DNA from: Flavobacteriaceae bacterium
Lineage (GTDB): Bacteria; Bacteroidota; Bacteroidia; Flavobacteriales; Flavobacteriaceae
DNA: 64,000 nucleotides
NCBI GenBank assembly: GCA_030683815.1
Contig: JAUXPJ010000008.1
Location: 1-64,000, forward strand
Direction: 5' to 3'
Positions 1 to 64,000 of this stretch are shown in pieces. The notes under the pieces are model-generated. The model saw only the letters and a program-made list of their open reading frames with translations, searched no databases and was not told the origin of the DNA. The position numbers were made by a program, and so were the translations under genes. Within the stretch, counting starts at the first letter, position 1; each line of letters begins with the position of its first letter.

Positions 1-34
1 GAGGTTATCCAAACGGATAACCTCATTTTTTTTA
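1..34. terminator. Rho-independent terminator of an upstream gene
   Basis: A perfect 10-bp stem (GAGGTTATCC / GGATAACCTC, 1-10 and 15-24) with an AAAC loop is followed by a run of T. It probably ends a gene lying left of the window. The T-run favours plus-strand termination. Confidence 0.75.
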
Positions 35-40
35 TAGGTA

Positions 41-123
41 CGGCGCTGTTCGTTCCGATGGTATCGGAACTCGGTTCGCCGCCTTGTCTCGAACCCTCAA
101 CAGAAATGTTGAGGGTTTTTTTA
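41..123. terminator. Two further stem-loops, the second terminator-like
   Basis: Positions 41-81 form an imperfect long hairpin: CGGCG/CGCCG at the base, GTTCCGAT/ATCGGAAC at the tip and a GGT loop. Positions 92-117 form a perfect 10-bp stem (AACCCTCAAC / GTTGAGGGTT) with an AGAAAT loop, followed by T residues to 123, a classic terminator. The first hairpin has no T-run and may be a dispersed palindromic element. The rest, 124-313, is AT-rich leader of the next gene with no convincing feature. Confidence 0.6.
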
Positions 124-313
124 TGAAAAAAATTAGTGAAATCTTTATTTAAAAATCACTTTTTCACCGGTTTAGCATCAAATTTAAAATAGTAAAAGGA
201 ATTGAATGGCATTATCTTTAAATTAATAATTTGTTAAAGAAAAGATAAAGCACTTTTTTTGGTTTTAACTTCATATAATTTTAACTTAGCGTTTTTACAT
301 AAAACATTTTAAA

Positions 314-1633
314 ATGCTTAAGCTTAAAAAGATATTTTTTACAATTTTACTCTGCTCTTTTTTTCAAATTGCATATGCTCAGAATCCACTTTTGCAATCT
401 GGGCCAATGGTGGGTTATTCTGAAATGAAAGAGGTAATGCTTTGGGTTCAAACCAAAGAGGCTGCTTCTGTTCAGATTAATTATTTTGAACAAAGCCAAC
501 CCCAACAAATTTTTAAAACCGAAATAATTGAAACCGAAAAAAAATCCGGCTTTACTGCTCATTTATTGGCAGACCAAGTTTCGCCGGATAAGAAATATAC
601 TTATGAAGTTTTAATAAATAACAAAAAACAAGTTTTTCCTTACCCTTTAGAATTTCAAACGCAGGTTTTATGGAGATACAGAACCAATCCTCCAACTTTT
701 AAATTTGCTTTGGGAAGTTGCGTTTACATCAACCAACCGGAAACAGACCGCCCCGGCAAACCTTACGGTGGAAATTATGAAATTTTTAACAGCATTCATC
801 AGCAAAAACCTGATTTTATGCTTTGGACCGGAGATAATATTTATTTGAGAGAACCGGATTGGAATACATGGACAGGCATAATTCATAGAAATACCAATAC
901 CCGTTCAACACCGGAAATGCAACCACTATTGGCTTCTTCTCACAATTATGCAATTTGGGATGATCATGATTTCGGACCGAATGACGCAGATAGAAGTTTT
1001 ACAGGAAAGAAATTAACAACTGAAGCTTTCAAACTTTTTTGGGCAAATCTTAACTATGGTGCCGGCGATACAGAAGGTATAACAGGAAGTTTTGAGTGGG
1101 GCGATTGCCAGTTTTTTATGATGGATAATCGTTATTATAAAGCACCAAATGATTTAAAAGTTGCGGATAAACCTTATTATGGTGAAAAGCAATTAAAATG
1201 GTTGATTGATGCACTGACTTATAGCAGCGCTACTTTTAAATTTATTGTTTCAGGAGGACAGGTATTAAACCCTGCAACGGTATTTGAAAATTATTCAAAT
1301 TATTCTGTAGAAAGAAAGCAACTCTTGGATGCCATTAAATTAAATAATATTTCAGGAGTAATTTTTATAACAGGAGACAGGCATCATACGGAGCTTACTA
1401 AAATAGGCTCAATGTACGATCTTACTGTTTCTCCCCTAACGTCGGGTGCCGCCAACCCAAGAGATGATGAAAATGCTTTTAGAATACCGGGTACATTGGT
1501 GAAAGAAAGAAACTTTGCCACTATCGAAGTAAAAGGAACAAAACAGGAAAGGATTTTGACAATTCGTGTGATGGATGTTTCAGGTAAAGAACTTTGGAAT
1601 AAAGATATTGCTGCGAAAGACTTAAAACCCTGA
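314..1633 (+). CDS. PhoD-like alkaline phosphatase family protein, secreted
   Basis: This encodes 439 aa. Residues 1-22 form a Sec signal peptide ending AYAQ, so the enzyme should act in the periplasm or be surface-anchored. Motifs of the PhoD-like metallophosphatase family are visible: an N-terminal Fn3-like segment with the phrase SGPMVGYSEM, WTGDNIYL near residue 170, WDDHDFGPND near 215 and FITGDRHH near 352. The Asp and His residues in these motifs are metal ligands in the family. The expected activity is phosphomono- or diester hydrolysis for phosphate scavenging; the substrate cannot be read from the sequence. It stands alone, with 290 bp before the polysaccharide operon, so it is probably its own transcript. 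Length is normal for the family. Confidence 0.85.
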   Translation: MLKLKKIFFTILLCSFFQIAYAQNPLLQSGPMVGYSEMKEVMLWVQTKEAASVQINYFEQSQPQQIFKTEIIETEKKSGFTAHLLADQVSPDKKYTYEVLINNKKQVFPYPLEFQTQVLWRYRTNPPTFKFALGSCVYINQPETDRPGKPYGGNYEIFNSIHQQKPDFMLWTGDNIYLREPDWNTWTGIIHRNTNTRSTPEMQPLLASSHNYAIWDDHDFGPNDADRSFTGKKLTTEAFKLFWANLNYGAGDTEGITGSFEWGDCQFFMMDNRYYKAPNDLKVADKPYYGEKQLKWLIDALTYSSATFKFIVSGGQVLNPATVFENYSNYSVERKQLLDAIKLNNISGVIFITGDRHHTELTKIGSMYDLTVSPLTSGAANPRDDENAFRIPGTLVKERNFATIEVKGTKQERILTIRVMDVSGKELWNKDIAAKDLKP

Positions 1634-1863
1634 TTTTTTAAGATTTTTTATTAGACAAATTTTTTAAGAGAATTTAACACTTCTGTATTGAGTAATGGAT
1701 ACAGAAAGAATATTCGCATTCCATTTATTCAGGACTCTTTAATACTGAAAAAAGGAATCATTTAAACTTTAAACTTCACAAATCCTTTTCTTTCAATTGT
1801 CTAATACCCTAATGCCATTAAAAAAACAAGCAACTAAATTACCAACATTTGTGCTAAAAACTA

Positions 1864-1871
1864 TATATTTG
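1864..1871 (+). promoter_or_regulatory. Candidate -7 box (TAnnTTTG) of the polysaccharide operon
   Basis: TATATTTG matches the Bacteroidota -7 consensus and lies 51 bp before the first ORF of the operon. A TTTG at 1848-1851 is too close (12 bp) to be the usual -33 element, so support is partial. Apart from this, 1634-1922 is AT-rich and shows nothing else. Confidence 0.35.
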
Positions 1872-1922
1872 TTAGCATCGGTTTTATAAGAAAATGCGCA
1901 TTTATACCATCCAAAATACACT

Positions 1923-2306
1923 ATGAACACACCTCAAAAAACACTGGACTGGGATTTAGTCATAAAAGGAGACACCTCCCTGTTAGATGTCAAATTTAAA
2001 GATCTTTGGCACTACCGTGATTTGCTGTATATGTTGGTAAAGAGAGATTTTGTCAGTTTTTACATATTAAAAAACAAAATTGAATTTTATTTTGATAATT
2101 TTTATGTTCCCAAATTAACTCCAATGCAATGTGAAACTAGGGAAAGAAATATGTTGCCCAAAAAAATGGGGAGAGGCTGGTTAATACCGTTAGACATTGA
2201 TGAATATATTTATGATTTTAAAACAATTTCTAATTATTTGAAAAGATATTGGTATTTAACAATTTTTTTTAAATCTTATTGGAGTTTTAAAACTTACATG
2301 GAATAA
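1923..2306 (+). pseudogene. Chimeric remnant: Wzm-type ABC permease N-terminus fused to other glycan-gene debris
   Basis: The open frame encodes 127 aa. The first ~46 residues (WDLVIKGDTSLLD, then DLWHYRDLLYMLVKRDFVSFY) look like the cytoplasmic N-terminus of ABC-2 polysaccharide/polyol-phosphate export permeases. That family continues into six membrane helices, but here the sequence switches abruptly to unrelated soluble-looking sequence. The following stretch includes the phrase GWLIPLDIDEYIY, reminiscent of a DxD-type glycosyltransferase segment, and then a Tyr/Trp-rich tail. No transmembrane domain is left, so it cannot be an exporter. It probably arose by deletion joining the 5' end of a wzm gene to a glycosyltransferase fragment. 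Its stop overlaps the start of the next gene (TAATG). The origin of the second part is uncertain. Confidence 0.6.
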
Positions 2307-3208
2307 TGTTAAGTATTGTCATCCCCTTTTATAAACTCACTTTTTTTGAAGCTACGCTACAATCGTTATCTTTTCAAACAGACAAACGCTTTAAAGTTTA
2401 CATTGGTGATGATGCCAGCTCAGAGAATCCTGCTTTAATATTGAAAAAATTTCAAGGTCTATTTGATTTTGAATATAAACGTTTCGATAACAATTTAGGA
2501 AGTATCTCTTTAGTAAAACAATGGGAACGCTGTATTGCCTTAACAAATAATGGGGAGTGGATTATGATACTGGGCGATGATGATGTATTAAGTAAAAATG
2601 TTGTTCATGAATTTTACAATAACCTAAATGAAATTAATGAATTTAATATTAATGTTGTGAAATTCTCAACAGTTGTAATAGATGAATTAGGCAAACCAAT
2701 TTCCAAAGTTTTTAAAAATAATAAAATATTAAAATCAACAGAGGCTCTTTATGATAAATTAAATCATAAATCACGCTCTTCTTTAAGTGAACATTTTTTT
2801 AGAAAATCTGAATATGAAAAGCATAAATTTAAAAATTATGATATAGCTTGGCATTCTGATGATATGGCCTGGTTAGAATTTTCTAATTTTAAATATATTT
2901 ATTGTATAAATAGTGCATCTATTTCAATTAGAGTCTCAGAAAAAAGTATTTCAGGAAGTAAAACAAATACTATTAGAAAAAATGTTGCATCATTCCATTT
3001 TTACAATGATTTAATTAATAAACACTTAAGTGAATTTAATTGGGCTCAAAGAAAATTAGTGATACAATATTATGAATTTAAAACAGTAATAGTTAAAAGA
3101 AAATCTTTGAAAATTTATATAAAATTATTCTGGTTATATGCGCGTGATTTTCATTTTATTACTATTTTAAGATTTACTTTCAGATTTATTTTTAAACATA
3201 AAAATTGA
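2306..3208 (+). CDS. Glycosyltransferase family 2 (GT-A fold)
   Basis: This encodes 300 aa. The N-terminus LSIVIPFYK, the nucleotide-binding GDDAS near residue 33 and the metal-binding GDDDV near residue 89 are the hallmarks of inverting GT2 enzymes. It should transfer a sugar from a nucleotide donor to the lipid-linked repeat unit on the cytoplasmic side; donor and acceptor cannot be deduced. The C-terminal third is rich in basic and aromatic residues (a likely membrane-proximal tail). Its ATG overlaps the stop of the preceding chimera, which suggests translational coupling. The sequence is more AT-rich than the GT4 genes downstream, as is common for exchangeable glycan genes. Confidence 0.85.
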   Translation: MLSIVIPFYKLTFFEATLQSLSFQTDKRFKVYIGDDASSENPALILKKFQGLFDFEYKRFDNNLGSISLVKQWERCIALTNNGEWIMILGDDDVLSKNVVHEFYNNLNEINEFNINVVKFSTVVIDELGKPISKVFKNNKILKSTEALYDKLNHKSRSSLSEHFFRKSEYEKHKFKNYDIAWHSDDMAWLEFSNFKYIYCINSASISIRVSEKSISGSKTNTIRKNVASFHFYNDLINKHLSEFNWAQRKLVIQYYEFKTVIVKRKSLKIYIKLFWLYARDFHFITILRFTFRFIFKHKN

Positions 3209-3274
3209 AATAATCCCTTAATCTAGTTATGATATTTGTATTTTATTAATCTGGTCAAAAAATATTTTAAATAA

Positions 3275-4114
3275 ATGTTTACAATTACCGTAATCATCCC
3301 CACCTACAACAGGGCGCATCTTATTACCAGAGCCATAAAAAGCGTGCTTAACCAAACCAATTCGAATTGGGAATTGATTATTGTTGATGATGGCAGTAAA
3401 GACAATACAAAAGAAGTTATAATACCTTATCTAAAAGATTATAGAATTAAATATTTTTTCCGGGAAAATCAAGGTGTCTGTTCGGCAAGAAATTATGGTG
3501 CATCAAGTGCAAGCGGTGAATTTTTAATTTTTTTAGATAGTGATGATGTTTTATTAAACAAATCGTTAAGTGTTTTTAATAACTACATTGACAACAATCC
3601 TTCTTCAGAAGTTATTTTAGGGGGTATAAAAGTTGTAAATCAACAACAGCAAAAGGAGGAGATTGCTATCCCGAATTCATCTCAAAAAATACCTGGTTTT
3701 CTAGCAGGATCTTTTTGTATAAATAAAATTTTATTTAATAGTTTAGACGGTTATGACGTTAACTTAAACTATTCTGAAAATACCGATTTAATATTAAGAA
3801 TAATTAAGTCAAAAGCAAAATTATTTTATTTAAATGACATCGTATTAATTTACAATAAATCCTGTAAGAATCAAACCAATAATCGTTCAGAAAATATATA
3901 TCAAGCAGCTATCTATATATTAGAAAAACATAAAGAAATATTTAATAGTGATAAAAAAATTAAAGCGTTGTACCTTGGTGTAGCTGCGCATAATGCTTTA
4001 AAACTAAAAAATAAAACAATAGCTTTACGTTTAAATCATCAGGCATTTTTAACACATCCAACATTAAAAAGATTATTGAAATATGTAGTTTATAGTATAA
4101 ATTTTAATAGATAA
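3275..4114 (+). CDS. Glycosyltransferase family 2
   Basis: This encodes 279 aa. VIIPTYNRAHL at the N-terminus, VDDGS near residue 36 and FLDSDDV near residue 86 define a GT-A/GT2 catalytic domain. The protein is compact with no membrane helix, so a soluble or peripheral cytoplasmic enzyme is expected. It follows the previous GT2 gene by 66 bp and precedes the next by 1 bp, within a single operon. The linkage made is unknown. The start at 3275 gives the canonical N-terminus. Confidence 0.85.
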   Translation: MFTITVIIPTYNRAHLITRAIKSVLNQTNSNWELIIVDDGSKDNTKEVIIPYLKDYRIKYFFRENQGVCSARNYGASSASGEFLIFLDSDDVLLNKSLSVFNNYIDNNPSSEVILGGIKVVNQQQQKEEIAIPNSSQKIPGFLAGSFCINKILFNSLDGYDVNLNYSENTDLILRIIKSKAKLFYLNDIVLIYNKSCKNQTNNRSENIYQAAIYILEKHKEIFNSDKKIKALYLGVAAHNALKLKNKTIALRLNHQAFLTHPTLKRLLKYVVYSINFNR

Positions 4115-4115
4115 A

Positions 4116-5009
4116 ATGAAATTTGCCGGCTTTATTATGACTTTTGAACGGGAACATTTATTGATGAATACCATTGATAAAATATTCCGGCAAACTATGC
4201 CGCCCGAAAAATTATTGGTGGTTGATAACAGTTGCTCTTATAAAACAAGGGAATTAATTTCAACAATAAATAATCCGCTATTGCAATATTATCGAGTAGG
4301 ATATAATTCAGGGCCGGCGGGAGCCGCTAAAATAGGCTTAAAAGTATTGGCAGACCAAGGGTATGATTGGATTTATTGGGGTGATGATGATGACCCGCCC
4401 ATATTTAATGACACTTTTGAAATACTGCTTAATTTGGCTAAAGAAAATTCTGAATGCGGTTGTGTAGGTGCGGTTGGTCAGTATTTTAACAGGAAGAAAG
4501 GTGTGATAGTAAGAGTGCCCGATGAAATACTTAATACAAAAGGCTTTCTTAAAGTTCATACCATTGCAGGCGGCATGACCAAAATAGTTAATGGAGCTGT
4601 TCTAAGAAACTGCCAAATTTACCCTGATGAAAAGTTATTTTTTGGTTTTGAAGAGTTAGATTTTGATTTAAAATTGCAGAAGTTAAATTACACCCTTTTA
4701 ACAGATAAGGCACTCTATTTAAGACATAGGAAAACCAGTGGAAGAATTAATTTTAAACGAAATTTATTGCCTAAAAAAAAGAATGTAAATATAGGGCGCG
4801 AGTACTATTCAACCAGAAATTTATATAAAATATATTGGAATCATCATTTATATCTGGCACTGTTATATAACATTTTTAAAAATAGTTTAAAATTGTTTTG
4901 GGCATTACGTTTTGGGTATAAGTATGGGTATAACATTAGTAGAATTCATTTGCTTGCATTCTCTCATTTTTTAATGAATAAATATGGTTATTATAAGTTG
5001 AATAAATGA
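4116..5009 (+). CDS. Glycosyltransferase family 2, rhamnosyl/galactofuranosyl-transferase-like
   Basis: This encodes 297 aa. It begins KFAGFIMTFERE and carries VVDNSCS near residue 36 and a GDDDDPP motif near residue 88. That pattern is common in GT2 enzymes annotated as rhamnosyl- or galactofuranosyl-transferases. GGMTKIVNGAVL and FGFEELDFDLKL follow in the acceptor half, the latter supplying the probable EExD-like catalytic acids. The stop overlaps the ATG of the next gene by 4 bp, so the two are translationally coupled. Sugar specificity is inference only. Confidence 0.8.
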   Translation: MKFAGFIMTFEREHLLMNTIDKIFRQTMPPEKLLVVDNSCSYKTRELISTINNPLLQYYRVGYNSGPAGAAKIGLKVLADQGYDWIYWGDDDDPPIFNDTFEILLNLAKENSECGCVGAVGQYFNRKKGVIVRVPDEILNTKGFLKVHTIAGGMTKIVNGAVLRNCQIYPDEKLFFGFEELDFDLKLQKLNYTLLTDKALYLRHRKTSGRINFKRNLLPKKKNVNIGREYYSTRNLYKIYWNHHLYLALLYNIFKNSLKLFWALRFGYKYGYNISRIHLLAFSHFLMNKYGYYKLNK

Positions 5010-6163
5010 GTACAAAATATAAAATAGTATACCTTATAGACACCCTTCAAACCGGTGGTGCAGAAAAAAGTTTGGTAGAGATGGCAGTTGCCAATAAACA
5101 GGTGCAATCGTATTTTATCACACTCTATACCGGAAATGCATTAGCGCCCATCTTAGAAGAACACAACATACCCTTGTTTGCTTTAAACAGTAACCGTAAA
5201 TATGGTTTTAAAGAGGCGGTAAAGAAAATTATACCTATTATTCAAGAAATACAACCAGATCTCATTCATACCACTCTTTTTAGAGCGGATATGGTGGGCA
5301 GGTTATTAAAAAGTCATTTTAACATTCCGTTAATCAGCAGTATTGTTTCTAATTCATACCTAGAAGAACGCTATGAACATTTGTCATTACCGGGTAAGCT
5401 TAAATTGTATGCAGTCCAGTGGTATGACCGTAGAACGGCACCCGGCGTGAATTTATTTATAGCTAATTCTGAAACCGTTAAAGCCAGCAATGCACAATTT
5501 TTAAAAGTGCCATTATCAAAAATAAAAGTAATTTACAGAGGTCGAATGGCTGAAGTGTTTAACAATGTTAATACCAATAAATTAGAAAACCTAAAAAAAG
5601 ACCTTGGCGCATCAGGTAAAAAAGTGTTGCTAAATGTTAGTAGGTTGCTGGATAGTAAAGGTCAATTAGATTTAATTAATGCGTTTGCTGCGGTCGTTTT
5701 GCAGCACCCCAATGCTCTACTGCTAATTGCAGGTGAGGGCCCGTTTCGAAATATAGTAGATCAGCAAATTAAAACCTTAGGTTTGCAAGATAAAGTACAC
5801 CTGCTTGGTAACCGAAATGATGTACCCGAGCTTTTAGCTTTAGCTCATGTTTTTGTATTTCCATCCTATTACGAGGGCTTACCCGGTGCCATACTGGAAG
5901 CTATGTTTGCCAAAAAAATTATTATTTGTTCTGATATTCCGGAAAATAAAGAGTGTGTAAGTGAAGCAAGTGCCGTTTTTTTTAAAAAGGGTCTAATAAA
6001 CGATTTAGCCGATAAAATAAATCACGTACTTTTACAACAAGAAGCCTATATGTCTAGAGCCTTAGAGGCTGAAAAAATAGCGCATCAAAAATTTGATATA
6101 GATATTATGGTTCAACAGTATAATAATGTTTATCAACAACTAATTCAACATTATAAATCTTGA
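5006..6163 (+). CDS. Glycosyltransferase family 4 (GT-B fold)
   Basis: This encodes 385 aa. The glycine-rich N-terminus LQTGGAEKS, the start of the C-domain NVSRLLDSKGQ near residue 211, and EGLPGAILEAM near residue 290 (the EX7E-type donor site) are diagnostic of retaining GT4 enzymes. It is expected to act at the inner face of the cytoplasmic membrane on the lipid-linked glycan. It overlaps the genes on both sides by 4 bp (ATGA upstream, TTGA downstream). Confidence 0.88.
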   Translation: MSTKYKIVYLIDTLQTGGAEKSLVEMAVANKQVQSYFITLYTGNALAPILEEHNIPLFALNSNRKYGFKEAVKKIIPIIQEIQPDLIHTTLFRADMVGRLLKSHFNIPLISSIVSNSYLEERYEHLSLPGKLKLYAVQWYDRRTAPGVNLFIANSETVKASNAQFLKVPLSKIKVIYRGRMAEVFNNVNTNKLENLKKDLGASGKKVLLNVSRLLDSKGQLDLINAFAAVVLQHPNALLLIAGEGPFRNIVDQQIKTLGLQDKVHLLGNRNDVPELLALAHVFVFPSYYEGLPGAILEAMFAKKIIICSDIPENKECVSEASAVFFKKGLINDLADKINHVLLQQEAYMSRALEAEKIAHQKFDIDIMVQQYNNVYQQLIQHYKS

Positions 6164-7242
6164 AAATACTCCAGCTAATACAACAATCCCAGTTGCGAGG
6201 TGCCGAGCTGTTCACTTGTCAGCTTTCTCAGCATTTAAGTCAATTGGGACATCAGGTATTGTTGGTAAAAGTGTTTAAGGGTGTGGCAGTATTGCCTTTT
6301 AACGGTTCCATCGTATCTTTAGGAGGGAATAAAAAGAGGAGATGGGTAGATGTGATAGCGTGGTACAGGTTGTCAATACTTATTAAAACTTTTCAACCCG
6401 ATCTTATACAAACCAATGCCGGTGATACGCTTAAATATGCCGTTATATCTAAATGGCTTTTTGGTTGGAAAACACCCATAATAGTAAGAAATGCCAGCAT
6501 GGTTGGCAGGTATTTAACTACTGCCATACATCTGAAAATAAATGCCTTCTTTTATAAAAAAGCAATCTATGTAATCGCCGTTTCCAAGGCTTCTGAAAAA
6601 GATTTGTTGCAACATTTTCCTTTTCTAAAAGCTTATACCACTGTTATACCCGTGGGCATTGAAGAGGTTAATTGTGTTAAAATGGAACTCGATCCACCTA
6701 AAAGGAAACATATCCTGCACGTGGGTGGTTTTACTTATGAGAAAAATCATATAGGTTTATTGCGTATTTTTAAAAGGGTACTGGAAGTTCATAAAGAGGC
6801 ACACCTTCATTTGTTGGGAGATGGTCCCTTATTGAAAAACACTAAACAGTGTGCCAAAGAATGGGGTATTGATAAGCATTGTACTTTTTACGGTGCGGTG
6901 AGCAACCCCATTAGCTATATGAAAGCAGCCGATGTAGTTGTGCTGCCTAGTATTATAGAGGGGATACCTGCGGTACTTTTAGAAGCGATGTACGCTAAAA
7001 CTCCTGTAGTAACCTATGAGGTGGGTGGCATTGCAGAAGTACTTGTTAATCAACAAACAGGTTATTTAATACCCAGTGGTGATGAAAATGCTTTTGCTGA
7101 AACCATTGGCAACCTATTAACCAATCCAGATTCTAACTTGCCGGAAAATGCGTATCAGCAGGTTTGCCAACAGTTTGCCAATACAAAGATTGCCCAACGT
7201 TTTGAAGCGATCTATAAACAGCTACTCAATGAACAAAATTAA
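6160..7242 (+). CDS. Glycosyltransferase family 4, TTG start
   Basis: This encodes 360 aa. The only start that preserves the N-terminal KILQLIQQSQLRGAE nucleotide-sugar loop is TTG at 6160, which overlaps the preceding stop as TTGA; translational coupling probably makes the weak start usable. HVGGFTYEKNH near residue 185, GDGPL, and EGIPAVLLEAM near residue 266 mark the GT4 C-domain. It is one of four GT4 genes in the operon and three consecutive ones, possibly old duplicates. Sugar specificity is unknown. Confidence 0.85.
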   Translation: MKILQLIQQSQLRGAELFTCQLSQHLSQLGHQVLLVKVFKGVAVLPFNGSIVSLGGNKKRRWVDVIAWYRLSILIKTFQPDLIQTNAGDTLKYAVISKWLFGWKTPIIVRNASMVGRYLTTAIHLKINAFFYKKAIYVIAVSKASEKDLLQHFPFLKAYTTVIPVGIEEVNCVKMELDPPKRKHILHVGGFTYEKNHIGLLRIFKRVLEVHKEAHLHLLGDGPLLKNTKQCAKEWGIDKHCTFYGAVSNPISYMKAADVVVLPSIIEGIPAVLLEAMYAKTPVVTYEVGGIAEVLVNQQTGYLIPSGDENAFAETIGNLLTNPDSNLPENAYQQVCQQFANTKIAQRFEAIYKQLLNEQN

Positions 7243-8365
7243 AATTTTACATATCATTAAATCTTTGGGTCGCGGTGGGGCAGAAATGCTGTTGCCAGAA
7301 ACGCTTAAAGTACATGACCAAGAATTCTTTGAGTTTCATTATATCTATTTTTTACCTTGTAAAAATCAATTGGTAGAAGCCATAGAAACAGCAGGTGGCA
7401 AAGTCAGCTGTTTTTCTGCCAACAACAACCTGATGCTATTATTACAATACCCAAAGATTATTAAGTACTGCCGTAAACATAAAATTCAGTTAATTCATGC
7501 ACACTTACCTTGGGCAGGTATAGTGGCTAGAATTGCAGGTTATCTGGTAAAAATACCCGTTATCTACACCGAACACAATAATTTTAACAGATATCATTTT
7601 GCTACCAGATTATTAAGCACCTTAACGTATCAATGGCAGTCTTTGGTGATAGCAGTTTCTGAAGAAGTTAAAAAAGTTATTGAAGACAGGAAATTATTCA
7701 GTAAGGTTATTTATCAGCCTAATGGTGTAAATGCCGATTTTTTTAAAAAAGCAAATCGCCCTCAAGAAAATAGAGAACTGGATAGTATAGTAAAAAATAA
7801 AAAAGTGATTGGAACGGTGGCGGTATTCAGACCCCAAAAACGCTTAGATCTTTTTCTAAAAATGGCTAAAGAATTATATCGTTTAGATAGTAATTATGTA
7901 TTTTTATTGGTTGGTGATGGTCCCGAAGCACAAAAGCTGAGAGCCATAAAGGAAAAAGAGTCTTTAGATTACGTTCATTTTATGGGGTTACAAGAAAATC
8001 CAAAAACCATACTACAGTATTTAGACGGATTTGTAATCACAAGTGATTTTGAAGGCTTACCAGTGGCTTTATTAGAAGCGATGAGTATGGAAATAATTCC
8101 TTTTTGCAGAAATGTGGGCGGTATAGGGGCTGTAATTAAGAATAATAAAAACGGTATTTTGTTAGAAAATGCCAACCCTAACCAAATGGCTACCATTATT
8201 CACGAGGTTTTTGAATCAGATGAAACCACTCTTAACAATTTAGGAAAAGAAGCACGAAATACAATAATGGATAACTACAGTATTCAAACCATGGTATCTG
8301 GTTTAGAGAACATTTATTTAATTTATGTAATCGATGAAAATAACCTATACAAGGGGGGAAGATAA
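7229..8365 (+). CDS. Glycosyltransferase family 4
   Basis: This encodes 378 aa from ATG 7229. An in-frame extension to 7148 exists but lies inside the previous gene and adds unrelated residues. The 7229 start yields the canonical NKIKILHIIKSLGRGGAE N-terminus and a 14-bp overlap with the upstream stop. HAHLPWAG, VFRPQKRLD, GDGPEA and EGLPVALLEAM (near residue 274) identify a GT-B/GT4 enzyme. Its 3' end overlaps the next gene by 32 bp. Confidence 0.88.
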   Translation: MNKIKILHIIKSLGRGGAEMLLPETLKVHDQEFFEFHYIYFLPCKNQLVEAIETAGGKVSCFSANNNLMLLLQYPKIIKYCRKHKIQLIHAHLPWAGIVARIAGYLVKIPVIYTEHNNFNRYHFATRLLSTLTYQWQSLVIAVSEEVKKVIEDRKLFSKVIYQPNGVNADFFKKANRPQENRELDSIVKNKKVIGTVAVFRPQKRLDLFLKMAKELYRLDSNYVFLLVGDGPEAQKLRAIKEKESLDYVHFMGLQENPKTILQYLDGFVITSDFEGLPVALLEAMSMEIIPFCRNVGGIGAVIKNNKNGILLENANPNQMATIIHEVFESDETTLNNLGKEARNTIMDNYSIQTMVSGLENIYLIYVIDENNLYKGGR

Positions 8366-9257
8366 ACATCTGAAAGCCATCGTTGCGCTGTTTGAACTTT
8401 GCCTTTTTAAGCAGGGAGGTTCCCCTTCTGTTGAATTCTGGAAATGGAAGCATCATGAAAATCCTGCAGGAGTTTCGCCGATTATTTTAGCATGGGATTG
8501 TGACAGATTAATAGGTATACGAGCATTTATGAGATACTCATTTATGAACAATCATAAGGAGTTAAGCTGTTATAGAGCAGTTGATACCGCTATACATCCA
8601 GCCTATAGAGGGAGGGGCATTTTTACAAAACTGACCATGCAACTGGTTCAGCAATTAGCGGAAACAGCCACAAATAACTTTATTTTTAACACACCTAATG
8701 AAAAAAGTAAATCAGGGTATTTAAAAATGGGTTGGGAAGTATGGGGTAAGCCTACTGTTTTTCTGTGGCCATATCTTAATTTTAATCCTTTTTTAAACAA
8801 TGATAACGATATCAAAGCATTAGCAACATTTAATTTTGAAACGATAAGCACCAAAAAAACAGATCAATTTGTAATCTATAAGGATAAATCTTATTTTAAA
8901 TGGCGCTATCAAGATATTCCAATTAAAAAATATGGTTTAACTCAGTTTAATAACGGTAATCAGCATCTGGTGGTAATTTACCATAAAATAAGAAGAGGGC
9001 TATTTGCAGAAAATAGAATCTGTGATATTATTAAAAACAATGAGGCAGTAAATTCACTGACTAATAAAGAATGCAGGCTCTTATCAAGAAAATTAAAAGG
9101 GCATTTTATAACCTATATATCATCAGCTAAACTAGGAGCTGGTTTTTCCATACAAAAATGGGCACCTGAAATAACCTACAGAAACTTTCAGTCCAATGCA
9201 AAAAAATATAAAATGGATGAATTTAATTTTAACTTAGCCGAATTGGAATTGTTTTAA
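8334..9257 (+). CDS. GNAT-family acyltransferase
   Basis: This encodes 307 aa. The N-terminal ~150 residues fit a GNAT fold: IGIRAFMRYSFM is a beta-strand pair, and HPAYRGRGIFTKL near residue 87 is the acyl-CoA pyrophosphate-binding R/Q-x-x-G-x-G/A loop. The C-terminal half looks like the second domain found in GNAT proteins of glycan loci. It probably acylates an amino sugar or amino-acid substituent of the repeat unit. It overlaps the preceding GT4 gene by 32 bp and sits 2 bp before the asparagine synthetase gene, so it is fully embedded in the operon. Confidence 0.75.
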   Translation: MKITYTRGEDKHLKAIVALFELCLFKQGGSPSVEFWKWKHHENPAGVSPIILAWDCDRLIGIRAFMRYSFMNNHKELSCYRAVDTAIHPAYRGRGIFTKLTMQLVQQLAETATNNFIFNTPNEKSKSGYLKMGWEVWGKPTVFLWPYLNFNPFLNNDNDIKALATFNFETISTKKTDQFVIYKDKSYFKWRYQDIPIKKYGLTQFNNGNQHLVVIYHKIRRGLFAENRICDIIKNNEAVNSLTNKECRLLSRKLKGHFITYISSAKLGAGFSIQKWAPEITYRNFQSNAKKYKMDEFNFNLAELELF

Positions 9258-9259
9258 AT

Positions 9260-11077
9260 ATGTGCGGAATTTTTGGTTATTTAGGTAAATTAGAGGAACA
9301 TCAGAAAAAGGGTATTTCAAATAAATTGAAACATCGAGGACCGGATGCTCAAAATTTTATGGTTTGGAACAATAACCTAACATTATTTCATTCGCGCCTT
9401 AGCATCATTGATATACAGGGTGGCAACCAGCCTTTTTGCACTAAAAATGTGGCTCTGGTATTTAATGGAGAAATTTATAATTATAAAGAGTTAATTAAGC
9501 GACATCATTTAATACTAAAATCAAATTCAGATACTGAAGTAATTATACGGCTATATGAACGTTATGGTGTGGATGCCTTTCAACTTTTAGACGGGATGTT
9601 TGCTATTGGATTGATAGATGCCGTCTCCCAAAAAATACAGCTGGTCAGAGATCGAGTTGGAAAGAAACCTCTATATTTTTCTTCAACCCCTACTTTTATG
9701 TTTGCCAGTGAAATGGGTGTTTTATTACAAGCAGGTGCATCAAAAAATATTGATTTACAAGAGGTAAGAACCTATATAGATAAAGGATTTATTTCAGGAG
9801 AAAAAACCATTTATAATCATATAAAAGAAGTGTTGCCGGGTCATTTCTACACCTTTAGCACCAATGGTGAATTTGAATCGAGCCATTGTTTTTGGTCTTA
9901 TGAGGAACAAATGAATACAACAGTTCAAATCACAGATGAAAAAGAAGCGCTAATTAAAATAGACAAAGCGCTATATCAAGCAGTTGAGAAAAGAGTTTTG
10001 GCAAGTGATCTTGAAGTAGGTGCTTTTTTAAGTGGAGGGATAGACAGTGCCCTTGTATGTAGTTATGCCCAACAAATAAATCCGACATTGAGAACTTTTA
10101 CGGTAAAATCAGAAGATAGTTTTGATGAATCATTAATAGCCGCTTCGATTGCCAAACAATTAAATACCAAGCATACCACAATACACATCAACTATGACAA
10201 TTTAAAAAATGAATATGAATCGATTGTAAATGCGTATGGAGAACCCATTATAGATGAAAGTATAATTCCGTCATATTATGTGTCTAAAGAAGCAAAAAAT
10301 TATATAAGTGTTATTTTAAATGGCGATGGCGGAGATGAAATTATGGGTGGATATCGGAGACATGTACTGTACAGATACTATCACATTTTAAAGAAATTAA
10401 AAATCCCAATAAACCTTATTTCGCAATATTCAAAAGGTAATAAGAATAAATTCAGTTATAAAAACTATTTAAACAGGTTAAACGTATTTTTAAATTTGGA
10501 GGAACATAATCGTTATTACGGAGCCAGCACCGATTTATTCTTTGATACACCCGGGATAACTAGAAGTAGCGATTATTTTTGGGATAAAGTAATGGACATC
10601 CAATGTAATAATAAATTGGAAGAAGTGTTAATTTGGGATTTTTTAGGAATCTTACCAAAAATATTACTTAAAAAAATTGATATTGCTACCATGCAGCATG
10701 CATTAGAGGGTCGTTCCCCTTTTTTAGATACTAAAGTTGTTGAAACGGCACTTTCTATAGATGCTTCTTTAAAAATAAAAGGGACAAACACCAAATATAT
10801 ATTACGTAAATTAGCCCAACAAAGAATTAACGGGGATGTTTATAAATACCCCAAAAGAGGATTTGATATTCCATTAAAAAAGTTAATTGAACATGATTTA
10901 AAAGAGTTGGCAGGTGATTATTTATATAGTTCAAACCCTTTTTATAGTTCTATATTAGATCCTAATTTTATTAAGAATTACTATTTGAAACCAAATAATA
11001 GAATTAATGAAATTAAGAGGCATAAAGGCTTATACGCTTTGTTGAATCTTGAAATTTGGCATAAGAATTTACAATGA
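9260..11077 (+). CDS. asnB: Asparagine synthetase (glutamine-hydrolysing), AsnB family
   Basis: This encodes 605 aa, full length for the family. The mature N-terminus MCGIFGYLG provides the catalytic Cys2 of the class II glutaminase domain, with HRGPDAQ and NGEIYNY downstream. The synthetase domain contains the pyrophosphate loop FLSGGIDSALV near residue 258 and DGGDEIMGGY near residue 356. Its setting inside a glycan operon suggests it amidates a uronic acid or an amino-acid substituent rather than, or as well as, making asparagine; this is inference from context. The preceding gene ends 3 bp upstream. Confidence 0.9.
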   Translation: MCGIFGYLGKLEEHQKKGISNKLKHRGPDAQNFMVWNNNLTLFHSRLSIIDIQGGNQPFCTKNVALVFNGEIYNYKELIKRHHLILKSNSDTEVIIRLYERYGVDAFQLLDGMFAIGLIDAVSQKIQLVRDRVGKKPLYFSSTPTFMFASEMGVLLQAGASKNIDLQEVRTYIDKGFISGEKTIYNHIKEVLPGHFYTFSTNGEFESSHCFWSYEEQMNTTVQITDEKEALIKIDKALYQAVEKRVLASDLEVGAFLSGGIDSALVCSYAQQINPTLRTFTVKSEDSFDESLIAASIAKQLNTKHTTIHINYDNLKNEYESIVNAYGEPIIDESIIPSYYVSKEAKNYISVILNGDGGDEIMGGYRRHVLYRYYHILKKLKIPINLISQYSKGNKNKFSYKNYLNRLNVFLNLEEHNRYYGASTDLFFDTPGITRSSDYFWDKVMDIQCNNKLEEVLIWDFLGILPKILLKKIDIATMQHALEGRSPFLDTKVVETALSIDASLKIKGTNTKYILRKLAQQRINGDVYKYPKRGFDIPLKKLIEHDLKELAGDYLYSSNPFYSSILDPNFIKNYYLKPNNRINEIKRHKGLYALLNLEIWHKNLQ

Positions 11078-11096
11078 AAAATGGATTAAAATAATT

Positions 11097-12272
11097 ATGG
11101 AAATAATAATATTAATAGGGATATTATTTTTTTTGACTACAATACTAATCAATAGTGTTTCATTAAGACATCAATCAATTGATAAATCGTTATTAATAAA
11201 ACTATTTTGGTATCATTTGGGTTTTGCTTTAATATATTACACCTACGCCACCTATTATCCTTCCGATTCCAACCAATATTATGCAGAAGCATCAGAGGTA
11301 AGTTTGCAATGGATGCTATTTTTTGAATCTGGCACTAAATTTGTTATTTTTTTAGCAACTCCAATTGTGAAATTAGGCTTATCATTTTTAGCCACGATGC
11401 TTATTTTTTCGTGGATGGGATATATAGGTTTTATATATGCTTATTTGTTTTTCAAAGAAAACATACCCATAAAGGTGAGGGTGTTTGGACGTTATGATTT
11501 ATTAACCATTTTACTGTTTTTACCCAATATGCATTTTTGGACTGCCTCTTTAGGTAAAGGTTCTATAATTTTTATGGGTATCATGATGTTTGTATACGCA
11601 GTAAAATCCCCACATAATAGGTTGTTAATTTTAGTAATAGGAGCGTTTTTTGTTTATATGATTCGACCTCATGTAATGTTGTTTGTATTAGCTGGTGTTA
11701 TGATTGGATTATTAACAGGTAAAGAACGAATAAGCCCGATGTTAAAAGTAGCAATGTTGCTATCTTCAATAATCTTTTTATACATGGCGCAAGGTGCCAT
11801 CTTAGAGGTGGCTAACCTACAAGATTCTACCAATGTAGTAGAAGATTTTGAAACGTTTTCTTCACAGCGCTCACAGTCATTATCCGAAGCCAGCTCAGGA
11901 GTACAGATGAGTGACTATCCGTTACCTCTTAAATTGCTGACATTTTGGTTTAGACCCTTGTTTTTTGATGCACCGGGAGTATTAGGGTACTTTAGCTCTC
12001 TAGAAAACTTGTTGTACTTGTTGTTATTTGCCAAAATAATGAACAGACGCTTTGCCGGTTTTATTATGAAGGCTCCTTATTTGGTTAAAATGGCCGCCAT
12101 TACTTTTTTGGTTTCTTCTTTTGCAATGACCTTTGTAATGGCTAACTTAGGCATCATGATGCGGCAGAAGTCGATGGTAATGTATTTTGGTTTTTTTGTG
12201 GTGTACTACTTTTTGGCACTTGAAAAATATCAGCGCATAAAGAGGTATAACCAACATTTAAAAACCCAATGA
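11097..12272 (+). CDS. Polytopic membrane protein, candidate Wzy-type O-antigen/EPS polymerase
   Basis: This encodes about 391 aa from ATG 11097. Upstream TTG starts would overlap asnB and add non-hydrophobic residues. The protein is very hydrophobic with roughly nine to eleven membrane segments and one larger loop (about residues 220-290, rich in Ser/Gln/Glu), the layout expected of Wzy polymerases. The phrase PNMHFWTASLGKGS lies before a membrane segment. No flippase signature is present. Wzy proteins share little sequence, so the assignment rests on topology and position. It overlaps the deacetylase gene by 4 bp (ATGA). Confidence 0.55.
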   Translation: MEIIILIGILFFLTTILINSVSLRHQSIDKSLLIKLFWYHLGFALIYYTYATYYPSDSNQYYAEASEVSLQWMLFFESGTKFVIFLATPIVKLGLSFLATMLIFSWMGYIGFIYAYLFFKENIPIKVRVFGRYDLLTILLFLPNMHFWTASLGKGSIIFMGIMMFVYAVKSPHNRLLILVIGAFFVYMIRPHVMLFVLAGVMIGLLTGKERISPMLKVAMLLSSIIFLYMAQGAILEVANLQDSTNVVEDFETFSSQRSQSLSEASSGVQMSDYPLPLKLLTFWFRPLFFDAPGVLGYFSSLENLLYLLLFAKIMNRRFAGFIMKAPYLVKMAAITFLVSSFAMTFVMANLGIMMRQKSMVMYFGFFVVYYFLALEKYQRIKRYNQHLKTQ

Positions 12273-13222
12273 AAAACGGAGTACTAGTCATATCACTTGA
12301 TTTTGAACTGATGTGGGGATCATTTGATCATAGTGCTGTACCTGACAAAAAACAGTATTTTACAAATACCCTCTATGCGCTTCCTAAATTATTGGATTCC
12401 TTGGTAAAAAACCAAATGAAGGCTACATGGGCAACAGTTGGGATGTTGATGAATGATAACTGGGATGAGTGGTCATCAAGAATGCCATCCCACCTGCCAA
12501 CCTATCATAATCAGAAGTTAAATTCGTATGAGTTTGGTTTTGAACAAAGAAAAGAAGGTTATGAGAAGTTTTTCTTTGCACCCTCTTTTGTTCGGAATAT
12601 TGTGCAAGCAGATAACCAAGAATTGGGAACCCATACCTATGCGCATTATTATTGTTTAGAACCCGGACAGAATAGTACACAATTTAAGGCAGATTTGGAA
12701 CTGGCACTAAAAATGGCACAAAAGTTTGAGGTACCAATACGTTCACTGGTTTTTCCAAAAAATCAGGTAAACACTCAGTATCTTGAGGAGTGTTCTAAAA
12801 AGGGTATTACAACAGTACGTTCTAATCCAAATGTATGGTATTGGAATATGAACACTCCAGAAACGCTATTCAAAAAAATAATCAGAACTTCAGATGCGTA
12901 CATTCCGTTAAGGAGTCACTCCTATCCCATTAATTCTATATGCAACCAGCCACTTACAGCACAACCGGCGAGTCGGTTTTTTAGACCACAACATCGTTTT
13001 GAACTGTTAAACAGACTACGTTTAGATAGAATTAAAAATGAAATTATGGAGGCAGCTAAGAAGGGTCATGTATATCATTTATGGTGGCATCCGCATAATT
13101 TTGGTATCGATCCCAAAGGATCATTAAAAGCACTGGAAGAAATTATATGGCTTTTTCTTTATTGCAAAGAAACATACGGTATGCAAAGTAAGATGATGAA
13201 AGAAATAAATCCTATACTTTAA
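12269..13222 (+). CDS. Polysaccharide deacetylase family protein (NodB-like, CE4-type)
   Basis: This encodes 317 aa. VISLDFELMWG at the N-terminus supplies the first Asp motif of the NodB homology domain. ELGTHTYAHYY near residue 115 resembles the metal-binding H-x(3-5)-H motif. HLWWHPHNFG near residue 271 supplies a late catalytic His region. No signal peptide is visible, so it may act in the cytoplasm on a lipid-linked intermediate. Deacetylation of an N- or O-acetyl group of the repeat unit is the likely role. It is translationally coupled to the putative polymerase gene upstream. Confidence 0.75.
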   Translation: MKNGVLVISLDFELMWGSFDHSAVPDKKQYFTNTLYALPKLLDSLVKNQMKATWATVGMLMNDNWDEWSSRMPSHLPTYHNQKLNSYEFGFEQRKEGYEKFFFAPSFVRNIVQADNQELGTHTYAHYYCLEPGQNSTQFKADLELALKMAQKFEVPIRSLVFPKNQVNTQYLEECSKKGITTVRSNPNVWYWNMNTPETLFKKIIRTSDAYIPLRSHSYPINSICNQPLTAQPASRFFRPQHRFELLNRLRLDRIKNEIMEAAKKGHVYHLWWHPHNFGIDPKGSLKALEEIIWLFLYCKETYGMQSKMMKEINPIL

Positions 13223-13227
13223 CTGAT

Positions 13228-14514
13228 TTGGAGAAAAAAAAGAAGTTAATCAGAATAACCACTGTTCCCTTATCTCTAAAAAAATTATTAGAGGGTCAGT
13301 TGGGTTTTATAAATGGGTTTTATAAAGTAACGGCCATGTGTTCCGATCTTAACTCATTAAAAGAAGTGGGAAAACAAGAAGATGTTGCTATTTATGAACT
13401 GCCTCTTAAACGCACCATTAACCCTTTCTTAGACCTATATGCGATTTTAAAATTGTATAGTTTTCTTAGAAAAGAGCAGCCCTTTATCGTTCATACCCAT
13501 ACGCCCAAAGCAGGATTGGTAGGAATGTTGGCAGCTTGGTTGGCAAGGGTACCCCATCGGCTGCATACGGTGGCAGGCTTGCCTTTATTAGAAACAAATG
13601 ATTTAAAAAGGTTCATATTAGATGCGGTAGAAAAATTGACCTATGCGTGTGCTACTCATATCTATCCAAATTCTTATGGTTTATACAACATTATATTAGA
13701 AAATAAGTACACCACCGCTAAAAAACTAAACGTAATTGCCAACGGTAGTTCTAACGGTATCAATACCGCTTATTTTAGTCCAAAGACTGTTACTGAAGTA
13801 CAAAAAAAGATCCTGCGCTTTGAGCTGGATATTAACGAACATGATTTTGTATTTATTTTTGTGGGTCGTCTGGTAGGCGATAAAGGCATCAACGAACTGG
13901 TGGCTGCCTTTCAAATGTTACAAAACCAACAACAGGCAACGGGCAACAGAGAAAAGACAACAGACTTCTCACTGTCATCCCGAGCGGAGTCAATGGATAC
14001 TTCTCTCTTCTCACTGTCATCCCGAGCGGAGTCGAGGGACACATCTCACAACATCAAACTGCTATTAGTGGGGCCTTTAGAGTCAGATTTATACCCCTTA
14101 TTACCTAATACCTTAGCCAATATTGCGAGTGATTATAACATCCTATCCGTAGGTTATCAAAATGATATACGCCCCTACTTGGTGATATCCAATGCCTTAG
14201 TGTTCCCAAGTTACCGCGAAGGTTTCCCTAATGTGGTGATGCAGGCCGGTGCTATGGGATTGCCGAGTATTGTTACCAACATCAACGGTTGTAATGAAAT
14301 TATTATAGAAGGGGTTAACGGAACCATCATCCCCGTAAAAAACACCCAAGCGCTGGTGGAAGCCATGCAAAAAATGGTTTCAGACACGACCTACCACAAC
14401 CACTTACAGCAAAACGCCCGAGCTATGATAATGGAACGCTTTGAACAACAACAAGTGTGGGAAGCCTTATTGGCTGAGTATCACCGATTAGAAAAAACCA
14501 TATTGAAACGTTAA
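13228..14514 (+). CDS. Glycosyltransferase family 4 (PglA-like) with an in-frame repeat insertion
   Basis: This encodes 428 aa with a TTG start at 13228, giving the conserved KLIRITTVPLSLKKLL N-terminus. HTHTPKAGLVG, FVGRLVGDKGI near residue 212 and SYREGFPNVVMQAG near residue 330 identify a GT4 enzyme of the kind that adds the second sugar after a PglC-type transferase. Residues ~235-274, inside the C-domain between the helix ending LQNQ and the strand IKLLLVGP, are foreign. They contain two 14-residue repeats of the form FSLSSRAES-x-DTS, translated from a dispersed intergenic repeat. The loop may be tolerated or may harm activity. The initiating transferase gene lies 8 kb downstream, past the island. 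Confidence 0.8.
   Translation: MEKKKKLIRITTVPLSLKKLLEGQLGFINGFYKVTAMCSDLNSLKEVGKQEDVAIYELPLKRTINPFLDLYAILKLYSFLRKEQPFIVHTHTPKAGLVGMLAAWLARVPHRLHTVAGLPLLETNDLKRFILDAVEKLTYACATHIYPNSYGLYNIILENKYTTAKKLNVIANGSSNGINTAYFSPKTVTEVQKKILRFELDINEHDFVFIFVGRLVGDKGINELVAAFQMLQNQQQATGNREKTTDFSLSSRAESMDTSLFSLSSRAESRDTSHNIKLLLVGPLESDLYPLLPNTLANIASDYNILSVGYQNDIRPYLVISNALVFPSYREGFPNVVMQAGAMGLPSIVTNINGCNEIIIEGVNGTIIPVKNTQALVEAMQKMVSDTTYHNHLQQNARAMIMERFEQQQVWEALLAEYHRLEKTILKR
13966..14033. repeat. Two direct copies of a dispersed 26-bp repeat inside a coding sequence
   Basis: An identical 26-bp unit containing GTCATCCCGAGCGGAGTC occurs at 13966-13991 and 14008-14033, period 42 bp, so the reading frame is kept. 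Elements of this GAGCGGAGTC type are common in intergenic DNA of Bacteroidota; a related sequence lies near 51212. Here the repeat has been exonised into the glycosyltransferase. Confidence 0.85.
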
Positions 14515-14867
14515 TACGTTTAAACTTAAATATAGAAAAATCTACGTTATCCTTTGTCACACTGTATAGCCGGAGAGTAGGTACAGGATCTTCTAAAACA
14601 ACAACGGGACGTTGAACCCGGTTCAATTTGTACCGGAATAATCATACTTTAACTAAACTTTATTTTACAAGCCATTTTGCTACTAAAAAGTAGGATAATA
14701 AACTTCTCAAATATATACTACTTTCTTCTCTGAAAAGAAAGGATATACCTTACAATTTGTACGGCAAAACCCTACATAAAAGACAATTAGCTTGATTAGT
14801 TTTATAAATGTTGTTTTAAGCCAAAATTTGAGGAATTATTTAATCATAGAAAAAGAGTAAACCATCA
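14515..14867. other. Non-coding left edge of the accessory island
   Basis: This is a 353-bp AT-rich stretch between the plus-strand glycosyltransferase and the minus-strand ABC fragment, with no ORF. It contains a perfect 15-bp palindrome, TTGAACC-C-GGTTCAA (14612-14626), followed by ACCGGAATAA. The latter also occurs just outside the right end of the IS21 element (about 18100), hinting at old transposon ends. No terminator with a T-run is evident. Confidence 0.4.
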
Positions 14868-15633
14868 TCAACTTCCTAATTCCAATTGATTTTTTACCAA
14901 ATTAAAATAATCTCTTTTGTTGTTTACAAGTTCTTTATGATTTCCATTTTCTACTATTTCACCATTTTGAAGTACAATTATTTGGTTTGCATTTTTAACT
15001 GTACTTAAACGATGTGCAATAATTACAACTGTTTTCCCCTTAAAAAACTCCTGTAGGTTATCATGTATTACTTTTTCATTTTCGGCATCTAAAGCAGAGG
15101 TGGCTTCATCAAAAAATATATAATGTGGGTTTTTATAAACGGCTCTTGCAATGAGTAGGCGTTGTTTTTGTCCGCCTGAAATGCCATTACCAGATGCCCC
15201 AATTTTTGTATTGAACTTTAATGGTAAAGATTCTATAAAAGTTTCAATATTGGCAATTTTAATAGCATTTTTAAGATTTTCTTTATCAATATTCTCATCT
15301 CCTGTGGCTATATTTCTTTCAATAGAATCAGAAAAAATAAAACCATCTTGCATTACCACACCACAATTTTCCCGTAAACTTTTGGGAGAAATATTCTTAA
15401 TATTTTCAGAATTAAAAAAAGTTCACCCTGTGTTGGTTCGTAGAACTTTAACAACAATTTCATTAATGTAGTTTTACCACTACCACTTGCACCAACTATA
15501 GCAGTTATCTTTCCTTTTGGAATGTTGAAATTGATATTTTTCAGTACAAACGGAGATTTAGGTCCTTCATATTGAAAACTTACATTCTTAAATTCAATTC
15601 CAGTATTTTTATATGAAATTAAAGGAATGGATA
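14868..15633 (-). pseudogene. ATP-binding domain of a peptide/bacteriocin-exporter ABC protein, truncated and frameshifted
   Basis: Read on the minus strand from 15633, the frame contains IEFKNVSFQYEG and the Walker A loop GASGSGKTT (near 15485). A 7-base T tract (plus-strand A7 at 15414-15420) then breaks the frame. The remainder, 15359-14868, continues in another frame with VMQDGFIFSDSIERNIA, ISGGQKQRLLIARA (signature), FFDEATSALD (Walker B, D-loop) and the H-loop AHRLS. This pattern fits ABCB/PCAT-type exporters of bacteriocins and natural-product peptides. The N-terminal peptidase and membrane domains are missing because the IS21 end lies directly upstream. One base missing or two extra in the T tract would restore the frame; a sequencing error there is possible, but the gene is truncated in any case. 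Confidence 0.8.
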
Positions 15634-15674
15634 TTCCGGAGCAAAGTGAACAGTTATTTTGATTCTGATTTTAG
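15634..15674 (+). repeat. IS21 left inverted repeat
   Basis: It begins TTCCGGAGCAAAG and is the inverted partner of 18043-18083. It directly abuts the ABC-exporter coding remnant and probably carries the outward-facing part of the IstA binding sites. Confidence 0.75.
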
Positions 15675-15703
15675 GTTATATTAAGTGTCGAAAATCACTT
15701 AGT

Positions 15704-17263
15704 ATGGCCAATAAATCAATAGGATCCGTTATGATACGAGAAATCATCAGAATGAAAGATAAAGGACTATCTCATAGTCAAATATCTAAAAACCTTGGAA
15801 AATCAAGGACAACTATAGTAAAATACCTAACTGCTTTTGAGCTCTCGGGGCTGAAAAACAAAGAACTTCTGGAGCTTTGTTCAGAAGATTTGTATGATCT
15901 TTTTGAGGCTCAAAACGCAATACTTCCCAGCGACAAAGACGTCATTCACCGCGATTTATATGCTTTTTTTCCATACGTAGACAAAGAGTTAAAACGTGTT
16001 GGGGTTACTCGATTTATCCTTTGGCAGGAGTATAAGCAAAAGTATCCCCAGGGAATTATGTACAGCCAGTTTTGTGATCATTACAGCCGTTGGAACAAGA
16101 AAACCCAGGGTTATATGCCCACTGTTTATAAAGCTGGAGAGAAATTATTCATTGATTATGCCGGCAAGAAACTGCACGTTATTGATCCTCAAACGGGTGA
16201 AATAAAAGCCGTGGAAGTCTTTGTGGGTACTCTTGGATCGAGCCAATATACTTATGTCGAAGCCTCTTTCACCCAGCGGGTTCCCGATTTTCTAAATAGC
16301 ATCCAGAATTGCCTTCACTTCTTTGGAGGTGTTCCTGGCTGTATTGTTCCAGATAACCTCAAATCGGCAGTGACAAAGGCCGATAAATACGAACCCTTCA
16401 TCAACGAACAGTTTGCTGGATTTGCCTCCCATTATGATACCTCAATACTGTCTGCACGTCCTTTAAAACCTAAAGATAAATCCTTGGTCGAAGGTGCGGT
16501 AAACATCTCCTATACCCGAATTTATGCCGCCTTGCGCAACAAAGAGTTTTTTAGTCCTGCGGCACTCAACCAAGCGATAAAGGAACTGTTAGCGGGTTAT
16601 AATGCCGCCCCTTTTCAGAAGAAAGCACACAGCCGATTGGACTTGTTCCAAGAAATAGAAAAACAGGCACTTAAGCCGCTTCCGTTAGATAAGTATGAAC
16701 TCAAGCAATACAAAATTGCTACGGTACAGAAAAACTGCCATGTCTTTTATGCTCCTGACAAAAACTATTATAGCGCTCCGTATGCCTTTATCGGAAAAAA
16801 AGTGAAACTGATTCTGAGCCAAAATACCGTTGAAATCTACCACAACCAAAGCCGTATCGCCTTGCATGTCCGAAGCCAAAAACCTTATGCCTATCTGACT
16901 GTAAAAGAGCACATGCCAGTTAGTCACACCTACAATACCGATTGGAGTCCGGACTATTTTGTGAGTTGGGCAGCGCGCATTGGCTCTTCCGCAAAGGAAT
17001 GCATCGAGACAATATTGCAAAGAAAAAACTATCCAGAACAAAATTACAAAAGCTGTATGGGTATTCTAAATTTATCGGGAAAAACAGGAAAAGAACGTTT
17101 AAACAACGCCTGCAAAAGAGCCCTGCTTTATGAGGCCGTGGGCTATAATCAAATCAAAAACATACTCGAAAGAGGACTAGACAAACAACTCGAAGCAGCT
17201 GTGCCTGTTGAGACTGTAGTCATTTTGCATGAGAATATCAGAGGACCAGAATATTTTGCCTAA
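15704..17263 (+). CDS. istA: IS21 family transposase IstA
   Basis: This encodes about 519 aa from ATG 15704; an upstream TTG at 15659 lies in the terminal repeat and is unlikely. The N-terminal helix-turn-helix (GLSHSQISKNLGKSRTTIVKYL) would bind the terminal repeats. The DDE integrase core follows, with FIDYAGKKL near residue 155, PDNLKSAV near residue 221 and a later Glu in the SLVEGAV region near residue 262. A C-terminal Mu-like beta-barrel region completes it. It appears intact. istB starts 21 bp downstream. Confidence 0.92.
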   Translation: MANKSIGSVMIREIIRMKDKGLSHSQISKNLGKSRTTIVKYLTAFELSGLKNKELLELCSEDLYDLFEAQNAILPSDKDVIHRDLYAFFPYVDKELKRVGVTRFILWQEYKQKYPQGIMYSQFCDHYSRWNKKTQGYMPTVYKAGEKLFIDYAGKKLHVIDPQTGEIKAVEVFVGTLGSSQYTYVEASFTQRVPDFLNSIQNCLHFFGGVPGCIVPDNLKSAVTKADKYEPFINEQFAGFASHYDTSILSARPLKPKDKSLVEGAVNISYTRIYAALRNKEFFSPAALNQAIKELLAGYNAAPFQKKAHSRLDLFQEIEKQALKPLPLDKYELKQYKIATVQKNCHVFYAPDKNYYSAPYAFIGKKVKLILSQNTVEIYHNQSRIALHVRSQKPYAYLTVKEHMPVSHTYNTDWSPDYFVSWAARIGSSAKECIETILQRKNYPEQNYKSCMGILNLSGKTGKERLNNACKRALLYEAVGYNQIKNILERGLDKQLEAAVPVETVVILHENIRGPEYFA

Positions 17264-17284
17264 CCATTTAAATTAAAAACAATT

Positions 17285-18019
17285 ATGAACACCAATGCCA
17301 CAATTGAAAAGATGCAAAAGATGCGTCTAAACGGAATGAAACGCGCTTATGAATCTTCGTTTGAAACCAGAAACCAGGACACCTTTACCAATGATGAGTT
17401 TATTGTCTGGCTTATCGAATCCGAGGATAATCAAAGAAACAACAGCAGGACAGAGCGATTGTTAAAAAATGCCCGCTTCCATTATCAGGCCGTCATAGAA
17501 GAAATCAACTATGCTCCAGATAGGGAATTAGACAGAAATCTGCTCACAAGACTCTCGGATTGTTCGTTTATGGATCGCCATGAAAATATAATTATTACCG
17601 GTTGCACCGGAACAGGAAAAAGCTTTTTGGCAACAGCATTGGGCTACCAATGCTGTATCAAAGGCTATAAGGTGGTGTATTACAATCTTGGAAAGCTCTT
17701 CAATAAATTAATGATGGCCAAGGCCGATGGCTCCTATATGAAGGAATTAAGTAAAATTGAGAACCAGGACCTATTAATTATTGATGACTTTGGATTGCAG
17801 GCCATCAACAATGAAAAACAGCTTATTTTAATGGATTTGATTGAAGACCGACATCATAAAAAATCAACTATTTTTTGCTCCCAGCTCCCAGTGAAAAATT
17901 GGTACGATTTAATAGAAGAAAAAACAATAGCCGATGCTATTTTGGATCGAATTATTCACTCCGCAATCCGCTTTGAATTGAAGGGAGAATCAATGAGAAA
18001 AAAAATGAAAAACAACTAA
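17285..18019 (+). CDS. istB: IS21 family helper ATPase IstB
   Basis: This encodes 244 aa. The AAA+ signature includes Walker A GCTGTGKSFLA near residue 107 and Walker B LLIIDDFG near residue 163, with SQLPVKNWYDLI and the sensor region DAILDRIIHSA near residue 218. IstB organises target DNA and stimulates IstA. The gene is full length and lies 21 bp after istA, so the element could still be active. Confidence 0.92.
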   Translation: MNTNATIEKMQKMRLNGMKRAYESSFETRNQDTFTNDEFIVWLIESEDNQRNNSRTERLLKNARFHYQAVIEEINYAPDRELDRNLLTRLSDCSFMDRHENIIITGCTGTGKSFLATALGYQCCIKGYKVVYYNLGKLFNKLMMAKADGSYMKELSKIENQDLLIIDDFGLQAINNEKQLILMDLIEDRHHKKSTIFCSQLPVKNWYDLIEEKTIADAILDRIIHSAIRFELKGESMRKKMKNN

Positions 18020-18042
18020 AAAATTTTGTCTAATTTTATAAT

Positions 18043-18083
18043 CAGAAATCACCATCAAAATAACTGTCCAGTTTAGTCCGGAA
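18043..18083 (-). repeat. IS21 right inverted repeat
   Basis: It ends GTCCAGTTTAGTCCGGAA, the inverted match to 15634-15674. Immediately outside is GTGTACAC (near 18090), a palindromic octamer that may belong to a longer terminal structure. Confidence 0.75.
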
Positions 18084-18137
18084 TAGGGTGTACACTTTCA
18101 CCGGAATAAGCAGCATAGGTTTTACCAAATAATAAAC

Positions 18138-18153
18138 AGAGCAATTTTGCTCT
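18138..18153. repeat. Short perfect hairpin upstream of the small secreted protein gene
   Basis: AGAGCAA-TT-TTGCTCT forms a 7-bp stem 25 bp before the ATG of the small Cys-containing protein. There is no T-run, so it is more likely an operator or 5'-UTR stem than a terminator. Confidence 0.4.
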
Positions 18154-18177
18154 ATTAACTAATTAAATTTTAAAAAA

Positions 18178-18390
18178 ATGAAAAAAATAATTTTAAGTAT
18201 GCTATTAGTTTTAGCAACTACATTTAGTTTTGCAGGGAGTGATACAACCAATATCCAATTAGCAGAAACAGAATACACCTGTGTTACAGTACACACTTCA
18301 TGTGGCATTACAGGTGTTGCATGTGGAAAAAGTATTGGAGGACTTATTGACGCTGCAATAGACCTTGATGATTGGATGTGTGGTGAATAA
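18178..18390 (+). CDS. Small secreted Cys-containing protein, unknown function (possible exported peptide)
   Basis: This encodes 70 aa. Residues 1-19 form a clear Sec signal peptide (KKIILSMLLVLATTFSFA). The remaining ~51 residues contain four Cys (in YTC, TSC, VAC and WMCG), a central GITGVACGKSIGG stretch and an acidic C-terminus. No family is recognised. A ~50-residue mature chain with four Cys could form two disulfides or carry a modification. It is followed by a stem-loop and then by GLPGLI and outer-membrane barrel genes, and is preceded across the IS by a peptide-exporter remnant, which suggests a secreted peptide or its relic. It has a Sec leader rather than a double-glycine leader, which argues against it being the substrate of that exporter. 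Confidence 0.65.
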   Translation: MKKIILSMLLVLATTFSFAGSDTTNIQLAETEYTCVTVHTSCGITGVACGKSIGGLIDAAIDLDDWMCGE

Positions 18391-18409
18391 GGACAATAAA
18401 TAATAAGAC

Positions 18410-18436
18410 AAACAGGTAGTTAAAAACTACCTGTTT
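18410..18436 (+). terminator. Stem-loop (attenuator-like) between the small protein gene and the GLPGLI gene
   Basis: AAACAGGTAGTT and AACTACCTGTTT form a near-perfect 12-bp stem with a tiny AAA loop 20 bp after the stop codon. It is followed by ATTAACC rather than a long T-run, so it may be a partial terminator or an mRNA-stabilising stem that raises the level of the small-protein message over the downstream genes. Confidence 0.6.
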
Positions 18437-18459
18437 ATTAACCTAAAAAATTTAAAACA

Positions 18460-19272
18460 ATGATAAAAAAAATAACATTTGCACTACTTTTATTAAGTTA
18501 CAGTCATATATACAGTCAAGACATTGTCGTAGAAAACGCTTCATATAAAGCATTGTATAACCTTACTTATTTGAAAGATTCTACCAATATTCAAAAGAAA
18601 AGTAGCGAGAAAATGGCTCTCCTTCTCGGAAAAAAGTATGCTCATTTTCAGAGTGAAAATGACAGATTTAATGATTCATTAAATGATCATCTATCCAACA
18701 ATAAAAAATACGATGCACAAACAGCTGTTAATATGGCTTTGACATTAAAGAAAAATACCATATTCAAATACAAAATAGTTAAATCGTTAAATGAGATTAT
18801 AGTCATTGATAAAATCTTTACTGATAAATTTTATTATAAGGAGCAACAAAAATTAAATTGGGTAATTACGGTTGAAACCAAACAAATTAACAGTTATTTA
18901 TGCCAAAAGGCAACCACTTCTTATGCCGGCAGAAATTACATTGCTTGGTTTACCAATTCAATTCCCATTAACGAGGGTCCTTATAAATTCAATGGACTTC
19001 CAGGTTTAATAATTGAAATACACGATACCAGAATGCATTATCATTTTGAGTTGTTGAGTTTAGAAGTATACAATAATAATTTTACAGTTGATTTAAAGAG
19101 CATTCAAGAAACGAGTAAAAAAGAGTTTTATAAGGCATCCACCAATTTTAAAAAGGATATTGTTGGCCAATTAGAGCAGCGCGGATATTCTTTTGATGAT
19201 GCTATTACTACTCAAATGAAGCGAAGTGTTAAAAATAGTAGAAACAATGATATTGAATTAAAAATTGATTAA
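18460..19272 (+). CDS. GLPGLI family protein
   Basis: This encodes 270 aa. An N-terminal signal peptide (KITFALLLLSYSHIYSQ) precedes a secreted domain carrying the motif FNGLPGLIIEIHD near residue 182, close to the namesake GLPGLI motif (TIGR01200). The Cys-x-x-A-x-T-x-Y-x-G-R phrase upstream (CQKATTSYAGRNY) is also typical. The biochemical role of the family is not established. It is found in Bacteroidota, often beside large carboxypeptidase-regulatory-like outer-membrane proteins, as here. It overlaps that gene by 8 bp, so both should be co-expressed. Confidence 0.88.
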   Translation: MIKKITFALLLLSYSHIYSQDIVVENASYKALYNLTYLKDSTNIQKKSSEKMALLLGKKYAHFQSENDRFNDSLNDHLSNNKKYDAQTAVNMALTLKKNTIFKYKIVKSLNEIIVIDKIFTDKFYYKEQQKLNWVITVETKQINSYLCQKATTSYAGRNYIAWFTNSIPINEGPYKFNGLPGLIIEIHDTRMHYHFELLSLEVYNNNFTVDLKSIQETSKKEFYKASTNFKKDIVGQLEQRGYSFDDAITTQMKRSVKNSRNNDIELKID

Positions 19273-21925
19273 GACAGGAATTACTCGAATTCTTTTAGTG
19301 CTTGGGTTGCTATTATTTTATATAATTGGTTTTTCCCAAACTACCATAGAGGGAAAAATAATTGATGAAAAGAATCAACCACTTTCGGGTACAACTATAA
19401 CAGTAACTAAAATTAATGAAGCTGTTGTAATTGCTTATACTATTACTGCTAATGAGGGTAGTTACACGCTTGGTGTTAATTCAAAACTAGACTCCATACA
19501 ATTTAATATATCGCATTTGGGTTATGCTAAACTTGTAAAAAAAATAATCAATAAAAATCAAACGATAAATTTTAAGCTTCAAGAATCCGATGAAAAATTA
19601 AAGGAAGTATTTATTAAATCAATTCCTATTACAAAAAAAGGGGACACTATTAATTACACAGTTAGTGCATTTAAAGAACAAAAGGATAGAGTAATCGCCG
19701 ATGTATTAAAAAAAATGCCTGGGATTGAGGTATTAACTGATGGAAGGATATTGTATCAGGGCAAGCCTATTGTTAAATATTATATTGAAGGATTGGATTT
19801 ATTAGAGGGCAGATACAATCTTGCCAATAATAACTTACCCGCTGATGCGGTTACTAAAGTGCAAATTCTTGAAAATCATCAACCAATAAAGATTTTAGAC
19901 AGTCTGGTATATTCCGACAAAGCGGCATTAAACATCAAACTAAAAAAGAATATTACACTTACAGGCACTGCAAAATTAGGCGTAGGTAACTATCCTTTTT
20001 TGTGGGATACCAATGTAACACCCATGTTATTTACTAAAAAACAACAAATGATAACTTCTTATCAAACAAATAATACTGGTAATGACCTCTCTAACGAATT
20101 AAAAATACTAACCTTAGAAGATTTGTTAGACCAAGTAGAGGGGAATCACGAGAAAAAAGATTGGGTAGCAATACAACCGTTATCATCGCCTCCATTTTCT
20201 GCTAAACGCTGGCTGGATAACAATGTTCATATGTTAACAACAAATTATTTGGTTCGATTGAAAAAGGAAGTCGATTTAAAAGTGAATTTATCCTACATCA
20301 ACGATTTTCAAAAACAAACTGGAATAACCCAAACCACATTTTATATCCCAAATGACACTATTAGTATTATCGAAAATACAAAAAATAAGTTGTTTTTAAA
20401 TTCCTTAAAAAGCAGGTTTATTTTAACTAAAAACACGTCTGAAAATTATTTTAAAAACACTTTTGAAGTGAATAGATACTGGGATTCTAATAGCGGTATT
20501 ATCTCCTCAAATGACGAAGAAATTAATCAAAAAGTTTCAAATCCATTTACATCAATCAGCAACAGAATAAAGTGGATTCAAGCTTTTGGTAAAAAATTAA
20601 TAACGATAAATTCCGTTACTATATATACTAATACACCCCAAGATTTAACCGTTACTCCAGGTTACTTTGAAGATCTTCTAAATAGCGCAAATCCCTATGA
20701 TAAAACCCATCAAAAAATATACTTATCAAATTTTTATTCTAATAACGCTGTGAGTTTTACAAAGGGATATGGCAGATTTACATTTATACCTAAAATTGGT
20801 TTGAAGCTTCAAAATCAGCAACTGGATAGCCGAATTACTATTTTTGAAAATCTTTCATTTGATGAGCTTAGCGGTAATTACCAAAATAATTTAAGTTATA
20901 ATAACACTTCTTTTTATACGATACTGAATACTCAGTATAAATATAAAAATTGGAATTTTGAATTGGAAACTCCGTTTAAATTTCTGGGATTTGACATTTC
21001 TGATGCTGATTTAAACAAAGCCCAAAAACTAAATCGTTTAACATTTGAACCGAGGGTGTATATTAGAAATGATATAAATGCATTCTTAAAAACAACTTTT
21101 ACGGTGAGTTCTAAGAAAGATTTTGGTGAGATAAATCAGCTGTATTATGGCTATATATTAAATAATTATAGAGGTCTAAAGCGATATGATACTCCAATTT
21201 TAGAAATTGATAAAAAAAATATTGCATTAGGTTTAAACTATAGAAATCCAATAAAATCAGTTTTTGCCAATGCTTCTTATTCGGCAAGTTATGCATCACA
21301 AAATTTAATGTTTGGTAATTTAATTAATAGTAATGGCACTGCTACTTTCAGCTTTATTGAAAAAGACAATTCAAGTAATCATCAAAATATTAGTTTAAGT
21401 GCCAGTAAATATTTTAGTACTTTAAAAACAACACTTACCATAATGTCAAATACTTCAACAGATAAAAGACAACAATTAGTAAATGGAATCCTCACCAATA
21501 GTACCTCAAAAAACAATCAGATTAATGGTAAAATAAATACCGAAATAACAGCATGGATAAGTCTTAATTACAAAAGTAACTTTTCAGTGTTAAACACCTC
21601 ATTTAATCATCAATCGTTTGATAAAATTATTATGCAAGAACATTTGTGGCATTTTAGTTTTTATCCAACATCAAATCAATACATCGGATTTGATACAGAA
21701 TTTTATAAAAATAACGGATCTGGTAAAAATCAAGAATACTATTTTCTAAACCTAAATTATAGATATACGCTTAAAAAAAACAAAACAGACTTTGAATTGA
21801 ATTGGAATAATATACTAAATACAAAAGAGTTTACAACGATTTATAATAATACATTTTTGTACACACAAAGTACCTATGTGCTTAGATCATCACAAATATT
21901 AGCAAGTGTCAAATTTAACTTCTAG
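19265..21925 (+). CDS. Carboxypeptidase-regulatory-like domain outer-membrane beta-barrel protein (TonB-receptor-like)
   Basis: This encodes 886 aa with a TTG start at 19265 overlapping the GLPGLI stop. A signal peptide (LLVLGLLLFYIIGFSQ) is followed by a CarboxypepD_reg-like beta-sandwich (TIEGKIIDEKNQPLSGTTI, residues ~25-110). A plug-like domain follows (KKMPGIEVLTDGRILYQGKP, ~150-240), then a long barrel of alternating strands ending in VKFNF, the aromatic C-terminus recognised by BAM. No TonB box was identified with confidence. Pairing with GLPGLI proteins is recurrent; a role in binding, import or export of a peptide is inference. The gene appears intact, and 131 bp follow before the T9SS stump. 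Confidence 0.85.
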   Translation: MIKTGITRILLVLGLLLFYIIGFSQTTIEGKIIDEKNQPLSGTTITVTKINEAVVIAYTITANEGSYTLGVNSKLDSIQFNISHLGYAKLVKKIINKNQTINFKLQESDEKLKEVFIKSIPITKKGDTINYTVSAFKEQKDRVIADVLKKMPGIEVLTDGRILYQGKPIVKYYIEGLDLLEGRYNLANNNLPADAVTKVQILENHQPIKILDSLVYSDKAALNIKLKKNITLTGTAKLGVGNYPFLWDTNVTPMLFTKKQQMITSYQTNNTGNDLSNELKILTLEDLLDQVEGNHEKKDWVAIQPLSSPPFSAKRWLDNNVHMLTTNYLVRLKKEVDLKVNLSYINDFQKQTGITQTTFYIPNDTISIIENTKNKLFLNSLKSRFILTKNTSENYFKNTFEVNRYWDSNSGIISSNDEEINQKVSNPFTSISNRIKWIQAFGKKLITINSVTIYTNTPQDLTVTPGYFEDLLNSANPYDKTHQKIYLSNFYSNNAVSFTKGYGRFTFIPKIGLKLQNQQLDSRITIFENLSFDELSGNYQNNLSYNNTSFYTILNTQYKYKNWNFELETPFKFLGFDISDADLNKAQKLNRLTFEPRVYIRNDINAFLKTTFTVSSKKDFGEINQLYYGYILNNYRGLKRYDTPILEIDKKNIALGLNYRNPIKSVFANASYSASYASQNLMFGNLINSNGTATFSFIEKDNSSNHQNISLSASKYFSTLKTTLTIMSNTSTDKRQQLVNGILTNSTSKNNQINGKINTEITAWISLNYKSNFSVLNTSFNHQSFDKIIMQEHLWHFSFYPTSNQYIGFDTEFYKNNGSGKNQEYYFLNLNYRYTLKKNKTDFELNWNNILNTKEFTTIYNNTFLYTQSTYVLRSSQILASVKFNF

Positions 21926-22056
21926 TGGTTTTTATAGATTTTTTTTAATTACTTAGATTCATTTAACAAAAGAATACTAGCTCTTCTTAATAAAAATGAC
22001 AAAGTGCTAATGCTAATATACAAACAGGAAGTTTTCATAGAAATTAAAACTAAACC

Positions 22057-22440
22057 TTATCTTATTAAACTAAAATGGCCTCTTCTTTCTTTGGTATTCC
22101 CTTTAGAATCTATCAATAAAACACTGAACCAATAGTCAGATGCCGGGAGTGGAGTTCCTTTAAAATAACCATCCCATCCTTTACTTGTTGGATTAATTTT
22201 AGCAACTATTTTCCCGTATCTGTTGTAAATATGGATTAGTGAATTTGGATAAAATTGATTGTTAACCCCAATTACATTCCAATAATCATTATAACCATCA
22301 TTGTTTGGCGTAAAAAATTTGGGGTAGCCAATTACAGACACATCAAGTTTTGTAGTGCCACAATTGTTTTTATCATTCAGCGGTTCAGTTTTAAAAAATG
22401 AACAGCCATTTATTTCTCTGCAGCTATTCAAAATTCCATT
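22057..22440 (-). pseudogene. C-terminal stump of a T9SS cargo protein (gliding-motility-associated CTD, type B sorting)
   Basis: On the minus strand the frame encodes the type B CTD (TIGR04131-like): YPKFFTPNNDGYNDYWNV, IHIYNRYGKIV, the GWDG...PLPASDYWF block and the terminal RRGHFSLIR. These are the signal for secretion through the type IX system and surface anchoring. Only about 130 residues remain. The frame stays open a little further upstream, into the leader and start of the sugar transferase gene (22500), but no N-terminal secretory domain exists. It is a truncated 3' end and marks the right edge of the accessory island. Confidence 0.8.
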
Positions 22441-22499
22441 TTCCATTGTACACTCCCAAAGAAATACGTATTTTAGGTCCGAAATTAGGAAAAGGATTT

Positions 22500-23072
22500 A
22501 TGTATATAAACTGGTTTAAACCAAGTATTGATTTTGTACTGGCTTTAACGGGCTTGGTTATAGGAGCGCCCTTGTTATTTATTTTAACCTTAATATTATT
22601 CATTGCCAATAGAGGTACTCCATTTTTTTTACAGAATCGTCCGGGTAAAAACAAAAAGTTATTTAAGATTATTAAGTTTAAAACCATGAATGATGCCACG
22701 GATGCTCATGGAAATCTTTTACCGGACGAGCAACGTATCACCCGTATTGGGGCATTGATACGTAAGAGTTCTTTAGATGAATTGTTGCAATTAATAAATA
22801 TTTTAAAAGGAGATATGAGTTTAGTAGGGCCAAGACCTCTGTTATCAGAATACTTAGACCAATATATGCCAACTCAGGCACGTCGACACGAAGTAAAACC
22901 GGGTATTACGGGTTGGGCACAGGTTAATGGTCGTAATTCTATAAGTTGGGCACAAAAATGGGCTCATGATGTATGGTATGTAGATAACATCAGCTGTTGG
23001 TTAGATATGAGCATACTATTTAAAACCATTGTCAAAGTCCTAAAAATGGAAGGAATTAACACCATAGCGTAA
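22500..23072 (+). CDS. Initiating phosphosugar transferase (PglC/WcaJ-C-like, bacterial sugar transferase)
   Basis: This encodes 190 aa from ATG 22500, preceded by AGGAAAAGGA. A longer frame from 22398 runs through the T9SS stump and is unlikely. The N-terminal membrane-inserted hairpin (residues ~10-35) is followed by KIIKFKTMND, LDELLQLINILKGDMSLVGPRPLL with the catalytic acidic pair, and KPGITGWAQVNGRN. It transfers a phospho-sugar to undecaprenyl phosphate, starting repeat-unit synthesis. The short monotopic form (no five-TM N-domain) matches PglC. The acetyltransferase and aminotransferase downstream point to UDP-di-N-acetylbacillosamine or a relative as donor. Confidence 0.88.
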   Translation: MYINWFKPSIDFVLALTGLVIGAPLLFILTLILFIANRGTPFFLQNRPGKNKKLFKIIKFKTMNDATDAHGNLLPDEQRITRIGALIRKSSLDELLQLINILKGDMSLVGPRPLLSEYLDQYMPTQARRHEVKPGITGWAQVNGRNSISWAQKWAHDVWYVDNISCWLDMSILFKTIVKVLKMEGINTIA

Positions 23073-23083
23073 TCATAAGATTT

Positions 23084-23217
23084 TATGAAATAGCCATGTT
23101 TGCAAAAATACAATTGCGAAGCAATCACTGAACACCAAAACAAATAAAATTCAGTAAAGTAAACATTGATGAAGAAATTTCAATTAAATTGGCGTATTCC
23201 ATCCCGATTTATCGGGG
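23084..23217. repeat. Dispersed repeat element copy A with a hairpin
   Basis: It begins TATGAAATAGCCATGTTTGC and ends TGGCGTATTCCAT (23190-23202), followed by the hairpin CCCGAT-TT-ATCGGG (23203-23216). The two ends are imperfect inverted repeats of each other. A shorter copy lies at 61555-61625, before the HAD phosphatase gene. This copy carries ~50 extra internal bases. Both copies sit directly upstream of plus-strand genes. Confidence 0.7.
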
Positions 23218-23254
23218 CAGGTTATGACAAATAAAACTAAATAAATAGCTGCAT

Positions 23255-23875
23255 ATGAAAAAAGAGGTAGTTTTATACGGAGCCAGTGGTCACTGTAAGG
23301 TGGTTATTGAAGCACTTCAATTGCAGGAAGTTGTGATTAATAAAGTACTGGACGACCACCCAAAACAACAAGAGATTTTGAATATACCTATTCAAAAGCC
23401 TAGTGTTCTTAATGGGAAGCTACTTAAAAATATTATTATAACCATCGGGAATAATAAAACCCGTAAGAAAATTTCGGCCGATTTAAACGCAGGGTATGCC
23501 AGGGCTTTACATCCTAAAGCGATTATTTCCAGATATTGTTCTATCGGTGATGGAAGTGTAGTATTGGCAGGAGCTGTGATTAATGCCGATACAGCCGTTG
23601 GTAATCATTGTATTATAAACACCTTAGCGGTAATAGAACACGATTGTAAAATTGCAGATTTTGTTCATATCTCACCAAAGGTTTCTTTAGCTGGTAATGT
23701 AACTATTGGCGAGGGTGCTCATATAGGTATCGGAGCCTTTGTGATTCCCGGAATAACCATTGGCAAATGGAGTACCATTGGTGCAGGAGCGGTTATTTTA
23801 AAGGATGTACCTGATTATGCCGTAGTGGTGGGTAATCCCGGTAAGGTAATAAAATATAACCTTAAAGATGAATAA
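23255..23875 (+). CDS. PglD/NeuD-like sugar N-acetyltransferase (left-handed beta-helix)
   Basis: This encodes 206 aa. The N-terminal Rossmann-like part begins VVLYGASGHCKVVIEAL and binds the UDP-sugar. The C-terminal hexapeptide-repeat region (residues ~90-195) contains INTLAVIEHDCKI, where the conserved His acts as catalytic base in PglD, and the AGNVTIGEG coils that bind acetyl-CoA. Expected reaction: acetylation of a UDP-4-amino-4,6-dideoxy sugar. It overlaps the aminotransferase gene by 8 bp. Confidence 0.88.
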   Translation: MKKEVVLYGASGHCKVVIEALQLQEVVINKVLDDHPKQQEILNIPIQKPSVLNGKLLKNIIITIGNNKTRKKISADLNAGYARALHPKAIISRYCSIGDGSVVLAGAVINADTAVGNHCIINTLAVIEHDCKIADFVHISPKVSLAGNVTIGEGAHIGIGAFVIPGITIGKWSTIGAGAVILKDVPDYAVVVGNPGKVIKYNLKDE

Positions 23876-25004
23876 ACCAAAGATTTGGCTTTCCTCTCCT
23901 CATATGGGAGGCGGAGAACAAAAGTATATAAAGGAGGCTTTTGCGGCTAATTGGGTAGCACCTTTGGGCCCTAATGTAACCGGTTTTGAGCATGATCTGG
24001 AAACCTATTTAGGAAAGGAAATGTCAGTTGCTGCTTTAAGCAGCGGTACCGCCGCTTTACATTTGGCATTGCTGTTATTAGGAATACAACATGGCGATGA
24101 GGTTATTTGTCAAAGCTTTACCTTTTCTGCATCTGCCAACCCGATTGTGTATGTAGGAGCTGCCCCTGTTTTTATTGATAGCGAACGGGATACCTGGAAT
24201 ATGTGTCCAATAGCTTTGGAACAAGCTATTGTCGATAGAATAGCTAAAGGTAAAATACCTACTGCTATTGTCTTGGTACATTTATATGGAATGCCGGCTA
24301 AATTAGAAGAAATATTAGAGCTTGCCAAACGGTACAATATTCCTGTAATAGAAGATGCTGCGGAAGCACTGGGTTCTTCTTATAAAGGACAAAAATGCGG
24401 TACCTTCGGCGATTTTGGCATCTTATCGTTTAACGGAAATAAAATCATTACCACCTCTGGGGGTGGAGCATTAGTGGCATCTTCAAAAGAATTAAAAGAT
24501 AAAGCTGTTTTTTTAGCTACTCAAGCCCGAGATGTTGCGCCTCATTACCAACATTCGCACATCGGATATAATTACCGGATGTCTAATATTTTGGCGGGCA
24601 TTGGTAGGGGACAAATGGAGGTTTTAGAGGCACATATTGATTTAAGAAGAGGGATGCATCAATTTTATGACAATTATTTTAAGAACATTCGGGGAGCAAC
24701 CTTATTAAAGGAGCCGACCGATGCATATTTTTCTAATCATTGGTTGAGTGCTGTTATTTTAGATCCTGCTATATGTAACGGAAAAAGCAGTGAAAAACTA
24801 CGTTTGGTCTTAGAAGCTGAAAATATTGAAAGTCGTCCTTTGTGGAAACCGATGCACCTGCAACCCATATTTGAATCATACCCTTATTATGGGGAGAAGA
24901 CAGCAGAACAACTTTTTAACAATGGCTTGTGCTTGCCTTCGGGATCTAACTTAACAACTTTAGATAAAGAACGCATTTTGAAAGTTTTTAATGCATTTTT
25001 TTAG
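23868..25004 (+). CDS. PLP-dependent sugar aminotransferase (DegT/DnrJ/EryC1/StrS family, PglE-like)
   Basis: This encodes 378 aa. LSSPHMGGGEQKYI, SSGTAALHLALLLLG (PLP phosphate-binding region, near residue 58), EDAAEALGSSYKG (near residue 163) and SFNGNKIITTSGGGA with the Schiff-base Lys near residue 190 are all present. It aminates a UDP-4-keto-6-deoxy sugar, providing the substrate for the adjacent acetyltransferase. The 4,6-dehydratase needed before it is not in this window. After the stop, 25005-25300 is AT-rich and empty apart from a promoter-like box. Confidence 0.9.
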   Translation: MNKPKIWLSSPHMGGGEQKYIKEAFAANWVAPLGPNVTGFEHDLETYLGKEMSVAALSSGTAALHLALLLLGIQHGDEVICQSFTFSASANPIVYVGAAPVFIDSERDTWNMCPIALEQAIVDRIAKGKIPTAIVLVHLYGMPAKLEEILELAKRYNIPVIEDAAEALGSSYKGQKCGTFGDFGILSFNGNKIITTSGGGALVASSKELKDKAVFLATQARDVAPHYQHSHIGYNYRMSNILAGIGRGQMEVLEAHIDLRRGMHQFYDNYFKNIRGATLLKEPTDAYFSNHWLSAVILDPAICNGKSSEKLRLVLEAENIESRPLWKPMHLQPIFESYPYYGEKTAEQLFNNGLCLPSGSNLTTLDKERILKVFNAFF

Positions 25005-25273
25005 AGTTTTTAAAGTATCTATAGTCTTTTCAGTGCATTTACCTACTCTGAAACAAAAATATTGAATAACCGCCAATGGTAAAAAAGATTAGAGCATTAG
25101 TAGGCTGATTGCAGTTACATACTGTTGTCAAGAACTTTGAGCGATATCCCGAGACGGATAATTTTAGGATTAGATATGAGTTAATAATTATCTTTAATCA
25201 TATATAAATTCAACTTAATTTAGCACATCAGTTGTAATAATTTTGTTTAATATTAAAATTTAACGGAATTTAG

Positions 25274-25281
25274 TACCTTTG
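25274..25281 (+). promoter_or_regulatory. Candidate -7 box (TAnnTTTG)
   Basis: TACCTTTG matches the Bacteroidota -7 element and lies 20 bp before the ATG of the barrel protein, implying a short leader. The nearest TTTG upstream (25242) is too far away for the canonical spacing. Confidence 0.4.
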
Positions 25282-25300
25282 ATAAAATAATCCTTTGTAG

Positions 25301-25915
25301 ATGCCTTATATACACCATTATAAAATATTTATCACGTTATTTTTGTTGCTTTACCAAAATGTTTACTCTCAGGATGAGAAGAGTCAATGGGTTGTTGGTG
25401 CCGGTATCAATTTTGTTGACATCAGGCATTCACTTGATGTTGGAGAAACCGTTCAAGATTATTTTGATTTAGAAGATTCAAATATCTTTGGAAATTATTT
25501 TAAATTTTCTGTTGGAAAGTATCTGGATGAAGGATTATCCCTTCAAGTATCGCCATCCTTTAATACCATTGCAAAAGGATGGTATTATCCCACTACAGGA
25601 AGAACGATTAAGGAATCATTTTTTGCTATAGATGCAAAAATAAAGTATAATATACTATACAATTATTATGATACTGGGATATTTGATCCTTTTATATTGG
25701 TTGGATTAGGGTATTCTAAGATTGGAGAGAAGTCTAATTCTAATGTTGGAGCCGGTTATGGCTTTAATGTTTGGATTAATACTCATTTAGGATTGTCGTT
25801 TCAGTCTGATTATAATCATTTTTTTGAAGGAACTCAAACAGATTATTTTCAACATTCTATAGGATTCATATACCGATTTGGAGACAGGGGGTCATATGGT
25901 TGGAATAATCGTTAA
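25301..25915 (+). CDS. Small outer-membrane beta-barrel protein
   Basis: This encodes 204 aa. The signal peptide (IFITLFLLLYQNVYSQ) is followed by alternating amphipathic strands: WVVGAGINFVDIR, FKFSVGKYL, LSLQVSPSF, PFILVGLGYSKIG and HSIGFIYRFGDR. This is the pattern of porin-family or OmpA-type eight-stranded barrels. The OmpA peptidoglycan-binding domain is absent. It may form a structural or export-accessory barrel at the end of the glycan operon; the function is not known. Confidence 0.7.
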   Translation: MPYIHHYKIFITLFLLLYQNVYSQDEKSQWVVGAGINFVDIRHSLDVGETVQDYFDLEDSNIFGNYFKFSVGKYLDEGLSLQVSPSFNTIAKGWYYPTTGRTIKESFFAIDAKIKYNILYNYYDTGIFDPFILVGLGYSKIGEKSNSNVGAGYGFNVWINTHLGLSFQSDYNHFFEGTQTDYFQHSIGFIYRFGDRGSYGWNNR

Positions 25916-25966
25916 CGCAATAGGGGTATTAATTTATATTCAAATTTTCAGCATAGTAATTAGTCA

Positions 25967-26128
25967 TCAAGAAGTAAAAGTAAGCCTTACATCGGGATGC
26001 GCTGAACCGGCTGTCAGCTCAATAATTTTTTTCCTGCTTTTCCAATTTTTTAAAATGTGTTCTCTAGCGTAAGCTTCTTCTTTGGCGGGAAATTTTTCTT
26101 TATAAACAAGTTGCCCTCTAGCTAAAAA
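25967..26128 (-). pseudogene. GIY-YIG endonuclease family, C-terminal remnant
   Basis: The minus strand reads GQLVYKEKFPAKEEAYARE, then KNWKSRKKIIELTAGSAHPD. This matches the C-terminal half of the small stand-alone UvrC-like GIY-YIG proteins of Bacteroidota. A stop codon lies directly upstream (26129-26131 region) and the catalytic GIY-YIG half is missing. It is therefore a decayed fragment, not a functional gene. Confidence 0.7.
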
Positions 26129-26161
26129 TTATTCTATAAACAAAATTTGAATTTTCTACAA

Positions 26162-27691
26162 TTAAAATTTATCTCCAAGAACTTTATAAGTAGGGTCTTT
26201 CCAAACATTGACATCAATGATACTATCTGCATTTTTAAGGAGTTTTATGCAGTCATTACTTAAATGCTTCAAGTGAATTTTCTTCCCTACTTTTAAATAA
26301 CGTTCTGTTAACTTATTTAATGCTTCAATAGCAGACATATCAACCACTCTACTTTCTGCAAAATCTATAATCACTTCTTCAGGATCATTAAGTACATCAA
26401 ACTTTTCGTTAAAAGCAGTCGTAGAACCAAAAAATAGCGGACCATAAATTTCATAGTGCTTAGTACCGTTCTCATCAATATGTTTTCTTGCTCTAATTCG
26501 TTTGGCGTTATCCCAAGCAAATACCAACGCAGCAATTATAATTCCTACTAAAACGGCTAGAGCTAAATTATGTAATACAACTGTAACTAAAGTAACCAAT
26601 ACCATAACAAAAACATCTGACTTTGGCATTTTAGTAAAGGTTCTTAAACTTGCCCATTCAAAAGTTCCAATAGCAACCATTATCATCAAGCCTGTTAATG
26701 CAGCCATAGGAAGTTTTTCGATATAACCAGCGCCAAACATTATAAAAATTAATAACATTACGGCTGCAATAATTCCAGATAATCTGGCTCTTGCTCCGGA
26801 TGAAACATTGATTAAACTTTGACCAAGCATTGCACAGCCACCCATTCCTGAAAATACTCCTGACAGAATATTTGCTGCACCTTGTGCAACTGCTTCTTTG
26901 TTACTTCTACCTCTTGTTTCAGTAATTTCATCAATAATGTTAAGTGTAAGCAAACTTTCAATTAAACCAACTCCAGCCATAATAGCTGCATAAGGAAAAA
27001 TTAAAGCTACTGTTTCAAAATTCAACGGAACACTAGGAATATGAAATGGAGGGAATCCTCCTTGAATAGATGCTATATCACCAACTGTTTTAGTATCAAT
27101 ATTAAAGAATACTACAATACCAAAAACAACTAAAATAGCTACTAATGATGCGGGAATCAATTTGGTTAATTTTGGCAACCCACCAATAATTATCATCGTA
27201 AGTAAAACTAAACCAAGTAATATAAATAAAGATTGACCAGTTAACCAATTACCTGATATATCTTTAAATTGGTTTAATTGTGACATAAGAATGATGATTG
27301 CCAATCCATTGACAAATCCAAAAATAACAGGATGTGGAACCAATCTCATTAATTTACCTAATCTGAAAGCCCCTGCTAGAATTTGAAGAATACCTGCCAA
27401 AACAACCGTTGCAAAAACATATTCCACACCGTGAGATATTGCTAAAGAAACAATTACAACTGCAACGGCACCTGTTGCGCCTGAAATCATCCCAGGACGT
27501 CCTCCAAAAATAGCAGTTACCAAACCCATTACAAAGGCAGCATATAGTCCTGTTAAAGGAGATAATCCAGCAATTAAAGCGAATGCCACAGCTTCGGGAA
27601 CTAAAGCAAGCGCAACGGTTAAACCAGATAATATTTCAGTTTTATAATCTACTTTTTGAGATAAATCAAATAAATTTAAATACTTTTTCAT
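26162..27691 (-). CDS. SulP family inorganic anion transporter with STAS domain
   Basis: This encodes about 509 aa from the Met at 27691 (KKYLNLFDL); a start at 27718 would add nine residues. The SulP core comprises ten to twelve membrane segments, with VALALVPEAVAFALIAGLSPLTGLYAAF at the N-terminus and the SGATGAVAVVIVSLA segment. It is followed by a cytoplasmic STAS domain (residues ~400-509) containing VIIDFAESRVVDMSAIEAL. SulP proteins carry sulfate, bicarbonate or other anions; the substrate here is open. It is monocistronic, on the opposite strand to the glycan operon. Confidence 0.88.
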   Translation of the reverse strand: MKKYLNLFDLSQKVDYKTEILSGLTVALALVPEAVAFALIAGLSPLTGLYAAFVMGLVTAIFGGRPGMISGATGAVAVVIVSLAISHGVEYVFATVVLAGILQILAGAFRLGKLMRLVPHPVIFGFVNGLAIIILMSQLNQFKDISGNWLTGQSLFILLGLVLLTMIIIGGLPKLTKLIPASLVAILVVFGIVVFFNIDTKTVGDIASIQGGFPPFHIPSVPLNFETVALIFPYAAIMAGVGLIESLLTLNIIDEITETRGRSNKEAVAQGAANILSGVFSGMGGCAMLGQSLINVSSGARARLSGIIAAVMLLIFIMFGAGYIEKLPMAALTGLMIMVAIGTFEWASLRTFTKMPKSDVFVMVLVTLVTVVLHNLALAVLVGIIIAALVFAWDNAKRIRARKHIDENGTKHYEIYGPLFFGSTTAFNEKFDVLNDPEEVIIDFAESRVVDMSAIEALNKLTERYLKVGKKIHLKHLSNDCIKLLKNADSIIDVNVWKDPTYKVLGDKF

Positions 27692-27961
27692 ACTAATTTT
27701 ATAAAAGTTAAACATCATAGAAATGCCATTTCTGGCAGATAAAATAAATCAACTCCATGAAAACTCACAGCTTAAAAGCGAAGAAAAAAACATGGAATTA
27801 TATTGAAATTTTATTTTTCTAAAGAGTTTGCAAAACTATGAATAAAATTTAAAAAAATACTGCACATTAAGAAAATCAACAATTATCATTCAATAACTAC
27901 TATAATGCTGACTGCTACTATTGCTAATCAAACAATATAATATCATTTTTGATTTTTGAAT

Positions 27962-28001
27962 GATAAAAAACCTGTTAGCAATGACTAACAGGTTTTTTAT
28001 C
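27962..28001. terminator. Bidirectional terminator
   Basis: GATAAAAAACCTGTTAG and CTAACAGGTTTTTTATC form a 17-bp perfect stem with a CAATGA loop, 20 bp downstream of the stop of the minus-strand symporter gene. The A- and T-tracts flank the stem, so it can terminate either way. The rest of 27719-28021 is the AT-rich leader of the SulP gene. Confidence 0.85.
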
Positions 28002-28021
28002 AAATCATTAAAACTTACAAA

Positions 28022-29944
28022 CTACACTTCAACAGTTTCTGTTGCCAGTTGTTCTTTTTGAGTAGCCAACGAAACCACATAAATCACAATTACTGAAATG
28101 GTAAATGAAATAATAGCTGGATTTTCCAATCGGTGAATTGCATCGGCAGAGTCTAATCCGTAACGATCCCACATGGTTGGAGAGGTTAAGATAATCGCCA
28201 AAGCAGAAACAATCCCCGCAATAATAGAGGCAATAATTCCTTTTGCGGTTGTTTTACTCCAGAAAAGAATGAACAATATGGCCGGTAAATTGGCTGATGC
28301 AGCTACTGCAAAAGCCCATCCAACAAGGAAAGAAACATTCATTCCTTTAAAGGAAATTCCCAATCCTATGGCCAGAATTCCAACAGCAAAGGCAGCAATT
28401 TTTCCTGCTTTTACTTTTTGTTCATCCGACGGATTGCGCTGCATATAATTATCATACAAATCATGCGCAATTGCACCCGATGAGGCAATAATTAAACCGG
28501 CAACTGTTCCTAAAATGGTAGAAAAAGCGACCGCAGAAATAATGGAAAATATTCCAACTCCAAAAGCTTTGGCCAATAATGGTGCAGACATATTACTACT
28601 CTCCACATCAAAAACACCGTTTACCGCTGCTCCAAGTCCCATAAAAAGTGTTAAAATATAAAAAGTACCGATAGCCGCAATCGCCAAAATGGTTGATTTA
28701 CGCGCATCGCGCTGACTTGGAACGGTGTAATAACGAATTAAAATGTGTGGTAAAGCAGCAGTTCCCAAGAAAAGTGCCAACATCAATGAAATAAAATCAA
28801 TTTTATCCCACAATGTAGAACCTTTTCCAATTTTATATTTTAATCCAGGCAACATAAAATCTTTCCCTGAGGTATAATTTTGATAATAAGCAGCAACTTT
28901 TTTGCCGTTGTCTTTAAATTTCAACTCGGTAAGGCGAACAATTTCTCCATTTTCAATAGCTGAAAGGAATTCAAACGGCCCAACGGGTCCGGTTTTTTCT
29001 ACTTCTTTTCCATCAACAACAATTTTGCTCATGTGACCGACTTGGTAAAATTTCCCATTTTCTTTAAATTCGCCATTGTAAAGTAAATCACCTTTTTCAT
29101 CCTCAGCAATAGAGAGCATTTCGCTTACTTTATAAGCGCCCTCTTTTTCAACCACATTAAACCAACGGGCAATGCCTTCTTTTTCTAATTTAACTACCTC
29201 AATTCCTTTAACTGCTTGTTGGTCTTTTACTTCATAACCATCAACGGCAATCACTTTTCCGTTTTCAACTTGAGCATCAAAAAGCATGTATTCTTTGAAT
29301 TTCATATCGCCAATGGATGGTTTTAAATTTAAACCATTGTTGAAAATATAAATAGAAAGTATGGTTGAAAAAACAATTAAAAGTCCACCTTTGATAAACT
29401 GAACATAAGTTGTTGAAGTCATTCCGGCGGTTGCCACAATAAAAATTACGATAATTCCGACCAGTACTACGCCTACCCAATGTGGAAGTCCGAGTAATGG
29501 TGTAACCAAATCACCGGCGCCCACCATTTGCGGAATTAAATAAAATATGGAAATAACCAAGGTACTGATGGCGGCAGCTAAAGTGATTCCTCTATTATTA
29601 AATTTTGAATTTAAAGCATCAGTAAAAGTATATTTCCCGAGTCTTTTCATGGGTTCTGCCACTAAAAACAGTGCGACAATCCATCCGGCTAAAAATCCGA
29701 TAGAATATAAAAATCCGTCAAAGCCAACCATGGCAATCATCCCGCAAATTCCTAAAAAGGAAGCGGCACTTAAATAATCGCCGGCAAAAGCAACGCCATT
29801 TACAGCCCAGTGAATTTGACCACCAGCCGCATAATAACTGCTGGCCGACTTGGTTTTACGTGCAAAATAAAATGAAAGTCCGATTACAAATGTTACAAAT
29901 AACAAGAAAAAGACTATGGCGATGTATGAAACTCCGTATATCAT
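28022..29944 (-). CDS. actP: Sodium:solute symporter, acetate/ActP-like, with a large hydrophilic insert
   Basis: This encodes 640 aa. The SSS fold is evident from SFYFARKTKSASSYYAAGG, AGDYLSAASFLGICGMI, the segment FYLIPQMVGAGDLVTPL and TSTTYVQFIKGGLL, with LAIGLGISFKGMNVSFLVGWAFAVAASANLPAI near the C-terminus. These phrases are characteristic of cation/acetate symporters. About 170 residues of charged, non-membrane sequence (roughly 215-385) sit between membrane segments, explaining the length relative to ~550 aa ActP. It overlaps the DUF485 gene by 4 bp; the DcaP-like porin gene lies further upstream on the same strand, suggesting a carboxylate uptake unit. Confidence 0.85.
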   Translation of the reverse strand: MIYGVSYIAIVFFLLFVTFVIGLSFYFARKTKSASSYYAAGGQIHWAVNGVAFAGDYLSAASFLGICGMIAMVGFDGFLYSIGFLAGWIVALFLVAEPMKRLGKYTFTDALNSKFNNRGITLAAAISTLVISIFYLIPQMVGAGDLVTPLLGLPHWVGVVLVGIIVIFIVATAGMTSTTYVQFIKGGLLIVFSTILSIYIFNNGLNLKPSIGDMKFKEYMLFDAQVENGKVIAVDGYEVKDQQAVKGIEVVKLEKEGIARWFNVVEKEGAYKVSEMLSIAEDEKGDLLYNGEFKENGKFYQVGHMSKIVVDGKEVEKTGPVGPFEFLSAIENGEIVRLTELKFKDNGKKVAAYYQNYTSGKDFMLPGLKYKIGKGSTLWDKIDFISLMLALFLGTAALPHILIRYYTVPSQRDARKSTILAIAAIGTFYILTLFMGLGAAVNGVFDVESSNMSAPLLAKAFGVGIFSIISAVAFSTILGTVAGLIIASSGAIAHDLYDNYMQRNPSDEQKVKAGKIAAFAVGILAIGLGISFKGMNVSFLVGWAFAVAASANLPAILFILFWSKTTAKGIIASIIAGIVSALAIILTSPTMWDRYGLDSADAIHRLENPAIISFTISVIVIYVVSLATQKEQLATETVEV

Positions 29945-30219
29945 GCTTTCTCTTCTTTATTGAGTTGATTTTCGTAACGTGTACAAATTGCGTTGTAAAT
30001 AATTCCGAGAACAACAGCAAAAACAATGAGTCCGATTCCGTAAACGATTGCTAAATTTTGTCCAAAAACTTTGATACTCAGCAATTCATAATTGAAAACG
30101 CCGATGGCTACAAAGCCGGCGTAAAAAATAAAATAGAGAAAGAAAAACCAAACACCTAATCTGGCTTTCTTTTTTGAGGCAAGGTCCACACCAAGCTCTA
30201 CTGTAGGTCCGTGATGCAT
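29941..30219 (-). CDS. DUF485 family small membrane protein (YjcH-like), symporter partner
   Basis: This encodes 92 aa with two hydrophobic segments (VWFFFLYFIFYAGFVAIGVF and LAIVYGIGLIVFAVVLGIIY), the DUF485 layout. In many bacteria a YjcH-type protein is encoded directly before the acetate symporter, exactly as here with an ATGA overlap. It probably assists or stabilises the symporter. Confidence 0.85.
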   Translation of the reverse strand: MHHGPTVELGVDLASKKKARLGVWFFFLYFIFYAGFVAIGVFNYELLSIKVFGQNLAIVYGIGLIVFAVVLGIIYNAICTRYENQLNKEEKA

Positions 30220-30378
30220 AATTTATGAAGGATTAATTATTATTTTTTTGATTGATATGATTTTGCGTTATTAAGAGACCATAAAATTATTTCATTTAAA
30301 TCATTTAATACATGACTTTTAGCATGTTTTATTGATTGAATTTATTTTATTTAACGCGTCTGGTGCAATTATTAAAAA

Positions 30379-30506
30379 CGTCAGTTCGAGTGTTCCGAAT
30401 CCTGAGCAGAGCCGAAGGGTCGGAATGTATCGAGAACCGTTTTTAAATGAAATTTTTCTTGTTCTCGATACGATCCCGCTTTTGGGCGAGATCACTCGAA
30501 CTGACG
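30379..30506. repeat. Composite palindromic repeat element (~128 bp)
   Basis: Outer arms CGTCAGTTCGAGTG (30379-30392) and CACTCGAACTGACG (30493-30506) are perfect inverted repeats of 14 bp. Inner arms TATCGAGAAC (30428-30437) and GTTCTCGATA (30461-30470) are also perfect. Between them lie CCTGAGCAGAGCCGAAGGGTC and GATCCCGC..GGGCGAGATC, typical of the GAGCGGAGTCGAAGG-type repeats of this phylum. It occupies the spacer between the DUF485 and porin genes (30220-30610), which has no coding content. Confidence 0.8.
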
Positions 30507-30610
30507 AAAAATTATGATCAAAAACTAATTGCATCCAACGGGTTTATTTAATCTGATAACAACCTGTTTATCAATATTTATATCGTTGATAAAAAAAGAT
30601 TATCGGTAAT

Positions 30611-31870
30611 TTAGAAACTGTAAATTACAGAAAACAACAAACGAAGGTTTGCCGCTTCATTGATTTTCGCAGTTGGATACAGTGATGATTTATCTTGAAT
30701 TTCTCCAAAATTATTTCTAATATTTCCATAGCCCGCCATTGTATATTCGGTTTCAAAAGCAAATTTCATTTTCTTTTCAGTATAAACGGCTCTTGGCGAA
30801 ACACGAAAAACATAGTCAATATTGGCGCCTCTGGTGTAGTACGATTTAGCAGATTGCGGATTGTAAATTTCATCATCAGCTCCTAAGTTTTTGGTAAATC
30901 CGCTAAACAAAGCATATTGAATTTTTGAGGTTCCTTTGGTCATGATCTCCGTCCAAAATGACATATTGTTAATGGTTGTATAAGTTCTATAATCGTAGCT
31001 GATTAAATCATTCAAATTGGAAGGTTTTTTTAAGGCATATCCGCCCAACATCATGGCATCAAACATATTGGCACCGTAAACGCCTTCTACTTTCAACGTT
31101 AATTTTTCGTTGTCATATCGAGCATAAGCCATCGCAGTCAGTCCTTTAACTCTTCCATTTTCTACATAACTACTGTCTGTTTTTAGGCGCGGTAAAAGTT
31201 CTTTGTAGCCAAGTCCGCCACCCACTAATAATTTATTAAAACGATAACTTGACTGCAATTGTAAATCTGGAATTGCAGCATTTCTCAGCGAAGTGCTTCC
31301 ACCGAAACTGGCAAAATCGCGTTGCGATAATAAGGAGCCACTCACACTAAAATTTCCCTCTTTATGGGTTAATTTCACTTGTGGATTTCTAGAAAAAACG
31401 GTAAAAGGAACTCCGGTATTAAATGAAATAACTTCCGGAAAACACTCGGTGATAAACATAGGATGCCAAGTTTGACCAAAAAGCAATTCGGTTTTTTTCC
31501 AATTTAATTTGGTGATGGCATGCCGCAATCTGAATCCGTTGATATCGCCATCGCTATGACCAAAAAATTCACCTTCTATCATTCCTGATGATTTGGCACC
31601 CAAAACTTCAGGACCTGTTATCATTCCGGTTAACCTTGTTTGGATAGCAAGCATGTTTAAACTTGAAGCCGCATTGATATCTTTTCCTGTTTTATCGATT
31701 AATTTATTTTCAGGATACAGTAAAAAATGACCCTCTCGGGCGGTAACAGTTTGACGGGTATCAAAGAAATAATCTGCTTTAACAAATCCTTTCCATTGAA
31801 TTCCAAAATCTTGTGAAAAGGTGATTAAGGTTGACTGTAGAGCCCACCATAAAAGTATATATATTTTCAT
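30611..31870 (-). CDS. DcaP-like outer-membrane porin
   Basis: This encodes 419 aa. A signal peptide (ILLWWALQSTLITFSQ) is followed by a domain beginning WKGFVKADYFFDTRQ. LNMLAIQTRLTGMITGPEVLG, a block with the phrase GQTWHPMF, and many amphipathic strands ending LLFSVIYSF follow. The pattern resembles the DcaP family of trimeric porins for organic anions. Its position near the acetate-type symporter supports a role in carboxylate entry through the outer membrane. The spacer 31871-32113 is AT-rich with nothing recognised. Confidence 0.7.
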   Translation of the reverse strand: MKIYILLWWALQSTLITFSQDFGIQWKGFVKADYFFDTRQTVTAREGHFLLYPENKLIDKTGKDINAASSLNMLAIQTRLTGMITGPEVLGAKSSGMIEGEFFGHSDGDINGFRLRHAITKLNWKKTELLFGQTWHPMFITECFPEVISFNTGVPFTVFSRNPQVKLTHKEGNFSVSGSLLSQRDFASFGGSTSLRNAAIPDLQLQSSYRFNKLLVGGGLGYKELLPRLKTDSSYVENGRVKGLTAMAYARYDNEKLTLKVEGVYGANMFDAMMLGGYALKKPSNLNDLISYDYRTYTTINNMSFWTEIMTKGTSKIQYALFSGFTKNLGADDEIYNPQSAKSYYTRGANIDYVFRVSPRAVYTEKKMKFAFETEYTMAGYGNIRNNFGEIQDKSSLYPTAKINEAANLRLLFSVIYSF

Positions 31871-32113
31871 TTTAATAGTTAGTTGATGATTAAAAAATAA
31901 TAGCGAAATTAAGGATTAAATCAATAAATAGCTTAATAATTGCCGATTATTCTTTTTATGAAATAATAATTAATCGTATTTTATTAAATCGATAAAATGA
32001 AAAATGTTGATGGTTAAAAAATAAAACAATTTATTTGTATTACTAAAAAATAAGGGAATAAAATACTGTTGAAGTAGTAAAATAAAAAAATGAAAAATTT
32101 AATCGATATATAT

Positions 32114-32143
32114 TTTGTAATAAAAAAAACTCGATTATATTTG
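32114..32143 (+). promoter_or_regulatory. Promoter of tRNA-Val (Bacteroidota consensus)
   Basis: TTTG (32114-32117) and TATATTTG (32136-32143) are separated by 18 bp, a good match to the -33 TTTG / -7 TAnnTTTG promoter of Bacteroidota. The predicted transcript would start a few bases before the mature tRNA at 32154. Confidence 0.75.
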
Positions 32144-32153
32144 CACTCTCAAC

Positions 32154-32231
32154 GGGCAATTAGCTCAGCTGGTTCAGAGCACCTCGTTTACACCGAGGGG
32201 GTCGGGGGTTCGAACCCCTCATTGCCCACCA
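32154..32231 (+). tRNA. tRNA-Val (anticodon TAC)
   Basis: Acceptor arms GGGCAAT (32154-32160) and ATTGCCC (32221-32227) pair perfectly and are followed by encoded ACCA. The D-arm TAGCTCAGCTGG, the anticodon stem CCTCG-TTTACAC-CGAGG (anticodon TAC) and the T-arm GGGGTTCGAACCCC are complete. Confidence 0.97.
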
Positions 32232-32243
32232 AAAAATTAAAAT

Positions 32244-32268
32244 CCTGCAAGAAATTGCAGGTTTTTTT
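32244..32268 (+). terminator. Terminator after tRNA-Val
   Basis: CCTGCAA-GAAA-TTGCAGG followed by seven or more T residues lies 13 bp after the tRNA. It separates it from the convergent folC gene. Confidence 0.8.
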
Positions 32269-32297
32269 TATAAATTCATTCACAGGCTTTTTAAAAA

Positions 32298-33521
32298 CTA
32301 TGACAAAGGCAATTCAGCTACCACAAAGGTACTTCCGCCCACAAAAATTAAATCATTTTCTTGGGCAACAGATTTTGCCCTATTTAATGCCTCTTCAACT
32401 GAAGAATAAACATTTCCCTGTAAGCCAAATTTCTGAGCTTCTTGGTGCAGCATTACTGCCTCTAAACCACGTGGAATGTCAGGTTTGCAAAAATAATACA
32501 GTGCATTTTTAGGGAACATCGGTAAAATGACAGCCAAATTTTTATCATTTACCATTCCCAAAACAATATGCAATTGCTCAAATTTTTCTTCTTGAAGTTG
32601 ATTCAAAACATAGGTCAAACCTTCTTTATTATGAGCGGTATCGCAAATAATTTTTGGTTTTTCTTGAAGGATTTGCCAACGACCCATTAAACTGGTGTTT
32701 TTTATTACGTTTAATAGTCCGTTTTTTAAATGATGTTCGCCAATTTCGACTCCTTTATCCTGTAATATTTTAACAGTTTGAGCCACCGTTTTCACATTGT
32801 TCTTCTGATAATTTCCTTTTAAAGAAGTTTGATAGGATTCATGAATTAATTGATCTGCAATAAACAAACCTGCTTTCATCTCAAAAGCTTTTTGTTCAAA
32901 TATTTTGATTACTTCCTCTTGCCGTTCACCAATTACAACGGGAATATTTTTCTTGATAATTCCGGCTTTTTCTGCTGCAATTAAAGGAAGTGTATCGCCT
33001 AAAAACTGCATATGGTCGTAGCCAATATTGGTGATGACAGAAACTATGGGCGTTATAATATTGGTAGAATCCAATCGACCGCCGAGACCAACTTCAATGA
33101 CAGCAAAATCTACTTTTTGTATAGCAAAATGATGAAACGCCATTCCGACTGTCATCTCAAAAAATGACAATTTTTGATGCTCCAAAAAATCTTTATTATT
33201 ATCAATGAATTTTATGACTTCATCTTCGGAAATCATTTCACCATTGATTCGGATACGCTCTCTAAAATCTTTTAAATGTGGTGAGGTGTACAATCCAACT
33301 TTATATCCGGCTTCCATTAAAACCGAAGCTAACATATGACTGGTAGAACCTTTGCCATTGGTTCCGCCAACGTGTATAGATTTAAATTTGTTCTGCGGAT
33401 TATCTAAATGATGGGCAAAAATCAAGGTATTGGTCAAATCTTTTTTAAATGCGGATGCCCCAATGCGGTGAAACATTGGTAATTGCGCAAACATCCAATC
33501 AAGTGTTTCTTGATAATTCAT
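32298..33521 (-). CDS. folC: Bifunctional dihydrofolate/folylpolyglutamate synthase
   Basis: This encodes 407 aa. IHVGGTNGKGSTSHMLASVL is the Mur-ligase-type P-loop, followed by LYTSPHLKDFRERI, FFEMTVGMAF and IEVGLGGRLDSTNII, all FolC hallmarks. It adds glutamate to dihydropteroate and to folates using ATP. Length is normal. It lies 6 bp downstream of the tonB gene on the same strand, so it probably shares the ExbB-ExbD-TonB transcript. Confidence 0.93.
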   Translation of the reverse strand: MNYQETLDWMFAQLPMFHRIGASAFKKDLTNTLIFAHHLDNPQNKFKSIHVGGTNGKGSTSHMLASVLMEAGYKVGLYTSPHLKDFRERIRINGEMISEDEVIKFIDNNKDFLEHQKLSFFEMTVGMAFHHFAIQKVDFAVIEVGLGGRLDSTNIITPIVSVITNIGYDHMQFLGDTLPLIAAEKAGIIKKNIPVVIGERQEEVIKIFEQKAFEMKAGLFIADQLIHESYQTSLKGNYQKNNVKTVAQTVKILQDKGVEIGEHHLKNGLLNVIKNTSLMGRWQILQEKPKIICDTAHNKEGLTYVLNQLQEEKFEQLHIVLGMVNDKNLAVILPMFPKNALYYFCKPDIPRGLEAVMLHQEAQKFGLQGNVYSSVEEALNRAKSVAQENDLIFVGGSTFVVAELPLS

Positions 33522-33527
33522 GGGTAA

Positions 33528-34334
33528 TTATTGTGATATAGAAAATCGGTAGCGAATATACCCAATTTGTTTTGAAGTTGCATTGCTATCCGGCTGCCAA
33601 GTCGTTTTTAAAGCTGCTATTTTAGCTTCAGATTTTAAACATTCTGCTGAGTTAGTAGTGCCTTTAACTCCGGGTATCGCATTGATCACATTTCCGCCTC
33701 TATCAACTTCAATTTGAACAACTACCAGTCCAACTTCATCACAGATATAATTTGGCTTGGGTTTGTTTAATGGTTTTCTATTTCCCAATTGATAATCTCC
33801 TCCACCGCCATTTCCGCCAGAACCATAATATCCTTTAGCATTTGGATCTCCATCAATTTTACCTTTATCTCCCGCTTGATTATCATCTCCTTCGCCACCG
33901 GTGGTTTTTCCATCAGATTTCTGACCTTTTAAAATGCTGCTCAAAGCATCAGAAGTTGACTTATCTGGTGTCGGATTTGGTTTTTGAACCGGTGTGGGTT
34001 TAGTTTCTGTTTCGGCGGAAGATTTTTTAACGGGCTTTTCTTTAATCACCAAAGCATCTTCCATATCTTGGGTAACTGCTTTTTCTATTACTTTCGCAGG
34101 AACTGCCGGTGATGATATTTGCCGTGTTGGCTCGGGGATTGATTGAATTGCCTCGGTAGGTTGATTTTCTCCTTGTCCAACATCTGATGTTCCAAAATTA
34201 ATGGCAATACCAAATTCTTTTGGCGGATCCCAATATGATAATCCAAACATGAGTGCACTTATAACAAACAGTACCAAAATAACGGTTGTTATAATAGCTG
34301 ATTTGCGTTTATGTTCGTTATCTAAAAAACTCAT
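33528..34334 (-). CDS. tonB: TonB-like energy transducer
   Basis: This encodes 268 aa. It has a single N-terminal membrane anchor (residues ~12-32). A long Pro/Lys/Gly-rich periplasmic spacer (~50-185) includes KPTPVQKPNPTPDKS and a Gly/Asp-rich stretch. The C-terminal domain (GLVVVQIEVDRGGNV ... YIRYRFSISQ) has the fold of TonB family C-termini. With ExbD and ExbB encoded directly upstream it would energise outer-membrane receptors such as the barrel protein at 19265; that pairing is inference. Confidence 0.85.
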   Translation of the reverse strand: MSFLDNEHKRKSAIITTVILVLFVISALMFGLSYWDPPKEFGIAINFGTSDVGQGENQPTEAIQSIPEPTRQISSPAVPAKVIEKAVTQDMEDALVIKEKPVKKSSAETETKPTPVQKPNPTPDKSTSDALSSILKGQKSDGKTTGGEGDDNQAGDKGKIDGDPNAKGYYGSGGNGGGGDYQLGNRKPLNKPKPNYICDEVGLVVVQIEVDRGGNVINAIPGVKGTTNSAECLKSEAKIAALKTTWQPDSNATSKQIGYIRYRFSISQ

Positions 34335-34342
34335 TTAAATTT

Positions 34343-34735
34343 TTATTTCGGTCTAACTGCTAAAATGACTTTATACTTATTTCGATTGGCAATATCCATA
34401 ATCGTAACGGCATATTCAATTGGCACCCCTTCTTCGGCTCTCAAAATAAGGGAAGGATTTTCTTCAGATACCAATAAAGCAGCTAATTCTTGCTCTACAG
34501 TTTCTATGGATGATGGCTTGTTATCAATAAAATATTCCAAATTTTTGGTAATTGTAATTGAAACAGCTTTTTTATTCTCCGTTTTCCCTTCAGCTTTTGG
34601 CAATAAAATATCTAATGCACTTGTAGTTACCAAGGTTGAAGTAATCATGAAAAATATCAATAACAGAAAAACGATATCAGTCATTGACGACATGTTAAAC
34701 TCCGGACTTATTTTATTTCTTCCTCTGATGTTCAT
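34343..34735 (-). CDS. exbD: Biopolymer transporter ExbD/TolR family
   Basis: This encodes 130 aa. The N-terminal ISPEFNMSSMTDIVFLLLIFFMITSTL contains the transmembrane helix with the proton-relevant Asp (TDIVFLLLIFF). A periplasmic domain follows. It sits between the exbB- and tonB-like genes. Confidence 0.92.
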   Translation of the reverse strand: MNIRGRNKISPEFNMSSMTDIVFLLLIFFMITSTLVTTSALDILLPKAEGKTENKKAVSITITKNLEYFIDNKPSSIETVEQELAALLVSEENPSLILRAEEGVPIEYAVTIMDIANRNKYKVILAVRPK

Positions 34736-34745
34736 TTTTTTTAAT

Positions 34746-34777
34746 GATTAAAAGATTAAAAGATTAAAAGATTGAAA
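34746..34777. repeat. Tandem octamer repeat between exbB and exbD
   Basis: Three GATTAAAA units and one GATTGAAA follow one another (period 8 bp) in the 110-bp spacer. The far side of the spacer (34824-34840) is partly complementary, so a weak hairpin is possible. This may be simple slippage. Confidence 0.6.
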
Positions 34778-34846
34778 TTGCTGTGTTCAACTAATAAGTG
34801 CTGCAGATTCATAAAAAATTTACAATCTTTTAATTTTTAAATTCGT

Positions 34847-35548
34847 CTAAACCGGTTCATTTAATAAATCTAAAAACTCCAAAGATTTAGCTTCCATTTG
34901 ATAAACTACTTTATCGGTTTTTACAACTAAATGATTATACGCCATAAAAGAAATTATCCCTACAATTAATCCGGCAACAGTGGTTGTCATTGCAGTGTAC
35001 AAACCATCTGACAACATTTTGATATCAATTTGACCGCCCGCATTTGCTATTTGATGGATGGCAATAATCATACCTATAACTGTACCTAAAAATCCTAACA
35101 TAGGAGCTGCTCCGGCAATAGTAGCAATAACACTCACATTTTTTTCGAGGTTATAAATTTCTAATTTTCCGGCATTTTCAATGGCAGTATTAATATCAGC
35201 TAAAGGTTTTCCAATACGAGAAATTCCTTTTTCCACCAATCTGGCGCTAGGGGAATTGGTTTTAGCACAAACCATTTTTGCCGCATCTAACTTTCCGTTT
35301 GTCACCAAATCTTTAATTTGATTCATAAAATCTTTATCAATTTGAGATGCTGACTTGATGGCAAAATAACGTTCAAAATAGATGTACAGTGAAACTGCCA
35401 ATAATATAAAAAGTAATCCGATGATAATTTGACCACCTACACCACCATTTACAACTAACTCATAAATTGAAAGTTTTTTTTCTACTGATACAGCTTCTTG
35501 AACTAATTGTTGTACAGCTTCTGTTTCTTGTTGAATAATTAACAGCAT
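34847..35548 (-). CDS. exbB: MotA/TolQ/ExbB proton channel family protein
   Basis: This encodes 233 aa. It has three membrane segments (GVGGQIIIGLLFILLAVSLYIY near residue 35, ATIAGAAPMLGFLGTVIGMI near 140, and TTVAGLIVGIISFMAY near 190), with the family motif APMLGFLGTVIGM. It is the first gene of the exbB-exbD-tonB-folC run and forms the stator/proton channel with ExbD. Confidence 0.92.
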   Translation of the reverse strand: MLLIIQQETEAVQQLVQEAVSVEKKLSIYELVVNGGVGGQIIIGLLFILLAVSLYIYFERYFAIKSASQIDKDFMNQIKDLVTNGKLDAAKMVCAKTNSPSARLVEKGISRIGKPLADINTAIENAGKLEIYNLEKNVSVIATIAGAAPMLGFLGTVIGMIIAIHQIANAGGQIDIKMLSDGLYTAMTTTVAGLIVGIISFMAYNHLVVKTDKVVYQMEAKSLEFLDLLNEPV

Positions 35549-35640
35549 ATAAAATTTGTTTGATTAATTTATTAACGAAAATACGATATGTAAATTGTAT
35601 TATAACATATCAATAAAAAAAAACGAAAAAAATCTCGGCC

Positions 35641-36972
35641 TTAATATTGTATTAAGATCGTTCTAATTAAAATAAATGCGCCTGAACCACCCAGAAAACC
35701 AAGTAAAGCTATCCAAGAAATATTTTTTAAGTACCAAAAGAAATCTATTTTTTCCATTCCCATAGCAACAACTCCTGCTGCTGAACCAATAATTAACATA
35801 CTACCTCCGGTTCCGGCAGAAAATGCTATAAAATGCCATAAAGGATTATCAACACTTTCGGAATACATCCCAATACTTGCCGCTACCAAAGGCACATTAT
35901 CAATAACTGCAGAACCAAATCCTAATGACATTACTACTAAATCGATATTTGGAATTGCTACATTTAACCATTCGGCAAAATGAAATAAATTACCAACCGA
36001 TTCTAAGGCGGCAACTGCCATTAAGATTCCTAAGAAAAATAAAATACTGGGCATTTCAACTTTAGTTAATGCCTTATGTAAGGGACTCTGATGAACAGGT
36101 TTTACATCTTCATCATCCGGAGAAGTCATTCTAAGTTTTCTATTACATAATATTTCAGCGACTAAAGCTATAATTGATAGAGAAAACATCATCCCCAAAT
36201 ATGGTGGTAAATGAGTAATTGTTTTAAAAACAGGCACAAAAATAATTCCTCCTAATCCTAAAATCAACATCAATAAACTGTATTTAGCGGTTTTTTCTTC
36301 TTTAATTTTTACCGATTCAAGATTTCCTTTAAATATGGGTAAAAAAGAAGCTATGGAAGCTGGAATTACGATCGCAATAACTGAAGGAATAAACAGGTGT
36401 AAAATTAAATTTACAGAGGTTACTTTGTTGGCAATCCACAACATAGTTGTAGTAACATCACCAATTGGAGACCATGCTCCGCCGGCATTGGCTGCAATGA
36501 CTATTAAACTGGCATACCAAATTCGAAGTGTTTTATCATGAATTAATTTTCTCAAAATTGAGATCAAAATAATAGTGGCCGTCAGATTATCGATTACTGC
36601 AGATAAAAAGAATCCGAGAATTGAAAAAACCCAAATAAGTTTGCGTTTGTTTTGCGTTTTAACAAATCCTTTGATTGCAGAAAATCCATCAAAATAATCA
36701 ATGATTTCTACAATTGTCATTGCCCCAATCAAGAAGATTAATATTTCGGCAGTTTTGCCAAAATGATGTAATAAGGTTTCTTCAAAATGAGATGGGACTA
36801 ATTGATTTAAGGATTCATCTACCATAAATACATTGAGATGACCTAAAGAAATAACAGCCCACATCAAGGCCATCATGGTTAATGCCGGAATTAGTTTGTC
36901 AAATTTCAGCGAGTGCTCTAAAGTGATAACAATATATCCAACGATAAATAAAAGGAATAATAGATTTTCCAT
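35641..36972 (-). CDS. nhaD: NhaD-type sodium:proton antiporter (copy 1)
   Basis: This encodes 443 aa and has about twelve membrane segments. HHFGKTAEILIFLIGAMTIVEIIDYF, SAVIDNLTATIILISILRK, AANAGGAWSPIGDVTTTMLW and GSAVIDNVPLVAASIGM are shared nearly word for word with the protein encoded just upstream (37312-38670). The duplicated S-x-x-I-D-N-x motifs are typical of the ion transporter superfamily to which NhaD belongs. It would export Na+ (or Li+) in exchange for protons. Confidence 0.9.
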   Translation of the reverse strand: MENLLFLLFIVGYIVITLEHSLKFDKLIPALTMMALMWAVISLGHLNVFMVDESLNQLVPSHFEETLLHHFGKTAEILIFLIGAMTIVEIIDYFDGFSAIKGFVKTQNKRKLIWVFSILGFFLSAVIDNLTATIILISILRKLIHDKTLRIWYASLIVIAANAGGAWSPIGDVTTTMLWIANKVTSVNLILHLFIPSVIAIVIPASIASFLPIFKGNLESVKIKEEKTAKYSLLMLILGLGGIIFVPVFKTITHLPPYLGMMFSLSIIALVAEILCNRKLRMTSPDDEDVKPVHQSPLHKALTKVEMPSILFFLGILMAVAALESVGNLFHFAEWLNVAIPNIDLVVMSLGFGSAVIDNVPLVAASIGMYSESVDNPLWHFIAFSAGTGGSMLIIGSAAGVVAMGMEKIDFFWYLKNISWIALLGFLGGSGAFILIRTILIQY

Positions 36973-37311
36973 TTTTTAAGTAACTTAAATTTTTAAAGTT
37001 TGATTTAATCCTAAAAATGGATATTATAATATTGTTGAAATAGTCTTTACTTGACTAAGTTCTGAAGGTAACATGAGGTATATTATTATTTATTTTCATA
37101 TTCTTTAAGGTCAATATCTAAACCAACTATAAGGAATATTTATTTTCAATATTTTAAGAACAATTTGTCTTCACAACTTAAACTTGCATCAGCTAAATCA
37201 ACTAGCTATATCGTCGCATTTTTAAGTATAGCAAATGTAATAAATGTATTTAAATATTAATAGATGATAAAAAAAACCGAGAAATTTTTCTCGGTTTTTA
37301 TATTTATAATT
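36973..37311. promoter_or_regulatory. Spacer between the two nhaD genes, with a terminator and possible promoter
   Basis: A perfect 13-bp stem AAAAACCGAGAAA / TTTCTCGGTTTTT (37272-37284, 37287-37299) with a two-base loop lies just downstream of the upstream nhaD stop and should terminate its transcript. On the minus strand TACATTTG (about 37217) matches a -7 box but lacks a -33 partner. The rest is AT-rich and featureless. The two antiporter genes are therefore probably transcribed separately. Confidence 0.65.
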
Positions 37312-38670
37312 TTAATACAATAATATTCTCATCCCCATAAAAGCAATGGCTCCTGCAATATATCCTAAAAATGCTAACCACGAAAATTTTCTCAAGTACC
37401 AGAAAAAATCTATTTTTTCCATTCCCATAGCAACAACACCCGCAGCAGAACCAATAATTAACATACTACCACCGGTTCCTGCAGCATAAGCAATAAAATG
37501 CCAAATTGGATCATCTAACTGATTTGGAAACATCCCAATACTAGCGGCTACTAACGGCACATTATCAATTACAGCTGAGGCACCTCCCAATAAAATAATT
37601 ACTAAATCGGAAACTTGAGCAGAAGCTAATTCAGTACCTATCATAGGAGTTGATACTTGTAACCAATTGGCAAATCCGAATAAAAATCCTAAAGATTCTA
37701 GAGCGGCTACCGCCATTAAAATTCCCAAGAAAAATAGGATACTCGGCATTTCAATTTTAGTCAATGCCGTATGAATTGGACCATGTTGGGAAGCTTTATC
37801 AGATTCTTCATCAAAAGTTGTTAAAGCAATTTTTCTGTTACTAAAAATTTCAGCAAAAAGAGCTACTACTGATAACGACAACATCATCCCAACGTAAGGA
37901 GGTAAATGGGTTACGGTTTTAAAAATAGGAACAAATATAATAGCGCCTAAACCGAGGTATAACATAATAGCGCTGTATTTATCTCCCTTTTCAGTTTCTT
38001 CATTTTCTACATCAGTAATATTTCCTTTAAAAGCAGGCATAAAAGAGGCAATTGCTGCAGGTACAACTGCAGAGAAAAATGATGGAATTAACAAATGTGA
38101 TGTCAATTGTAGGGCGCTTACTTTATTAGCAATCCACAACATCGTTGTGGTTACATCACCAATAGGAGACCATGCGCCACCGGAATTGGCCGCAATCACA
38201 ATAATACCGGCGTACCAAATTCTGTCTTCTCTGCTGCTCATTATTTTTCTGAGGATGGAAATCAATACAATAGTAGCGGTAAGATTATCAATAATGGCAG
38301 AAAGTATAAAGGCCAAACCGGTGAAAATCCATAATAATATTGTTTTATCTTTAGTTTTAACAAAACCTTTGATGGTTGAAAACCCGTTAAAATAATCGAT
38401 AATTTCAACAATGGTCATCGCGCCAATCAAGAAAATAAGAATTTCAGCAGTTTTGCCTAAATGATGCAGAATAATTTCTTCTAAATGAGTTGGGACTAAA
38501 ACCCGTAATGCAGTATCAACATTAAAAACATCTAAATGTCCTAAGGCAATCATTGCCCACATAATGGCCATCATAGCCAATGCCGGAATGAGTTTGTCAA
38601 TTTTAAAGGTGTGTTCTAAAGTTATAGAAAGATAACCTAAAATGAAAATGAGAATTATTAATGATTCCAT
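37312..38670 (-). CDS. nhaD: NhaD-type sodium:proton antiporter (copy 2)
   Basis: This encodes 452 aa and is collinear with the neighbouring NhaD over the whole length. It keeps HHLGKTAEILIFLIGAMTIVEIIDYF, SGGAWSPIGDVTTTMLW and GASAVIDNVPLVAASIGMF. It has a slightly longer loop near residue 355 (TPMIGTELASAQVSD). The pair is an old tandem duplication; divergence suggests different ion affinity or pH range, which cannot be told from sequence. Confidence 0.9.
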   Translation of the reverse strand: MESLIILIFILGYLSITLEHTFKIDKLIPALAMMAIMWAMIALGHLDVFNVDTALRVLVPTHLEEIILHHLGKTAEILIFLIGAMTIVEIIDYFNGFSTIKGFVKTKDKTILLWIFTGLAFILSAIIDNLTATIVLISILRKIMSSREDRIWYAGIIVIAANSGGAWSPIGDVTTTMLWIANKVSALQLTSHLLIPSFFSAVVPAAIASFMPAFKGNITDVENEETEKGDKYSAIMLYLGLGAIIFVPIFKTVTHLPPYVGMMLSLSVVALFAEIFSNRKIALTTFDEESDKASQHGPIHTALTKIEMPSILFFLGILMAVAALESLGFLFGFANWLQVSTPMIGTELASAQVSDLVIILLGGASAVIDNVPLVAASIGMFPNQLDDPIWHFIAYAAGTGGSMLIIGSAAGVVAMGMEKIDFFWYLRKFSWLAFLGYIAGAIAFMGMRILLY

Positions 38671-38725
38671 GATTATTATTTATCGATTTTTTTAATTTTT
38701 TTTAAATAATTGGCTAATATACAAA

Positions 38726-39784
38726 CTATGGATAATAAATTAATCCACTGCAATGATCTTTTGTAGCACCGGTTACACTTTTAAGACAATTAATTTTATT
38801 TTCCATTTTTAAAAGTCCTAAAAAACCAAAAATAAGCGCTTCTTTGAAATTGATAAGATTCGCTGATGGGATTTCAATTTCACATTGAGCGTGAAACTTA
38901 ATCCTGTTGATGAGATAAGAATTAAATGCACCGCCTCCTGTTATTAATATTTGTTTTGATGGATTTACTTTTTCTGCAATTTTTACAGCGATATGTTCAA
39001 CAAAAGTTCGTAAAATATCTTTTTCTGACAATGAGAAACAATTTATTATTGGAAATATTTCTGAATTTACAAATTCCATTCCCAATGATTTAGGAGCTGT
39101 ATTTTTGTAAAAAGAGATTTCATTTAGTGAATTTAACAGCTCTTGATGAACAATTCCTTCGGAAGAAAATTTTCCGTTTTTATCAAAAGGAACGCCCATT
39201 TTTTCGGCATAATGATTTAAAACCACATTTACCGGACAAATATCGAATGCTTTTCTTTCGCCATTTTCTTGAAAGGAAATATTGGCAAATCCGCCCAAAT
39301 TTAAGCAATAATCATACTCGGAAAACAACAATAAATCACCTATTGGAACTAACGGAGCCCCTTGTCCTCCAAAAGCAACATCTTGCGAACGAAAATCACA
39401 AACTACTTTTTGGTTTGTTGCGGCAGCAATACTGGCGCCATCTCCAATTTGTAAAGTATATTTTTTGGAAGGATTATGAAAAATGGTATGTCCGTGACTT
39501 GCTATAAAATCAATCTCTTTAATTGAAAATTCATGGATGAAATCATTGATTAATCGGCCCAAATAACAGCCATATTCAAAATGCAATAAAGTGATTTCTT
39601 CTGCGGTTGCATCAAATGCATTTTTTAGTTTAACACGCCATTCTTCAGAATAAAAATACGTTTTAGCATGGTGAATTTTGTATTCATAGTTACTTCCCAG
39701 CTTAAAAGTTACGTGCACCAAATCTACACCATCTAATGATGTGCCGCTCATCTGACCGATAACCTGCCAAGTTTTGTGTTCCAT
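38726..39784 (-). CDS. anmK: Anhydro-N-acetylmuramic acid kinase
   Basis: This encodes about 352 aa from the Met at 39784 (EHKTWQVIGQMSGTSLDGVDL). A longer frame to 39835 crosses the divergent promoter region. The ATP-binding SGTSLDGVD, the substrate loop ASHGHTIFHNP, DFRSQDVAFGGQGAPLVPIGD and ITGGGAFNSYL are family signatures. It phosphorylates and opens 1,6-anhydro-MurNAc in peptidoglycan recycling. Confidence 0.93.
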   Translation of the reverse strand: MEHKTWQVIGQMSGTSLDGVDLVHVTFKLGSNYEYKIHHAKTYFYSEEWRVKLKNAFDATAEEITLLHFEYGCYLGRLINDFIHEFSIKEIDFIASHGHTIFHNPSKKYTLQIGDGASIAAATNQKVVCDFRSQDVAFGGQGAPLVPIGDLLLFSEYDYCLNLGGFANISFQENGERKAFDICPVNVVLNHYAEKMGVPFDKNGKFSSEGIVHQELLNSLNEISFYKNTAPKSLGMEFVNSEIFPIINCFSLSEKDILRTFVEHIAVKIAEKVNPSKQILITGGGAFNSYLINRIKFHAQCEIEIPSANLINFKEALIFGFLGLLKMENKINCLKSVTGATKDHCSGLIYYP

Positions 39785-39822
39785 AATTTTGTAAAAATAC
39801 AAATCGCTTTTAATTAAATTAG

Positions 39823-39830
39823 TATCTTTG
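39823..39830 (+). promoter_or_regulatory. Candidate -7 box for the acyl-CoA dehydrogenase gene
   Basis: TATCTTTG matches TAnnTTTG and lies 37 bp before the ATG, in the short divergent spacer with anmK. A clear -33 TTTG at the right distance is absent. Confidence 0.4.
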
Positions 39831-39867
39831 AGCACTTAAAAAATAATTAATTATACAACAATATATT

Positions 39868-41010
39868 ATGGATTTTAGCTTAACTGAAGAACAAATAATG
39901 ATTCGCGATGCCGCTCGTGATTTTGCGCAAACCGAATTACTCCCCGGCGTAATTGAACGTGATGAACATCAAAAATTTCCTGCTGAACAAATTAAAAAAA
40001 TGGGAGAACTTGGTTTCCTCGGAATGATGGTTGACCCAAAATACGGTGGTAGTGGATTAGACACCGTTTCTTATGTTTTGGCGATGGAAGAAATTTCTAA
40101 GATTGATGCTTCAGCTTCTGTGGTGATGTCTGTAAATAATTCATTAGTTTGCTGGGGACTGGAAACTTACGGAACAGAAGATCAAAAACAAAAATATTTG
40201 GTTCCACTTGCTAAAGGAGAAATTATCGGTGCATTTTGTTTAAGCGAGCCAGAAGCCGGTTCTGATGCTACTTCGCAAAGAACAACAGCTGTTGATATGG
40301 GTGATTATTACTTAGTAAACGGCACCAAAAACTGGATTACAAACGGTGGTACAGCCAGCGTTTATTTGGTAATTGCACAAACTGATGTAGCTAAAGGGCA
40401 TAAAGGCATCAATGCATTGATTTTAGAAAAAGGAATGCCTGGATTTGAAGTAGGACCTAAAGAAAATAAATTAGGAATTCGCGGTTCTGATACCCATTCT
40501 TTAATGTTTACCGATGTTAAAGTTCCTAAAGAAAATAGAATTGGTGAAGATGGCTTCGGATTTAAATTTGCCATGAAAACCTTAGCGGGAGGAAGAATCG
40601 GTATAGCATCACAAGCGCTGGGAATTGCTTCAGGAGCATATGAATTAGCTTTAAATTATTCAAAAGAACGTAAAGCTTTCGGGAAACCAATTAGCGAACA
40701 TCAAGCTATTGCATTCAAATTGGCGGATATGGCCACTGCAATTGAAGCGATCCGCCATTTATGTATGAAAGCTGCTTGGGATAAGGATCAACATCAAAAT
40801 TATGATTTATCCGGAGCAATGGCAAAATTATTTGCTGCGGATTCTGCCATGTGGATTGCTACAGAAGCAGTTCAAATTCACGGTGGATACGGTTATGTAA
40901 AAGAATATCATGTAGAGCGATTGATGCGCGATGCTAAAATTACTCAGATTTACGAAGGAACTTCAGAAATTCAGAAAATTGTTATTTCAAGAGGTGTTTT
41001 AAACGAATAA
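39868..41010 (+). CDS. Acyl-CoA dehydrogenase
   Basis: This encodes 380 aa. FCLSEPEAGSDA and NGTKNWITNGGTA form the FAD/substrate-binding middle domain. The C-terminal block QIHGGYGYVKEYHVERLMRDAKITQIYEGTSEIQ contains the catalytic Glu (YEGTSE). It is full length and close to short-chain/butyryl-CoA dehydrogenases of this phylum. It oxidises acyl-CoA to enoyl-CoA, passing electrons to ETF. It is monocistronic; 41011-41176 holds no gene. Confidence 0.93.
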   Translation: MDFSLTEEQIMIRDAARDFAQTELLPGVIERDEHQKFPAEQIKKMGELGFLGMMVDPKYGGSGLDTVSYVLAMEEISKIDASASVVMSVNNSLVCWGLETYGTEDQKQKYLVPLAKGEIIGAFCLSEPEAGSDATSQRTTAVDMGDYYLVNGTKNWITNGGTASVYLVIAQTDVAKGHKGINALILEKGMPGFEVGPKENKLGIRGSDTHSLMFTDVKVPKENRIGEDGFGFKFAMKTLAGGRIGIASQALGIASGAYELALNYSKERKAFGKPISEHQAIAFKLADMATAIEAIRHLCMKAAWDKDQHQNYDLSGAMAKLFAADSAMWIATEAVQIHGGYGYVKEYHVERLMRDAKITQIYEGTSEIQKIVISRGVLNE

Positions 41011-41176
41011 TTACTTCCCCTTTTATAATGTTAAAAGATACCCACCCCACTAGTCCTATCTTTTGTTAATTTTTTAGAATTCTGAAATTTAATCAAAAAG
41101 ATGGATTAGCAAGCGTATATGTATTCTCAGGTTCAAGACAACTGAAAGCCAACAACAGCCAACTGATAACAAGTTT

Positions 41177-43558
41177 TTATTTAAACAACTTTCCCCAAAA
41201 TGATTTTTTAGTTTCTTTAGACCCATAACCGTATCCATAACCGTATCCATAACCATAGCCGTATCCTTTTTTACTGTCGGTGGCATTTAAAACAATGGCC
41301 ATATTTTTAAGTCTGTTCTCTTTATAAATAGCTTCGGGGATACTTAATAATCGTTTGTCCAAAAAGTTGGCTCTCAGTACATATATAAATAAATCGGCGT
41401 ATTTCCCCAGCATTAAGGTGTCTGTTACTAAACTTATTGGTGCCGTATCTACTACAATAAAATCGTACTGTTGACTTACTTCATCCAACAGTTTTTGAAC
41501 TTTTTTACTAGTTAACATTTCGGCCGGATTAGGAGGTACGACACCCGATACAATTACATCTAAATGATCTATACCATCTACCGATTTAATGAGTTCCTTA
41601 ACTTCTATAGTGGCATCTTTTAAAAAGTGGGTAATGCCTAAAGTGTTTTGAATTCCTAAATAGTTATGGAGTTTTGGGTTTCTTAAATCCATCCCAATAA
41701 CTAACACTTTTTTGCTGAAATTAGCCAAAGTTATCGCTAAATTGGCAGCTATAAATGATTTGCCTTCTCCGGCAATAGTGGACGTGACAAAAATAGTATA
41801 CCCCTTTTCACGGTTGTCAGGAAGCATAAAATCTAAATTGGTTCTGATTAATCGCAAAGCTTCTGCGGTACCTGATCGGTCGTCTTTATTAATTAAGAAA
41901 TATTTTTGGTCTTTAGTGGTTTCTGCAAAAGGGACATCTCCTAAAAATGGAATTTTTAAGGCTTTCTCTACATCTTTTCTAAAATGAATTTTAGTGTCTA
42001 ATAAATTTTTGAGGTATATTACTACACCCGGAATGATGAGACCCATTAATAAGGCCGTTAGTAAAACAGAATTTCTTTTAGGATATACCGGAACGTTAGA
42101 GCTATGCGCTTTTTCAATTATTTTGGCATTTGATACGGTAACTGCTAAAGAAATAGCGGTCTCTTCTCTTTTTTGTAATAAATACAGGTATAATGATTCT
42201 TTAATTTGCTGTTGCCGTTGTATGCCTCTGAATTCACGTTCTTGTCTAGGAACCGTTGCAATTTTGGCATTGGCTTTAGCCTCTTGTTTTGATAATTCTC
42301 CGGTGGTTATTTGAAGTGATGTTTTTAAGTTTACCAAACTCTTTAACATGACCTCTTTAAGTTTCGATAGTTGCTCATTAAGGTTGATGATCATCGGATT
42401 CTTTTCACTCGAACTTTTTAGTAAGCGGTTGCGTTCTAACACCAATTCATTGTGTTTAGCAAATGTAGCGCTTAATGAAGGATCTGAAAATCCTACATTG
42501 GCAGGAATTAAATCATAGTTGGTTTTCTGATTGATAATATTATCACTCATGAAATCAATTAAACGCAATTGCATATTGGCTTCAACGATTCTTCTCTCGA
42601 AAGAAGAAGCATTATCCATAAAAGATTTAGCTTCTGAAGAAATATCGGTTAGGTTATTGGATGTTTTAAATGATTCGGCATTTTGTTCTACATCCGATAA
42701 TTCATCATTAATCAGGAGTAAACGTTCATTGATAAATTTTGCGGTATTTGAAGCAATTAAATTTTTGTCACTAATGGCATCTTTGTTGTACTGCTGTACC
42801 AGATTGTCCAATATAGATTTTCCTTTTAGAATGTTACTGGTATTTAGTTTTAGATTGATGACGTTTGATCCTTTATTAGCAGTATTGATATTGACAGATG
42901 CTTTTAAAACATCTACTACATTTGGTATCGGAACTACAGTTACTTCCACTTCTTTACCCATATAAGCGTTAAATGTCAACGGATTTTTAGTTATTAAAAC
43001 GGTTCCCAAACTCGTTTCCAGGGCATGATCAAAGGATCCTGATTTTTGCTGTTCTCTGTTTCCGTCCGCAATTTGAAATGAACTATCATTCGTTATTTGT
43101 ACTAAAAAAGTACCAATAGAAGTTATATCTAAACTATCTTGGTTAATAAGGGAAAGTTGGAAAGGACTGTCTTGAAATAATTCCTTTTTAATAGGATATC
43201 GTTGCTCGAAATAGTTTATATGAAGACCTAATTCTTTAACCACATTACTGATTAAGGTTCTAGATTTAAGGACCTCTATTTCGTTTTCAACATCATTTTT
43301 GATGCCAGAATACATATCTAAGTCGCGAAGTGCCGAAAACTCGGAAAAACTGCTTTTATCAGTTTTTATCAAGATAGAAGTGGAAACTTCATAGAGTGGA
43401 GTGGTATATTTTAAATATATATACGCTGCCATTACCACAAGAAAGACGCTTATTACAAACCATTTCCAATGGACCAAATACTTGTCTAATTGATCTCTTA
43501 AATTGGTTGATTCATTCCAATAATCATCATATTCAAATGGCGGACGATTGTGCTCCAT
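41177..43558 (-). CDS. wzc: Wzc-like polysaccharide co-polymerase / tyrosine autokinase
   Basis: This encodes 793 aa. An N-terminal Wzz domain has membrane segments near residue 32 and near 515, enclosing a long periplasmic coiled-coil region. It is followed by a cytoplasmic BY-kinase domain: Walker A TIAGEGKSFIAAN near 592, A' VIGMDLRNPKL near 620 and Walker B FIVVDTAPI near 690. The C-terminus carries seven Tyr in a strict Gly-Tyr alternation before SKETKK, the expected autophosphorylation cluster. It controls chain length and export together with the Wza protein encoded 5 bp upstream. It is likely to serve the glycan operon at 2-25 kb. Confidence 0.92.
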   Translation of the reverse strand: MEHNRPPFEYDDYWNESTNLRDQLDKYLVHWKWFVISVFLVVMAAYIYLKYTTPLYEVSTSILIKTDKSSFSEFSALRDLDMYSGIKNDVENEIEVLKSRTLISNVVKELGLHINYFEQRYPIKKELFQDSPFQLSLINQDSLDITSIGTFLVQITNDSSFQIADGNREQQKSGSFDHALETSLGTVLITKNPLTFNAYMGKEVEVTVVPIPNVVDVLKASVNINTANKGSNVINLKLNTSNILKGKSILDNLVQQYNKDAISDKNLIASNTAKFINERLLLINDELSDVEQNAESFKTSNNLTDISSEAKSFMDNASSFERRIVEANMQLRLIDFMSDNIINQKTNYDLIPANVGFSDPSLSATFAKHNELVLERNRLLKSSSEKNPMIINLNEQLSKLKEVMLKSLVNLKTSLQITTGELSKQEAKANAKIATVPRQEREFRGIQRQQQIKESLYLYLLQKREETAISLAVTVSNAKIIEKAHSSNVPVYPKRNSVLLTALLMGLIIPGVVIYLKNLLDTKIHFRKDVEKALKIPFLGDVPFAETTKDQKYFLINKDDRSGTAEALRLIRTNLDFMLPDNREKGYTIFVTSTIAGEGKSFIAANLAITLANFSKKVLVIGMDLRNPKLHNYLGIQNTLGITHFLKDATIEVKELIKSVDGIDHLDVIVSGVVPPNPAEMLTSKKVQKLLDEVSQQYDFIVVDTAPISLVTDTLMLGKYADLFIYVLRANFLDKRLLSIPEAIYKENRLKNMAIVLNATDSKKGYGYGYGYGYGYGYGSKETKKSFWGKLFK
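41222..41266 (-). repeat. Tandem GY-codon repeat in the wzc tail
   Basis: A 12-bp unit (plus strand ATAACCGTATCC) is repeated about three and a half times with minor variation and encodes seven Gly-Tyr pairs. Such a tract can gain or lose units by slippage, altering the number of phosphorylatable tyrosines. Confidence 0.85.
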
Positions 43559-43563
43559 GGGGG

Positions 43564-44334
43564 TTATTTAATTATAAATGCGTAAATAGTCAGTAACATA
43601 GATATAATAGGAAAATACAGTGATGTATTAGCACCTACACTCGATGATTGAATTCTTGTATTGGTCGGTTCTACATAAATCACATCATTTTGTTTAAGGT
43701 AGTATGTGGGTGAGGTGAATATATCTTTTTTGGTTAGATCTACTCGAATATACGATTTTTCAAAATTAACATCGCGTATGACCAAGATGTTATTTCGTTT
43801 GCCAGAGATAGCTAAATCTCCCGCTAATCCTATGGCTTCAATAATTGTCAGTCGTTCATTGGGTATGGTAAAGGTTCCTGGTGATTTAACTTCACCTAAA
43901 ATGGTTATTTTGAAATTGACAATTTCAATTTGCACTATCGGATTATTAACATATACACTTAATTTTTCTTTTAATACCTGTATAGCATCAGATTTTTTCA
44001 AACCACCTAATTTAATCTCGCCTAAGATTGGAAAATCAATATATCCCTCGTTGTTAATTAAGTAATTGATGTTGTTAGACCCACTATTATTGGCTGCCAT
44101 TGAATTTAAATTAAAAGGTCTGGCGGCTTCCATATCAAATGCTGATATGGTAATGCTTAACAAATCATCGGGTTGAAAAATGGTTTCAAAAGACACTCTG
44201 CTTTCTTGTTCTGTTCCTTCTTTAACATCCTGAAAATAAATGATATTTTTTTTAGAAGTACAAGAAGAAAGTACGATGGTACTGATGAGTATGAAAACTA
44301 AAAAACGTAATGTTTTTGGGCTTGTTTTTTTCAT
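43564..44334 (-). CDS. wza: Wza-like polysaccharide export outer-membrane protein
   Basis: This encodes 256 aa. A lipoprotein signal peptide ends in LSSCTSKK (Cys near residue 25). It is followed by the poly_export domain (FQPDDLLSITISAFD), an SLBB-like region (IVNFKITILGEVKSPGTFTIPNERLTIIEAI) and a C-terminal helix (SLYFPIISMLLTIYAFII). Together with Wzc it would form the envelope-spanning export conduit. It is the first gene of the wza-wzc pair; the spacer upstream contains a dead transposase. Confidence 0.9.
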   Translation of the reverse strand: MKKTSPKTLRFLVFILISTIVLSSCTSKKNIIYFQDVKEGTEQESRVSFETIFQPDDLLSITISAFDMEAARPFNLNSMAANNSGSNNINYLINNEGYIDFPILGEIKLGGLKKSDAIQVLKEKLSVYVNNPIVQIEIVNFKITILGEVKSPGTFTIPNERLTIIEAIGLAGDLAISGKRNNILVIRDVNFEKSYIRVDLTKKDIFTSPTYYLKQNDVIYVEPTNTRIQSSSVGANTSLYFPIISMLLTIYAFIIK

Positions 44335-44519
44335 TTAATGAATTTTGACCAATTTACAATAAATTACTTTTTTTGATTTATTTTTTTTAAAATTCTTTTA
44401 GTTTTTATTGCGCTGTAATTCTCATTTAAAGGTTTATTCTTTAATGAACATGCGTTAACATCCAATTATGATACAATTATCCAGTACCAAATATAGTCAT
44501 AAAGGACAACAGTCAGGTT

Positions 44520-44988
44520 CATTAGGGATGCTTCGCTTTTCTTTATAAACCTTTTCTGCATAACATCAAAGTTCTTTTAAACTCAATGCCCCTTTTTCGG
44601 CTAAAAGAACAACAACCTGTGTAAAGATCTTTCGCAACTGTTCGTTTAAGCGCTCACCTCTGAAGACATTAATCGTACCATGGTCTGGTTTACTCTGATT
44701 GCTAGGCCACATAAAATGAACATTCTTTTTTGAAGCTTATTCTATTTTTTTTGAAGAATAAAGATTGCGCAAGTACGAATAAACCGGCACTTTCAACAGC
44801 ATACGCGGATGATAACTCGAAGTTCCGCCTCCTTTGCGGCTTTTCTCTAATGAGGTGAGGTCTATTTGATCAATAATATGATTGACAACTCGAACAGGAT
44901 GATTTGCAGGAACTTAATCATCATAACTTGGCGGTAGTAAACTGAGTTGTTCCTGATTATGAGTCTTAAAAATAATTTTTCTTGACAT
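44520..44988 (-). pseudogene. IS1182-family transposase, 5' remnant with stops
   Basis: On the minus strand a start at 44988 gives SRKIIFKTHNQEQLSLLPPSYDD, then a stop. The frame continues with NHIIDQIDLTSLEKSRKGGG, SYHPRMLLKVPVYSYLRNLYSSKKIE, stop, WPSNQSKPDHGTINVFRGERL and further residues. This is the N-terminal domain of IS1182/IS5-like DDE transposases. Several stops and the missing catalytic domain show it is dead. The remaining spacer 44335-44519 is AT-rich and presumably includes the wza promoter. Confidence 0.85.
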
Positions 44989-45023
44989 GACCAAAAATAC
45001 AAAATACCAAAATGATAAAATCT

Positions 45024-46373
45024 TTATTTCTTTTTCAGATTTTTATTGTAATTTTTATCACCGCGTGTTTTAGGTTTTTTGTACTTTTTGGCTAACTCTC
45101 TACGATAAGATCCTCCTTGATTGGTTTTTTTATTCTTCTCGCTTTTTTCATGGAAGCCACGTTCAGTAGTATCAACCTTTGAAGTTCTATTATGTGTTTC
45201 AATAATTATGGGTCGTTCTTCAGGCGTTAATTGAGTTGAAATTTCAACTTCTGATGGAAAATCAACTATCGGAATTTCATAAGACATCAAGCTTTCAATA
45301 GCATCTTTGTATGTTTTTTCTTTATCGGTATAAAACAAAATCGATTTTCCCAATTGCTCTGCTCTTCCTGTTCTGCCAATGCGATGCATATAATTTTCGG
45401 GAAAATGAGGTGTATCAAAATTGACAACATGCGATATTTTGTCCAAATCCAAACCGCGCGCCATCACATCGGTTGCAATGATAATTCTGTTGATTCCCTG
45501 ATTAAATTGCTGGATGGATCTAATTCTGTAATTCTGAGTTTTATTGGAATGAATGATACAGGTTTCTGATCCAAATTGAGGTTCTATAAGTTCAAAAACC
45601 CGGTCAGCATTTTTTTTGTCCGAAACAAAAACCAACACTTTGCTGAATTCATTTTTATCTTTTAACAGCTGTTTTAACAAATTTACTTTGGTGTAAAAAT
45701 TTTGAACCTTGTAACATTGCTGTGCGATATTTTCTAGTGGAGTTCCGCTTACTGCAATAGAAATTTTAACCGGCGACTTAAAAAAATCATCGATTAAAGC
45801 ATCGATATCTTCTGTCATCGTTGCAGAATACATGATGTTTTGTCGGCGCTCGGGCAATAACTCAAAAATATTGGTCAATTGAAAACGAAATCCTAAATCA
45901 AGCATTACATCAACCTCATCAATCACCAATTTATTGACCGATTTTAACTGCAAAACCCTACTGACTGTTAAGTCATAAAGTCGCCCGGGAGTTGCCACCA
46001 AAATATCTGTACCTTCAACAATCTGTTGTTTTTGAGTATTGATATTTACACCACCATAAACTCCTAAGGTTTTAATATTCATATATTTAGTAAAACTTTC
46101 AATCTGCTCTACCACTTGTAAAACCAATTCGCGGGTAGGAACTAAAATCAGAACTCTCGGATTCACTTGCTTTGAAAATTTTAAATCCTGTAAAATGGGA
46201 AGCATATAAGCCAAGGTTTTTCCGGTACCGGTTTGCGCAATTCCTACCACATCTTTACCGGAAAGAATGACCGGAAATGACGCTGACTGTATCGGAGTTG
46301 GCATGTCAAATCCCAATTCTGCAATGGCATTATGCAAATGTTTGTTGAGATTAAAATGTTCGAAATGATTCAT
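45024..46373 (-). CDS. DEAD-box RNA helicase
   Basis: This encodes 449 aa. Q-motif FDMPTPIQSASFP, motif I AQTGTGKT, PTRELVLQ, the motif II variant DEVD (in LVIDEVDVMLD), motif III SAT, and the C-domain TDVMARGLD and HRIGRTGR are present. The Lys/Arg-rich tail (GGSYRRELAKKYKKP) is typical of RhlE-type enzymes acting in ribosome or mRNA metabolism. Motif II reading DEVD instead of DEAD is a natural variant seen in this phylum. Confidence 0.93.
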   Translation of the reverse strand: MNHFEHFNLNKHLHNAIAELGFDMPTPIQSASFPVILSGKDVVGIAQTGTGKTLAYMLPILQDLKFSKQVNPRVLILVPTRELVLQVVEQIESFTKYMNIKTLGVYGGVNINTQKQQIVEGTDILVATPGRLYDLTVSRVLQLKSVNKLVIDEVDVMLDLGFRFQLTNIFELLPERRQNIMYSATMTEDIDALIDDFFKSPVKISIAVSGTPLENIAQQCYKVQNFYTKVNLLKQLLKDKNEFSKVLVFVSDKKNADRVFELIEPQFGSETCIIHSNKTQNYRIRSIQQFNQGINRIIIATDVMARGLDLDKISHVVNFDTPHFPENYMHRIGRTGRAEQLGKSILFYTDKEKTYKDAIESLMSYEIPIVDFPSEVEISTQLTPEERPIIIETHNRTSKVDTTERGFHEKSEKNKKTNQGGSYRRELAKKYKKPKTRGDKNYNKNLKKK

Positions 46374-46496
46374 TCATCAGTATTTGTTGCAAAAGTAGTG
46401 CTTTTAATCTTTACGATTCTTAATCGATAATAATTTGAGATGATTAAATAAAAATTAATAGCTGTATTTGCGTAAATTGCATAAAAATTGAAAACC

Positions 46497-46754
46497 ATGG
46501 GATTAACCAATAATGATGTCATAAAAAAAATTAGAGTTGCCTTACAACTGCGCGATGAAGATATAGTTGAAATCCTAAAATTGGTAGATTTTAAAATTTC
46601 TAAAAGCGAATTGGGGGCATTTTTTAGAAAAGAAGATCATCCAAATTACAAAAAACTGGAAGATCAAATTTTACGAAATTTCTTAAATGGCTTGATTATT
46701 TATAAAAGAGGTCCGATGGAGAAAAAAGATTCACCTCCTCATAAAAAAGTTTAA
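46497..46754 (+). CDS. DUF1456 (YehS-like) small protein
   Basis: This encodes 85 aa from ATG 46497 (a TTG at 46488 is possible). LTNNDVIKKIRVALQLRD and ISKSELGAFFRKEDHPNY match the DUF1456 repeat. YehS has two copies (~156 aa), whereas this protein has one. Function is unknown. It is convergent with the VF530-like gene, with only 8 bp between stops. Confidence 0.8.
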   Translation: MGLTNNDVIKKIRVALQLRDEDIVEILKLVDFKISKSELGAFFRKEDHPNYKKLEDQILRNFLNGLIIYKRGPMEKKDSPPHKKV

Positions 46755-46762
46755 AAGGTTTA

Positions 46763-46999
46763 TTACTTATTAGATTTTAAATATAATTTCTCTACTTTTT
46801 CTCTGGCCCAAGGCGTTTTTCTCAAAAATGTAAGGCTTGATTTGATGGATGGATTGTCATTAAAACATTTAATGTTAATCATATAGCCCAATTTTTCCCA
46901 ACCGTATTTGGTGACCAAAAATTCTAAAATATCAGCCAATTTAACCCCGTGTAACGGATTGTTTGGTTGTTCTTTTGGGGTATCTGAGTTATTTGTCAT
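46763..46999 (-). CDS. VF530 family (DUF2132) small DNA-binding protein
   Basis: This encodes 78 aa. [25 protein letters not shown] and [17 protein letters not shown] are the conserved blocks of VF530/DUF2132 proteins, small alpha-helical proteins thought to bind DNA. It lies 27 bp before the 3' end of the radical SAM gene's downstream flank and is on the same strand. Confidence 0.85.
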
Positions 47000-47026
47000 A
47001 TAGCAAAAGTACCAATTCTTTAATGA

Positions 47027-49222
47027 TTATAAAACCAATAAACCCTGAGTTCTCAAAGTGTCAATAGGTTTTGAATACCAAAATAATTCAAAATCTTCAA
47101 ACTGATTTTCAAAGTCAGATTTTAACGCTCCAAAATTCATAAAGTTTTTTTGATGAATTGAAAGTCGCTCTAAAGCGCCCAGTAACCATTCTCCTTTTTC
47201 TTTTTCCATTTTCAATTCAATATGATTTGTTTTATTGTGAAAAGTAAGTTGCAACATAGGTTTACTTTGACCTTTTTTCGATTTTGTATAGGCTGATATC
47301 AATGGGACATTGCCTATCCAAATAACTTTAGCTGAAGGTTTTATGTTGAAATATTCATCAGCATCCAAGCAATTTTGCACATAATCTTTTTGAATGCTTG
47401 TTTTAGGAATATTAAAATCAAACCATTCTTGCAATGAAAAATCAAAACAAATTCCGTGCATAAAATTGTATAAAGATTTTTTTAAACCGAAGCTAAATTG
47501 ATCATGATTGATGCCCGTTTTGTCTTCAAATTCAATATCATTATTAGCGAAAGAAATCTCTTTATAATTGGGTTTAATATGATATGCTGATGGATTCATC
47601 CCAATCGGACTGTGGGTTGTGAGTGCAAACTGATGCCAGAAACCAGATTGAATAATCCCGAGTTCGAACATTTGTCGGACCATTTCTAAACTATCGACCG
47701 TTTCTTGAACAGTTTGAGTTGGGAAACCATACATTAAATAAGCATGAACCATAACACCCGATTCTGTAAAATTGCGTGTTACTTGCGCCACTTGTTCTAC
47801 AGTAACTCCCTTTTTAATCAAAGAAAGCAATCGATCCGATGCAACTTCTAATCCGCCGGATACAGCGATACAGCCAGAAGTTTGGAGTAATTTGCACAAA
47901 TCTTGAGTGAAACTTTTTTCAAACCGAATATTAGTCCACCAGGTAACAGTTAATTTTCTTCTGATAATTTCAATCGCCACTTCTCTCATCAATGCCGGCG
48001 GAGCGGCTTCATCAACAAAATGAAATCCTCTCTCGCCTGTCTGTGCTATTATTTGCTCCATTCTGTCAACAATTAAAGAAGCGGCTATCGGTTCGTAAAT
48101 TTTAATATAATCTAAAGAAATATCGCAAAAAGTACATTTACCCCAGTAACAACCGTGAGCCATGGTGAGTTTATTCCAACGCCCATCACTCCATAAACTA
48201 TGCATCGGATTCGCAATTTCTATAACCGAAATATATTGATTGAGCAATAAATCGGTATAATTTGGAGTTCCTGTTTCAGTTTGCGGATAATCTTTTTTCA
48301 AGGAATTGTTGTAGTAAACTACTTCATTATTTTCCTTTAAAAAGGTTCTTTTAAAAATAGTTGAATTGGAATTGCCGGTTCTTAAAATATTTTCACATAA
48401 CAATTCTAAGGGTAACTCTCCATCATCTAAAGTGATAAAATCAAAGAAATCGAAAACGCTGATATCTGAAATTGACCTTAATTCAGTATTAGGAAAACCA
48501 CCGCCCATGGCAATTTTAATAGTTGGATAATTATTTTTAATCCATTGAGCACATCGAAAAGCACTGTAAAGATTTCCAGGAAACGGCACCGAAAAACAAA
48601 CTAATTGAGGATTTAAAATTTTGATTTTTTGGTCTAGAATTTTCAAAGTAATCTCATCAATAAAAGTGATTTCCTCCTGCAAATTGGCGTATAATTCATC
48701 AAAAGAATTGGCGCTTTTACCCAGCTTTTCCGCATATCGACTAAATCCGAAGTTCTCATCAACACATTCAACAATAAAATCTGATAAATCTTCCAAATAT
48801 AAAGTGGCCAAATGTTTTGCCTTGTCTTGCATTCCCATGGTTCCAAAAGCCCAATTCAACTCTTCTGGTTGTTCAAATCTGGAAGCTTGAGGAAGGAAAT
48901 TTTCGGTGCAGATTTGTCGGACAATAGTTTGATTTTTTCCTTGTAAAAAGGAAATTATATCTTCGATGATGTTGATATAATCTGATTTTAAAGCAAAAAT
49001 TCTTTGTGAATTCGGCGATTGAATCTTATCATTTTGTTTGGCAAACTCAAACATGTTTTGGAGTCCGCTCTTGGAGAAAAGTGCTAGAATTACTTCTATT
49101 CCTAAATCTATTTGAAAAGCAGCAATGTTTTTTGTGTTTAAAAAACCTTTTAAATAAGCCGTTGCCGGATACGGAGTGTTTAATTGTGTAAACGGCGGGG
49201 TTATAAGAAGGAGTTCTTTCAA
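47027..49222 (-). CDS. B12-binding-domain radical SAM protein
   Basis: This encodes 731 aa. The N-terminal ~300 residues form a cobalamin-binding-type domain (LLITPPFTQLNTPYPATAYLKGFL; VCFSVPFPGNLYSAFRCAQWI; MGGGFPNTEL). The radical SAM core follows, with the [4Fe-4S] motif GCYWGKCTFCDI (C-x3-C-x2-C) near residue 356. GGLEVASDRLLSLIKKGVT and YLMYGFPTQTVQETVDSLE are typical downstream motifs. About 200 extra C-terminal residues are unassigned. It is a member of a conserved Bacteroidota group of unknown substrate. It appears intact and stands alone. Confidence 0.85.
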   Translation of the reverse strand: MKELLLITPPFTQLNTPYPATAYLKGFLNTKNIAAFQIDLGIEVILALFSKSGLQNMFEFAKQNDKIQSPNSQRIFALKSDYINIIEDIISFLQGKNQTIVRQICTENFLPQASRFEQPEELNWAFGTMGMQDKAKHLATLYLEDLSDFIVECVDENFGFSRYAEKLGKSANSFDELYANLQEEITFIDEITLKILDQKIKILNPQLVCFSVPFPGNLYSAFRCAQWIKNNYPTIKIAMGGGFPNTELRSISDISVFDFFDFITLDDGELPLELLCENILRTGNSNSTIFKRTFLKENNEVVYYNNSLKKDYPQTETGTPNYTDLLLNQYISVIEIANPMHSLWSDGRWNKLTMAHGCYWGKCTFCDISLDYIKIYEPIAASLIVDRMEQIIAQTGERGFHFVDEAAPPALMREVAIEIIRRKLTVTWWTNIRFEKSFTQDLCKLLQTSGCIAVSGGLEVASDRLLSLIKKGVTVEQVAQVTRNFTESGVMVHAYLMYGFPTQTVQETVDSLEMVRQMFELGIIQSGFWHQFALTTHSPIGMNPSAYHIKPNYKEISFANNDIEFEDKTGINHDQFSFGLKKSLYNFMHGICFDFSLQEWFDFNIPKTSIQKDYVQNCLDADEYFNIKPSAKVIWIGNVPLISAYTKSKKGQSKPMLQLTFHNKTNHIELKMEKEKGEWLLGALERLSIHQKNFMNFGALKSDFENQFEDFELFWYSKPIDTLRTQGLLVL

Positions 49223-49428
49223 TGGATTCGAAATTTATACAAATATAATTTTTAGTTGTTAAAAAGTAATAAAGTAATAAAGTTAGAATGTTGAAAAGTT
49301 AAAAAGCAGCAAATATTGAGAAACATTTAACTTTAAACAAAAGAAACTTTAAACTCAGTGCCTATGGGCAAATTCCTAAAGTTAAAAACTAAAATACTTC
49401 TTATTTTTTTTAATGATTTTTCCATTAA

Positions 49429-51060
49429 TTATTTATGAAAAAAAGAATGTATCAACTTCATTAATTCATCTTTTATGATGGGTTTTGAAATATAGGCATT
49501 GCATTGTCCCTCTTTTATTGCTTTATCCCCTTCGGTTGAAAAAGCATAGGCAGATTGAGCAATGATAATCACCTCTTCGTTAAATTGACGGATTTGCCGC
49601 GTAGCTTCATAACCATTCATTTCTGACATTTTTATATCCATCAAAATTAAATCAATATCAGGATTTGTACGACAAGCTGCTATGGCTTCAATGCCTGTTT
49701 TTGCATGTAAAATTTCCGGATTAATTTCATCGAGTAAAGTACTTAACAACAGGTCAGAGATTTCATCATCTTCTACAATTAAAATTTTTAGTTTTTTAAT
49801 TTGATATGTATTTTCGGTGACTTCTGTAGGGTTTTCAAGATGGCGCTTCTCCTTTTCTTCTTTATGATGAGGAATGGTAAAATAAAATACGGTGCCTTTT
49901 CCTACCTCAGATTCTAACCAAATTGCTCCATCCAATATTTCTACGTATGCTTTTGCGATAGGTAATCCCAAGCCGGATCCTTCATAATTTCGGGTAAGTG
50001 AATCACTGCCTTGTCTAAACCTTTCAAAAATAAATTCTTCGTGTTCTTGTGGAATGCCCACTCCGGTATCTTTTACAAAAAATTCAACATTGTCGTCTTT
50101 TTTGGTACAACCAAACTCAATAGTTCCGGCTTGGGTAAATTTTATGGAGTTTTTAATGAGATTGGTTAAAATGGTATGGAGTTTTTCGCGGTCTGTTTCT
50201 AAAATACGTTCTTCTACAGTCAAATTATTTTTTAAAAATAGCTGTAGTTTCTTTTTCTCCACTTCCGGTTGAAAGAAGTCATACAGTTCTTCCATCAAAT
50301 CATTTACATTTGTTTCTGAAACTATTTTTTCAACAATTCCTGCTTCTATTTTGGAAATATTCATAATATTATGAATGGTATTGAGCATGCGGACGCCACT
50401 TTTTTCTATAATACCGATATACATTTGCTGTTTTGCTCCGGTAAGATTAGGTTCTTGAAGTAACTCACAAAAACCCAAAATTCCGTTCATGGGCGTTCTA
50501 ATTTCATGGGATATATTGGCGAGGAAGGCTGATTTTAAACGATCATTTTCTTCGGCTTTATCTTTAGCGGCAATTAATTCAATATTGGTTTGCTCTAATA
50601 CCGCAGTTCTTTCCTTCACTTTTTCTTCTAAAATTAGATTCTGATCTTCTAATTGTTGATGCAGATAGAGGGCTTTAAGTAAATTTCTAATTCGAAGCTC
50701 CACTTCAATTAAATCGAACGGTTTGATCAAAAAATCAGTAGCTCCATTGGCGAGTGCTTGTTGTTTTGTTTCTGTTTTAGCATCGGCAGTCAGTACCAAA
50801 ATGGGCAAAAAAGTGTTGGTTGGAATGAGTGCTTTCAACTGTTCCATCACCTGAAATCCGTTGAGATGAGGCATCATTAGATCTAGTAGAATCAAATGAG
50901 GTTTAAAGGAAACGAACAAATCTGCCACTTTTCGAGGGTCTGTAGTAGTTATGTAATTGATGTATCCTGTCATATCAAGCAATCCTGTAAGCACATCAAT
51001 ATTCTGTTGTTGATCATCAACTATTAGAATGTTTGCATTTTTTAAGGTTGAATTTATCAT
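49429..51060 (-). CDS. Hybrid histidine kinase, REC-HisKA-HATPase-REC
   Basis: This encodes 543 aa with no membrane segments. An N-terminal receiver (phospho-Asp in LILLDLMMPHLNG near residue 57) is followed by a coiled coil (~125-180), HisKA with NISHEIRTPMNGILGF (His near 184) and HATPase_c with NLIKNSIKFT, DTGVGIP and GSGLGLPIAK. A second receiver follows (LILMDIKMSEMNG near 470). It is a cytoplasmic kinase that could take phosphate from, or report to, the two membrane kinases encoded upstream on the same strand. No output domain is present. 49223-49428 holds no gene. Confidence 0.9.
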   Translation of the reverse strand: MINSTLKNANILIVDDQQQNIDVLTGLLDMTGYINYITTTDPRKVADLFVSFKPHLILLDLMMPHLNGFQVMEQLKALIPTNTFLPILVLTADAKTETKQQALANGATDFLIKPFDLIEVELRIRNLLKALYLHQQLEDQNLILEEKVKERTAVLEQTNIELIAAKDKAEENDRLKSAFLANISHEIRTPMNGILGFCELLQEPNLTGAKQQMYIGIIEKSGVRMLNTIHNIMNISKIEAGIVEKIVSETNVNDLMEELYDFFQPEVEKKKLQLFLKNNLTVEERILETDREKLHTILTNLIKNSIKFTQAGTIEFGCTKKDDNVEFFVKDTGVGIPQEHEEFIFERFRQGSDSLTRNYEGSGLGLPIAKAYVEILDGAIWLESEVGKGTVFYFTIPHHKEEKEKRHLENPTEVTENTYQIKKLKILIVEDDEISDLLLSTLLDEINPEILHAKTGIEAIAACRTNPDIDLILMDIKMSEMNGYEATRQIRQFNEEVIIIAQSAYAFSTEGDKAIKEGQCNAYISKPIIKDELMKLIHSFFHK

Positions 51061-51274
51061 TGTTTTGTTTTTTAGGTACTTGATATCAGGTATTATTCAT
51101 CTTTAATCAAATTATTTTTTTTACCACTTAGGTACTTGGTTCACTCAGTTTCACCGAGGTTTTTCTATGTGTTTCTTAGTGTCTTAGTGGTTTTTCTTTT
51201 TTTACTACTTGGATCCTTCGACTCCGTTCAGGACACGACTTTTATCTTTAATCTTTGTTCTATTTTCTTTTTTA

Positions 51275-51316
51275 TTGTCAATTATTTCTTGATACCAGAT
51301 ACCAGATACCAGATAC
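51275..51316. repeat. ATACCAG tandem repeat, 3 units plus flank (copy 1)
   Basis: TTGTCAATTATTTCTTG is followed by three 7-bp ATACCAG units and ATAC. The block sits 1 bp beyond the stop codon of the 919-aa kinase. The same flank with five units occurs after the 1412-aa kinase (54248-54303). The neighbouring spacer 51061-51274 also contains GGTACTTG repeats and a ...TTCGACTCCGTTCAGGA... fragment of the phylum-wide dispersed repeat. Confidence 0.85.
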
Positions 51317-51317
51317 T

Positions 51318-54077
51318 TTAAAACATTAAATATTCATCAATTACTTTCAAAAACTCCAGTACATTCAACGGTTTGGTTAAATATGCTTTGGCGCCTGATT
51401 TTAGTAACTTTTCTATTTGTTTTTCCATGGCATCGGCACTTAAAATAATCACTGGAATATTTTTTGTTTCTGTTTCTTTTTGCAACAATTCCAATACTTT
51501 ACTGCCGTGAATATCGGGTAAATCGAGATCGAGCAGAATTAAATCCGGTTTGTAATCAACAGCCAATTTTATCGCATTTTTACCATACAAATTGGTGATT
51601 AATTTAATTGACGGGCGTTGTGTGTCTATGATTTGTTTGACCAATTGTTGGTTAGAAATATTATTTTCTATGTATAAAAGTGTTCCAACTTTAGTATTAT
51701 TATTTGTTGCTGATGCTTCAAAAACAATTTCTCTTTCATGACGTTCCATCTGACCTTCACATTGTAAAAGTTCTATCCAAAAGGTACTTCCTTTGTCCAC
51801 TTTACTTTCTACGCCAATAGTTCCGTGCATCGCTTCCATCAGCTTTTTAGCAACGGCTAATCCAAGTCCGGTTCCTTCTATTTCTGAAATCTCTGCACCG
51901 ATGCGTTGAAACGGGTTAAAAAGTTTATGCAGCTCATCTGATGGAATTCCTTTGCCTGTATCGCTCACACAAATTTTAATATATTCTCCATTATTGATAA
52001 CTTCTACTTTTACCGTTCCTCCATGGCTATTATATTTTATGGCATTGCTGATGACGTTCAGCAGCACTTGTTTTAATTTTTGATGATCCGCTTTTACGAA
52101 AAGTGTATTATTCTCTGATGGCACTAATTCGAGTTTAATATCACTTTCTTCAGCAAAGGGATGGCTGACAGCAAATGTTTTCAGAATAATTTCGCTGAGT
52201 TGGATTGGTTCTAAAGAGCAGGTAAATTTACCGGGTTCTATTTTTGAAAGTTCTAACACTTCATTGACTAAGTTAAGTAAGTGTTTTCCACTTTTCTGAA
52301 TTTGATCAATGCCTTTTTTTTGGGTCGGATTAAGTTCTCCCATTTCTAACAATTGAGCAAAACCCAAGATGCCATTTAGCGGTGTTCTAAGTTCGTGGCT
52401 TACACGTGAAAAAAAATCTCTTTTTGTAGCAGTTGCCAGTTCTAAATCATTTTTTGCTTTGATCAATTCCAATTCTGTTCGTTTGCGTTCTTCAATTTCA
52501 TCGCTTAGATTATTATTTATAAGCGCTAATTGTTGAGTTCTTTCTTCAACTTTTTGTTCTAGAGACATGTTTAGGTTAATGATTTCGGTTTCGTATTTCT
52601 TTTTTTCGGTGATGTCCCTGACGATGGCTTGTACAAATGTCTTGCCTCCATATTCAATTTTATTTAAGCTCACTTCAGCATCAAAAAGAGAACCGTCAAG
52701 TTGACAATGGATCCATTCAAAAATCTGTGACTTACCTTTTAGTGCAGCCGTAATTTTTTCAATAGCTTTATGAGCGGATAAACGTCCGTCCGGTTGATAT
52801 TCTGGTGAGAATTCAATTGGAGAATGCCCTACAATATCTTTCATTGAACAACCAAACATTTTCTCGGTTTGGGTATTACAGTCAATAAAGAGTTGACCAT
52901 CCATTATAAAGATTGCATCATTGGCTGAATCAAACAGTGTTTTAAATTTGATTTCACTTTTTTTAATTTCTTCCTCTGCTTGTTTCTTTTCGGTGATGTC
53001 AAGCCAATAACCAATAATTTCTTTCGGAGCGCCGTTTTCATCGTTTACTAATTTTAAGGAATCTGACATCCATCTCCAAGAATCATCTTTATGTTTAAAT
53101 CGATATTGATGATGATATTCTCCATTTTCAAATAGCTTGGTAAGTCCTGAAGAAACGATCTCTTTATCATCAGGATGAATATTCATTGCCAGAAATCCGG
53201 GAATCTTTAAAAATTCTTTACTGTCATAACCAAGATGTTCTTTAATATTCTCGCTTATATAGGTTGCATCAAAATTTCCGAATGCCTGACAAGTGTATAT
53301 CATTGCCGGAGCATTTTCTAATAACAGATTTAATTGATGATTTACTAATTTAAGTTGTTTTTGCGATTCTTGCAGCGTTTTTTCTGTTGCAATATGGGCA
53401 TTTACTTCTAATTCAAGCGCTCGATTTTTTTGAATCGTTTTTTTACGTCCTTTGCGCAACAAGTTTTCAACAGGTAGCCAAAGAAGAATGAGTACGAGAA
53501 TTAAAAGACCAAAATACAATTTGCTGCGTTTTGCCTCTTGTTGCAGTTGCGCTTGTTGCTGACCGGTTTCCAGCTCGTGCAGTTTGATAAATTCTAAAAG
53601 CGCTTTGGTATAGATTGCTTTTTGTTGAGTATATTCGTTGCTAGTTATAAGAACGAGCGCTTCGGTTGATTTTTTGTTGTGAATCAATTCGAAAATACGG
53701 TTTTCCATTACCACAAGCTGCTTATTGGCATTGTTGATTATTTCAAGTTTCTGACCAAGTATTCCTTCACTGTCTAACTCAATCATTTCTTTGATGGCTT
53801 TGTCCAATCTTGGTTCAAAAAGTCGGTATCGTTCTTCCCATTTCAGATTACCTGTAGTTGCCGCCAGCAAAGCAGCATTTGAAAGAACTTCATCGTAAAA
53901 ACGGATATCGGTCGTGTTGCTATTGGCTATTTGTGTATGAATAGAATTTTCGAGCGCTTTGTCCAATATATTTTTCATGTGAATTCCAAGCGCAATTGCC
54001 AACGTTGCGGAAATCACAATTGCATGGAACAAAAACAGATTGGAGTTTTTGAATTTATTGAAATTGAATTTTGTCAT
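51318..54077 (-). CDS. Membrane hybrid histidine kinase, PAS-PAS-HisKA-HATPase-REC
   Basis: This encodes 919 aa. Two membrane segments (residues ~14-32 and ~186-205) bracket a helical periplasmic sensor domain. Two PAS/PAC modules follow (~250-370, ending [10 protein letters not shown]; ~375-495, ending [10 protein letters not shown]), then a coiled coil, HisKA with [16 protein letters not shown] (near 560), HATPase_c with DTGKGIP and [11 protein letters not shown], and a C-terminal receiver ([14 protein letters not shown] near 850). The kinase/receiver part closely matches the 1412-aa protein upstream, indicating duplication. Signal and partner are unknown. Confidence 0.9.
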
Positions 54078-54247
54078 TTTTTTGTATCTGGTACTTGGTA
54101 CTTGTAATAGCTCATTGTTTCTTACTATATTTTAACTTTCACTTCGATTCAGCTCAGTGACCTGACTTTCACCTTTATCCCTTAACCTTTTTTCATGAAC
54201 TTCCCTGATTGGTGTTGACCGGTTTTTAATTGTTAATTGCTTTTTTC

Positions 54248-54303
54248 TTGTCAATTATTTCTTGATACCAGATACCAGATACCAGATACCAGATACCAGA
54301 TAC
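54248..54303. repeat. ATACCAG tandem repeat, 5 units plus flank (copy 2)
   Basis: The same TTGTCAATTATTTCTTG flank as copy 1 is followed by five ATACCAG units and ATAC, ending 2 bp before the stop codon of the 1412-aa kinase. In the same spacer, GTATCTGGTACTTGGTACTTG (54083-54103) is an inverted, diverged form, so the spacer can fold back on itself. Confidence 0.85.
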
Positions 54304-54305
54304 TT

Positions 54306-57300
54306 TTAAACATTTAAACATTCATCTATTGCTTTCAACAACTCCAGCACATCCAATGGTTTGGTTAAATACAATTTAGCCCCCATTATCAGTGACTTTT
54401 CTATTTGTTTTTCCATGGCATCGGCGCTTAATATTACTACCGGAATTGATTTTGTTTCAGTGTCTTTTAGTAATAATTTTAATACTTCACTGCCGTGAAT
54501 ATCGGGTAAATTGAGATCGAGCAGAATTAAATCCGGTTTGTAATCCTTGGCTAGTTTAACGGTGTTTTTACCGAACGTTTCGGTTATTAAATTAATAGAA
54601 GGCCGTTGTGTGTCTATAATTTGTTTAACTAATTGTTGATTAGAAATGTTATTTTCAATGTACAAAAGAGTTCCGCTAACATTTACTGTTTTAGTGTCCG
54701 GCTTTATGAAATCCCCATTTCGTTCGTGGCGTTCTATCTGACCTTCAATTTGTGGCAGTTCAATCCAAAAGGTACTTCCTACACCTGGTTCACTTTCTAA
54801 ACCAATGCTTCCATTCATCGCTTCCATCAATTTTTTAGCAACTGCTAATCCAAGTCCTGTTCCTTCAATTTCTGAAATACCAACTCCAATTCGTTGGAAA
54901 GGGCTATAAAGTTTATGTAATTCATCAGGGCTAATGCCGTTTCCGGTATCTGTAATAGAAATCCTTGCTGTTTCATTTTGGATATTCGCTACTTTTACCG
55001 TTACCAAACCGCCTTCTTTATTGTATTTTACGGCGTTGTTAACTATGTTCAGCAACACTTGTTTTAACTTTTGATGATCGGCTTTTACAAAAAGATCATT
55101 GTTGGGTGAGCTTTCCAATTCGAGTTTTATGGAGCGTTCCAGTGCAAAATAATTAAGTATATCCAATGTTTCTCCAAGAACTTTTTGAAGTTGAATCGGT
55201 TCTATGGAAATTGACAGTTTTCCCGCTTCAATACGTGACAAATCAAGCACTTCATTGATTAAATTGAGTAAGTGTTTGCCACTTTTCATGATATGATCAA
55301 CACCTTTTTTGTGGGCTGGATTCAGTTCTCCCATGCTCATCAATTGGGTAAAACCAAGAATTGAATTTAACGGAGTGCGAAGTTCGTGACTCATGCGCGA
55401 TAAGAATTCACTCTTGGCAATATTGGCTCTTTCGGCCTCGGTTTTGGCATTTTTAATTTCTTCTTCCGCTTTTTTACGTTCGGTAATATCAATAATACTG
55501 GTCAAAATTAGTGTTTCATTATTAATGCGGATGGGATTCAAACCAACTTCAATCGGAATTTTGGAACCGTCTTTTTTCAAACCGAATAAATCGCGATTAT
55601 TTCCCATTTTGCGTTCCGTTGGATGAGAGGTAAAATCAGAATGTAGATTTACATGATTCATTTCGCTTGCATTGGGAACTAACATTTCTATTTTCTTTCC
55701 AATCAATTCGTCTCGTTCATATCCAAAATAATTCTCTGTTTGCTTATTGATCAATTGGATGGTTCCTGATGAATCAACCAAAATAATGGCATTGGGTGCT
55801 GACTCTACTACCAATTTAAATCGATCTTCTATCTGTCTGCGTTCTTCCATTTCTTTCAGAAGATTTTCATTAGTTTCTGCAAGCTGTTCGGTTCTTTCTT
55901 CCACTTTTATCTCAAGTTCGGCATTCATGTTGCGAATTTGTTCTTCATTTCGTTTACGGGTAATCGCTAAACTCGCCAATGAAACGACCGATTTTAAGAG
56001 TTCTATTTCTTCGTTTAGTGGTGTTTGTGGTTCACGGTGATAAATTGCAAAAGTCCCCAAGACATTATTTTCGGCATCGAGTATGGGTTCTGACCAACAA
56101 GACCTTAGATTAGCCCGCTGAGTTAATTCGGTGTATGCAGCCCAGTTTGGATGGGTAAGCAAATCTTCTGCAATTATCCTGATTTTTGTAGATGCCGCGG
56201 CTCCACAAGAACCAACTTTTTCACCAATCTCAATTCCTTCAATTGCTTGATTATAAAATTCGGGTAAACTTGGTGCAGCCCCGTTCAGCAAGTGTTTTCC
56301 TTCATCATCTAGAAGAAGAATAGAACAGAGCGAAGTCGGATCTTCTTCTTCTACCGATTTAACAATTTGTTCAAGAATAGTTGGAAGTGGTACTCCTGTA
56401 ATGATAGCTTCCAGTATTTCACTTTGTCTGTGTTTTTGGTTTTCCGCTTTTTTGCGTTCGGTAATGTCATTTACAAGGACAAGACGTGCTTGCCGATTTT
56501 CGAATTTCAGATCATGTGAATGAATCTCCACAAAGATGATCGTTCCATCGTTTAATTTGTGGCGCCAAATCCCGGATTCTTGTATTTTATTTGTTGCTTC
56601 AGCAATATTTAGATTCAAAGATGGTACATCCTCTGGAGGACGAATGTCTTTCAGTGTCATGGATAAAAATGTTGCTCTTGTATATCCATACTTTTTTACA
56701 GCCGTATTGTTTACATCCAAAAAACGAAAGGTTTCCAAATCGTATACCCACATGGGTTGCGGATTTGACTCAAACAACTTTCTGAAATGCAGTTCACTGG
56801 TACGCAGTGCTTCTTCTACTTGTTTGCGTTCAGTAATATCCTCACCGGAACTTAATGTTCCGGTTGGCTTTCCTTCAGCATTGCGCAGTAAAATATTATG
56901 CCATTCAATTAATCGTTCTTCTCCATTTTTATTGACAATAGGAATTTCGTAAAATTCAAGCGCTTCAATTTTACCTTCCATTATTTTTTTGAAGCCGCTA
57001 TGAGCACCATCCACTAAATTTTTAGGAAGAAAAGATTTGAACCAATCTTTACCAACAATTTCATTTTCAGAATAGCCAAGAACTTCGCAACCTTTTATAT
57101 TTATTTTGGAAACTTTTCCGGTGCTGTCAAGCAGTACTAACATTACACCGGCAGTATCTAAATATTGGTTGGCTTTATCACGTTCTTGAATTACCTTCTC
57201 TTCAGATTGTTTTAACTCGGCTGTCCTTTCTTCCACTATTTCTTCAAGATCTTCTAACAAGGTTAGTAGTTCTTTTTGTGCTTTTCTTTTACCGGAGATA

Positions 57301-58544
57301 TCTGTTTTTACAAAAAGAAACATCAGGGCAAGCAAAAAAATCTGAAACAAAAAACCAATGAAGATTACGTTTTGCGTTTGCGCCATCCGTTCATCTTCTG
57401 CTTTATTACGCAGTGATAACAGCTGGTTTTGTTCTGCAATCATTTGATCTTTTATGGTACGGATACTATCGGTAAGATTTTGACCTCTTCCGGCTTCAAT
57501 TAGTAGAATAGCTTCTGTTATCCCTTTCGATTTCCGTACGTTAACCGCAAGATCAGATCTTTCAATTTTCTCAATAATTAATCGCTCAAGTGTATTTATG
57601 TCGTATTGCTGATTAGGATTGTCTTTTGTAAGATTGCGTAAGCCGGCAATTTGTTCCGGTATATTCCGCTTGGCTTCAACCATCTTTTTTAAAAAATATT
57701 CCTTTCCACTGAGTAAAAATCCACGCGAACCGGTTTCTATATCAATTGTGGCTGTAAGTATATTTTCAACTTGATTTTTAACAATATGTATATGTTGGAC
57801 TAAATCAACGGCTTCGTGCATGGATCGAAGGTTCGAAACAAAGAGGAACGAAACAAAAACAATAATTGTAGCAGAGATTGTAAGCCCTGCAAAAAGTTTT
57901 TGTTCTACCGCAAACTTATACGCAATACGCCGGCGAATTGTAAAATAAATACCAAGACACAGCGCTATAAATAAAGTTGCTGCATTAACAGCCATCCCGT
58001 AGTATCCGGTGGCTCCGGCAGAATCGGAAAAACCAGAAACAAAATTCAGCAGCCCCACCGCACTTATTGAAAAAGCAGCCATTAAGCAGAATTCAATAAA
58101 GTAGTTTAGGCGGGGACGATGCAGTGAGAGATAAAATAACACCATGCCAAGTAAAACAAAATTAATCGCAGCATTGAAGGCTATACGGCTTGGATGAGGA
58201 ACAAATCCGGTTGTATCCTCAACACTGAATAGCAGTTCGTCAATTCCAAAATCCGGCAAAAAGATAAACTCTGCCAGCGTAAGAAATGCAGCGAGAATAA
58301 TCAGTGATGAAAAAATGCGTGACAGCCATTTTGTAATCGGATTTGAAAATTGCAGAAGCAGAAGCGTTAAACCGGAAAGGAGAAAAAATACTGCGCCATT
58401 GGGTTTCATGGTTACTGCACCCAACCCAAACGTTTTGAGAATGGTAATGTCCAATTGCCAGCCAATTAAAACCAAAAGACCTGCGATAGCGGTACTGATA
58501 GATGCAATTAAAGCTGCAGTTGATTGCGAAAATTTTGGAAACAT
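54306..58544 (-). CDS. Large membrane hybrid histidine kinase: 7TM-CHASE3-PAS-PAS-GAF-PAS-HisKA-HATPase-REC
   Basis: This encodes 1412 aa. Residues ~10-210 contain about six to seven membrane helices (a MASE-like integral sensor). They are followed by a helix near 220 and a CHASE3-like periplasmic domain with ATIDIETGSRGFLLSGKE, closed by a helix near 400. Cytoplasmic modules follow: PAS (~455-580), PAS (~590-700), GAF (~705-865, containing EKVGSCGAAA), PAS (~905-1030), HisKA with [16 protein letters not shown] (near 1052), HATPase_c and REC (LILLDLNLPDIHGSE near 1340). It is among the larger sensor kinases of the phylum. It is the first of three same-strand kinase genes. Confidence 0.9.
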   Translation of the reverse strand: MFPKFSQSTAALIASISTAIAGLLVLIGWQLDITILKTFGLGAVTMKPNGAVFFLLSGLTLLLLQFSNPITKWLSRIFSSLIILAAFLTLAEFIFLPDFGIDELLFSVEDTTGFVPHPSRIAFNAAINFVLLGMVLFYLSLHRPRLNYFIEFCLMAAFSISAVGLLNFVSGFSDSAGATGYYGMAVNAATLFIALCLGIYFTIRRRIAYKFAVEQKLFAGLTISATIIVFVSFLFVSNLRSMHEAVDLVQHIHIVKNQVENILTATIDIETGSRGFLLSGKEYFLKKMVEAKRNIPEQIAGLRNLTKDNPNQQYDINTLERLIIEKIERSDLAVNVRKSKGITEAILLIEAGRGQNLTDSIRTIKDQMIAEQNQLLSLRNKAEDERMAQTQNVIFIGFLFQIFLLALMFLFVKTDISGKRKAQKELLTLLEDLEEIVEERTAELKQSEEKVIQERDKANQYLDTAGVMLVLLDSTGKVSKINIKGCEVLGYSENEIVGKDWFKSFLPKNLVDGAHSGFKKIMEGKIEALEFYEIPIVNKNGEERLIEWHNILLRNAEGKPTGTLSSGEDITERKQVEEALRTSELHFRKLFESNPQPMWVYDLETFRFLDVNNTAVKKYGYTRATFLSMTLKDIRPPEDVPSLNLNIAEATNKIQESGIWRHKLNDGTIIFVEIHSHDLKFENRQARLVLVNDITERKKAENQKHRQSEILEAIITGVPLPTILEQIVKSVEEEDPTSLCSILLLDDEGKHLLNGAAPSLPEFYNQAIEGIEIGEKVGSCGAAASTKIRIIAEDLLTHPNWAAYTELTQRANLRSCWSEPILDAENNVLGTFAIYHREPQTPLNEEIELLKSVVSLASLAITRKRNEEQIRNMNAELEIKVEERTEQLAETNENLLKEMEERRQIEDRFKLVVESAPNAIILVDSSGTIQLINKQTENYFGYERDELIGKKIEMLVPNASEMNHVNLHSDFTSHPTERKMGNNRDLFGLKKDGSKIPIEVGLNPIRINNETLILTSIIDITERKKAEEEIKNAKTEAERANIAKSEFLSRMSHELRTPLNSILGFTQLMSMGELNPAHKKGVDHIMKSGKHLLNLINEVLDLSRIEAGKLSISIEPIQLQKVLGETLDILNYFALERSIKLELESSPNNDLFVKADHQKLKQVLLNIVNNAVKYNKEGGLVTVKVANIQNETARISITDTGNGISPDELHKLYSPFQRIGVGISEIEGTGLGLAVAKKLMEAMNGSIGLESEPGVGSTFWIELPQIEGQIERHERNGDFIKPDTKTVNVSGTLLYIENNISNQQLVKQIIDTQRPSINLITETFGKNTVKLAKDYKPDLILLDLNLPDIHGSEVLKLLLKDTETKSIPVVILSADAMEKQIEKSLIMGAKLYLTKPLDVLELLKAIDECLNV

Positions 58545-58827
58545 ATGATACGATTTTATGTTATTTCTATTTTCATAGTATTACACTTACTGCATTTATA
58601 AAGTACAGACCATTGCACCCGACTTAATGGTTTGAGGGAAAACGTATTAAGCACCTACTAATTTAAGTAATTTTATTAATAAATTTAATAATTCATAAAA
58701 AAAATGTTATTTATTGCTAATTATTCTTATTTTTAGGTGATTATTTTTAGATTATTTATGCATTTTGAAATACTTTTCTTTTTTTATAAAATTTCTGCTT
58801 CTTAAAACAGAAGTTTTAAATTGCTAA

Positions 58828-59022
58828 GATTCGCTTATTAAAAAACCTTATATAGATGATACTTTTGAAATGCCCGATAAAACAGTTGCTTTATTAATTC
58901 GGTTTTTAGAACAAAATAATGGGGAATTATCAAAACGATCCGGAAATAAAGAGCTGGAGGTTTTGACAGATAAAGAAATTGCTGAAATAGAAAAAGTATA
59001 TAAAGAACTAATGAATAATTAA
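58828..59022 (+). pseudogene. Gene fragment, possible C-terminal tail of a Fic-like protein
   Basis: The frame is open from just after a stop at 58825 and reads LIKKPYIDDTFEMPDKTVA, LLIRFLEQNNGELSKR, ELEVLTDKEIAEIEKVYKEL. An internal ATG at 58870 would give 50 aa. The sequence looks like the conserved C-terminal segment of a larger protein; a Fic-family tail is my best guess, held weakly. No start or N-terminal domain precedes it. The rest of 58545-59131 is AT-rich spacer without other features. Confidence 0.45.
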
Positions 59023-59131
59023 AAATGCCTAATGACCATTGTTTAATGCTAAAATGTTTTAATTTGTACTCGTTGAGTGCAAATAATTATACCAGACAAG
59101 TTTATTTACTGAAGAAGTACCTTTCGTTGCT

Positions 59132-60718
59132 ATGAAAATACACTGTCTTTTTGTGATATTCATTTTATTAATTTCTTGTAAAAAAGAAAAACCCGCTGAA
59201 ATTATTCAGCCACCCAAAATTGAAATTACCGAAGCGGGTAAAATCATCCCTATTGATGCTGTGGCAATCGCTGCAATAAATGATTCTTGTGTGATTAATT
59301 TTTATAAAACCAACCACAACAAAACGTTTTGGCTGGCTGATGCAAATCGAAAAAAACTCTTGGCGTTATTTAATTCTATTGAAGATGAAGGTTTATTTAA
59401 AGAGGATTTTGATTTTAAAAAAATACAAATTTCGGAGAAATCCATCCACCAATCCTCCGATTATGATTTGGTTTTGTATGATCTTTTATTGACCGAAAAC
59501 TTGCATCGTTTCATTCAACAAGCGGCAAAAGGAAATCTTTATCCGAAGCAATTATACACCGATTGGGAATTGAAAGAAAATGATATTGATTTGACCGAAT
59601 TACTGTTGAATTTTCAAAAAAAAGATTCCTTTGATTTTGCTTTAAAAACCGTTAGACCGCAACATATTGTTTATCATCAATTGCAAGAAGCGCTGAAAAT
59701 AATACACACTTTACCTAAAGAAGAATATCAAAAAATTGAACTAAAAAATAAATTGGTGTTGAATGATACCAATGAAGTTTTAATCGAAATCAAGAAAAAA
59801 CTTATTTTTTGGAAAGATTTGAAACCCGTAGATTCTCTTACGAACATTTATGATACGATTACCGAATTGGCAGTGAAAAAATTTCAAATGCGCCACGGAC
59901 TTGCGCCCGATGGAGTTATTGGTATTGGAACAATTCATGCGCTGAATTTTACTAAAGCGCAAAGAGAAGCACAAATTATTGCCAATATGGAACGCTGGCG
60001 GTGGTATCCAAGAAATTTTGAAAAAGAATATCTCATTGTTAACATTCCCGATTATACATTACACGTTATAAAAAACATGGATACAACGCGAACTCATAAA
60101 GTTATTGTGGGAAGAGCAGAAAGAAAAACACCTGTTTTATCATCTAAACTAAGTCATTTAATATTCAATCCAACGTGGACTGTTCCGCCTACCATCTTAA
60201 AAAAAGATGTAGTTCCGGCGGCGATTCGAGATCGAAATTATTTAAAGAATAAAAAAATTACGATGTTTGACACTCAAAATAAGGAGGTCAGTTTTGATAA
60301 TTGGAATCCGAAGCAAGCCGGAAGTTATCGGTATGTTCAAAGTCCGGGTACTCATAATTCGTTGGGATTGGTCAAATTTATGTTCCCCAATCGGTTTTCA
60401 ATTTATTTACACGATACCAATTCGCGCGGTTTTTTCGATCAGGAAATTCGAGCTTTGAGCTCCGGTTGTATTCGATTACAAAATCCGTTTGAATTAACCG
60501 AATATCTTTTAGATAATCCTGAAAAATGGAATTTGGAAAAAATAGAAGCAGCTATTAAAACAGGAAAAACAATAAAAGTACCTATTGAAAATCCGATTTT
60601 TATACATATTTTTTACTGGACTGCCTGGAGTGAAAACGGAAGGTTGCAATTTCGAGATGATTTATACAATTTAGATGCCGAATTGTATCAGAAATTGAAG
60701 AATAAAACCAGCCTGTAA
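59132..60718 (+). CDS. L,D-transpeptidase (YcbB/LdtD-like) lipoprotein
   Basis: This encodes 528 aa. The N-terminus ILLISCKKEK is a lipobox. A helical domain is followed by a peptidoglycan-binding domain (AVKKFQMRHGLAPDGVIGIGTIHALN, near residue 255). The YkuD domain then carries the catalytic motif HDTNSRGFF...SSGCIRLQNP (Cys near residue 448). It would form 3-3 peptidoglycan cross-links or attach proteins. It is convergent with a second, different YkuD enzyme gene, with stops touching. Confidence 0.9.
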   Translation: MKIHCLFVIFILLISCKKEKPAEIIQPPKIEITEAGKIIPIDAVAIAAINDSCVINFYKTNHNKTFWLADANRKKLLALFNSIEDEGLFKEDFDFKKIQISEKSIHQSSDYDLVLYDLLLTENLHRFIQQAAKGNLYPKQLYTDWELKENDIDLTELLLNFQKKDSFDFALKTVRPQHIVYHQLQEALKIIHTLPKEEYQKIELKNKLVLNDTNEVLIEIKKKLIFWKDLKPVDSLTNIYDTITELAVKKFQMRHGLAPDGVIGIGTIHALNFTKAQREAQIIANMERWRWYPRNFEKEYLIVNIPDYTLHVIKNMDTTRTHKVIVGRAERKTPVLSSKLSHLIFNPTWTVPPTILKKDVVPAAIRDRNYLKNKKITMFDTQNKEVSFDNWNPKQAGSYRYVQSPGTHNSLGLVKFMFPNRFSIYLHDTNSRGFFDQEIRALSSGCIRLQNPFELTEYLLDNPEKWNLEKIEAAIKTGKTIKVPIENPIFIHIFYWTAWSENGRLQFRDDLYNLDAELYQKLKNKTSL

Positions 60719-61432
60719 TTAATTTTTTTTAGACGGATAATACACAAAAAAGCACGATTTATCTTTGATGATGTTGATGATTTGTTGAGTGTTTTCAATC
60801 GGTACAGACGGGCAACCAAAACTTCTTCCCAACCGTCCATTTTGTTGTATAAATGATTCTGAAACATAATCAGCGCCATGAATTACAATGGCTCTATTTC
60901 TGGCATTATTGTTGATTCCGGTTTCTAAACCATCCAATCGCAGCGAAAAACCGTGTTTGCCAAAATAGGTTTCTCCGGTAGTATAAAACCCTAAACTACT
61001 CTTATGCGACTCTGATTTATTAGAAAATTGATTTGCAAATTCATTCCCTGAATTTTTGCCGTGAGCCACCAACGATTGAAACAAAATGATGTTATTTTTT
61101 ACATCAATCACCCACAAACGTTTTACGGCTGAGGATAAGCTGAAATCGACCAAGGTTAAAAGATCTTTTTGAATGAGTCCTTTTTCTTTCAGTTTGTAAA
61201 ATCCTTCCAAAGCATTGGAAAAACTTTCGAGTTGAGGAAGTTCAAAATTGTTTGTTTTTAAACTTTTGTAACTACTTTCTACACCCTCAACAACCGTTGT
61301 TTCAACTACTCTTGAAGTTTTTGGTGTTGGATTGCTTGAAAGGTTTGTTGTAAAAGCAAAAAGTCCAATCAGTAAAAAGGGAATTATTTTATAAATCAAA
61401 GTAATTTTAATGTTAAACTTGGGTTTGTACAA
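60719..61432 (-). CDS. Murein L,D-transpeptidase catalytic domain family protein (YkuD_2-like)
   Basis: This encodes 237 aa. A membrane/signal segment (IYKIIPFLLIGLFAFTTNL) precedes a catalytic domain with AIVIHGADYVSE (His) and GRSFGCPSVP (Cys). This is the arrangement of the small YkuD-like enzymes frequent in Bacteroidota. It is distinct from the YcbB-like neighbour. It likely cleaves or remodels peptidoglycan cross-links. Confidence 0.88.
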   Translation of the reverse strand: MYKPKFNIKITLIYKIIPFLLIGLFAFTTNLSSNPTPKTSRVVETTVVEGVESSYKSLKTNNFELPQLESFSNALEGFYKLKEKGLIQKDLLTLVDFSLSSAVKRLWVIDVKNNIILFQSLVAHGKNSGNEFANQFSNKSESHKSSLGFYTTGETYFGKHGFSLRLDGLETGINNNARNRAIVIHGADYVSESFIQQNGRLGRSFGCPSVPIENTQQIINIIKDKSCFFVYYPSKKN

Positions 61433-61554
61433 AGCAGGTGTTTATAATTGCTTGCAAAGCTACTTAAAATAATTTTTAAATTCAATAAGTCATTGGTTCT
61501 AATTAATTTAACTTTGAAAATTTAACAATCATGAAAATTTAATTTATTTATTCG

Positions 61555-61625
61555 TATGAAATAGCCATGTTTGCAAAAACACAAACTTTGATGAAAATAT
61601 TTTAATCAAACTGGCGTATTCCATA
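61555..61625. repeat. Dispersed repeat element copy B
   Basis: TATGAAATAGCCATGTTTGC ... TGGCGTATTCCATA, a 71-bp element, is homologous to copy A at 23084. The ends form an imperfect terminal inverted repeat. It ends 32 bp before the HAD phosphatase ATG, so it may carry or replace the promoter. Confidence 0.7.
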
Positions 61626-61657
61626 TGACATTATTAAAACAAATAAAATATTCACAT

Positions 61658-62260
61658 ATGAAAATAACTAATATCATTTTTGATTTCGGAGGTGTTTTGG
61701 TAGATTGGAACCCAAGGTATTTGTATGAAAATGTTTTTGATGATAAAGTTCAAATGGAATTTTTTCTTTCCAATATTTGTACCGAAGAATGGAATCTGCA
61801 ACAAGATAAAGATCGGACACTCCAAGAAGGAACGCTGTTGCTTCAAAAACAATTTCCTGCATATAGTTCTTTGATTCAGCTATTTTATGATCAATGGGAA
61901 GTAATGCTCAAAGCAGAAATTACAGAAAATGTAAAACTGCTGCCGCAATTAAAAAAGAACTATCAACTTTTAGGACTTACAAATTGGTCTGCAGAAACCT
62001 TCCCGATAGCACTGAATCGATTTCCTTTTTTCGCCCAATTTGATGGGATTGTTGTTTCGGGTGAAGAAAAAATGATAAAACCCGATAAAGAAATTTTCTA
62101 TTTGCTTTTAAATCGATATCAAATCAGTGCAAGCAATTCTCTATTTATTGATGACAATATCAACAATATCAAGGCAGCAAATGAAATTGGTTTTCACACC
62201 ATTCACATCAAACCTACTATTATTTTGGAAGAGGAACTTAAAAAGATGAAAATTTTATAA
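61658..62260 (+). CDS. HAD-family phosphatase (YihX-like)
   Basis: This encodes about 200 aa from ATG 61658; an upstream ATG at 61625 overlaps the repeat and adds unlikely residues. The nucleophile motif IIFDFGGVLVDWNP (DxD replaced by D-F-G-G, usual for this subgroup), LTNWSAETFP (motif II) and KPDKEIF ... FIDDNINNI (motifs III/IV) are present. It resembles sugar-phosphate/epoxide-hydrolase N-terminal phosphatases. The substrate is unknown. Confidence 0.88.
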   Translation: MKITNIIFDFGGVLVDWNPRYLYENVFDDKVQMEFFLSNICTEEWNLQQDKDRTLQEGTLLLQKQFPAYSSLIQLFYDQWEVMLKAEITENVKLLPQLKKNYQLLGLTNWSAETFPIALNRFPFFAQFDGIVVSGEEKMIKPDKEIFYLLLNRYQISASNSLFIDDNINNIKAANEIGFHTIHIKPTIILEEELKKMKIL

Positions 62261-62275
62261 AAGGATTTAGAATAA

Positions 62276-62309
62276 AAAAATCGTAAATAAATAACTATTT
62301 ACGATTTTT
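62276..62309. terminator. Bidirectional terminator between the HAD gene and ssrA
   Basis: AAATCGTAAATA (62278-62289) and TATTTACGATTT (62296-62307) form a 12-bp stem with A- and T-tracts on the two sides. It can stop both the plus-strand phosphatase and the minus-strand tmRNA transcripts. Confidence 0.85.
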
Positions 62310-62314
62310 ATTAG

Positions 62315-62703
62315 TGGAGATGGAGGGAGTCGAACCCTCGTCCAAACAAGCAACCAAAGTACTTTCTACATGTTTATTTTTTGATTGATTTTCTTTTAAC
62401 GGCTGACCAAAAACAACCCACCGTTAACCTAGTCTCTTATTTTTCAGAAAAAAGCCAAGACTTCTTTATTCCTATACCAACTTTTACGATGCCTCTTTGC
62501 TGAACGCGGTTAGTCATCGCTTTCAAGAGACATTTAGCTTCCCGACCTTGTCGGAACTAGGTTAATCTTACTTTATTCAGATTAAGCAGCTAAAGCGTAG
62601 TTATTCTCGCCGTTTAATTTTTGATACCCATTTTACGAGTAGAGCATCTTAGCTCGACATGCTTATACATCAATTGACCTTGCAGTCAAAACCGGTCATC
62701 CCC
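62315..62703 (-). ncRNA. ssrA: tmRNA (ssrA)
   Basis: On the minus strand the 5' end GGGGATGACCGGTTTTGAC pairs with the 3' end CATCTCC-A (62322-62315) to form the acceptor stem. The T-arm GGGTTCGACTCCC is present. The tag reading frame at 62611-62582 encodes GENNYALAA followed by TAA, the tag type of Flavobacteriia. The 3' CCA is not encoded. The molecule rescues stalled ribosomes together with SmpB. Confidence 0.96.
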
Positions 62704-62725
62704 ATATTTTCAATGAACAAGTCTG

Positions 62726-62733
62726 CAAATTTA
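62726..62733 (-). promoter_or_regulatory. Candidate -7 box of ssrA
   Basis: TAAATTTG on the minus strand (plus CAAATTTA) matches TAnnTTTG, 22 bp before the mature tmRNA 5' end. The -33 partner at the expected distance is not clear. Confidence 0.45.
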
Positions 62734-62811
62734 GGAAAAACAATCCGAATTATTTTATACAATCATTTTTTCCCAATATCTTAGCAACAAACTTTATACC
62801 AAACACTAAAA

Positions 62812-64000
62812 ATGAAGATAGCCATCATCAAAGAAAGGAAAAATCCACCAGATAAACGCGCCGTTTTACCGCCTCACATTTGTGCAGCATTGATGCATCA
62901 ATTTCCGCAACTTACCATCAAAGTTGAAAGTTCTACTGATCGTGTTTTTTCTGATGATGATTATCAAAAAGAAGGGATTGAAGTTGCCAATGATGTTTCA
63001 GATTGCGATGTTTTATTGGGAGTTAAAGAGGTTCCAATCGCCCATTTAATCCCAAATAAAAAATATTTTTTATTTTCTCATACCATCAAAAAACAAGCGT
63101 ATAATAAACCATTATTGAAAGCCATTTTAGAAAAAAATATTGAATTGTATGACCATGAAGTGATTACCAATGTTGATGGAATAAGATTAGTGGCTTTTGG
63201 CAGATATGCCGGAATTGTTGGTGCTTATAATGCTTTTAGAACCTATGGTTTAAAACATCAATTGTTTCAAATTCCAAAAGCGAATGTCCATTTTGATCAA
63301 AATGAATTGGTTGATGAGTTAAAAAATATAAAACTCAATCCTTTTAAAATAGTTCTAACAGGAACAGGAAGAGTGGGTAATGGTGTTAAAGAAATGTTGG
63401 ATGCTATCCCAATTAAAGAAGTATCGGTAAATGAGTTTTTAAATCAAACTTTTTCAGAGCCCGTTTATGTGCAGATAGATGTACTGGATTATGCCAAACG
63501 AAAAGATGGAAAAATCCTCAATAACATCGATTTTTTCCAGAATCCGCAAGCATATGAAAATAATTTTGAACGATTTACTACTGTGGCTGATTTATACATT
63601 TCCGGTCATTTTCACAGCGATGGAGCGCCTATGATTATCTCCAATGAAATGATAAAAAATCCAAAATTTAAAATATCAGTCATTGCCGATATCAGTTGCG
63701 ATTTAAACATCCCCATTGCATCTACAATTCGTTCTTCAACTATTGAAAATCCGATTTATGGTTACAGTAAAAAAGAATTAATTGAAATAGATTATCTTTC
63801 TCCTGATGCAATTGCAGTGATGGCCGTGGATAATTTACCATGCGAATTGCCAAAAGATTCATCTGATGGATTTGGAGAAAATTTTGCTAAATATGTGATT
63901 CCGGCTTTCTTTAATGATGATAAGGATGGCATCTTAAAAAGAGCCTTAATGACCCAAAACGGAAAATTGACAGAAAGGTTTAGTTACTTACAAGATTATG
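62812..64000 (+). CDS. Alanine dehydrogenase / saccharopine dehydrogenase-like NAD(P)-dependent oxidoreductase, 3' end beyond the window
   Basis: Partial: 396 residues run to the window edge with no stop. The start KIAIIKERKNPPDKRAVLPP is the N-terminal AlaDh/PNT domain; VVLTGTGRVGNGVKEML (near residue 185) is the nucleotide-binding G-x-G-x-x-G loop; SGHFHSDGAPMIIS follows. It resembles lysine-forming saccharopine dehydrogenases or an alanine-dehydrogenase-like group common in Bacteroidota. The substrate is not certain. It is divergent from ssrA. Confidence 0.85.
   Translation, partial: MKIAIIKERKNPPDKRAVLPPHICAALMHQFPQLTIKVESSTDRVFSDDDYQKEGIEVANDVSDCDVLLGVKEVPIAHLIPNKKYFLFSHTIKKQAYNKPLLKAILEKNIELYDHEVITNVDGIRLVAFGRYAGIVGAYNAFRTYGLKHQLFQIPKANVHFDQNELVDELKNIKLNPFKIVLTGTGRVGNGVKEMLDAIPIKEVSVNEFLNQTFSEPVYVQIDVLDYAKRKDGKILNNIDFFQNPQAYENNFERFTTVADLYISGHFHSDGAPMIISNEMIKNPKFKISVIADISCDLNIPIASTIRSSTIENPIYGYSKKELIEIDYLSPDAIAVMAVDNLPCELPKDSSDGFGENFAKYVIPAFFNDDKDGILKRALMTQNGKLTERFSYLQDY

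Follow-up and report, generated by a model that had tools for sequence, protein, structure and literature searches.

A recurring three-gene unit of Bacteroidota places variable cysteine peptides ahead of a GLPGLI protein and an outer-membrane barrel

Genes for a small secreted cysteine protein, a GLPGLI family protein and a large outer-membrane barrel form a real unit that is found repeatedly in Bacteroidota, with peptides that keep changing, a conclusion that is well supported by the genome comparisons below. We analysed it starting from one copy in the window, the whole 64,000-nucleotide stretch of Flavobacteriaceae DNA, in which the original prediction had pointed out the small protein, a stem-loop, the GLPGLI protein and the barrel; the ORF list, family scans and folding found each of them in place. 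As to function, we favour, with about even confidence, a dedicated secreted-peptide cassette: at the outer membrane the peptide would be handled by the GLPGLI protein and the barrel, and competition between bacteria is the probable purpose.

Layout and recurrence of the unit

All elements of the unit lie on the forward strand. The first gene (18178..18390) encodes a 70-aa protein with a Sec-like signal at about residues 1–20, as judged by inspection, and with four cysteines (residues 35, 42, 49 and 68) that all follow the signal; conservation of the ORF suggests that it is translated. Its core region (18277..18387) was defined by aligning the cores of 11 loci, including two from Hymenobacter (alignment A6), and reads C-x6-CG-x5-CG-x17-C in the window copy. 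A hairpin (18410..18436) separates it from the gene for a 270-aa GLPGLI family protein (18460..19272), whose end is overlapped by 8 bp by the start of the ORF for the 886-aa barrel (19265..21925). The 70-aa protein has no match at cut-off in NCBIfam and none to the double-glycine leader family TIGR04149 at E up to 1. It scores 19.9 bits over residues 1–49 with DUF6520 (PF20130; Pfam cut-off 25.4), and an identity as AimP (NF033802) was rejected on a match below the cut-off. None of the three proteins matched an anti-phage defence library, and no immunity gene is evident at the trio.

The proposal that a secreted small cysteine protein comes with dedicated periplasmic and outer-membrane partners was borne out in that the cysteine pattern and the neighbours are conserved together. 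In a neighbour-blind search, with the single 70-aa sequence as query against 397 genomes of the window's family (Flavobacteriaceae), eight other genomes were matched. The match is a small ORF in five of these, and all five homologues are followed downstream by a GLPGLI gene and then a barrel gene; in the remaining three genomes the matches lie inside frames of 437–953 aa. The same context was found in genome G655, absent from the profile, which carries the peptide, a GLPGLI gene scoring 156 bits and the first part of a CarboxypepD_reg protein. With the window's genome counted in, trio and core are thereby conserved in seven genomes. Carriers of the trio include Lacinutrix mariniflava and Hymenobacter.

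A core-only profile from A6 separated the trio loci (six genomes, E < 1e-12) from all other matches in the 397 genomes (E 7e-3 and weaker); the six genomes are all rows of A6, and the neighbour-blind evidence is that of the single-sequence search and G655. This profile was used instead of a full-length one (A1), which matched 173 of the 397 genomes at E up to 0.01 and whose listed matches beyond the six true genomes align mainly at the signal-peptide end. Inspection of weak core matches showed that four loci (G589, G529, G328 and G059) are not trios, nor is a fifth match inside a 655-aa frame (G001). The trio is an accessory island, since the flanking genes differ among the trios read and the two further members of the window's genus among the 397 genomes gave no core-profile match.

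The hairpin after the peptide gene

The window hairpin, with a 12-bp stem and a loop of 3, folds at −14.6 kcal/mol (z −4.8), and none of 200 shuffled sequences was as stable. Stem-loops are conserved in such loci: z lies below −2 in 24 of 26 homologous gaps vs 4 of 26 control gaps (Fisher p 2e-8), the former being picked from the list of accepted peptides with L046, L068, L088, L118, G012, G016 and others left out. The stem-loop of the original prediction is hence a conserved element, without a clear U-run in the window copy. It probably serves as a 3' stabiliser or leaky terminator that would keep the peptide message above that of its partners.

Peptides in front of short GLPGLI genes

Upstream of short GLPGLI genes there is often a secreted peptide; these peptides are diverse, unrelated and, in the tested sample, even in cysteine number, a rule wider than the one first proposed. 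A secreted cysteine peptide was detected upstream of 17 of 36 short GLPGLI genes, the window's own included, vs 5 of 108 control genes (p 2e-8), and the identical detector found none at 22 long GLPGLI genes (p 6e-5 vs short). The count of 17 stands after one of 18 detector matches was dropped as the end of another gene (G033:C1:292394). It leaves aside loci that were found manually and excluded from the tests, namely the short loci G014:C1:798017, G010:C1:59238 and the window genome's own C5, and the long locus G040:C1:72749 (283 aa). All 20 distinct peptides with at least two cysteines in that sample have an even number of them; in a wider peptide list the number is odd in 9 of 44. The distance between peptide and GLPGLI gene at one locus (L068), 481 bp, is larger than usual.

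The GLPGLI–barrel pair can work without a peptide, because 61 of 80 barrel loci (all eight Pedobacter loci among them; some contigs end early) have no accepted peptide, nor have nearly all long GLPGLI genes. In eight of the 61 (L052, L054, L072, L092, L095, L096, L104 and L111) the detector did flag ORFs, which were rejected by eye for GLPGLI overlap, too few cysteines, too great a distance, lack of a signal-like start or a position not before GLPGLI. Two pairs are preceded by a secreted protein of 118–120 aa with one cysteine after its signal.

Peptides are exchanged between units, and the units themselves occur in other settings. One array holds several peptide–GLPGLI units and one intact barrel, and its orphan units carry 5' remnants of the barrel gene. 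A 7.9-kb plasmid of Prevotella corporis bears peptide, GLPGLI and barrel together with an addiction module and a gene named mobilization protein; in PLSDB, every plasmid record with GLPGLI is typed non-mobilizable.

Predicted folds of the partner proteins

The protein encoded at 18460..19272 belongs to the GLPGLI family (TIGR01200, 174.8 bits vs a cut-off of 50, E 2e-51), contains the GLPGLI motif and, by inspection, starts with a signal peptide. Its AlphaFold2 model (pLDDT 91.4) predicts a LolA-like open beta bowl with helices, and the protein is a putative periplasmic carrier or binding protein. On structural comparison the model matched the N-terminal domain of PNGF-II with Z 15.3 and LolA entries with Z up to 9.5, the latter only modestly above the best Z of 7–8 that is common, by the tool's own note, for models without a clear match. 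The predicted fold is that of LolA/LolB and of the bowl domain at the N-terminus of PNGase F-II, with identity of at most 16% in the rows listed, and a lipoprotein-sorting or glycosidase role is not carried over. The signature motif is kept over 141 aligned sequences (A4, 141 of 142 listed rows; the omitted L113 later proved to be GLPGLI), and a domain related to GLPGLI forms the N-terminus of PNGase-type enzymes. Among the genomes sampled from the window's family, 30 of 41 carry at least one GLPGLI gene, and the phages searched gave no GLPGLI match.

The 886-aa protein begins with a CarboxypepD_reg domain (PF13620, 33.2 bits vs a cut-off of 32.3), and its profile matches a SusC N-terminal domain (E 4e-9) and siderophore-receptor C-termini (E 2e-4). 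The AlphaFold2 model (pLDDT 90.2) shows a plug-like segment as well as roughly 22 long strands by visual count, and gives the protein the predicted architecture of a TonB-dependent transporter, with a plug inside a large beta barrel. FhuA and FoxA led the Foldseek matches (E to 5e-17), which included HasR; the best 50 rows were all TonB-dependent transporters or their complexes, with TM-scores of only 0.25–0.48. Between the N-terminal domain and the plug runs a conserved LKEV.VK stretch, which by analogy may be a TonB box.

Exporters and RiPP loci

On the other side of an IS21 from the trio, the original prediction had noticed a peptide-exporter ATPase remnant. Its identity as an exporter nucleotide-binding domain held: the remnant comes from a C39-type peptide exporter whose relatives are frames of 728–773 aa, and the six relatives read in context start with a C39 motif (family scan of two). 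It is on the opposite strand, frameshifted and cut at the left IS21 end. This decayed remnant was rejected as a component of the trio, because the six other trio loci with surroundings read have no such exporter (at L204 there is only a SufC-like ATPase). A search of the genome for Peptidase_C39 was negative at E up to 0.001, and reading the window's ORFs by eye as far as 32 kb revealed no maturase.

Elsewhere, GLPGLI and barrel occur with RiPP genes. Five Bacteroidales loci (L086, L088, L094, L108 and L113) have TIGR04149 double-glycine precursors, over the cut-off, before GLPGLI; two of the five have TIGR04148 and TIGR04150 genes, and a hairpin is present in three of the four gaps folded at such loci. 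Three further loci have a TIGR04148 maturase or a C39 exporter beside the barrel, and in the stretches read at L080 and L121, which have C39 exporters, no GLPGLI was found. Candidates for disulfide formation are present in only two Bacteroidales loci, as a VKOR–thioredoxin–C39 protein (L113) and a thioredoxin protein with a weak VKOR match (L121).

Proposed function and alternatives

In the mechanism that we propose, the product of the small gene would be a precursor exported by Sec; disulfide bonds probably form in the periplasm within its C-terminal core of about 37 residues. The hairpin 3' of the gene would hold its message in excess. The GLPGLI protein, with its predicted LolA-like bowl, would bind the peptide and hold or escort it in the periplasm, and the TonB-transporter-like barrel would move it across the outer membrane or display it there. 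The most likely targets are other bacteria; such bacteriocin-like action would account for the fast sequence change, the orphan units, the small plasmid and the sharing of GLPGLI and barrel with RiPP loci. Two points count against export: TonB-dependent transporters are known as importers, and a RiPP locus that has a complete type I exporter would not require the barrel for that step. More tentatively, the data may point to a new outer-membrane peptide pathway of Bacteroidota, in which a GLPGLI carrier and a TonB-type barrel export or trade hypervariable disulfide peptides arriving via Sec or C39 exporters, and in which peptide–carrier units are swapped as cassettes upstream of one shared barrel. 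If true, this would give the GLPGLI family a first role and would be an unusual case of secretion through a TonB-type barrel.

Transport may also run inwards, a possibility to which we give perhaps one chance in a few. By analogy with the hemophore system HasA/HasR, a peptide secreted by some other route would bind a ligand (metal, haem) or act as a pheromone, with the barrel as its TonB-driven receptor and the GLPGLI protein as periplasmic acceptor. The predicted importer architecture of the barrel and the HasR match agree with this, as do the C39 exporters that RiPP-type loci can have of their own, which would leave the barrel free for import, and LolA-like bowls bind ligands. However, no common ligand-binding motif was seen by eye across the different peptides, no inner-membrane uptake gene was seen by eye in the trio flanks adjacent to and co-oriented with the trios, and in the array one intact barrel is shared by several peptide–GLPGLI units and would therefore not be peptide-specific there. 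For the metal- or redox-related function once suggested, the window offered no evidence.

That the peptide is a toxin from which GLPGLI, alone or with the barrel, shields the producer appears unlikely. Orphan peptide–GLPGLI pairs with barrel remnants may recall the orphan toxin–immunity modules of polymorphic toxins, and the trio-bearing plasmid also has an addiction module, but a signature motif kept so widely, GLPGLI genes without peptides and a related domain at the N-terminus of PNGase-type enzymes would be odd for an immunity protein. We hold it slightly less probable still that GLPGLI and barrel form a complex for ordinary transport or envelope work, with the peptide as its small subunit, plug or folding aid; peptide-less pairs are widespread, and two have the 118–120-aa protein in front, yet peptides that vary greatly, occur in multiple copies and in some loci are RiPP precursors accompanied by maturases fit a subunit poorly. 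Mere coincidence of an unrelated small ORF with a GLPGLI–barrel pair, for which the many loci without accepted peptide might speak, is contradicted by trio and core in seven genomes and by the low detector background, and is highly improbable.

GLPGLI proteins are common yet unexplained in Bacteroidota, and the link to variable peptides gives the family a testable role. Looking upstream of short GLPGLI genes is also a simple route to many unannotated peptides, some of them plasmid-borne and some in human-associated species. Should the barrel export the peptide, a TonB-type barrel would be working in an unusual direction; should it be an importer, the peptide would represent a new type of secreted ligand or signal.

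Comparison with known systems

Neither the three-gene unit nor the pairing of GLPGLI with variable cysteine peptides was found described in the accessible portions of the open-access literature searched, where the family (TIGR01200; Pfam Porph_ging) is named among regulated genes with no function given. The GG-Bacteroidales radical SAM RiPP systems (TIGR04148/04149/04150), like the trio, put a cysteine precursor before GLPGLI and barrel in the five TIGR04149 loci; the window peptide differs in its Sec-like signal and in having neither a TIGR04149 match nor a maturase or intact exporter nearby. A 2015 survey terms these clusters sactipeptide-like and, in the text available, mentions neither GLPGLI nor the barrel (PMC4573289), and the available part of a study mining Bacteroidales RiPPs does not mention TonB (PMC10352776). 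Bacteroidetocins are likewise small four-cysteine peptides of Bacteroidota and are thought to be disulfide-bonded, but what sets them apart is a GG leader together with a C39 transporter, a membrane protein and a thiol oxidoreductase, with TonB not mentioned in the sections available (PMC6671954); the window trio has a Sec-like signal and no intact gene of these types beside it. Plasmid-borne antagonism has a precedent, as far as the accessible text describes it, in the toxin BcpT, encoded on a small mobile plasmid (PMC9308784). Bacteroidetes graspetide loci, as presented in the accessible part of PMC8939145, combine fast-evolving precursors with a PF14905/SusC-like barrel as here; they depend on ATP-grasp enzymes and GLPGLI is not named in that part, and their authors predict export via TonB-receptor-related proteins.

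Organization of the trio and its surroundings

A 70-aa ORF (18178-18390) with a Sec-like signal at its start and four Cys in its second half opens the trio in the window, followed by a hairpin (18410-18436), a gene of the GLPGLI family (18460-19272) and a gene for an 886-aa CarboxypepD_reg/barrel protein (19265-21925), which overlaps the GLPGLI gene by 8 bp. All are located on the + strand, in agreement with the original prediction of a tight, co-oriented unit led by a secreted Cys protein. An inverted repeat with 9-bp arms (18135-18156) lies directly 5' of the small gene, in the short interval that separates its start codon from the IS21.

The IS21 upstream is bounded by 49-bp inverted repeats that are 82% alike (15632-15680 and 18037-18085). 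The exporter ATPase remnant proposed beyond it was found there on the - strand: the nucleotide-binding domain of an ABC transporter of the C39 peptide-exporter type (14868-15632), which carries a frameshift and breaks off where the IS21 begins; Peptidase_C39 itself had no match in the window's genome. Both features are surrounded by a gene region of the surface-polysaccharide type, judging from genes named by eye. Short fragments 83-84% identical to both IS21 ends occur elsewhere in the genome (G000:C2:54819-55086; L257, L258).

The window's own genome carries a second trio on contig C5 (L206:6081-9907), with an 87-aa ORF for a secreted four-Cys peptide whose pattern is unlike that of the window peptide, a strong hairpin (z -6.6), a GLPGLI gene and an 890-aa barrel.

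Conservation of the unit

A search with the small protein across 397 family genomes gave matches in nine: the window, five small-ORF loci and three inside long frames. Co-occurrence of a small Cys protein with GLPGLI and the barrel in other genomes, as originally predicted, held in all five small-ORF loci, which on reading, whole barrels included, have the genes in this same order. Most copies share the core pattern C-x(5-7)-CG..C(G)..C, with exceptions that include Psychroflexus (one Cys missing) and Tenacibaculum. A profile of the core alone separated six trio loci (E below 1e-12) from all other matches (7e-3 and weaker) in the 397 family genomes, all six being among the loci with which it was built. 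Among 395 phylum genomes it gave five matches, namely the window, three non-trios and G655, a genome absent from the building set, where a 73-aa Cys peptide and GLPGLI (156 bits) precede the start of a CarboxypepD_reg-like protein at the end of the stretch read. The sample's two further members of the window's genus had no match to this profile. The flanking genes vary between loci, and the trio is therefore an accessory island.

Peptides preceding GLPGLI genes

GLPGLI genes were also sampled irrespective of peptides, with one detector run on all GLPGLI regions of 41 family genomes; 30 of these hold such genes, 83 of which score above the cut-off. A Sec-type peptide with at least two mature Cys precedes 17 of 36 short GLPGLI genes (<281 aa, the preceding 300 bp free of large genes), a count that includes the window's own locus and excludes one false case from 18. 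The detector found 0/22 for GLPGLI genes of at least 281 aa, with one case added by reading (G040:C1:72749), and 5/108 for other genes in control loci, none of them like these peptides by eye. The length split was chosen after the data were seen, and the Fisher p values (2e-8 against controls, 6e-5 against long GLPGLI genes) are optimistic because cases within one genome, of which G010 has many, are not independent. All 20 distinct sample peptides with at least two Cys have 2 or 4 Cys after residue 22; in a wider list of 44 peptides the Cys count is even in 35 and odd in nine.

Two loci (L153:815-1177 and L158, minus strand) have a partner of a different kind before GLPGLI (278 and 284 aa), a secreted protein of 118-120 aa in which a single Cys follows the signal. 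In G002, five tandem GLPGLI genes precede a barrel (L191:1263-6701), with no peptide found before the first.

With the barrel plug region as query, the best 80 named loci of a longer list were taken, and by script and reading a small secreted Cys peptide was found to precede GLPGLI in 19. Fourteen have Sec-like signals, for example in Lacinutrix, Lutibacter, Psychroflexus, Hymenobacter, Chryseobacterium gambrini and Sediminibacterium; this number includes two closely alike Tenacibaculum loci, and L042 is apparently the same contig as L005. No peptide was accepted in the other 61; in several of these the contig stops too early for a judgement, and eight ORFs picked out by the script were discarded on visual inspection.

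The remaining five peptides, in Bacteroidales, have double-glycine leaders; all match the RiPP precursor family TIGR04149, and each is followed by GLPGLI (97.6 to 185.7 bits). TIGR04148 maturases are also encoded in L088 and L094, together with TIGR04150 proteins; L088 further shows the beginning of a C39 exporter, and in L062 a TIGR04148 maturase adjoins the barrel. C39 exporters lie near the barrel in L080 and L121, with no GLPGLI within the stretch read. Candidate disulfide formers were seen in Alistipes muris (L113:7602-9131), a VKOR-thioredoxin-C39 fusion downstream of double-glycine precursor, GLPGLI and barrel, and in L121:2-871, where a thioredoxin protein that matches VKOR weakly lies upstream of barrel and C39 exporter.

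The intergenic hairpin

Gaps between peptide and GLPGLI genes (n=26) have a median z of -4.5, with 24 below -2, compared with -0.6 and four for 26 other same-strand gaps; thus the hairpin belongs to the design. It is also present in three of four double-glycine-type gaps. The stem-loop had been proposed to raise the small gene's message; higher peptide message relative to the partners would be the usual meaning of such a site.

Arrays and plasmids

An array in G010 (L209:2443-12354) has four peptide-GLPGLI units, each followed by only 171-254 nt that match the barrel gene's 5' end, and a fifth followed by the complete barrel gene. The third and fifth units share 97.9% identity over 1635 nt. 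From this layout, peptide and GLPGLI travel together, with one barrel common to the units.

GLPGLI matched 15 plasmid records, all typed non-mobilizable. Seven were examined (L248, L249 and L251-L253 at sequence level, L250 and L255 by annotation only), and a peptide was found in three, two near copies from Prevotella corporis and one from Flammeovirga. The 7.9-kb P. corporis plasmid (NZ_CP118017.1; L249:6819-7897 and 50-2632) has a gene for a 61-aa peptide with two Cys, a hairpin, GLPGLI and a gene of barrel size (29% to the window barrel over 735 columns). Its other genes are for replication, mobilization and toxin-antitoxin functions, plus two further short ORFs. In the Flammeovirga plasmid the peptide is 58 aa long with four Cys; it is accompanied by GLPGLI (168.7 bits) and a gene of barrel size that aligns at 25% over 911 columns. 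The 12.3-kb record L248, with two GLPGLI genes, looks like a rearranged larger copy of the 7.9-kb plasmid.

Predicted structures and function

The AlphaFold2 model of GLPGLI (141 sequences; pLDDT 91.4) matches the PNGF-II N-terminal domain (Z 15.3, 172 residues, rmsd 3.3); its matches to the LolA/VioE/RseB group are more modest (Z about 8-10). The predicted bowl fold suggests a periplasmic holder. For the barrel model (pLDDT 90.2), the best Foldseek matches were TonB-dependent transporters (E to 5e-17, TM 0.25-0.48), and sequence profiles match the N-terminal domain of a SusC and the C-termini of siderophore receptors.

The findings support the view that peptide, carrier-like protein and barrel form one functional unit. 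A peptide acting on other bacteria is favoured because of the variability, the orphan units, the carriage on plasmids and the overlap with RiPP loci, and we give the full reading of export and antagonism an even chance. Reuptake or signalling, with import by the barrel, seems less likely to us; in its favour, the TonB-dependent transporter family is otherwise known for import.

GLPGLI genes appear in the parts of the open-access literature seen only among regulated genes, and the literature searched yielded no description of the trio as a unit. Export by TonB-receptor-related proteins in such loci was predicted by the authors of a graspetide survey (PMC8939145). The trio would belong with the secreted-peptide cassettes.
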